The notes under the pieces: generated by a model
Databases searched by the model: none
What the model was told of the DNA's origin: nothing
The model's input: the letters and a program-made list of their open reading frames with translations, nothing else
Position numbers and translations under genes: made by a program
In this document: one piece after another, positions 1 to 36,640 of the stretch
Layout: each line of letters begins with the position of its first letter
How positions within the stretch are numbered: position 1 is the first letter of the stretch
DNA from: Lentimicrobium sp.
GTDB lineage: Bacteria > Bacteroidota > Bacteroidia > Bacteroidales > 4484-276
Direction of reading: 5' to 3'
NCBI GenBank assembly: GCA_012516825.1
Contig: JAAYWF010000154.1
Coordinates: forward strand, 1-36,640
Length of the DNA: 36,640 nt

Positions 1-1
1 T

Positions 2-1060
2 GGTAGGTGGTTTTCATATATGAACTCTATCATTGATTCCGATACTAATTTTGTAATTGCTGGTTATACCACCAGAACTGATAGTGTTCAAGTTTATCAT
101 AACGACCCTGCATTTTATAAAATGAGTATTAAAGGAGATTCCATCAATTCGTATTTTCTTTCTGAACCTATAAAAATGCGTTATGCTTATGATTTATTAG
201 AGAATACTAGCAATACAAAATACTTTGCTTTTGTGAGCTGCTTTGAAAATTCTTCTGCAGGTCAAAAACTAATTCTTACAAAAGAATTTGACAGTTTAGG
301 TTTGGAGCCTGTCCCATTAGGCATTTCAGACTATTATTCACCAACCTACATAAATGAGAATGAAATTATATTATGTGGAAAAGGAAGTCCTGACCAATCG
401 GAACTTTATGCTTTAAATGTTATCACGATTAATGAGGAGACAGAATTAATTGATTATAACTATTTTAAAAAAGAAGAAGATATGCGTGACCATCCAGCAA
501 TGTATAATGGTGTGAGCAAAAATGGAAATAACATTTACATTGGAGGAACCTCAAACCTTGATTATTACAATCCATTTTGGAGCACATTCGATTCATGGTT
601 TCATTTGATTAAGATAAATCCTGACATAAGTCCAATTTGGGAATATTGGTATGGTGGAGATGCATATTATTTTCTGTATAGCATTCTTGCTACAAATGAC
701 GGTGGTTGTATAATGGTTGGCAACCGGTATGATTACGAAACTCAGAATCAGGAAAGAGATATTTTTATTGTGAAAGTTGACAGCAACGGTCTGATAACCT
801 GGACACAGCAAATACCTTTAGCTAAACAAGAATCAATGGTTTATCCAAATCCGGGAACAAATCTGTTGAATATTAAATCAACCTGCAATGAAATGGAATT
901 TGAACTAATAAACATAAATGGACAAGTTGTGATTAGGCAAATGCTTGATAATAATTGTTCAGTTATAAACGCGGAATCAATAAAATCAGGTATTTACTTC
1001 TATAGACTAATTGACAAAAAAAACAAAACAGTTGAAACGGGGAAATGGATTAAATATTAA
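2..1060 (+). CDS. T9SS type A sorting domain-containing protein, 5'-truncated by the window edge
   Basis: Frame is open upstream of the ATG at 20 to the window edge (GRWFSY-MNS...). C-terminus VYPNPGTNLLNIKS...GQVVIRQM...SGIYFYRLIDKKNKTVETGKWIKY is a typical Por secretion C-terminal domain. Confidence 0.85.
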   Translation, partial: GRWFSYMNSIIDSDTNFVIAGYTTRTDSVQVYHNDPAFYKMSIKGDSINSYFLSEPIKMRYAYDLLENTSNTKYFAFVSCFENSSAGQKLILTKEFDSLGLEPVPLGISDYYSPTYINENEIILCGKGSPDQSELYALNVITINEETELIDYNYFKKEEDMRDHPAMYNGVSKNGNNIYIGGTSNLDYYNPFWSTFDSWFHLIKINPDISPIWEYWYGGDAYYFLYSILATNDGGCIMVGNRYDYETQNQERDIFIVKVDSNGLITWTQQIPLAKQESMVYPNPGTNLLNIKSTCNEMEFELININGQVVIRQMLDNNCSVINAESIKSGIYFYRLIDKKNKTVETGKWIKY

Positions 1061-1385
1061 ATGAAGAAGGGGCTTAATGCTTATAACAAAAGTTAGCAAG
1101 AATAGCAGGACAGGCTTTTAAACCAGTCAATCCTTAACAACTCACTTTCAGTAAGGGTATGTAAGTCATCAGTATAAGTTTAGAAGCCAAAGTGGGTATG
1201 GAGTAACCAGGAAAACTCACCCCGTGAATTGCCTGCAACAGCCATTGCAGTTTGAGGTTTAGGATTGATATTGGTAGGATTTACGGTGAGGACAGGAATA
1301 TTAAAAAGCCTCCAGATTTTTAGTTTGAGTATGCTGGCTATGCGGTAAAATTTTAGTGGATTGGGTAAAAAACATCCAAAAGAGG

Positions 1386-3518
1386 TTAAAATCTGATTTT
1401 AAGCTGAGCTTTTATCTCGCTATATGTGTTTCCGTCAATTTTAGTAGTTCCGTTACTGATGGTGGTTTTATTACTATAATAGGTTTGCGAGAGCCGTAGC
1501 CAGAAATCAATATTTTCGGAAATTTCGTATTTAAGCATTACATAAAACCGGCTTCCCTTATAGTAATAGGCAGGGATTGAAAAAACATAAAGCAAGTCAT
1601 TTTCGTAAGCATATATCCTTTCGTCGTAACTGTCGGTATCGAAAAGCGCATACCGTAATGATACGTTATAGGGTTTTGCTGCAGGGTTGTAGTTTATATC
1701 CTGATAAATGATGAATCCGTTTTGTGTAGTAGCTTCAGGTTTATCGTAAGTAAGAAACTCAATTCTATTTTTAAGTGTAACTGTTGAGGATGCTTTGTAT
1801 GAAATAAAAAACCTTATGCTCTCTTTATGTGTCTCGCCGGTTTTGGCCATAATAAGGTTTTCGGTTTCGTTTAGTTGTTTTTGCTTGTAACGGTACCGGA
1901 GATACATTTCCATTCTTTTGTAAGGGTGATAATCAATTTGTGCAAGGTATTCAGCGCCTCGCGAAGGTGAGTCAATCCTGTAACGTAACCATGGGGATGA
2001 AAACAGATCGGAGTAACCTCTGAAGGTCCAGTTTCGATGCAAATAGACCAGTAAACCGGCAAACATGCCTTTTTCGTTTTGATTATTTGTATTCTCGGCA
2101 ATGGCGTTGCTGTATAGGTTTTGGTATTTAATTCCAAAATTTCGGTAATATGCCGATAACGTTATTGAGGGATGAAGCGATGCCTGAAATCCGGCTAAAT
2201 AGGCTTTGCCGCCATTCTCACTGCCGGAAGCTTCGGCAAAAATGTTAAACCTTTTAACAATAAAATTTAGGTCAACACCATAATTAAAGTTCTCTTTACC
2301 TTGAAAGTTATATTTGCGATAAAGCTGATCGGGTAGCTGCAAGGGCTTGTCAAATAAAGTTTTAAAAGAGGTGGCTCCAATCTGAAACTTGCCTTTCCTG
2401 TATCTGACATTTGCGCCATAAAGTGTTTCGTGGACGGTGTTTTTTTTATCAATCTCGTTAGGGGTACGGTGATATCCGGTCTCTTGTAAAGAGGTAACAA
2501 ACTGCTCCTCCTGACTGATAGAATCTTTAGTTGCGATATTTCCATCTATTTTTTTGGAGGAAAAAAATCCGGATATTTTAAAGTTGTGCAAGGAAAAGGT
2601 AACAGCCGTGCCACGCATATAACGGTTTTCGTTTACTGATGTATTAGGCCTTACTCTTCGTTGATTTTTTATTACACCAATAGCATCGGGTGATTTGCCG
2701 AACGACAGGCCGCTCCACAATGTCAATCCCTGTCCGAATTCGAGTTGATAATCTCCTATTATAAGCTGTTCAAGCGCTCTCATCTCACTAACGGAAACAA
2801 ATCCGGAATAAAAATCAAACCCATTGGGTTGCGATCCTTTAAAAAACTCCTCGCCTGGATCCTTTTCCGCAGTGATGCCAAGCCTAATTTTATTGAAGTA
2901 ATTAAACCCGTAACGCAGATAATATTTATCAGGATTTCCAAGAAAATAACTACCCGGATTAGCATATTTCATCGAATCAGAAACATTTGCATAGCCGGCT
3001 TGTTTTTCTAATACCCTGCTGTAGCGAAGGAATAAATCATTCCGACCGTATTTAACTATATTTTTCATTTTAAAAGAGATGCGTGGCTTTTCCGGATCAA
3101 CTGAAACTAACGGCTCAAGAAAAGAGATTAGCTCCTGATCGAAACCATCAATAGCCATCAACTCATAAAGTGTTACAAACGGTCCGTAAACATTTCGGTA
3201 TTCGATGATTTTATGAATTTGTAGCTCACTCAAAAAAATCAGCTTTTTCATTTGAGTAAAAGATGCAAAATTCAAATTAAGAGGGTTTTCAAGAAAATAA
3301 TAAATATCTTCGAGCAGGTCGGTATAATCCATTTGTTCTTCGGTCTGCTCCGCGATTTCTTCCAATTTGCTGTTAAGTAATTCCATATATTCCGGTGATA
3401 CCGGGAGCTGCTGTGCAAGGCTGACATCAATCATCATAATTAGCATTGCAATTATTAAACAAAACCTGTCTGCGACCGATTTATGTTTGATGATATGATG
3501 AGGCGGGATGGTTTTCAT
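1386..3518 (-). CDS. Helix-hairpin-helix (ComEA-like) domain protein with a probable outer-membrane beta-barrel
   Basis: Signal-peptide-like N-terminus. NPLNLNFASFTQMKKLIFLSELQIHKIIEYRNVYGPFVTLYELMAIDGFDQELISFLEPLV matches the tandem HHH pattern of ComEA. The long remainder alternates aromatic/polar residues and ends in KAQLKIRF (terminal F). Confidence 0.75.
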   Translation of the reverse strand: MKTIPPHHIIKHKSVADRFCLIIAMLIMMIDVSLAQQLPVSPEYMELLNSKLEEIAEQTEEQMDYTDLLEDIYYFLENPLNLNFASFTQMKKLIFLSELQIHKIIEYRNVYGPFVTLYELMAIDGFDQELISFLEPLVSVDPEKPRISFKMKNIVKYGRNDLFLRYSRVLEKQAGYANVSDSMKYANPGSYFLGNPDKYYLRYGFNYFNKIRLGITAEKDPGEEFFKGSQPNGFDFYSGFVSVSEMRALEQLIIGDYQLEFGQGLTLWSGLSFGKSPDAIGVIKNQRRVRPNTSVNENRYMRGTAVTFSLHNFKISGFFSSKKIDGNIATKDSISQEEQFVTSLQETGYHRTPNEIDKKNTVHETLYGANVRYRKGKFQIGATSFKTLFDKPLQLPDQLYRKYNFQGKENFNYGVDLNFIVKRFNIFAEASGSENGGKAYLAGFQASLHPSITLSAYYRNFGIKYQNLYSNAIAENTNNQNEKGMFAGLLVYLHRNWTFRGYSDLFSSPWLRYRIDSPSRGAEYLAQIDYHPYKRMEMYLRYRYKQKQLNETENLIMAKTGETHKESIRFFISYKASSTVTLKNRIEFLTYDKPEATTQNGFIIYQDINYNPAAKPYNVSLRYALFDTDSYDERIYAYENDLLYVFSIPAYYYKGSRFYVMLKYEISENIDFWLRLSQTYYSNKTTISNGTTKIDGNTYSEIKAQLKIRF

Positions 3519-4339
3519 CTCTTTGTTTTGAAGTTATATACAGCCGAAAACTGAGGAGAAAAGCCAAGCACATTGTGTACTGATGATGCGAAATCAATTG
3601 TAAACCGGTTGAGGTTTATTCCAAATCCAAAGGTGTATTGTCCGGGGTTAGAAGAGAGTCCTCCTCTAACATATACCTCGTCAATGATCCTATATTCTAA
3701 ACCAAGCTTCAACGACGGATCGAAAGATGTCTCTTTTTTTGCTTCTACCGAAAGGATTATACTTTTATCAAAACTCCATGCTGCGCCAATTCTCATGACG
3801 GCAGGTATTCGCTCATCGGCATATTTTGTCAGTTTGGTATGGATAGGATTAAAAACATGCATACCCAAGGTAATATCAGGTTTGATCTTTGTCATTAAGC
3901 CGGCTTCAAAAGTGGCTACACCTTTTTTTCCATAATCATTACCCAAGCTTTTATGCAGATAGTCCAACTGCAACCCTGCGGCAAAATAGTCGCCAAACTT
4001 TCGTGAATAGGCAAGGCCAAATTTACTTTCGTTATATAATTCATTGCCGAAGCGAACTAATTCAAAGCCAAATACGCCGCTGCCAACAGGCAATGTTGCT
4101 CCGCCTGCTTTCAGGCTCATCTCTTTAACCAAAAACCTGTTTTCGAAGTAAAACCCTGCTGAGGTCTTATTGTAAAAAGCAAGGCCGGCCTGATTGTTAT
4201 GTATAGACCAGAAGTCAGCTAATGCAACGGAAGCATTTCCCATTGCTGCCGAACGACCTCCTTCCGGAAAATTGATATGCGCCGACAACACATTTGGAAA
4301 GAAAAATAAAAGTAACAGAAACGGTAAAAAAGATTTCAT
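3515..4339 (-). CDS. PorV/PorQ-like outer-membrane beta-barrel protein
   Basis: Signal peptide, then INFPEGGRSAAMGNASVALADFWSIHNNQAGLAFY, the typical N-terminal pattern of PorV/PorQ-type barrels. Stop overlaps the next start (ATGA). Confidence 0.65.
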   Translation of the reverse strand: MKSFLPFLLLLFFFPNVLSAHINFPEGGRSAAMGNASVALADFWSIHNNQAGLAFYNKTSAGFYFENRFLVKEMSLKAGGATLPVGSGVFGFELVRFGNELYNESKFGLAYSRKFGDYFAAGLQLDYLHKSLGNDYGKKGVATFEAGLMTKIKPDITLGMHVFNPIHTKLTKYADERIPAVMRIGAAWSFDKSIILSVEAKKETSFDPSLKLGLEYRIIDEVYVRGGLSSNPGQYTFGFGINLNRFTIDFASSVHNVLGFSPQFSAVYNFKTKR

Positions 4340-4659
4340 AGTTTCACTTTTAATTGAATCCCATTTACAACATAAAAATCTGCACAGAAAAATATTTTAG
4401 TCTTTGGTTAATACCGTTCCCTGCCACTAAATAAGTAGGGCTAAACGCACAAAGCCTTACGCAATAATGACAAAATTAAACTTTTACACATTCCCGATCG
4501 GTATAATTTTTAACAAAATGAAAGACTAAAATACAAACCATCACAAAGTTAAAAAATCTGATTAATGAACAGCTAATTGTTATCGTTTTCTTTTCTTTGT
4601 ACTAAGAAAAAGATATTAAAATGACGTTGTTATAAATTTTTCAACAAAAATCTTGTTTG

Positions 4660-5337
4660 ATGCCGGTGTATGAGCTTACTGACGATCTGGTCTTTCCTCA
4701 TCCAAAATTAGCTGAACCTGATGGTTTACTTGCTGTTGGAGGGGATTTGAGTGTTGAAAGGCTTCTTTTAGCTTATGCCAATGGTATTTTTCCGTGGTAT
4801 GAGAAAAGCTCGCCAATACTTTGGTGGTCGCCAAACCCGCGAATGGTTCTTTTTCCTGAAAAATTTAAGATTTCCAATTCTTTGAAACAGACAATAAAAA
4901 AGCAGAAATTCAAGATTACTTTCGATTGTGATTTTTCTGCCGTTATAAAAGGATGTGCAGAGACAAAACGGTTGGAACAACACGGCACCTGGATTGTACC
5001 CGAAATAGAGCAGGCCTACAACCGTTTGCACGAAGCCGGATTTGCACACTCGGTGGAGGCTTGGTACGATAACAGGTTAGCGGGAGGGCTTTATGGAGTC
5101 TCCATAGGTAAGGCCTTTTTTGGCGAGTCTATGTTTTATAAGGTTCGCGATGCTTCTAAAGTAGCTCTTGCTTTTTTGGTTGAGAAATTGTTGGGCTGGC
5201 ATTTTCATTTTATTGATGCCCAGCAGGAGACAGCTCACATGATTAGCTTAGGCGGCGAATTGATAGATATTGATCACTTTTTAAATCTGCTAAAAAACGC
5301 TTTAAGTTATCCAACATTAAAAGGAAACTGGAGTTAA
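4660..5337 (+). CDS. aat: Leucyl/phenylalanyl-tRNA--protein transferase
   Basis: FPHPKLAEPDGLLAVGGDLSVERLLLAYANGIFPWY...WWSPNPRMVL...GGLYGVSIGKAFFGESMF...DAQQETAHMISLGG. The ORF track starts at a TTG; the ATG at 4660 is preferred. Confidence 0.95.
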   Translation: MPVYELTDDLVFPHPKLAEPDGLLAVGGDLSVERLLLAYANGIFPWYEKSSPILWWSPNPRMVLFPEKFKISNSLKQTIKKQKFKITFDCDFSAVIKGCAETKRLEQHGTWIVPEIEQAYNRLHEAGFAHSVEAWYDNRLAGGLYGVSIGKAFFGESMFYKVRDASKVALAFLVEKLLGWHFHFIDAQQETAHMISLGGELIDIDHFLNLLKNALSYPTLKGNWS

Positions 5338-5361
5338 TAAACACTAAACAAAATAAAAGAA

Positions 5362-5730
5362 ATGAGTTTTGAATTAAAAGGAAGGCTAATTGAAAAATAT
5401 GATTCGGTGCAGGTAACCGATCGTTTTAGAAAACGCGAATTTGTGATTGAATATCGTGAGAGTGCATCATCTTACGATTTTGCTGAAACCATTAAATTTC
5501 AACTTACCCAGGAGCGATGTGATATTTTGGATAATTTTCACATTGGCGAAGAGCTGAAAGTCTCTTTTAATATCAGAGGTCGCCGTTGGGAGAAAGATGG
5601 TCAGGTAAGCTATTTTAACAACCTCGAAGCATGGAAAATTGAAAAAGTAGTTGCAGCGCCACAGGAAATAATACCACAACATACTATCGAAGAGATACCT
5701 CCCGAACCTACTGACGATCTGCCTTTTTAA
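5362..5730 (+). CDS. DUF3127 domain-containing protein with SSB-like C-terminal tail
   Basis: MSFELKGRLIEKYDSVQVTDRFRKREFVIEY...FNIRGRRWEKDGQVSYFNNLEAWKIEKV is recognisable as DUF3127. C-terminus EEIPPEPTDDLPF. Confidence 0.85.
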   Translation: MSFELKGRLIEKYDSVQVTDRFRKREFVIEYRESASSYDFAETIKFQLTQERCDILDNFHIGEELKVSFNIRGRRWEKDGQVSYFNNLEAWKIEKVVAAPQEIIPQHTIEEIPPEPTDDLPF

Positions 5731-5782
5731 GCTGTTTTAATATCATAAATGCTTTTTGCTGATCATTTGTTGTGAGCAAAAA

Positions 5783-7117
5783 TCAATTAACTAACTCTCC
5801 TTCTACGGATAAATCTGTTGAGGAAATGATTTTTATCGTAACAAACTCTCCTATTAGCTCGTCGTTATCCGATTGAAAACGGGAGACGATTTTTCCTTCG
5901 GTAAGGGCAGAGAGGAACCCTTCTTTGCGGTCTTTTCCGGTAACGAGTACTTTGTAATTGCGTCCAATCATATCTCTGTTGTGTGCTGCCGAATATTTTC
6001 TCAGATCATTACTTAACTGATGAAAACGGGCTTTTTTCACTTCTCGCGGTACATCATCTATCCAGCGCGAACTTACCGCTCCGGGACGTTGCGAATACTG
6101 TGCGATGTAAGCCATATTATATCTGAATTCATCCATAATCTTCCTTGTATTTTCAAACTGTTCGTCAGTCTCACCTGTGAATCCTACAATAATATCGGTG
6201 AATAGGGTAGCTTCAGGGATCAATCTGCGAATTACCTCAACTATCTGACGATACTTTTCTACCGGATGTTTTCGGTTCATTTTTATCAAAACTTTATTAT
6301 CACCAGATTGGATCGGCAAGTGAATTTGTTTTGCCAGACAGTCGTACTGCGATATTATCTCTATTACCTCTGCCGTCATATCACGCGGGTGTGGCGACGT
6401 AAAATAGACCCAAAATTCTTTATCTGACTCTTTCCCTATCTCCCCAATCTTTTTTAGCAATTCAGGGAAAGTAATCTCTTTTCCTTTTTTATCTAATCCA
6501 TAAGAATTTACATTTTGACCTAACAAGGTGATTGACTTATAATCTTCACTTACTAATCTTTTCACCTCTTCTAATATTTCGTTAGAGTCGCGCGAAACTT
6601 CGCGCCCACGCGTATATGGAACAGCGCAAAAAGTACAAAACTTGTTACAGCCATTTTGAATTGGAACAAAGGCTTCGAATTTGGAACTATATTTAGGATT
6701 GACTCTCCAGAAACCATCGATATTTTCATTTTTGGTAATGCCCGAAAGATCGCCTACTAACGATGCAGGACTTACAACGCCATATTGCCGGATCAGCTCA
6801 GGTAATTTTTCAAAATCGCTCATTCGAAAGATGATGTCGAAAAGTTTGAGAAATCTTTTCATGTCATCAGGCAAAATACAACCGGAAATAAATGTTATCA
6901 GGTTTTTCTGTTTTTTCCATTTGTTCCATTTTTGAATTCGTGTGTAAACTTTATCAATCGCCTTTTGCCTTACAGAGCATGCAAGGATTCCCAGCAGATT
7001 TGCCTCTTGTTCACTGTCGGTCCAGACGTATCCGATTTCCTTTTCGATGATTGTGCGAACGCGCTCACTGTCTGATATATTCATCTGGCAACCCAGAGTT
7101 ATCAGGTGGTATTTCAT
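5783..7117 (-). CDS. miaB: MiaB-like tRNA methylthiotransferase (radical SAM)
   Basis: GCQMNISDSERV, ACSVRQKAIDKVY, SGCIL, CNKFCTFCAVPYTRGRE (radical-SAM CxxxCxxC), LLGQNVNSYG, and a TRAM-like C-terminus. Confidence 0.85.
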   Translation of the reverse strand: MKYHLITLGCQMNISDSERVRTIIEKEIGYVWTDSEQEANLLGILACSVRQKAIDKVYTRIQKWNKWKKQKNLITFISGCILPDDMKRFLKLFDIIFRMSDFEKLPELIRQYGVVSPASLVGDLSGITKNENIDGFWRVNPKYSSKFEAFVPIQNGCNKFCTFCAVPYTRGREVSRDSNEILEEVKRLVSEDYKSITLLGQNVNSYGLDKKGKEITFPELLKKIGEIGKESDKEFWVYFTSPHPRDMTAEVIEIISQYDCLAKQIHLPIQSGDNKVLIKMNRKHPVEKYRQIVEVIRRLIPEATLFTDIIVGFTGETDEQFENTRKIMDEFRYNMAYIAQYSQRPGAVSSRWIDDVPREVKKARFHQLSNDLRKYSAAHNRDMIGRNYKVLVTGKDRKEGFLSALTEGKIVSRFQSDNDELIGEFVTIKIISSTDLSVEGELVN

Positions 7118-7350
7118 AAAGAATTAATTTTTCAATTGCAAAATTCTGATTTAGAGTTTTGGTTTTAAAGTGTTCTTTTTAAAAAGATTGATGGTTTAAT
7201 ACTTAAAAAATGACAAATTTAATATAAGACAAACATTAAGCACACTTTTTATGTTTAGAGGATTAGGCAAAAAATTATATTCGTGGGCTTGTGGCCAAGA
7301 TTACTTTTCGGGGCAGGCTTATGCTTACAATTACAAATTGCCTGAGAATA

Positions 7351-7380
7351 AAAAAAGGCTGACCTTGTTTGCCAGCCTTA
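7351..7380 (-). terminator. Intrinsic terminator downstream of tRNA-Asn
   Basis: Minus strand reads AAGGCTG-GCAAACAAGGT-CAGCCTT followed by a T run. Confidence 0.75.
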
Positions 7381-7392
7381 TTCTTTACCAAG

Positions 7393-7466
7393 CTCCCCCT
7401 GCTGGACTTGAACCAGCGACCCTCTGATTAACAGTCAGATGCTCTAACCAACTGAGCTAAGGAGGA
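7393..7466 (-). tRNA. tRNA-Asn (GTT)
   Basis: Minus strand TCCTCCTTAGCTCAGTTGGTTAGAGCATCTGACTGTTAATCAGAGGGTCGCTGGTTCAAGTCCAGCAGGGGGAG folds as a cloverleaf with a GTT anticodon. CCA is not encoded. Confidence 0.95.
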
Positions 7467-7506
7467 ATCAGAAAAATTTAAGCGCTTTACAAAAGTAAAA
7501 CGGCTG

Positions 7507-7514
7507 CAAAAATA
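7507..7514 (-). promoter_or_regulatory. Bacteroidota-type -7 element (TATTTTTG) for tRNA-Asn
   Basis: Minus strand TATTTTTGCAGCCG lies about 40 nt upstream of the tRNA-Asn 5' end and matches the TAnnTTTG consensus. Confidence 0.65.
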
Positions 7515-7535
7515 GAGACTTTTTCTAAATTAAAA

Positions 7536-7543
7536 TAATTTTG
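7536..7543 (+). promoter_or_regulatory. Bacteroidota-type -7 element (TAATTTTG) for the PfkB kinase gene
   Basis: TAATTTTG about 38 nt upstream of the ATG at 7581. No clear -33 box. Confidence 0.5.
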
Positions 7544-7580
7544 CCCAAAATTTTTTACATTTTGTATTAAAACTGAAATC

Positions 7581-8561
7581 ATGAAAGTACTTGGAATGGG
7601 AAATGCGCTTGTGGATATGATGATAAGGATTGATGATGAGAGGATTTTTCGCGAGTTTGGATTATTAAAAGGCGGTATGCGACTTGTTGACTCCGCTCTT
7701 ATTAAAGATGTTCTTGAAAGACTAAAATCATTTCCTGTTGAGATAGCAACAGGTGGTTCGGCTGCTAATACAGTGCATGGTTTGGCTAAATTAGGTGTAA
7801 AAACCAGTTTCATTGGCAAGGTGGCATCAGATGATTTTGGCAAATTTATGATGGAGGATATGTTGAAAAATGGCGTAAACCCCAATCTGCTTAATGGTAA
7901 AGCGCCTACAGGTATTGCCCTCACATTGATAACACCTGATTCGGAAAGAACTTTTGCTGTTAATCTTGGCTGCGCCATTGAGCTTTTACCAGAAGATATT
8001 AATGCCGAAATGTTTGAAGGGTACAACATCTTTCATATTGAAGGATTTCTCGTTCAGAATAAAGAGCTTCTCGAAAAAGCAGTCAGGCTTGCAAAAAAGG
8101 CAGGTGCAAAAGTCTCGTTTGATCTTGCAAGCTTTGATGTGGTTGAAGAGAACTTTATTTTTCTGAAAAATATCGTTGAGAAATACGTTGATATTCTTTT
8201 TGCTAATGAGGATGAAGCAACTGCCTTTACAGGCTTAACACCTGAAAAAGCGCTTAATGTAATTTCGCAGACTGTTCCTGTAACAATAATAAAAATCGGA
8301 GAGAAAGGGTCTTTGATCAGCGATAGGAAAGATGTTGTACGTGTTGATTCAATAAAGGTGCAAGCCGTTGATACAACTGGCGCCGGCGATCTTTATGCAG
8401 CTGGATTCCTTTATGGGATGATTAATGGTTTGTCAATGCACACCTCAGGGGAAATTGGATCTCTGCTATCAGGTAAAGTGATAGAAGTAATTGGAGCAAA
8501 AATGGATGATGAAAGGTGGAGTAATATCTATACTGAGCTTCGTAAGCTGATGATGGAATAG
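7581..8561 (+). CDS. PfkB-family carbohydrate kinase, adenosine-kinase-like
   Basis: GNALVDMMIRI, ATGGSAANTVHGLAKLG, and the PfkB signature VDTTGAGDLYAAGFLYG. Confidence 0.92.
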   Translation: MKVLGMGNALVDMMIRIDDERIFREFGLLKGGMRLVDSALIKDVLERLKSFPVEIATGGSAANTVHGLAKLGVKTSFIGKVASDDFGKFMMEDMLKNGVNPNLLNGKAPTGIALTLITPDSERTFAVNLGCAIELLPEDINAEMFEGYNIFHIEGFLVQNKELLEKAVRLAKKAGAKVSFDLASFDVVEENFIFLKNIVEKYVDILFANEDEATAFTGLTPEKALNVISQTVPVTIIKIGEKGSLISDRKDVVRVDSIKVQAVDTTGAGDLYAAGFLYGMINGLSMHTSGEIGSLLSGKVIEVIGAKMDDERWSNIYTELRKLMME

Positions 8562-8664
8562 ATAGTAAGGGGGGTAGGTTTTTGGAAAAAAAGAGCAAAT
8601 TACTAATAAACATGCTGCGATTACGTTAAAAGAAGACATTTTACATAAACACAAATAATAAAAT

Positions 8665-9354
8665 ATGTTTTCAGCAATTTTGTTGCAAGTAAATCAGGCC
8701 GGTCAGGTAATTGATGAATCAGTAGGAGAAATTTCGATGTCATTGTGGGACTTAACACTCAAGGGCGGATGGATAATGTTGATTCTCGGAATATTTTCAG
8801 TGATAGCTATTTTTATTTTTATCGAACGATTTTTAATCCTCAAACAAGCTTCAAAGGAGGATCAAAATTTTATGGATCACATTCGCTCTTTTATTCACGA
8901 TGGAAAAATTGATGCTGCTTTAGCTCTTTGCCGTCGAACACAAAACCCGATTTCAAGGATGATAGAAAAAGGTTTACTACGTATCGGGAAACCACTCAGC
9001 GATATCAATGCTGCCATCGAAAATGTTGGGAAGTTAGAAGTTTCGAGGCTTGAAAAAAATATTGCAGGTTTGGCTACTATTGCCGGCGCTGGTCCCATGT
9101 TGGGCTTTTTGGGTACAGTAGTGGGGATGGTTAGAGCCTTTTACGACATGTCAATGGCAGGTAATAACATAGATATTGCTCTGTTGTCCACAGGTATTTA
9201 CCAAGCTATGGTTACAACTGTTGCCGGTCTTATTGTAGGGATTTTGGCTTTCATTTGTTATAATATTCTTGTGGCAAGAGTTGAAAAACTTGTATTTATT
9301 CTTGAAGCTCGTGCTTCCGAGTTTATGGATGTTTTGCATGAACCGGTCGAATAA
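8665..9354 (+). CDS. exbB: MotA/TolQ/ExbB proton channel family protein
   Basis: IAGLATIAGAGPMLGFLGTVVGMVRAF...IYQAMVTTVAGLIVGILAFICYN. Confidence 0.93.
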   Translation: MFSAILLQVNQAGQVIDESVGEISMSLWDLTLKGGWIMLILGIFSVIAIFIFIERFLILKQASKEDQNFMDHIRSFIHDGKIDAALALCRRTQNPISRMIEKGLLRIGKPLSDINAAIENVGKLEVSRLEKNIAGLATIAGAGPMLGFLGTVVGMVRAFYDMSMAGNNIDIALLSTGIYQAMVTTVAGLIVGILAFICYNILVARVEKLVFILEARASEFMDVLHEPVE

Positions 9355-9366
9355 AGCTTGATAAAC

Positions 9367-9777
9367 ATGGCAATTCAAACACGAAATAAGCGCAGTGCAC
9401 AGTTTAGCATGGCTTCCATGTCTGATCTGGTATTTTTGTTGTTGATTTTTTTCATGCTCACCTCAACGCTTGTTGCGCCCAACGCAATAAAACTATTACT
9501 GCCGCAAAGCAGTAGTAAAACAATGGCTAAACAAACTGTAACTGTATATATCAACGATCGTTTTGAATACTTTATAGGTGAAGATCAAATAGCTGTTGAT
9601 CAGATGGAGCAGCTTATCGGTGAGGCTATGGCAGGTCAGGTTGAAGGTTCTGTAGTGTTACGCGCCGATCAGTCGGTACCAGTACAGCATATTGTAAATG
9701 TGATTGATGCGGTAAATAAGATAAATGAACGTTACAACACAAAACACAAGGTAATATTAGCCACAAGGCCTAATTAA
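9367..9777 (+). CDS. exbD: ExbD/TolR family biopolymer transporter
   Basis: FSMASMSDLVFLLLIFFMLTSTLVAPNAIKLLLP...VVLRADQSVPVQHIVNVIDAV. ATG at 9367 preferred over the TTG at 9358. Confidence 0.92.
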   Translation: MAIQTRNKRSAQFSMASMSDLVFLLLIFFMLTSTLVAPNAIKLLLPQSSSKTMAKQTVTVYINDRFEYFIGEDQIAVDQMEQLIGEAMAGQVEGSVVLRADQSVPVQHIVNVIDAVNKINERYNTKHKVILATRPN

Positions 9778-9785
9778 TAATAAAA

Positions 9786-10547
9786 ATGGAGGAGCAAAAA
9801 AACAGAATCAAAGGAATTGTTGGCACATTGATATTTCATCTTGCTATCATTTTTATCCTTTTTCTTTTAGCATTGCGCACTCCATTGCCTTTGCCCGGCG
9901 AAGAGGGTGTTGAGGTTAGCCTGGGTTATGCCGAAACCGGCTCCGGATTAGTACAGCCAATAGAGTTGGCTCCTGTACAAAAAGCTGAACACACGAAGCC
10001 TAATACACAAACAAACGATATTTTGACTCAGGAAGTTGAGGAAGCGCCAGCTATTGAAGATGTTAAGCCTAAAGAGGTTAAAAAGACGGTTGAGGAAGAA
10101 AAACCTGTCAAAGAGGATCCGGTTGTAAATCCACGCGCTCTTTATACACCACATCAAACTGATTCAAAAGAAACAGGAGGACAAGGCGATGATAATAATC
10201 CCGCCGATCAAGGTAAGACAACTGGTTCAAACCAAAGTACAAAGCCTGATGGGATAGGAGGCCTTGGTAGTGGGATATCTTTCAGCCTCGAAGGGCGAGG
10301 ATCAATACATTTGCCAAAGCCTGCCTATAATTCACAAGAGCAAGGACGGGTAGTAGTTAGGATTTGGGTAAATAAGGAGGGGAAAGTTGAAAGAGCCGTA
10401 TCAGGAGTGCAAGGAACAACGATTACTGATCAGACATTAATTAAATTAGCTCAAGATGCTGCTTTGAAGGCTGTTTTTAATTCCGACCCTAATGCTGCCG
10501 ATCAACAAACAGGTACTATTACCTATAATTTTATTCGACTAAACTAA
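9786..10547 (+). CDS. Energy transducer TonB family protein
   Basis: Single N-terminal TM helix, Pro/Glu/Lys-rich linker, TonB-like C-terminus (QGRVVVRIWVNKEGKVERA...), adjacent to exbB/exbD. Confidence 0.85.
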   Translation: MEEQKNRIKGIVGTLIFHLAIIFILFLLALRTPLPLPGEEGVEVSLGYAETGSGLVQPIELAPVQKAEHTKPNTQTNDILTQEVEEAPAIEDVKPKEVKKTVEEEKPVKEDPVVNPRALYTPHQTDSKETGGQGDDNNPADQGKTTGSNQSTKPDGIGGLGSGISFSLEGRGSIHLPKPAYNSQEQGRVVVRIWVNKEGKVERAVSGVQGTTITDQTLIKLAQDAALKAVFNSDPNAADQQTGTITYNFIRLN

Positions 10548-10562
10548 CGTTCAAGATTGAAT

Positions 10563-11105
10563 TTATTCTGATCGCAATCTTTTGTTCCTTTCCCTATCAG
10601 TCTGTTTTAACTGAATTTTTGTTTCGTTTTTTTGTTTTGCAATAGTAAGGATATGATATTCAAGCTCGGTGAGTATCAGATTAAGCAATTCAGTAGATTT
10701 GTTTTGAGATTTTCTGATACTTTGTTTATCTATTAAATTCAATTGGTTGACAGAGAGGATTTCAGGTATCTTATTTATTGTTGTTACAAGCTCATTTTGT
10801 TCAAGCTCAATTAAAAAGCCGTGAATTAGTAAAAAGAAATTTTTAATCAGAGGCTCCTGGTCAGATAAATCGTGGATCAGATAATATGTTGTCCGCATAT
10901 CGCGGGTGTAAGAAAAGAATGAGAATTGCTGTGGATCGCTGTTGCTGCTCTTTTTGACAAGCATATTTTCATCACGCTGCAATTGTAACCCAAGATGTTT
11001 ATTGAGTAAATAGGCTATCCTAAAATCAGGTTGGGATGAGGTGATATTAAAAATGGCATAATCCTGATGTCCATCAAAATCTATAACAAACTTTTTTTTC
11101 TTCAT
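10563..11105 (-). CDS. IPExxxVDY-family-like protein with a degenerate signature
   Basis: Overall pattern DGHQDYAIFNITSSQPDFRIAYLLNKHLGLQL...FSFFSYTRDMRTTYYLIHDLSDQEPLIKNFFLLIHG. ATG at 11105 preferred over the upstream TTG. Confidence 0.6.
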   Translation of the reverse strand: MKKKKFVIDFDGHQDYAIFNITSSQPDFRIAYLLNKHLGLQLQRDENMLVKKSSNSDPQQFSFFSYTRDMRTTYYLIHDLSDQEPLIKNFFLLIHGFLIELEQNELVTTINKIPEILSVNQLNLIDKQSIRKSQNKSTELLNLILTELEYHILTIAKQKNETKIQLKQTDRERNKRLRSE

Positions 11106-11142
11106 TTGCAAGTAGTTTTATACATGGATAATCAAAATTAAA

Positions 11143-11823
11143 TTATTTTATTGCAACATAAATTGCTGAAATGCCACCTAATATCATCTTAGTCGTAACT
11201 TGCGAAAATCCGTAACTTTTCAAATAATCGGTTGCTTCTTGATCATTCCAGTAATTTATGGCTGAGTGAGCTAAGTAACGATAAGCACCTCGATTTCCGG
11301 ATAAAAATCCGCCTAATGGTGATGTAATATGTTTCATATAAAAATGAAAAAGTGAGCGTAGCAACTTATTCTTCGGCTGACTTGTTTCAACAATCACAAA
11401 ACGCCCACCTGGTTTTATTATCCTATAAATCTCTTTCAAAAAAATGTCATGATCAGGATTATTGAAGGTAAGGTTACGAAATGCGAAAGCAATACCTACA
11501 GAATCGAAGTGGGAGTCGGGGAACGGTATATTGGCAACATCGGCATGGATGAATGTTATATCATCAAATTTCTTTTTGTTAGCTTTCGTAATTGCCAGTT
11601 TCAGCATAGGTTTGCTGTAGTCGAGCGCAAAGACTTTGGCGCCGGATTCAGTTTTTTTTCGTATTTGCAAAGCTAAATCTCCTGTGCCTGTACAGAGATC
11701 AAGTATTTTAGAGGGGCTGTTTTTTAAAGATTCAGAGGCGGCTTTTTTTCTCCAAATAACATCAAAACGCCATGTTAACACGCGATTTACAAAATCATAT
11801 GATGGGGGTACATCCGTGAACAT
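11143..11823 (-). CDS. menG: Demethylmenaquinone methyltransferase (UbiE/MenG); the N-terminus probably extends upstream of this ATG
   Basis: PPSYDFVNRVLTWRFDVIWRKKA, DLCTGTGDLALQI, and ITSPLGGFLSGNRGAYRYLAHS. Confidence 0.92.
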   Translation of the reverse strand: MFTDVPPSYDFVNRVLTWRFDVIWRKKAASESLKNSPSKILDLCTGTGDLALQIRKKTESGAKVFALDYSKPMLKLAITKANKKKFDDITFIHADVANIPFPDSHFDSVGIAFAFRNLTFNNPDHDIFLKEIYRIIKPGGRFVIVETSQPKNKLLRSLFHFYMKHITSPLGGFLSGNRGAYRYLAHSAINYWNDQEATDYLKSYGFSQVTTKMILGGISAIYVAIK

Positions 11824-11961
11824 CTTAAGCAGCGGACGTTTATCGGGATTATAACTTATTGCGATAATATGGTAAGAATTTAAAGTTGGAAATTTTGATT
11901 AAGGAGTTAGATAGAAAGTAATGGCCGGCATAAAATTGCATATAAAATCATGATGAAAAAG

Positions 11962-14001
11962 TTACTTTCCCTCTTTTTTAAAAACCAGCGCCGTTCGGTT
12001 AGGTATATATACCTTTAGATAATGTTTGTTTGATAACGAATCGTACATTGAGGTGTAAACCCTGCTATCGTCCACACGGTTATGTCCTCCAAATTCCGGT
12101 GAGTCGGAGTTAAGGATTATTTTATAGTGCCCCGGTTCGACGATATAGAATTCATAACCAAATATTGAACGGTGAGGGTGGAAGTTGAAAACGAACATTA
12201 ACCCGCCTTTTTCAAAAACTAAGGTTTTATTTTCTTCATCATTAGCAATTTTGCTCCCATATCCGGCGCTAAGCAATTCATTTTCCTTAGCCATTTTTAT
12301 CATCTCTACATCAAATCTGTACATGAAGATGTACTTTAAATTTGGGTTGTCGCACAGCGACCATTGGCGGCGAGCATAATGATAGCTCCAGTTGTTTCCT
12401 TGCCTTGGGAAGTCAACCCACTCGGGATGCCCGAACTCGTTTCCCATAAAGTTTAGGTAGGCTTGTCCGCCAAGCGAGAGCGTTATCAGCCTGATCATCT
12501 TGTGAAGCGCTATTCCGCGTTCAATAATCAGATTGTTATCGTCTATTTGCATGTGATAATACATCTCTTTATCCATTAGCCAAAATGCTATAGTTTTATC
12601 ACCTACCAACGCTTGGTCGTGCGATTCGGCATAAGCAACTGTTTTGACATCGGGCAAGCGATCGTTTAGTACGTGATAAAAGTCGTCCATCCACCACTCT
12701 TCGTCTCTTTTCTCTTTCAAGGTCTTTATCCAGAAATCAGGTATTCCCATTGCCAGCCGGTAGTCAAAGCCTATCCCACCCTCTTCTATAGGTCGGCAAA
12801 GCCCTGGCATACCACTCACATCCTCAGCAATAGTTATTGCATCCTTTTTTATCTTATGTACCAACGTATTAGCAAGTTGAAGATAGGTAATAGCATCATA
12901 TTCGACCCCTTCGGTAAAGTATTTTTCTATTTCGCCAAAGGTTGTGTTACCATGGTGAAAATACATCATTGAGGTAACGCCGTCAAAGCGGAATCCATCG
13001 AAATGAAACTCTTCGAGCCAGTATTTTACGTTGGAAAGTAAAAATTGAATTACCTCAATTTTGCCATAATCAAAGACTTTTGAATCCCAGTTAGGATGGT
13101 TTCCGCGCTCTCCCGGATGTGTATATTGGTGATCGGTACCATCAAATTCGTTTAGCCCTTCGTTTATGTTTTTTATTGTATGAGAGTGCACTAAATCCAT
13201 AATTACTGCAATGCCCATACTATGTGCTTTTTTTATCAGTTGTTTTAACTCTTCGGGTGTCCCAAAACGGCTTGAAGGTGCAAAATAGTTGGATACATGA
13301 TATCCAAATGATCCATAATAAGGATGTTCAGCGATGGCCATCAGTTGTATGCAGTTATATCCCGACTTTTTTATGCGTGGTAGGATATTTTCGACAAACT
13401 CTACATAGGTGCCCACTCCTTCCTTTTCCTGTGCCATACCTACATGGCACTCATAAATGAACAGATTACCGATTTCGTTAATTTTGAAATTATCATCTTT
13501 CCATGAAAACGATTTAGCAGGCTGCCAAAGTTGACCGGCGAAATCCTTTGTGCTTTCATCTTGTACAACTCTGTTTATCCACACGGGCACACGCTCTTTC
13601 CAGCCGTTGGCAGCGTGAACGAGCACTTTAAATTTGCTCTTATGAACGAATTTTTCTTTATATCTCTTCTCATCAAGAAATATTTCCCACACCCCATTCT
13701 CTTTTTTTGTTAATGGATGTGAAGTCCGATTCCAATCATTAAAGTCACCAAACAAAAACAGATCGAATGCAGCAGGGGCCCACTCTCTAAAATACCAACC
13801 TTTAGCATTTTTATCCCAATGAATACCAAAATATTTGTGGGCATCTGCAAAGCTTGAAAGACTTCCATAGGTATTTATAATCTCTTTAAGACGATAGTTA
13901 TAACGATTTAATCTGTCAATCAAGTTTTGCTCTGCCGATTCGAGCCAAGGATCATTTTCGACGAGTGCTAGACGCTTTTGGGATTTATTTTTTTTTGTCA
14001 T
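11962..14001 (-). CDS. glgB: 1,4-alpha-glucan branching enzyme (GH13)
   Basis: KGWYFREWAPAAFDLFLFGDFNDW, FHFDGFRFDGVTSMMYFHHG, ITIAEDVSGMPGLCRP, YAESHDQALVGDKT, and NFMGNEFGHPEWVDFPR. Confidence 0.93.
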   Translation of the reverse strand: MTKKNKSQKRLALVENDPWLESAEQNLIDRLNRYNYRLKEIINTYGSLSSFADAHKYFGIHWDKNAKGWYFREWAPAAFDLFLFGDFNDWNRTSHPLTKKENGVWEIFLDEKRYKEKFVHKSKFKVLVHAANGWKERVPVWINRVVQDESTKDFAGQLWQPAKSFSWKDDNFKINEIGNLFIYECHVGMAQEKEGVGTYVEFVENILPRIKKSGYNCIQLMAIAEHPYYGSFGYHVSNYFAPSSRFGTPEELKQLIKKAHSMGIAVIMDLVHSHTIKNINEGLNEFDGTDHQYTHPGERGNHPNWDSKVFDYGKIEVIQFLLSNVKYWLEEFHFDGFRFDGVTSMMYFHHGNTTFGEIEKYFTEGVEYDAITYLQLANTLVHKIKKDAITIAEDVSGMPGLCRPIEEGGIGFDYRLAMGIPDFWIKTLKEKRDEEWWMDDFYHVLNDRLPDVKTVAYAESHDQALVGDKTIAFWLMDKEMYYHMQIDDNNLIIERGIALHKMIRLITLSLGGQAYLNFMGNEFGHPEWVDFPRQGNNWSYHYARRQWSLCDNPNLKYIFMYRFDVEMIKMAKENELLSAGYGSKIANDEENKTLVFEKGGLMFVFNFHPHRSIFGYEFYIVEPGHYKIILNSDSPEFGGHNRVDDSRVYTSMYDSLSNKHYLKVYIPNRTALVFKKEGK

Positions 14002-14045
14002 GTTTGATGATATGCTTTTGTAATTAAATCTATTGGTTTTAAGGT

Positions 14046-16061
14046 TTACTCATTAATTTCTTCTAGTACAATCGCTGAAATTGCCGCAACATTAACAAGA
14101 TTATTATTTATGATCCGATAACCCGACCTATTTAGTCCGTCCGAATTAAATATTTCTAACCACTTGGCTACCGGTAGTTTTATTGATTGACTTTGTTGTG
14201 ATGCGTTGTAAACAACAATCAACGATTTCCATTTCTCAGCTTCCGTAAAATCGTTTATTCTGAAAGCAACTATTCCGGGATGATTAGTGTAGAGAAAATT
14301 AAGATGTTTATTAATAAGTTCTGTATTAGTCATTTTAAAAACAGGGTACTGCTTTCGAAGTGTTATCAAATCCCTATAATAATCAAACACCTTACGGTAT
14401 GTATATTTTCTTATCCAGTCAATCTGATTAATGGAGTCAGGAGATTGGTATGAATTTTCAACCCTCTGTTTTGTACGTACGAAATCCACGCCGGCATGCA
14501 GAAAAGGGACACCTTGTGATGTCATCACAATGGTATTGGCAAGCTTATGCATTTTAATTAGATCGTTGTTGGTAGCTTCAGGGTTGGTAATGCAGAGTTT
14601 ATCGAACAGGGTATGATTATCGTGACACGAGACATAGTTGATGCATTGATACGGCTCCCCCGCCCATGGCGCGCGCGAATAATTCACCTTTGAATAATTA
14701 ACCTGATGATGCTCAGTTGCGCCCACTACTCCAAACTTAACACTTTCAGCCATCTCAAAATTACCATTTACGAATCCTTTTCCTTTATGGTCGCTCCACG
14801 ATCCTTTTATGCCATCTCTAAGGTCGTCGCTAAAGGCTGCAATCTTATCAAGTTTATATGTAAACTGTTTTAGAGCAAGTTTATCTTCAGGAAATGGGCT
14901 GTCGCCAGCTTTCCAGCCCTCTCCATAAAGAAATAAAGTAGGCTCAATGGCATGTAGTTCATTGCTGATAATATTCATGGTCTCAATATCATGTATCCCC
15001 ATCAGGTCGAACCGGAAGCCATCAATTTTATACTCGTCAACCCAATATTTTAGCGATTCTATCATAAACTTACGCATCATTGATCGTTCTGACGCTGTTT
15101 CGTTACCGCAGCCTGATGCATTCGACCATGACCCATCAGTATTATGTCTGTAATAATAACCTGGGACTAAAAGGTTGAAATTGGAATACTCTGTATCGCC
15201 GGTATGATTGTAAACAACATCAAGGATAACCCTAAGACCGTTGCGATGTAGAGCTGCAACCATCTCTTTAAATTCACGGATACGCGTTTTCGGATCGTAC
15301 GGATCGGTGGAAAATGAACCTTCAGGAACATTGTAGTTTTGTGGGTCGTATCCCCAATTATAATGGTTTTCATCAAGTTTTGTTTCATCAATTGACCGAA
15401 AGTCAAAAGCCGGTAAAAGATGTACGTGTGTTATGCCTAATTCTTTAAGATGATCAATTCCAGTTTTTTCTCCCAGTGGGGTAGTCGTTCCTTCTTCGGC
15501 GAGGCCTAAAAATTTTCCTTTATACCGAATTCCTGACTGAGGATGAATGGAGATATCGCGTATCTGAACTTCATATAGTATGATATCAGTATAGTTATCC
15601 AATTTAGGCCTTTCGATGGTGTCCCATCCTACAGGATTTGTCTCCTTCAAATCAATAATAGCTGCACGTTTTCCATTAACTCCAACCGCTTTGGCATAAA
15701 TTCCCGGCGTCTCTTTCAGCCACTCATCATTATATTTTATCTGAAAGGTATAGAAAAGATCTTTCATATCCTTTTCGAATCTGATAATCCATGTACCTTG
15801 AAGGCTTTTCTTCATTTTTTTCTCAATAACAGTCTCGCCATCAATGCCGTTTTCATAAATCTTAACTTTTACTGCTTCAGCAGTTGGCGCCCATACCCGA
15901 AACTGTGTTTCAGAAGGAGTGTAAATCATTTCAAGGTCATCACCGTTATATACGGGATAGGAAGAGTAATCATCAAAATCGAAAGGGCTTCGTTGTTTAC
16001 AAGATATATTTAACATAATGAAACTGAGTATAAACAGATATGTTAAATGTTTCTTAGCCAC
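14046..16061 (-). CDS. pulA: Type I pullulanase, predicted lipoprotein (GH13)
   Basis: FRVWAPTAEAVKVKIYENG, YNWGYDPQNYNVPEGSFSTDP, and YKIDGFRFDLMGIHD. Lipobox LNISC follows VAKKHLTYLFILSFIM when read from a GTG at 16061. Confidence 0.88.
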   Translation of the reverse strand: MAKKHLTYLFILSFIMLNISCKQRSPFDFDDYSSYPVYNGDDLEMIYTPSETQFRVWAPTAEAVKVKIYENGIDGETVIEKKMKKSLQGTWIIRFEKDMKDLFYTFQIKYNDEWLKETPGIYAKAVGVNGKRAAIIDLKETNPVGWDTIERPKLDNYTDIILYEVQIRDISIHPQSGIRYKGKFLGLAEEGTTTPLGEKTGIDHLKELGITHVHLLPAFDFRSIDETKLDENHYNWGYDPQNYNVPEGSFSTDPYDPKTRIREFKEMVAALHRNGLRVILDVVYNHTGDTEYSNFNLLVPGYYYRHNTDGSWSNASGCGNETASERSMMRKFMIESLKYWVDEYKIDGFRFDLMGIHDIETMNIISNELHAIEPTLFLYGEGWKAGDSPFPEDKLALKQFTYKLDKIAAFSDDLRDGIKGSWSDHKGKGFVNGNFEMAESVKFGVVGATEHHQVNYSKVNYSRAPWAGEPYQCINYVSCHDNHTLFDKLCITNPEATNNDLIKMHKLANTIVMTSQGVPFLHAGVDFVRTKQRVENSYQSPDSINQIDWIRKYTYRKVFDYYRDLITLRKQYPVFKMTNTELINKHLNFLYTNHPGIVAFRINDFTEAEKWKSLIVVYNASQQSQSIKLPVAKWLEIFNSDGLNRSGYRIINNNLVNVAAISAIVLEEINE

Positions 16062-16085
16062 TGCCGACTGATTAAGATTTTGCGG

Positions 16086-16093
16086 CAAAATTA
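16086..16093 (-). promoter_or_regulatory. Bacteroidota-type -7 element (TAATTTTG) for the pullulanase gene
   Basis: Minus strand TAATTTTGCCGC lies about 25 nt upstream of the proposed GTG start. Confidence 0.5.
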
Positions 16094-16151
16094 GCTAATT
16101 CTTCTTTGTATAACAGAAATTGATAAAATGAGGGGTTGACTTTCTGAAAGT

Positions 16152-16174
16152 AAAACGGTAAAGAAGGCCGTTTT
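16152..16174 (-). terminator. Candidate intrinsic terminator after the TonB-dependent receptor gene
   Basis: AAAACGG-CCTTCTTTA-CCGTTTT on the minus strand, immediately after the stop codon. Confidence 0.45.
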
Positions 16175-16175
16175 T

Positions 16176-18650
16176 TTAAAAATCATCAACGTTCATATCC
16201 GTATTTTGCATTTCAGGCTGATCGTTGAAACGGTGACGTTTGTAGTTATTAATCTTGTAGCTTAAATTAAACATTAAGAAGCGAAAATTGGGTTTCATTA
16301 TATCTTTCGAATAGAAGCCGATGCCTGACGAGGTGTTTTCCCATTTTGCGGTTTTCAAAATATCCTGCATAGATGCTGATATTGATAATTTACGATCGAA
16401 AAGCTCTTTGCGCAACGCTATGCTCGACATGAAAAATCCTTCCATTGTCCCTTGTGCAGTAATACTGGGGCCGTTATAGCTGGTATTGATTTGCAGGCGG
16501 AAATCGTGTGGCAGCTTAAACATCGCATTAGTACGTATATTCCAATTCATGCTTTCGTTGTCCACCATATTACCTTCAAGGTCTCCTTTAATGCGATAGT
16601 GAAAAAGATTTCCGGTAACGTTCAATTCAAACCATTTCCAAAGGGAGGTGTTTATCATCAACTCAGTTCCGAGAGAATAGTCGTTGTTCACATTTTCAAA
16701 AGTGTATAGAAAAGTTCCATCCGATTCCAGAGTCCTGATACGTGTTATTTTGTCGGTTGTATATCGGTAGTAGGCTTCGAAGGAGAAAAGTGATCCCCAT
16801 TTTCTTTTTTGAAACGCAAGCTCATACGAGTCGGTAAGTTCGGGTTTCAGGTTAGGGTTTCCTCTTCTGCGGTTGTAAGCATCAATATACATTACGAAAG
16901 GATCGAGCGACCAGCCTCGAGGCCGATTGATCCGGCGTGTATAACTTGCCTGAATCTGATCATTATTATCAAAAGTTTTTGAGAGATGAAGCGTTGGAAA
17001 GAAATCCCAACGATCAATAAGGGCTGGAGTTTCTGATTTCAGATTTATAATCCGTCTGTAGTTATATTCGGTTCGGAGGCCAACTTGATAACCGAATTTC
17101 TTTGTCTGATCTGAATAGATTCCATAAATGGAATGGATATCATTATCAAACTCCATTTTATTGGAATAGAGAGGGTTTTCGATCCATTCATTAATGAGCA
17201 TATCCCAAAACATAAAGTCATAATCGTCTTTACTCTGTTCGATCCGGGCTTGATATCCGGCTTCTAATTTAGCCTTTTCGCTAAGCGGATTTACATAATC
17301 CACTTTGAAACGCCAATTTGTACCTTCGCCAGGTTCTAATGTTTTAATCTTATATGGGTTAGGATCAATTATTTGCCAGTTTTCATCAGTCAAAGATTCC
17401 GATTGATCTTCAAAAGAATTATTCGTATTATCCGAGTAATTGACCATAACCTCAATCTGCTGACCTTTTTCATCAAATTTATGTTGCGAATTCAACGATA
17501 GACGATAATATGCTCTTTCACGGGTTGAGTTGTTTTGAGTGAGCAAGTTCCTCTTCAACGATTCAGGCGATGTATATTCTTCTTGATGTGAAGTAAAGCC
17601 GTGGCTAAAGTCAAATTCGCCATATTCACCATTAAATGATAAATAGGTTTTGTCGGTCATGAAATACTCTATACCCCCTCTAAGGTTATAGCCTGTACGA
17701 TGCATTTTCCTATCGCCAGCCGAAAAGAGATAACGGGTTGTATCATTGAGGTAAGCCTCCTGAATAGATTTCCTTCTTCCGCCCGAATTGAAATCTCTAT
17801 AACCTGCACCAGCAAAGAAATTAAACTTACCCTGACGGTAATTGAGTAAAAAATCAGTATTAAATTTCTTTTTAGTACCCACCGACAGGTTAAAAATTCC
17901 ATTTACGCCAGATTCCTTTTTTTGTTTCAAGATCACGTTTATGATTCCGGCAGATCCATCGGGATCGAACTTCGCTGAAGGATTTGTTATGATTTCTATC
18001 CGGTCAATGTTGCTTGCCGGAATTTGTTGCAAGGCATCACTACCCTGAAGTACACTTGGGCGGCCATCAACTAAAACGAGAAAATTGGAACTACCTCTTA
18101 AGCTAACGTCTCCATTCACATCCACGGTTACCGAAGGTGTGTTTTCTAAAGCATTTACAGCCGTTCCTCCTTGTGCCATCAAATCCTGACTGACATTAAC
18201 AACCTTTTTATCAATCTGAAATTCAATATGTTGTTTCTCGGCAGTAACTTCTACAGCTTCAAGGCTCTGCATAGCAGGGTCAAGTTTTATTAATCCAAGA
18301 TTTACCAATTTATTATTGGGTGTAACTCTAATATCACCAATGGTTAGTCTGTTAAATCCTATGAAATATATCTCTAAATAAAACCTGCCGAAAGGAATTT
18401 TTTCAAGTTCAAAACTTCCATCGTTTGCGGTTACGCCACCTGTTACCATACTCGAATCACGAACATTGAAAAGCACTATGTTAGCATATTCCATGGGCTT
18501 CCCTGAATGCGAATCACTGATCACTCCTTTGACAATTCCTTCTGGTAACATACCGCCTCCCGACCCGCCGGGACGCTGAGCAACCAACTCTATCGAAATA
18601 AAAATAACAAGTGAAAAGATGATCTTTTTAATCATAAAAATAAAACTCAA
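16176..18650 (-). CDS. TonB-dependent receptor / outer-membrane beta-barrel family protein with a CarboxypepD_reg-like N-terminal domain
   Basis: VKGVISDSHSGKPMEYANIVLFN (carboxypeptidase regulatory-like), a plug region (GGTAVNALENTPSVTVDVNGDVSLRGSSNFLVLVDGRPSVLQG...NIDRIEIITNPSAKFDPDGSAGIINVILK), and a long barrel. Confidence 0.92.
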   Translation of the reverse strand: MSFIFMIKKIIFSLVIFISIELVAQRPGGSGGGMLPEGIVKGVISDSHSGKPMEYANIVLFNVRDSSMVTGGVTANDGSFELEKIPFGRFYLEIYFIGFNRLTIGDIRVTPNNKLVNLGLIKLDPAMQSLEAVEVTAEKQHIEFQIDKKVVNVSQDLMAQGGTAVNALENTPSVTVDVNGDVSLRGSSNFLVLVDGRPSVLQGSDALQQIPASNIDRIEIITNPSAKFDPDGSAGIINVILKQKKESGVNGIFNLSVGTKKKFNTDFLLNYRQGKFNFFAGAGYRDFNSGGRRKSIQEAYLNDTTRYLFSAGDRKMHRTGYNLRGGIEYFMTDKTYLSFNGEYGEFDFSHGFTSHQEEYTSPESLKRNLLTQNNSTRERAYYRLSLNSQHKFDEKGQQIEVMVNYSDNTNNSFEDQSESLTDENWQIIDPNPYKIKTLEPGEGTNWRFKVDYVNPLSEKAKLEAGYQARIEQSKDDYDFMFWDMLINEWIENPLYSNKMEFDNDIHSIYGIYSDQTKKFGYQVGLRTEYNYRRIINLKSETPALIDRWDFFPTLHLSKTFDNNDQIQASYTRRINRPRGWSLDPFVMYIDAYNRRRGNPNLKPELTDSYELAFQKRKWGSLFSFEAYYRYTTDKITRIRTLESDGTFLYTFENVNNDYSLGTELMINTSLWKWFELNVTGNLFHYRIKGDLEGNMVDNESMNWNIRTNAMFKLPHDFRLQINTSYNGPSITAQGTMEGFFMSSIALRKELFDRKLSISASMQDILKTAKWENTSSGIGFYSKDIMKPNFRFLMFNLSYKINNYKRHRFNDQPEMQNTDMNVDDF

Positions 18651-18851
18651 AATAATTTATATAAAAAATAACAGGATTTTTGCTTCTTTGTTTTTAGACA
18701 AAAAGGCTAAAAGTATTATTCCGATAATGCCAGATTTTGTAATAAATAGTAACGAATTAACTACATTTGCTTTTTTTCTGAACAGAAAGGAAAAAAACAG
18801 ATTTAAGGTTACATTCTCTTTAAATAAATTGTTTTTCAATAATCAAATTTT

Positions 18852-19367
18852 ATGAATAGTAGGATCGAAGTTATTTTAGGCGACATAACGCAATTAAAAA
18901 CAGATGCAATTGTAAATGCAGCAAACCGGACATTGCTTGGCGGTGGTGGTGTGGATGGGGCAATACATAGGGCAGCAGGGCGTCAGCTTTACGAGGAGTG
19001 TAAGACATTAGGCGGTTGTCAGACAGGGGAAGCAAAGATCACAAAAGGATATCACCTGCCGGCAAAATATGTTATTCATACTGTAGGGCCGATATGGCGG
19101 GGAGGCAATGCAAACGAAGCAAAACTTCTGGCCTCATGTTACTCCGAAAGTCTCTCTTTGGCAAATGCACATAATATTGAAAGCATTGCTTTTCCAGCTA
19201 TCAGTACCGGTGTTTACGGTTATCCTAAAAATGAAGCTGCTACGATAGCTATAAAGACTGTAAAAGATTTTATTGAAAAGTATCCTTTACCAAAAAAAGT
19301 TATCTTCTGTTGTTTTGACAATCACGACTTTGCCCTTTACAATAAACTTTTACAGGCCTCTATTTAA
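18852..19367 (+). CDS. Macro domain protein (O-acetyl-ADP-ribose deacetylase-like)
   Basis: [37 protein letters not shown]...[16 protein letters not shown]. Confidence 0.95.
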
Positions 19368-19370
19368 AAA

Positions 19371-21803
19371 GTGAAGATATTACCAAAACTTTTTCTTTTT
19401 CTCCTGCTGATTCTCAACTTCAGTGCGGTTGCTTACGGCCAATATGAACGTAAGCAGGTAATAGCCGTAAAAACAGATACTCCTCCCCTGATTGATGGGA
19501 ATCTTTCCGATCGTGTATGGGAAGGTGTTACAGCGGCATCGGATTTCTTTCAATATGAACCTAAGAATAGCGGTGATGCAGGATTAAACACAGAAGTGCG
19601 TTTTCTGTATGATAACAATGCTTTATATATCGGTGCAATGATGTATGATAGCCTTCCGGAAAAAATAACTCGGGAATTAGGGTTCAGAGATTCTGATAAT
19701 TTGAATACCGATTATATTAGTATTGAGATTAATCCTTTTGACGACGGGTTGAATGGATTCATTTTTATGGTCTCCAGTTCAGGTGTTCAGGTAGATAAAA
19801 AAATAACTGAAGAGGGCGAAGATGTATCATGGAATGCCGTTTGGAAAAGTAACGTAGCTATAAATGATTCCGGATGGTCTGCAGAGTTTTCGATTCCCTA
19901 TTCAGCGCTACGATTCTCCAAAGAGGTAAAAAATGGCTGGGGATTAAACATCTGGAGGATCAGACGTAGTACACGTGAGACTTTTACGTGGAATTTTGTA
20001 GATAAAAAGATAGAGGGGGCGCAAAAGCAAACTGGAATAATAGTTGGATTTGAAGAGGTAAAGCCACCAACAAGACTTTCGTTTCATCCCTATGTTTCAG
20101 GATATGTACAAAAAAAGGCTTCAGAACCAAAATGGCTCTATAGCCATCATTATGGGATGGATTTTAAATATGGGTTATCGGAGAGCTTCACACTCGATAT
20201 GACTTTGATTCCCGACTTTGGACAAGTGCAATCCGATGATCAAGTGTATAATCTAACTCCATTTGAAATCTATTACGAAGAAAAACGTCCCTTTTTTACT
20301 GAGGGTACGGAGCTGTTTCAAAAGGGAAACATCTTTTACTCGCGAAGGGTGGGAGCATTGCCAATAGGTTATTTTGCTGTTGATGATAGCCTTAAAGAAA
20401 ACGAATACATAAAAATAAATCCCACGCAAACTAACCTTATCAACGCTACAAAATTATCAGGTCGAACTGCGAACGGATTTGGAATTGGTGTTTTTAATGC
20501 AGTTTCTGCAAATACTTACGCTACCCTTTCCGACTCAACAGGAAATACACGTAAAATTATTACTCAGCCGGTTTCCAATTTCAATATGATAGTATTGGAT
20601 CAAAATCTTAAAAACAATAGCTACATAAGTCTTTATAATACAAATGTGTACAAAGGAGCGAACTACTACACCGCTAATGTTAGTGGCGTTCAGTTTTTAC
20701 TTTTCAACAAACCCTCCACATATTCCCTCTTTGGTCGTTTTAACCTAAGCCAGCAATACAATACGGAAGCAAAAGATGAACTTGGAATACACTACAACTT
20801 TCAATTTAGCAAAACAAAAGGACAGTTCAGGTTCAACTATAGCAGTGAGGCAAAAAGTGACACTTACAATCCTAATGATTTAGGCTTTATACAGTCGAAC
20901 AACTCTACTTCAAACATGCTCGAATTGAACTACAACTTTTATAATCCGTTTTGGAAGTTACTGAGATTGAATAATAGCCTGAACATTAACTATCAGACTC
21001 TCTATGATTTTAAAAAATTTACTGATTTTTCCTTGATGGGAAACTCATGGGCCACCTTTAAAAATCATCTCAGTGTCGGGTTTAACTTCTTCATACGGCC
21101 TGTGGATGAGTATGATTATTATGAATCGCGCACATCAGGAAAACCCTTCATCATCCCCCCCGAATGGCAGTTCAAAATCATTTTGTCGCCAGATTATCGC
21201 AAGCCATTTATCGTTGACTTTTCAGCTAATTATTCTACAATCCCACAGCACGACAACTCTTCCGTCATATTATCATTAAGCCCAAGGATGAGGATTAATG
21301 ACCGATTCACCGTTCGATTTAAAAGTAGCTGGAACCGTCAGACAAATGATTATGGTTATGTTACTACAATTAACACTACCAACTCGCCGATCATAATAAT
21401 GGGTCGTAGAAATTTAGAAAATGTTGAAAACATATTTCAGACATCTTATATATTTTCCAATCATATAGCCTTGGATTTCAGGTTACGACACTATTGGCTT
21501 GGAGCAAATTACCTGCAATACTTCAACCTTGAAAACAACGGCAGGCTTGGCATAATTGAACATAATGAAAATAATGATTTTGAAGTAGATATCTTTAATA
21601 TTGATCTATTAATCCGATGGGAATTTTCGCCTGGCAGTGAGCTTGCATTTGTATGGAAAAATGCTATTCAATCCTATTTCACGGATGATTTTCAATATAA
21701 TTATTTCAGAAACCTGGGCCGCACACTCTATTCTCCTTCTGACAACAGCCTTTCCATAAAACTTCTTTATTACCTTGATTATCTGAATTTAAAAAACAAG
21801 TAA
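19371..21803 (+). CDS. DUF5916 / carbohydrate-binding family 9-like domain outer-membrane protein
   Basis: N-terminal CBM9-like segment (DTPPLIDGNLSDRVWEGVTAASDFFQYEPKNSGDAGLNTEVRFLYDNNALYIGAMMYDS), the motif ...TLIPDFGQVQSDDQVYNLTPFEIYYEEKRPFFTEGTELF, and a C-terminal barrel. GTG start. Confidence 0.88.
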   Translation: MKILPKLFLFLLLILNFSAVAYGQYERKQVIAVKTDTPPLIDGNLSDRVWEGVTAASDFFQYEPKNSGDAGLNTEVRFLYDNNALYIGAMMYDSLPEKITRELGFRDSDNLNTDYISIEINPFDDGLNGFIFMVSSSGVQVDKKITEEGEDVSWNAVWKSNVAINDSGWSAEFSIPYSALRFSKEVKNGWGLNIWRIRRSTRETFTWNFVDKKIEGAQKQTGIIVGFEEVKPPTRLSFHPYVSGYVQKKASEPKWLYSHHYGMDFKYGLSESFTLDMTLIPDFGQVQSDDQVYNLTPFEIYYEEKRPFFTEGTELFQKGNIFYSRRVGALPIGYFAVDDSLKENEYIKINPTQTNLINATKLSGRTANGFGIGVFNAVSANTYATLSDSTGNTRKIITQPVSNFNMIVLDQNLKNNSYISLYNTNVYKGANYYTANVSGVQFLLFNKPSTYSLFGRFNLSQQYNTEAKDELGIHYNFQFSKTKGQFRFNYSSEAKSDTYNPNDLGFIQSNNSTSNMLELNYNFYNPFWKLLRLNNSLNINYQTLYDFKKFTDFSLMGNSWATFKNHLSVGFNFFIRPVDEYDYYESRTSGKPFIIPPEWQFKIILSPDYRKPFIVDFSANYSTIPQHDNSSVILSLSPRMRINDRFTVRFKSSWNRQTNDYGYVTTINTTNSPIIIMGRRNLENVENIFQTSYIFSNHIALDFRLRHYWLGANYLQYFNLENNGRLGIIEHNENNDFEVDIFNIDLLIRWEFSPGSELAFVWKNAIQSYFTDDFQYNYFRNLGRTLYSPSDNSLSIKLLYYLDYLNLKNK

Positions 21804-21890
21804 TCGTCAAATAGCATCAACTTGACAATTGATTAGCTTATTGAAATAATTCTGATTTATTCAATAAAATTACTTTTTTGCAAAAAAATG

Positions 21891-21920
21891 TTGTTTGAAA
21901 CAAAAGTTGATGTATTTTTG
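21891..21920 (+). promoter_or_regulatory. Bacteroidota-type promoter for tRNA-Asp
   Basis: TTG-N19-TATTTTTG followed by CAGCCG, about 28 nt upstream of the tRNA. Confidence 0.7.
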
Positions 21921-21947
21921 CAGCCGCACTTTTAAGAGTTCTTTATT

Positions 21948-22024
21948 GGTCCGGTAGTTCAGTTGGTTAGAATACGTGCCTGTCACGCACGGGGTCGCGG
22001 GTTCGAGTCCCGTCCGGACCGCCA
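21948..22024 (+). tRNA. tRNA-Asp (GTC)
   Basis: GGTCCGGTAGTTCAGTTGGTTAGAATACGTGCCTGTCACGCACGGGGTCGCGGGTTCGAGTCCCGTCCGGACCGCCA is a full cloverleaf with GTC anticodon and encoded CCA. Confidence 0.97.
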
Positions 22025-22030
22025 AAAGAG

Positions 22031-22062
22031 ACCGTCTTGCTTAAAAATAGGACGGTTTTTTT
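22031..22062 (+). terminator. Intrinsic terminator after tRNA-Asp
   Basis: ACCGTC-N14-GACGGT followed by TTTTTT. The T run abuts the convergent tcdA stop codon. Confidence 0.75.
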
Positions 22063-22792
22063 ATTTTCCCGAAATCAAATCTCTTATTACAACCGAGGCG
22101 CACAAACAGCCAAACAGGGCAGGCATATAAGCTATCGTTCCAATATTTGATCTTTTATGTTCCACATCAGTAATAAGTTCTAAGCTCTCCTTATCAACGG
22201 CCTCAGGCGAAAAAACTACCTTAAAACCACTTAAAATGTTACGTTTGCGTAGCCTTTTGCGAATATGTAATGCAAGCCGGCATCCATGTGATTCATAAAT
22301 ATCGGATACTTTTATCTGCATAGGATCTAACTTGCCTCCGGCGCCCATTGAACTGACCAATGGCAGGTTTTTTTCAAGACATTTCATTATGAAAAAAAAT
22401 TTCGGCGAAAGGGTGTCAATGGCATCAACAACGTAATTATAATTTTGAGATAAGAGGTCATCTATCTTTTCATTTTTCAAATAGATATCAATAGTTTTTA
22501 GTTTAAGCTGTGGATTAATATCGAGCAATCGCTGCTTTATCACCTCAGTTTTGGATTGTCCTAAAGTACTATCTAATGCAAGTAACTGCCGATTTTTGTT
22601 GGTTTCAGTTACAATATCTCCATCCACTATTGTCATTTCACCGACGCCTGCCCGGCAAATCTGTTCAGCAGCATAAGCGCCTACTCCGCTAAGCCCTGCT
22701 ACCAGCACATGCGAACGGTTTAAAATAGCTAGTTTTTCCGTTCCTAACAGCAATTCAGTCCGGCTCATCCAGGGGTCGAAATTTATTTCCAT
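22061..22792 (-). CDS. tcdA: tRNA threonylcarbamoyladenosine dehydratase (ThiF/E1-like)
   Basis: HVLVAGLSGVGAYAAEQICRAGVGEMTIVDGDIVTETNKNRQLLAL...DAIDTLSPKFFFI...SSMGAGGKLDP. Confidence 0.92.
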   Translation of the reverse strand: MEINFDPWMSRTELLLGTEKLAILNRSHVLVAGLSGVGAYAAEQICRAGVGEMTIVDGDIVTETNKNRQLLALDSTLGQSKTEVIKQRLLDINPQLKLKTIDIYLKNEKIDDLLSQNYNYVVDAIDTLSPKFFFIMKCLEKNLPLVSSMGAGGKLDPMQIKVSDIYESHGCRLALHIRKRLRKRNILSGFKVVFSPEAVDKESLELITDVEHKRSNIGTIAYMPALFGCLCASVVIRDLISGK

Positions 22793-23463
22793 GACGTAAA
22801 GATATTTTTAAAATTTTCAACAATAATCTCTTTTAACTGCTCAATGGTAATGTTTCTGAGATTGGCTACTATTTCGTAAATAGTATTGATGCTTGTCTCG
22901 GATTCATCTGTTTCCAAAAAAAACCGACTGGCTGGAATAGTTTGACAAAGCCGAGAAGCATTTGATCCGTTTTTAAGAACCGCATGACCAAAAGAAAAGT
23001 AACAACCTCTTTTGAGGATTAGATTAGCTATATGTTGGTTGTTGTTAAATCCATGAAAAATAAGCGGAATATCTATTTTGGTTTTCTTGTAAACTTCTAA
23101 AATTTCATTTTGGGCCTTTACATTATGTATTATTACCGGTTTTGATACTTTTTGTGCGATGATCAGGTGGTGTTCAAAAACTTTTTGTTGCAAAGACATT
23201 TGCGCTTTTGTTAAACGGTCGAGCCCTGTTTCTCCAATGGCAACACAATGATGATTATAAGCCAGTTTTTCAACTTTTTCAAGTTGGCTTTTAAATTTTT
23301 TTTCATCAATAAACCATGGATGTAAGCCTACGGAGAAATATTGATTATCGCCTATCGGCAAGCTTTCATTTTTCCCTATCAAAACATTGAAAATGCTTAT
23401 TACTTCGGAATCATGTTTCTGGTGATGGGTATGGATATCAATAAATGGCAAAGCGCTTATCAC
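22783..23463 (-). CDS. tatD: TatD family hydrolase
   Basis: FIDIHTHHQ, FSVGLHPWF, AIGETGLDRL, VIIHNVKAQNEIL, and FLETDESETS. The ORF-track start at 23565 runs through tRNA-Leu, so the GTG at 23463 is preferred. Confidence 0.88.
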   Translation of the reverse strand: MISALPFIDIHTHHQKHDSEVISIFNVLIGKNESLPIGDNQYFSVGLHPWFIDEKKFKSQLEKVEKLAYNHHCVAIGETGLDRLTKAQMSLQQKVFEHHLIIAQKVSKPVIIHNVKAQNEILEVYKKTKIDIPLIFHGFNNNQHIANLILKRGCYFSFGHAVLKNGSNASRLCQTIPASRFFLETDESETSINTIYEIVANLRNITIEQLKEIIVENFKNIFTSWK

Positions 23464-23487
23464 TTTTTTTTGGACAAAATTATGAAA

Positions 23488-23522
23488 ACAAAAAAACCCT
23501 GCAAATCTTGAACTTACAGGGC
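23488..23522 (-). terminator. Intrinsic terminator after tRNA-Leu
   Basis: Minus strand GGCCCTGTAAG-TTCAAG-ATTTGCAGGG followed by TTTTTTT. Confidence 0.7.
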
Positions 23523-23530
23523 CTTTAATG

Positions 23531-23615
23531 TACCCGGAGCGGGAATTGAACCCGCACGGCCGCAATGGCCAAAGGATTTTAAGTCCTTCGTGTCTACCTA
23601 TTCCACCACCCGGGC
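23531..23615 (-). tRNA. tRNA-Leu (TAA)
   Basis: Minus strand GCCCGGGTGGTGGAATAGGTAGACACGAAGGACTTAAAATCCTT... with a long variable arm and a TAA anticodon. Confidence 0.95.
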
Positions 23616-23690
23616 ACGATTACTCATTAGTTTAAAAGAGCTTCTCAAACTAAAAACCCCGAACCCGATTGACCCGGGATCGGGATTTGG

Positions 23691-23763
23691 AGCGGAAGAC
23701 GGGACTCGGACCCGCGACCCTAACCTTGGCAAGGTTATGCTCTACCAACTGAGCTACTTCCGC
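23691..23763 (-). tRNA. tRNA-Gly (GCC)
   Basis: Minus strand GCGGAAGTAGCTCAGTTGGTAGAGCATAACCTTGCCAAGGTTAGGGTCGCGGGTCCGAGTCCCGTCTTCCGCT, anticodon GCC. Confidence 0.97.
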
Positions 23764-23778
23764 TTTAATTTTGGGCTG

Positions 23779-23810
23779 CAAAAATAATAATAGATTTCTT
23801 TCTGACAAAA
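23779..23810 (-). promoter_or_regulatory. Bacteroidota-type -33/-7 promoter for the tRNA-Gly/tRNA-Leu unit
   Basis: Minus strand TTTTG-N19-TATTTTTG, followed by CAGCCC. Confidence 0.75.
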
Positions 23811-23834
23811 CTCTTTTGAAAAAAAATATTAAAA

Positions 23835-24566
23835 TTAAAAGTTAGGTTTGATTTTATACTGTTCATAAAACCTTTCGATATGGTTTACAGCATCTTGGGC
23901 TGTATCCACAATCCTAAACAATTTTAAATCGTCGTGATGTATCATCTCTTGATCTAACAGTTGTTCTTCAATCCATGCTATCAGGCCATTCCAATATGCC
24001 CTGTTGACCAAAATAATTGGGAATTTTATCATCTTATGTGTTTGAATCAAAGTCAATGCTTCGAACATTTCGTCAAGGGTGCCAAAGCCGCCTGGCAAAA
24101 CAATGTATCCTTGAGAATATTTCATAAACATAACTTTTCTGACAAAGAAATAGTCGAAATTTATCAACTTATCGTTGTCAATAAAGGGGTTGGCTTTTTG
24201 CTCGTGCGGCAATACTATATTGAGCCCTACTGATTTACCTCCGGCAAAGTGTGCGCCTTTATTGGCTGCCTCCATTATTCCTGGTCCTCCGCCGGTAATT
24301 ATCCCAAATCCTTTTTTTGTTAGCAGATAGGCTATCTCTTCGGCTAAACGGTAATGTTTATGTTTATCCTTAATCCTTGCCGAGCCAAAAATAGATACAC
24401 AAGGGCCTATCCTTGCTAATGTTTCAAAACCATCCACCATCTCCGACATCACTTTGAAAACCATCCAGGAGTCATTAATTTTTATCTCGTTCCAACTTTT
24501 TTGAACAAACTCTTCTGAATCAGAATCTTCTTTTCGGATAGGATAATCCGCTTCGTCGTTTACCAT
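23835..24566 (-). CDS. LOG family protein (TIGR00730 Rossmann fold)
   Basis: VSIFGSARI, GGGPGIMEAANKGA, and VLPGGFGTLDEMFEALTLIQT. Confidence 0.93.
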   Translation of the reverse strand: MVNDEADYPIRKEDSDSEEFVQKSWNEIKINDSWMVFKVMSEMVDGFETLARIGPCVSIFGSARIKDKHKHYRLAEEIAYLLTKKGFGIITGGGPGIMEAANKGAHFAGGKSVGLNIVLPHEQKANPFIDNDKLINFDYFFVRKVMFMKYSQGYIVLPGGFGTLDEMFEALTLIQTHKMIKFPIILVNRAYWNGLIAWIEEQLLDQEMIHHDDLKLFRIVDTAQDAVNHIERFYEQYKIKPNF

Positions 24567-24587
24567 ATTCTTTTTATTATAAAATAA

Positions 24588-27482
24588 TTAGTTGCAAAAA
24601 TAATCTCTTTTATCGTAAAGTTCATTTAATAGGAAATGGCCGGTAAAGGAATTTTTATCTTCAGCTACTTTTTCAGGTGTTCCTTCACTAACAATTTCTC
24701 CCCCTCTTATTCCGCCTTCCGGCCCCAAATCAATGATGTGGTCGGCCATTTTTATTACATCCATATTGTGCTCTATCACCAGTACGGTGTTGCCTCGATT
24801 AACTAACCTGTCCAAAACATTGAGCAGCACTTTAATATCTTCGAAATGCAAGCCGGTAGTAGGTTCGTCGAGGATGTAAATTGTTTGGCCGGTATCGCGT
24901 TTTGAAAGTTCGGCGGCCAATTTTACCCGCTGTGCCTCACCGCCTGAGAGGGTTGTTGATTGTTGTCCTAAGGTGATGTATCCTAATCCAACATCTCTTA
25001 GGGTTTTAATTTTTTGAATAATGGAGGGATGATTTTCAAAAAACTCAACAGCCTGATCAATTGTCATATTTAGCACATCATTTATGGATTTTCCTTTAAA
25101 CCTGACCTCAAGTGTTTCACGGTTATATCTTTTTCCCTGACACGTTTCGCAAAGGACTCGTACATCGGGTAAAAAATTCATCTCTATCAACCTGATTCCT
25201 GCTCCTTGGCATGTTTCGCATCGTCCGCCCTTAACATTGAACGAAAACCTACCAGGTTGATATCCCCTTATCTTCGATTCGGGTAATGAGCCATACAATT
25301 TTCTTATTTCGTCAAATACCTTGGTATAAGTGGCTGGGTTAGAGCGTGGTGTACGGCCAATAGGCGACTGATCAATCTCAATAACCTTATCAACAAACTC
25401 GATACCGGATATCTTTTTATAAGGCAAAGGCTTTTTTTCTGACCGGTAAAAATGAGAACTAAGGATTGGATATAAAGTTTCGTTGATCAAACTCGATTTG
25501 CCACTCCCCGACACGCCTGTAATGCACACAAACTTGCCAAGTGGCAGATTCAATGTTATATTTTTCAGATTATTCCCTGTTGCGCCCTCCAATCTCAAAA
25601 ACTTACCATTGCCTGATCTTCTGATTTTTGGAACAGATATCCTTTTTTTTCCACTCAGGTAATCGCAAGTAATGGTATTACAATCTTTCATGCTATCGGG
25701 CTTGCCTTGTCCAACTATAAGTCCCCCTTTCACTCCTGCGCCCGGCCCAATATCTACAATGTAATCGCTCGAGAGTATCATCTCCTTGTCGTGCTCTACC
25801 ACGATAATTGAATTTCCTATGTCGCGAAGTTGTTTCAGGGCATTGATAAGACGTCGGTTATCACGTTGGTGCAGACCAATACTTGGCTCATCAAGTATAT
25901 ATAGAACTCCCGTAAGCTGCGAGCCAATTTGTGTTGCCAACCTGATACGCTGCGATTCACCACCGGAAAGGCTTCTTGCCGACCGGTTCAAGGTGATGTA
26001 ATCTAAGCCTACTTCGAGTAAAAATCGGATACGTGTACTGATCTCATGAGTAATCTCTCTTGCAATTTTAAAAGTACGGTCAGAGACATGAGATGGTAAA
26101 TTTTCAATCCAGTCATGCAAAAGAAACAGATCCATATTGGCCAGTTCAGCGATATTTTTATTCAAGATTTTAAAATGCAACGACTCTTTTTTAAGTCTGG
26201 CTCCATTACATTCCGGACATGGAATGCGGTTCATAAAGCCTGAAATCCATTTTTTTATCTGATTACTACTTGTCTCATAATCTTGATTGAGGATGAAATT
26301 GATGATACCTTCAAAATTGAGAGAATAGTTAGAAGTAACGCCAAGATATTCGTTTTTTACGTGAATAATTTCATCAGAGCCGTATAATATTGTTATCATT
26401 CCTTTTTCAGGGATATCTTCGATTGGTGTATCGAGGGTAAATCCATATTTATAACCGATAGCCTCTATCTGCCTGAAAATCCAATTGTTTTTATACTCAC
26501 CTAAAGGTGCAAGACCGCCATTTCTGATATTTCGTTTAACGTCGGGGATTACCTTTTTCAAGTCAATCTGCGACACCTCACCAAGTCCGTTGCAATGCGG
26601 ACAGGCTCCATAAGGAGAATTAAAAGAGAAGGTGTTAGGCTCGGGCTCACTATAGGAGATACCGGTGGTCGGGCACATTAACAGACTGCTAAAATGCCTG
26701 ACCTGATCGGCTTTTGTATCATGGATCATAATCACCCCTTTTCCTATTTTCATAGCAGCCTGTACCGATCTTGTTATCCTTTCATTCATGCTATCTTCAA
26801 GCTGTATCCTGTCAATCACAACTTCAATATCATGTGTTTTATAACGGTCAACCTTCATCCCGAAGGTGATATCCCTAATCTCGCCATCCACCCTAACTTT
26901 CGGGTAACCCATCTTTGTGATTTGCTCAAAAAGCTCTCTGTAGTGGCCTTTACGTGCTTTTACCATGGGCGCTAAAAGGTTTATTTGCTTACCTTCATAC
27001 TCCCTCATAATAAGATCAATGATCTCCTTCTCGGTAAAACGCACCATCTTTTCTCCAGTATTTATCGAATAAGCTTCGCCAATTCGGGCATACAACAGGC
27101 GCAAAAAATCATAAATCTCGGTAATAGTGCCAACGGTAGAACGCGGGTTTTTGTTTACACTTTTTTGTTCAATAGATATCACAGGACTTAACCCATCAAT
27201 TTTATCAACATCCGGACGCTCCATATTACCAATAAATTGACGGGCATAAGCAGAAAAAGTCTCCATATAACGCCTCTGCCCTTCGGCATAAATTGTATCA
27301 AATGCCAAAGAGGATTTGCCGCTGCCGCTAAGGCCTGTAATCACTACCAAACTATTGCGGGGTATCTTCACATCAATATTGCGGAGGTTGTGCATCCTAG
27401 CGCCATATACTTCAAGCATATTATGGAAATTGGAACCTTCAGGCTGACGAGTTTGGTCCAATGTGGCGGATTCGTTACTCAT
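24588..27482 (-). CDS. uvrA: Excinuclease ABC subunit UvrA
   Basis: GARMHNLRNIDVKIPRNSLVVITGLSGSGKSSLAFDTIYAEGQRRY, two LSGGE(S/A)QR(I/V) signatures, and the zinc module CETCQG...CETCQGKRYNRETLEV. ATG at 27482 preferred over the TTG at 27503. Confidence 0.97.
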   Translation of the reverse strand: MSNESATLDQTRQPEGSNFHNMLEVYGARMHNLRNIDVKIPRNSLVVITGLSGSGKSSLAFDTIYAEGQRRYMETFSAYARQFIGNMERPDVDKIDGLSPVISIEQKSVNKNPRSTVGTITEIYDFLRLLYARIGEAYSINTGEKMVRFTEKEIIDLIMREYEGKQINLLAPMVKARKGHYRELFEQITKMGYPKVRVDGEIRDITFGMKVDRYKTHDIEVVIDRIQLEDSMNERITRSVQAAMKIGKGVIMIHDTKADQVRHFSSLLMCPTTGISYSEPEPNTFSFNSPYGACPHCNGLGEVSQIDLKKVIPDVKRNIRNGGLAPLGEYKNNWIFRQIEAIGYKYGFTLDTPIEDIPEKGMITILYGSDEIIHVKNEYLGVTSNYSLNFEGIINFILNQDYETSSNQIKKWISGFMNRIPCPECNGARLKKESLHFKILNKNIAELANMDLFLLHDWIENLPSHVSDRTFKIAREITHEISTRIRFLLEVGLDYITLNRSARSLSGGESQRIRLATQIGSQLTGVLYILDEPSIGLHQRDNRRLINALKQLRDIGNSIIVVEHDKEMILSSDYIVDIGPGAGVKGGLIVGQGKPDSMKDCNTITCDYLSGKKRISVPKIRRSGNGKFLRLEGATGNNLKNITLNLPLGKFVCITGVSGSGKSSLINETLYPILSSHFYRSEKKPLPYKKISGIEFVDKVIEIDQSPIGRTPRSNPATYTKVFDEIRKLYGSLPESKIRGYQPGRFSFNVKGGRCETCQGAGIRLIEMNFLPDVRVLCETCQGKRYNRETLEVRFKGKSINDVLNMTIDQAVEFFENHPSIIQKIKTLRDVGLGYITLGQQSTTLSGGEAQRVKLAAELSKRDTGQTIYILDEPTTGLHFEDIKVLLNVLDRLVNRGNTVLVIEHNMDVIKMADHIIDLGPEGGIRGGEIVSEGTPEKVAEDKNSFTGHFLLNELYDKRDYFCN

Positions 27483-27700
27483 GTATGGAGATGAAAATTT
27501 CAATTATAATTCGAATCACTAAACAATATGAAAAGCATTTTTATTGCAAAGCATTGAAAATTGTAAACTTTGATAAAAATAGTAACAAAAAGCGGAGGCT
27601 TAGTAGTATAATCATTGACGAACACTTAATTTAGGGTAATTTAATTCTTCATTTTCACTTGAATCCTCATCTTTCAGTCTCTTAGTTTTTTTTACTGTAA

Positions 27701-29203
27701 TTAGCTTTGAGAATCATGTATATTCAGATTTTTTAGTGTTTTGCGTAGCGAATTATGATCAACGGTAATAATCAATAGTTTGTCTTTTTCCATTAGTATT
27801 GTATTCCCTTTGGGTATAAAGTAATTGTTATCGCGGTTTATCATCACCACAAGTGTTTCTTCCGGTATCTCTAATTCCATCACTTTGTTACCTTTACTTA
27901 GGGTGGTAGAATTTATCTCAATTTCGGTAACTATTGATTTAATATCATCAGAAAAATCAACATCAAAACTTTCAATTTTTCCAATTTTTGGTGGTTTTTC
28001 TGTAAGCCCGAGCCATTTGGCGATAGCAGGTAATGAAGTACCCTGAACTAATAACGAAATTATTGTGCAGAAAAAGACGATGTTGAAGATAAGCCTTGCA
28101 TGAGGTACATTCTCGGTAAGTGGAAATAATGCAAAAATAATGGGCACCGCTCCTCTGAGGCCTACCCATGAAACGTAGGCTTTATCTCTAATTGGCATTT
28201 TTCGGAATGGAAGCAAGCAGAGAAAGACAGTGAGAGGGCGGGTAATAAAAATCATTGCAAGGCTGATTATCAAACCTGGGATCATAATTGGTACTAGCTC
28301 GCGTGGATTCACTAATAACCCCAAGGTTAAGAACATTATTAACTGACCAAGCCAGGCCAGACCATCAAAAAATTTAAGCGAAGTACGTTTGTGGACAAAC
28401 TTTCCGTTTCCAATAGTCAGACCAGCAACATAAACAGCCAGATAGCCATTCCCTTTTGCAAAATAAGTAAGAGAGAAAATAAATAAACAGATTGTTAAAA
28501 CTAATATCGGGTAAAGCGAATCGTTACCGATTTTTATTCTATTTATAAGATATATGCTCAGCTTACCAATAGCCAAGCCAATCAAAGCGCCAACAACCAA
28601 TTGAATTACTACCTGTAAGCTTACCATCCAATAGTTTGGTGTTGTTTCGAAGTTTATTAATTCGATAAGTGTAATTACTAACAGGTATGCCATTGGGTCG
28701 TTACTTCCGCTCTCTAACTCAAGCATTGGCCTAAGGTTGTTTTTCAGATGCAGCCCTTTGGAGCGTAAAATAGAAAATACCGATGCAGAATCGGTAGATG
28801 ACATTGTAGAGGCTAACAGGAAAGAGGTTATCAAACCTATACTGGCCGATTTGATAGTCATTCCTAAAATCCACCAGACAAAAATGCCGGTGAAAAGCGC
28901 CGTTAAAAAAACTCCTATTGTTGCCAAAATAACGCCCTGAAAGATTACAGGGCGTATCTCGTCAATTTTTGTATCAAGACCGCCGGAAAAGAGTATTACA
29001 CAAAGAGCAAGCGCACCAAGATTACGTGCAACCTGTATATTCTCAAAATGAATGCCTAATCCATCGCTCCCAAATATCATCCCTACCGACAAAAACAGCA
29101 ATAATGCAGGAACACCGTATTTGGAACTCGCTTTACCGGCAAGAATGCTAAAGAAAAAAAGAACTGACAGTATTAAAATTAATAGTTCAATTTGAACATC
29201 CAT
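27701..29203 (-). CDS. CPA1 family potassium/proton antiporter with a C-terminal TrkA_C-like domain
   Basis: Multi-TM Na+/H+ exchanger fold (LFFSILAGKASSKYGVPALLLFLSVGMIFGSDGLG; ASTMSSTDSASVFSILRSKG; VGLRGAVPIIFALFP) and a C-terminal RCK_C-like segment. Confidence 0.9.
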   Translation of the reverse strand: MDVQIELLILILSVLFFFSILAGKASSKYGVPALLLFLSVGMIFGSDGLGIHFENIQVARNLGALALCVILFSGGLDTKIDEIRPVIFQGVILATIGVFLTALFTGIFVWWILGMTIKSASIGLITSFLLASTMSSTDSASVFSILRSKGLHLKNNLRPMLELESGSNDPMAYLLVITLIELINFETTPNYWMVSLQVVIQLVVGALIGLAIGKLSIYLINRIKIGNDSLYPILVLTICLFIFSLTYFAKGNGYLAVYVAGLTIGNGKFVHKRTSLKFFDGLAWLGQLIMFLTLGLLVNPRELVPIMIPGLIISLAMIFITRPLTVFLCLLPFRKMPIRDKAYVSWVGLRGAVPIIFALFPLTENVPHARLIFNIVFFCTIISLLVQGTSLPAIAKWLGLTEKPPKIGKIESFDVDFSDDIKSIVTEIEINSTTLSKGNKVMELEIPEETLVVMINRDNNYFIPKGNTILMEKDKLLIITVDHNSLRKTLKNLNIHDSQS

Positions 29204-29243
29204 CTTACTAAAAAGTTAATAAAAAGCTGATTAATGAACCAGA

Positions 29244-29275
29244 CAAATATAGTTTGTTTGAATGTTCAGCAAAAA
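29244..29275 (-). promoter_or_regulatory. Bacteroidota-type promoter for the antiporter gene
   Basis: Minus strand TTTTTG-N18-TATATTTG about 40 nt upstream of the ATG. Confidence 0.55.
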
Positions 29276-29472
29276 TAATAACATACTTTTTAACTACTCT
29301 TTCTTTTACTACCTCGTGATTCAGCCATCGTAACGGTCGGAAAACGCTTTTTTTTGAATAAATTATTAAAACTACTCAATTATCCTAATACGTATAAATA
29401 CTTATTTGATAATTAGGTATAAATTTCCAAAAATTGAGTTTTTAAAGGGGTTAATGGTGGCGTTAGACGGGG

Positions 29473-29480
29473 TAACTTTG
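29473..29480 (+). promoter_or_regulatory. Bacteroidota-type -7 element (TAACTTTG) for the pst operon
   Basis: TAACTTTGCAG about 50 nt upstream of pstS. No clear -33 box at the usual spacing. Confidence 0.55.
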
Positions 29481-29530
29481 CAGAAAAATATTATTATCAT
29501 AGAATAAAAAGTTGTCTAACACCTATTATC

Positions 29531-30514
29531 ATGAGAACAAAAACAACATTTACACTTCTAATTATTACGGCTTTTTATTTTTTTTACTTCATTCTGAATG
29601 GTTGTACTTCGCAGCCAGAAAATCGGCATCACAAGAAAGGTAAGCTTAAGGGTACTATATCCATTTCGGGTGCATTTGCACTTTATCCAATGACGGTTAA
29701 GTGGGCTGAGGAGTTTATGCAACTCAATCCTGGTGTGCGGATTGACATTAGCGCAGGTGGCGCTGGTAAAGGAATGGCCGATGTATTATCCGAAATGGTT
29801 GATCTGGCAATGGTGTCAAGGGAAATAGCGCCTGCGGAAATTGAAAAAGGAGCCTGGTATCTGGCGGTATGTAAGGATGCAGTATTAGGAACGATCAACG
29901 AATCCAATCCATACGTTAAAGAGATTAAGCAGTATGGCATTTCGAGAGAGACACTCACAAAAATTTACATTGATGTAACTATTGAAAACTGGGATCAGAT
30001 ACCGGGTATCTCAGCCAACAATCAGAAGATAAATGTTTATACCCGTTCCGATGCCTGTGGCGCCGCTGAAATGTGGGGGCTTTTTTTTGGAAAAAATCAA
30101 GAGAGCCTTCAAGGGATAGGAGTATTTGGAGACCCAGGCATAGCCGATGCAGTTAAAAATGATAAATTCGGGATCGGCTTCAACAATGTTATCTATGCCT
30201 TTGATATAAATACACGAAAAAAATTTGAAGGATTAGAAATAATACCGATTGATCTGAATAATAACGGGGTAATAGACCCTGATGAGAATTTTTACGACAA
30301 TCTTGATGACATTTGTGCCGCTATTGGAAATGAACAATACCCTTCACCGCCAGCCCGTGATCTATATCTAATATCGAAAGGGGAACCTAAAAACCCGATC
30401 GTAATTGAATTTTTAAAATGGATACTTACCGAAGGGCAACAGTACGTCAATGATGCCGGCTATGTACGTCTTTCGGAATCAAAAATTGAAACTGAGATGC
30501 AAAAGATTAAATGA
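29531..30514 (+). CDS. pstS: PstS-family phosphate ABC transporter substrate-binding lipoprotein
   Basis: Lipobox LNGC; GTISISGAFALYPMTVKWAEEF...ISAGGAGKGMADVLSEMVDLAMVSREI; followed by pstC, pstA and pstB. Confidence 0.9.
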   Translation: MRTKTTFTLLIITAFYFFYFILNGCTSQPENRHHKKGKLKGTISISGAFALYPMTVKWAEEFMQLNPGVRIDISAGGAGKGMADVLSEMVDLAMVSREIAPAEIEKGAWYLAVCKDAVLGTINESNPYVKEIKQYGISRETLTKIYIDVTIENWDQIPGISANNQKINVYTRSDACGAAEMWGLFFGKNQESLQGIGVFGDPGIADAVKNDKFGIGFNNVIYAFDINTRKKFEGLEIIPIDLNNNGVIDPDENFYDNLDDICAAIGNEQYPSPPARDLYLISKGEPKNPIVIEFLKWILTEGQQYVNDAGYVRLSESKIETEMQKIK

Positions 30515-31416
30515 GGTTGAGAAATTTCAATATTGGTCGCCACCTGAGGGATAGGCTACATTATTCGTGGATGCTATTAGTATTAGCTATTACTATGATA
30601 GTGCCTGTAGCTCTTTTGAGCGGTTTGATATATAAATCGTCATTTTTACTGAGCGAACAATCCTTTTTTCAAATCCTTTTTTCAAATCAATGGAAACCCC
30701 TTTCGGGCAAATTTGGTTTTTATCCTTTCATCATCAGCTCCTTGTGGGTATCGGTAGTTTCGCTGTTAATAGCAGTTCCTATTTGCCTTTTAACGGCTAT
30801 ACATCTCACACAGTACGCTAAACGGTGGGTGTTGAACCTTATGCATCCGGTAATTGATCTTTTGGCAGGCATACCGTCAGTGATCTTTGGGATGTGGGGT
30901 ATCTTAGTAATTGTACCAGTAATTTCGAATTATATCGGGCCATTATTTGGAAAAAACATTTCGGGTTATTCAATATTAGCCGGTGCAATAGTCCTTTCGA
31001 TAATGATTATCCCTTTCATTTTGAATATTTTAATTGAACTATTCCGACATATCCCGACAGAGCTTAAAGAGACCTCTTTATCTCTTGGAGCTACACAGTG
31101 GCAAACTGTGAAGTTTGTACTTGTCAAAAAAATATTTCCCGGAATAGTCTCCGCCTTCGGATTGGGGATGTCAAGGGCATTTGGAGAAACAATTGCGGTT
31201 TTGATGGTTGTAGGAAATGTAGTACATGTACCTAAAGGAATATTTCAACCTGGTTATCCATTGCCTGCATTAATTGCCAACAATTATGGTGAAATGCTTT
31301 CGATACCTCTTTACGATTCGGCACTTATGCTGGCTGCACTTATACTTTTCGTTATTGTCCTTTTTTTCAACTTTTTATCCCGATTAATCATCGTCAAATC
31401 AAACATACACAATTAA
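30511..31416 (+). CDS. pstC: Phosphate ABC transporter permease PstC
   Basis: Multi-TM permease; LAGIPSVIFGMWGI, ETSLSLGATQWQTVKFVLVKKIFPGIVSAFGLGMSRAFGETIAVLMVVGN. Confidence 0.92.
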   Translation: MRLRNFNIGRHLRDRLHYSWMLLVLAITMIVPVALLSGLIYKSSFLLSEQSFFQILFSNQWKPLSGKFGFYPFIISSLWVSVVSLLIAVPICLLTAIHLTQYAKRWVLNLMHPVIDLLAGIPSVIFGMWGILVIVPVISNYIGPLFGKNISGYSILAGAIVLSIMIIPFILNILIELFRHIPTELKETSLSLGATQWQTVKFVLVKKIFPGIVSAFGLGMSRAFGETIAVLMVVGNVVHVPKGIFQPGYPLPALIANNYGEMLSIPLYDSALMLAALILFVIVLFFNFLSRLIIVKSNIHN

Positions 31417-31420
31417 TTTC

Positions 31421-32275
31421 ATGGACTTACGCAAAATAGAGGAGATATTTTTCAGGATTTTGATGTTTTGTTCAACGGTCATCATCGCCGTATCACTTAT
31501 CATTATAATATTCAGCACGTTTTATAAAGGGCTTCCACATTTAACATGGGAGATGATTAGCAAGACGCCTAAGGGCGGATTTTATTTTGGGAAAGAGGGC
31601 GGTATTCTGAATGCTATTGTTGGTTCGCTTTATTTATCATTTGGGGCAACAATACTCGCAATTTTATTTGGATTGCCGTTAGCGCTTTTTCTAAATGTAC
31701 ATATTGCTCACCGACGCAAATTAGTGAATGTAGTAAGATTTGTGATGGATTTACTATGGGGTGTTCCCTCCATCGTCTATGGCGCATTTGGCTTTACGAT
31801 AATGGTTTTTTTTGGGATCAGAGCTTCGTTGCTTGCTGGAATTATTACCGTAACCCTCTTTATCATCCCAATCATGGTCAGGGGGATTGACGAAGTACTA
31901 CAGTCGGTTCCGCGCGGCTTACACGAATCATCTCTATCATTGGGGTCAACGAGAGCCGAAACAGCTTACAAAGTATTTTTAAAACAGTCGGTTCCGGGTG
32001 TTGTTACTGCTATTTTGCTATCCTTCGGACGAGCTATCGGCGATGCAGCTTCTATCCTGTTTACCACCGGCTACACCGATCATATCCCAACATCTCTCAG
32101 CCAGCCAACCGCCACATTACCTCTGGCAATCTTCTTTCAGTTAAGCTCACCGATACCTCAAGTAAGAGACAGAGCTTATGCTGCAGCCGCTGTCTTATTT
32201 ATCATCATTTTAATAATCAGCATATTGTCAAGGTTTTTTAGTAAAAGATATCAGAAAAATAAAATCAACTTTTAA
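31421..32275 (+). CDS. pstA: Phosphate ABC transporter permease PstA
   Basis: LLWGVPSIVYGAFGF, VPRGLHESSLSLGSTRAETAYKVFLKQSVPGVVTAILLSFGRAIGDAASILFTTG. Confidence 0.92.
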   Translation: MDLRKIEEIFFRILMFCSTVIIAVSLIIIIFSTFYKGLPHLTWEMISKTPKGGFYFGKEGGILNAIVGSLYLSFGATILAILFGLPLALFLNVHIAHRRKLVNVVRFVMDLLWGVPSIVYGAFGFTIMVFFGIRASLLAGIITVTLFIIPIMVRGIDEVLQSVPRGLHESSLSLGSTRAETAYKVFLKQSVPGVVTAILLSFGRAIGDAASILFTTGYTDHIPTSLSQPTATLPLAIFFQLSSPIPQVRDRAYAAAAVLFIIILIISILSRFFSKRYQKNKINF

Positions 32276-32277
32276 CC

Positions 32278-33036
32278 ATGAATAAACCTAAGATCAATAT
32301 ACAGGATTTGAATCTTTATTACGGCAAACAACATATTCTTAAAAATATCAATACCATTATCCCCGAACGTCAAATAACGGTTATCATGGGGCCTTCGGGT
32401 TGTGGTAAAACGACCTTAATGAAAAGCCTTAACAGGCTAACTGATCTCACTCCTGATTGTTCTGTTAGTGGTAAAATAATGATTGATGGGCAAAATATTC
32501 TTAATACTACCGAAGATATTACTAAAATCCGAAAAAAGATGGGCCTTCTGGCGCAAAGGCCATATCCATTACCGATGAGCATTTACAATAATGTCGCTTA
32601 TGGTTTACGTATTAGCGGAAGAAAAAAAAGGCGTTTTCTCGACAAAAGAGTAGAACACTATCTTCGTCAAGTAAATCTATGGAACGAGGTGAAAGACCGT
32701 CTGAAAGAACCTGCCGGAACACTTTCTATTGGCCAGCAACAACGTCTGTGCCTTGCAAGAGGTCTTGCCGTTGATCCCGAAATAATTCTTGCCGATGAGC
32801 CTACTTCAGCATTAGACCCCATTTCGAGCCAGACTATTGAGGAGAAATTTAAAGAGTTAAAAAATCAATTTACCATTGTAATGGTTACCCACATTCTCCG
32901 ACAAGCAAAACGAATAGCAGATTATGTGATTTTTATGTATTTAGGCGAAATAATCGAACAAGGCCCAGCTAAAGATTTTTTTGAAAACCCTCAAGAAGAG
33001 ATCACAAAAGACTATCTGAAAGGATTGTTTTATTAA
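32278..33036 (+). CDS. pstB: Phosphate ABC transporter ATP-binding protein PstB
   Basis: Walker A GPSGCGKTTL; PLPMSIYNNVAYGLRISG; signature LSIGQQQRLCLARGLA; Walker B IILADEPTSALDP. Confidence 0.92.
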   Translation: MNKPKINIQDLNLYYGKQHILKNINTIIPERQITVIMGPSGCGKTTLMKSLNRLTDLTPDCSVSGKIMIDGQNILNTTEDITKIRKKMGLLAQRPYPLPMSIYNNVAYGLRISGRKKRRFLDKRVEHYLRQVNLWNEVKDRLKEPAGTLSIGQQQRLCLARGLAVDPEIILADEPTSALDPISSQTIEEKFKELKNQFTIVMVTHILRQAKRIADYVIFMYLGEIIEQGPAKDFFENPQEEITKDYLKGLFY

Positions 33037-33157
33037 TAGAGGAAAGTCTTTACCTAAAGGAGGTTTAATAGATTCAATTTTGAGTCAGTTCCAAAAATGA
33101 AATTTTTCAGATTTTCGTGTATGGCTGCTGAACGAAGGTGAAGTATTCGTGTTAAAA

Positions 33158-34417
33158 TTACTTTTCGAAGTTGGTTAAATTATTAGATATATTCTTCAGA
33201 TAATTAACAATTATTCCTGTTGCACCCTGCTTTTGTTCAACATAATTTCGTGCAGCAAATGACGATGCTTCATATTTTTTTTGGTTGTTTAACAATGTGT
33301 TTATCACTTCAATAAATTCGCTTTTCGAACTTATGTTGTATGCGCCGCCACGTTCGATTAGATCAACCGCTTCATGAAATTTGTTAAAGTTGGGACCAAA
33401 GATTACAGGGACTCCAAATGTTGCCGCTTCAAGGGTATTATGTATGCCGCTCCCAAATCCACCGCCAATATAAGCTAACGTTGCGTATTTATAGATATGA
33501 GATAAAATTCCGATAGTGTCAATTACCATTACTGGTGCTTCCGTTACATTGCTGGTATCAGCCATTGAATATCTGATTGCTGAATCGGGTAATTTTCGCA
33601 TCAAAGTTTGAATGCGAGCTTCATGCACTTCGTGAGGCGCAATAATTATTTTTAAGCCATCGAAATTCAATTTAATTAATTCGGTTATCAATTCCTCATC
33701 AGGTTGCCATGTGCTACCGGCTAAAAAGATTTTGCTTTCCCCTTTAAAAATTTCAATTGGTGGGAAAACCCTTTTTTGTTTGGCTATATTATGTACACGA
33801 TCGAAACGTGTATCGCCACTTAAGGTAACCTGCTCTATTCCATGTTTTTGTAAAAGGTCTGCTGACGATTGGTTTTGTACAAAGAAGTGATCTGCCTGCC
33901 GTAGTTGTTCAATCTGCCATCTTCCCCATTTCCGAAAAAAATGTTGTTTAGGTCGAAAAATTGTTGAAATAAAAATATAAGGCACATAGCTTCTTTTTAG
34001 CTCACGCATGTAGTTAAACCAAAACTCATACTTTACAAAAACGGCAATTTCGGGCTTTACTAAATCAATAAAACGCCTGGCATTTCTACGGGTATCGGCA
34101 GGCAGGTAAAATATATAATCGGCTCCGGGGTAATTTTTTCTAATTTCGAAACCTGATGGAGAAAAGAAAGTAAGAATTATCTGTTTGTCAGGAAATGTCT
34201 CTTTAAAAGATTCAATTACCGGGAGCCCCTGTTCAAACTCCCCTAACGAAGCACAGTGAAACCATACTATTGGCTTGTCATGTTCAACCCTCTTGATGAT
34301 TTTTTTAAAAACGTCCTTCCTGCCAGCAATCCACATTCGGGCTTTGTTGTTAAATGGTTTGCTAAGCCATATTGTAAGGTTGTAGAGTTGGATGAAGAGG
34401 TTATAGAAGAAAAACAT
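33158..34417 (-). CDS. waaA: 3-deoxy-D-manno-octulosonic acid transferase (lipid A Kdo transferase)
   Basis: IVWFHCASLGEFEQGLPVIE, ILTFFSPSGFEIRKNYPGADYIFYLPADTRRNARRFID, and YIGGGFGSGIHNTLEAATFGVPVIFGPNFNKFHEA. Confidence 0.95.
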   Translation of the reverse strand: MFFFYNLFIQLYNLTIWLSKPFNNKARMWIAGRKDVFKKIIKRVEHDKPIVWFHCASLGEFEQGLPVIESFKETFPDKQIILTFFSPSGFEIRKNYPGADYIFYLPADTRRNARRFIDLVKPEIAVFVKYEFWFNYMRELKRSYVPYIFISTIFRPKQHFFRKWGRWQIEQLRQADHFFVQNQSSADLLQKHGIEQVTLSGDTRFDRVHNIAKQKRVFPPIEIFKGESKIFLAGSTWQPDEELITELIKLNFDGLKIIIAPHEVHEARIQTLMRKLPDSAIRYSMADTSNVTEAPVMVIDTIGILSHIYKYATLAYIGGGFGSGIHNTLEAATFGVPVIFGPNFNKFHEAVDLIERGGAYNISSKSEFIEVINTLLNNQKKYEASSFAARNYVEQKQGATGIIVNYLKNISNNLTNFEK

Positions 34418-34442
34418 TACCAATAAAAATTTGAATTACAGG

Positions 34443-35204
34443 CTAATAGTAATAATAATCTTTTGCCATTCGTTTTCTGAAAGGGATAATCCAACCCAAT
34501 TTTATTCCATAAAGGATGTCAAGTCGTTGATTATCGTCAATAGTCATGGTATCGAAATTTATAGAGCGCCGCCCCTTCGTCCATCCCTCAACAATTTCGA
34601 TACCGGCAAAAAAGTTATGTAGTCGCTTTTTGTCCATCCTCATATATCCAATAAACTGTACAGCGCTAAAACCATTAGTCATTCGGTCGTATCCTTTATT
34701 ATAATCTTTACGCAAAGCTGCAACCATGTTGTCTTTAACTTTAATAAAAATTTTGTGTTGCATAAAACCTGTACCCGCTAACAGCATCAACCCCGAATTA
34801 GGATCAGAAGCGGTTAAAGGGATCAATTTTCCGGCTCTGAGTGTGGTATAGAATCCTCGTTCGAAAAAACTCACCTCAGCTATCTGACCATTATCTCCAA
34901 TAACAAAACCATCAACGGTTAACAGATTTTGAATCAGACCTTCCTGATTGATCTTATTACCAAAAATGTAATTATAATCAGCCATAAAAAGCCAATTACC
35001 ACCGGTTTTATGTTGATATCCCATACCGATTGTGGAGTTGCTACCGAAGCGCTCGGACATATCACCTGCAGGAAGCTGAAAGCTAACTGCCGGGAATACC
35101 ATGATGACATTCTCTATCTCGTTCTTTGCAGCGCCCTCAGCCTGTGCATGAGCTAAACCTGTGAAAGCAAAAAAACATATTGAAAGTATAATGACGTACT
35201 TCAT
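34443..35204 (-). CDS. Hypothetical outer-membrane beta-barrel protein
   Basis: Signal peptide MKYVIILSICFFAFTGLAHAQ; glycine/aromatic-rich strands such as GSNSTIGMGYQHKTGGNWLFMADYNYIFG. Confidence 0.6.
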   Translation of the reverse strand: MKYVIILSICFFAFTGLAHAQAEGAAKNEIENVIMVFPAVSFQLPAGDMSERFGSNSTIGMGYQHKTGGNWLFMADYNYIFGNKINQEGLIQNLLTVDGFVIGDNGQIAEVSFFERGFYTTLRAGKLIPLTASDPNSGLMLLAGTGFMQHKIFIKVKDNMVAALRKDYNKGYDRMTNGFSAVQFIGYMRMDKKRLHNFFAGIEIVEGWTKGRRSINFDTMTIDDNQRLDILYGIKLGWIIPFRKRMAKDYYYY

Positions 35205-35264
35205 ATAACAATATTGATCAACAAAGATAAAGCTTTGGTTTTGGCGTGAGTATTTAACAAACAT

Positions 35265-35936
35265 TTATTGCTCTGATTTTGGAGAAATTAAATGAACCCC
35301 AACCTCGTAATGACGATTTAAAACATTGACCATCAGTAAATAGTCCTCATCATTCGAAACAAAATCAAGATTATTTGTATCTACTATTACAATTCGCATA
35401 TTCGACTGCTGACGGATAAATTCAAGGTAACTGGTTTGTATCTTTTCTAAATATTCGGCTTTAATATATGTTTCGTAGTCGCGCCCTCGTTTTTTTATGT
35501 TTTTTAAAAGATTATCTACATCAAGATATAGATAGATGAGCAAGTCAGGTCTGGGTAAGGTTTCGCTGATGATCTCAAAAAGCTTTTTGTAAAGTCCGAA
35601 AGTGTCGTCAGGAAGGTTTTTTCTGGCAAAGATGAAAGATTTATGAATAAAATAGTCGGAAACAGTAAAGTTGGTAAATAGATCGCGATGGGTAAGTTCT
35701 TGTTTTAGTTGTTCGAACCTTTCGGCAAGAAAAGAGAGCTCAAGAGGGAAGGCGTATTTGTCGGGTTCTTTATAAAATTTAGGTAGAAATGAGTTCTCTT
35801 CAAACTGTTCTAATATCAGCTTTGCATTAAAATCATGGGCTATCCGTGTAGCAAGAGATGTTTTACCAGCTCCAATATTTCCTTCTATTGATACGAAGTT
35901 GTAAGACAAAAGTCTATTTGGTGTAACGCCATGCAT
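35265..35936 (-). CDS. Deoxynucleoside kinase family protein
   Basis: FVSIEGNIGAGKTSLATRIA (P-loop), ERFEQLKQE, RPDLLIYLYLDVDNLLKNIKKRGRDYE. Confidence 0.9.
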   Translation of the reverse strand: MHGVTPNRLLSYNFVSIEGNIGAGKTSLATRIAHDFNAKLILEQFEENSFLPKFYKEPDKYAFPLELSFLAERFEQLKQELTHRDLFTNFTVSDYFIHKSFIFARKNLPDDTFGLYKKLFEIISETLPRPDLLIYLYLDVDNLLKNIKKRGRDYETYIKAEYLEKIQTSYLEFIRQQSNMRIVIVDTNNLDFVSNDEDYLLMVNVLNRHYEVGVHLISPKSEQ

Positions 35937-36098
35937 AAGTATTAAATAAAAAATGTTCAACGATTCTTTGCTCTATATTTTTCATGATTCATTATTACAA
36001 TCAAATGAATTGTGGATAAAACTTTATTTTAATCGTAGTATGTGAAGCATTGTCAATAGTTCTTTGTTGTTTTTATTCCTGTAATTTATTTGTAAAAA

Positions 36099-36599
36099 TT
36101 ATTTTGTTGACGTAAAGATTCGCACAACTTTCATATTGTCATCACATTCGGCTAAAAGCTGTGCTATTGTCTTATTTAAAACCGGATGCATAAGGTCGGG
36201 TGCAAGCTCATTCATTGGCACAAGAGTAAATCGTCGTAAATGTAATCTTGGATGAGGAATAATAATTTTTGGGGTGTTAATTACTTGACTGCCAAAAAAA
36301 AGTATGTCAACATCCAATATTCTGGATTGGTATCCTGCTATTTTTTTCCTCTTACGTCCGACCTGTTTTTCTATCTCTAAAAGTCTGTTTAATAATTTCA
36401 TCGGATCTAATTCCGTAGCTATTTCGACCACTTGATTAAGGAAATCCTCATCAGCATCAAAACCCCATGGCGATGTTTTATATATGGCTGATTCCCTAAC
36501 TAAAGTAATCTCTTTTGATTGAATTAGCGTACGGGCTTTCAACAAGTTATGATTTTTATCACCAAGGTTTGAGCCAAGTAAGAGATAACTTTTTTGCAT
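36099..36599 (-). CDS. folK: 2-amino-4-hydroxy-6-hydroxymethyldihydropteridine diphosphokinase
   Basis: YLLLGSNLGDK, IYKTSPWGFDADEDFLNQVVEIAT, GRKRKKIAGYQSRILDVDILFFG, and IPHPRLHLRRFTLVPMNELAPD. Confidence 0.96.
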   Translation of the reverse strand: MQKSYLLLGSNLGDKNHNLLKARTLIQSKEITLVRESAIYKTSPWGFDADEDFLNQVVEIATELDPMKLLNRLLEIEKQVGRKRKKIAGYQSRILDVDILFFGSQVINTPKIIIPHPRLHLRRFTLVPMNELAPDLMHPVLNKTIAQLLAECDDNMKVVRIFTSTK

Positions 36600-36640
36600 T
36601 TTTGAGAAAAAATGATTGAAATCGTGTCAAAAATAAGACA

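Follow-up and report, generated by a model that had tools for sequence, protein, structure and literature searches.

In DNA replication and repair, docking centres on the single-stranded DNA-binding protein (SSB) and its acidic C-terminal tip, which have been studied as an antibacterial target. No fewer than 17 partners are recruited by the tip of the Escherichia coli protein, MDFDDDIPF, in which the final Pro and Phe are the most conserved residues (PMC10018359). The domain DUF2815, found in Enc34 ORF6, had no known function until work on it revealed an SSB with an OB fold and an acidic C-terminus (PMC5686142), and in Anabaena the main SSB turned out to be a 'hypothetical' tailed protein, All4779, the annotated SSBs being tail-less (PMC3976300). 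For a Pantoea phage SSB, matches to both the SSB domain and the DUF3127 superfamily have been reported (PMC8004638).

Here we analyse a DUF3127 protein encoded in a 36,640-nucleotide stretch of Lentimicrobium sp. DNA (contig JAAYWF010000154.1; hereafter the window) and propose that Bacteroidota possess in it a divergent SSB-type protein with a tail (probability about 0.86), and not a mimic sharing only the tail. The computational evidence comes from the fold, the conservation of the tail, a sequence link to SSB, the phage context and the distribution of the family. The first-pass annotation had described an open reading frame of 122 residues with the C-terminus PTDDLPF, and translation reproduces it exactly; the product scores 81.8 bits on the DUF3127 model (gathering cut-off 27). 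The source assembly comprises 2.63 Mb and is about 95% complete; the closest relatives with a name are Bacteroidales MAGs, at 70% identity. The features of the locus are as follows.

4657..5337, plus strand: aat, leucyl/phenylalanyl-tRNA-protein transferase (TIGR00667, E 3.8e-57), 24 bp upstream of the DUF3127 gene
5362..5730, plus strand: DUF3127 gene, 122 aa, SSB-like (translation; PF11325, E 4.3e-23; PHROG 4932 SSB, E 8.6e-26, residues 4-122)
5365..5646, plus strand: predicted OB-fold core, residues 2-95 (AlphaFold2, pLDDT 85.4; top 50 Foldseek matches in the PDB are SSB or PriB), with modelled elements b1 2-12, b2 23-35, b3 38-49, helix 50-58, b4 64-78 and b5 81-95
5647..5706, plus strand: variable low-confidence linker, residues 96-115 (modelled without secondary structure; low conservation)
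5707..5730, plus strand: acidic tip PTDDLPF and stop codon, SSB-Ct type (P121 and F122 invariant in a 30-sequence alignment; matches the canonical SSB end)

The aat and DUF3127 genes are probably co-transcribed, and we treat aat as context outside the proposed mechanism; downstream, a miaB gene converges on the DUF3127 gene. On the minus strand at 1386-4339, a 710-aa helix-hairpin-helix (ComEA-like) protein adjoins a PorV/PorQ-like outer-membrane protein.

The assembly holds two canonical SSB genes. One of them (L003) ends in the same PTDDLPF that forms the last seven residues of the DUF3127 protein; the other (L002) has no tail. A bare DNA match of the tail pattern carries little weight, because the 2.63-Mb assembly contains two matches to GANGANNTNCCNTTYTRR and four to the reversed-pattern control; with the control outnumbering the real matches, the signal lies in the location at ORF ends and not in the count. 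An end of the form [DE][DE]-hydrophobic-PF-stop is found in this assembly only on the DUF3127 ORF and on L003. Among ORFs of at least 100 aa in nine other genomes, 20 carry such an end, and 17 of these encode either an SSB (nine) or a DUF3127 protein (eight). Related ends were also seen on a 91-aa exonuclease VII small subunit look-alike (EDLPF; L451, G007:C2:520681-520698), where they reflect chance or another tip user, on a caspase-like EACC1-type protein (SDDLPF; L477, G021:C27:90410) and on an unassigned 279-aa protein (DDVPF; L471, G101:C13:50314).

Of the genomes sampled across the phylum, 172 of 297 carry DUF3127, mostly as a single copy; in Bacteroidia, the window's class, 73 of the 74 sampled do. 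The tip is conserved among homologues: 166 of the 168 intact cellular ones end in PF, mostly preceded by acidic residues. In the phylum sample, which was biased toward high-scoring members, all 75 distinct proteins have a terminal PF directly preceded by two or more acidic residues; because of this bias low-scoring members were added, and 14 of the 16 intact ones likewise end in PF. So do all 77 relatives from named genomes, although the three sets of 75, 16 and 77 proteins are not all independent. A chance origin of the tail was rejected, since the same end recurs in nearly all homologues. The two cellular members without PF, from G001 and G016 of one family, end in EEDEA and DVDDD; a frameshift hiding their tips was considered and discarded, as the other frames contain no tip. 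In G077:C4, the downstream part of a frame-broken DUF3127 gene (L443/L445) still ends in DDELPF.

Within the family, P121 and F122 are the sole invariant columns of the 30-sequence alignment (37% mean column identity), which was too diverse for scanning the collection, so that two narrower alignments were used there. In terms of the mean majority-residue fraction across 113 sequences, the core reaches 0.52 and the linker 0.29, whereas the last four residues score 0.80, 0.87, 0.99 and 0.96. The core conserves the aromatic residues F22, F27, F40, W76, Y84, F85 and W91 and the basic residues K24, R74 and K92 (window-protein numbering). An approximate tree resolves two subfamilies, in each of which phage and cellular members are intermixed.

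The phage members already bear an SSB annotation and lie among recombination and replication genes. The window protein matches PHROG 4932, 'single strand DNA binding protein', with residues 4-122 aligned to positions 2-117 of the 117-position profile; PHROG 378 and 44, like 4932, are SSB families, and RefSeq phage records use the PHROG 4932 name for DUF3127 proteins. DUF3127 is not, as had been supposed, wholly without an assigned function, because its phage branch is PHROG 4932; in the literature searched, the only paper mentioning DUF3127 is on a phage, and none names the cellular branch an SSB. Neighbouring phage genes encode a RecE-type exonuclease, an Erf-like annealing protein, NinG, primase/helicase and methyltransferases. 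None of the 48 DUF3127-bearing viral records contains a canonical SSB above cut-off, an absence that is suggestive only, as many of these records are fragments. Of 130 closed, distinct viral DUF3127 proteins, 97 end in PF and 33 do not; 18 of the latter stop at ...WKI directly after the core and resemble one clade. A set of viral contigs (L224-L249) carries near-identical DUF3127 proteins that end at WKI, with neither linker nor tip.

These observations bear on the choice, left open in the first-pass annotation, between a second SSB-like protein and a mimic. A mimic in this sense would be an OB-fold protein that leaves single-stranded DNA uncoated and, as a regulator or competitor, sequesters or recruits SSB partners through its tip. 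In keeping with it, P121 and F122 are more constant than any core column of the 30-sequence alignment, and every genome searched for both proteins, the window's included, has a canonical SSB as well. Such a protein would not, however, be expected to conserve aromatic and basic core residues or to be carried by phages without canonical SSB, and the phage copies that kept the core and lost the tail are the opposite of what mimicry predicts. Since the conserved core residues, the phage contexts and the fold point to binding of single-stranded DNA, a true second SSB is much better supported and we consider a mimic improbable. The SSB-like half of the earlier proposal thus stands on firmer ground than its mimic half, and its main interpretation is probably right.

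The fold itself was modelled with AlphaFold2 from 113 homologues, which yielded a five-stranded OB barrel of the order strand-strand-strand-helix-strand-strand, followed by the linker as an unstructured stretch and the least confident part of the model. When this prediction was compared with known structures, including SSB and PriB, it came out as an SSB-type OB fold: the best 50 PDB matches in Foldseek are all bacterial SSB or PriB (best E 1.2e-6), and the named viral structure matches are SSBs and DUF3127 proteins. TM-scores are 0.63/0.74 to S. aureus SsbA and 0.63/0.72 to Salinibacter SSB, at 9-18% sequence identity to SSB across the fold matches, where TM-scores of 0.5-0.63 indicate the fold class and not the function.

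At the level of sequence profiles, hhalign related DUF3127 to a Bacteroidota SSB profile with a probability of 97.2 with the tail and of 91.7 after removal of linker and tail, compared to 0.1-1.3 for six column-shuffled controls; the core alone reached only 21 with a smaller alignment, so alignment depth matters. The segment FNIRGRRW...EAWKI, which had been likened to the later strands of the SSB fold, indeed aligns with the last two of them in the profile comparison. A single-sequence PDB search with the DUF3127 protein returned no relative, and the top PDB sequence match of the profile, D. radiodurans SSB, has an E-value of 0.087, which is not significant alone. For the window protein, no PF00436 match was obtained at E 0.05; in the 113-member alignment, all 113 proteins match the DUF3127 model and five match the Pfam SSB model weakly (best E 0.006), and one cellular DUF3127 member scores 9.3e-4 on the latter. 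By fold, tail and phage context DUF3127 resembles SSB, yet it lies outside PF00436 by score.

As PriB structures rank high among the fold matches, the first in sixth place, the protein might also be a PriB-like primosome factor, that is, an OB-fold dimer for replication restart and not a general coat of single-stranded DNA. However, SSB is matched as well or better in fold and profile, with mostly higher TM-scores (about 0.62 versus about 0.53), and the DDLPF tip of DUF3127 sets it apart from canonical PriB, for which no such acidic tip is known, so that we regard this assignment as very unlikely. Three traits of SSB, an OB fold of SSB type in the predicted structure, a disordered linker and an acidic PF tip, are present in DUF3127.

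Around cellular DUF3127 genes, the recurrent neighbours, judged by eye, are aat, peptidyl-prolyl isomerases and an MnmD-like protein; no linkage to DNA-repair genes was seen in 118 neighbourhoods, and we therefore draw no functional inference from them. That DUF3127 is an OB-fold RNA- or tRNA-related protein tied to aat, its tip being a degradation or sorting signal, is highly improbable: aat does adjoin it in 22 of the 118 neighbourhoods, in two opposite gene orders in different families, and the remaining cellular neighbours are housekeeping genes, but the majority of neighbourhoods have no aat, the phage context is one of DNA recombination and replication, and the tip matches that of SSB letter for letter.

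For the divergent SSB that we favour, we envisage a core, spanning residues from about 2 to 95, whose OB fold would bind single-stranded DNA, probably in oligomeric form. The short disordered linker would present the acidic D-D-L-P-F tip, which, by analogy with canonical SSB, may dock the partners of that protein, such as RecO; RecO is encoded in the window's genome. In the window's organism, DUF3127 would act alongside two canonical SSBs, one with and one without a tail. In phages it would replace canonical SSB in recombination and replication modules, and in lineages without a tailed canonical SSB it may serve as the main recruiting hub.

The usual Bacteroidia set consists of one tailed SSB and one tail-less paralogue. 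In one family (f5), the chromosomal SSB of all six genomes of the first sample is of the tail-less type in the tree. This tail-less SSB is the sole PF00436 protein found in the f5 genomes G012, G210, G266 and G282, two of them single-contig assemblies, and no further one emerged there even with a second query and E-values up to 10. Their DUF3127 proteins keep the ends DDDDDLPF or DDDDLPF, and DUF3127 may therefore be the main SSB hub in these genomes. A wider draw of the family added eight near-complete genomes with one tail-less SSB only, while others keep a tailed one; G346, G358, G359, G361 (99% complete) and G375 (93%) yielded no PF00436 protein. In another family, the sole SSB of G007 ends in NPEDNE and its DUF3127 protein in GDDLPF; a frameshift behind the missing SSB tip was ruled out by reading the other frames, none of which holds a tip. 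The converse is seen in G001, where DUF3127 lacks PF and the SSB ends in DDDLPF. Such tail swaps fit a docking role shared by SSB and DUF3127, the latter being confirmed in the six f5 genomes of the first sample and in G007, and in some relatives DUF3127 appears to be the only SSB-type protein that is still tailed. That it took over in f5 once the tailed canonical SSB was lost, becoming the chief chromosomal SSB or the only one with a tail, and is perhaps the sole SSB in the five genomes without PF00436, is a tentative suggestion that we hold to be possible but rather doubtful.

SSB-like tips of another kind (DDDDDFPF, DEDDDFPF or DDDEDFPF) were noted on proteins of five of the six f5 genomes (L399, L400, L401, L409 and L422, from G012, G266, G210, G278 and G095, respectively); the copy in G012 is the replicative helicase DnaB (TIGR00665), and the others look alike. 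The family with these FPF tips is the same one that lost the tailed canonical SSB.

If nearly all Bacteroidia do possess a second tailed SSB, one hub is missing from every account of repair, replication restart and recombination by phages in the Bacteroidota of gut and environment. The lineages with only a tail-less canonical SSB would then show, as a natural experiment, whether the tip can sit on another protein.

Compared with the known systems, DUF3127 shares with canonical SSB (PF00436; L003 and the E. coli protein) the OB fold, the disordered linker, the acidic PF tip and a sequence link at the profile level, extending in the host protein L003 to the last seven residues; it differs from canonical SSB in a core that has diverged beyond the reach of the SSB Pfam model, in the shorter linker of the window protein and in being mostly one extra copy beside SSB. 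PriB has the OB fold in common with DUF3127, but differs in lacking the DDLPF tip and in its partners. The phage SSBs of PHROG 4932, from Flavobacterium phages and others, belong to the same family, with a full-length match that includes the tail; they sit in replication and recombination modules without canonical SSB, and about a quarter have no PF tip, whereas nearly all Bacteroidia carry cellular DUF3127 as a gene of the chromosome. DUF2815/Enc34 ORF6 and All4779 are precedents for re-annotating DUF3127 as an SSB, although the former has an OB fold and tail of T7 gp2.5 type and is confined to phages, and the latter is a typical SSB according to its authors (PMC3976300), whereas DUF3127 forms a separate, more divergent family. 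Proteins of the SSB kind, and the SSB label of the phage branch, were thus already known; what is new is the cellular branch and its possible takeover of the tailed SSB role.
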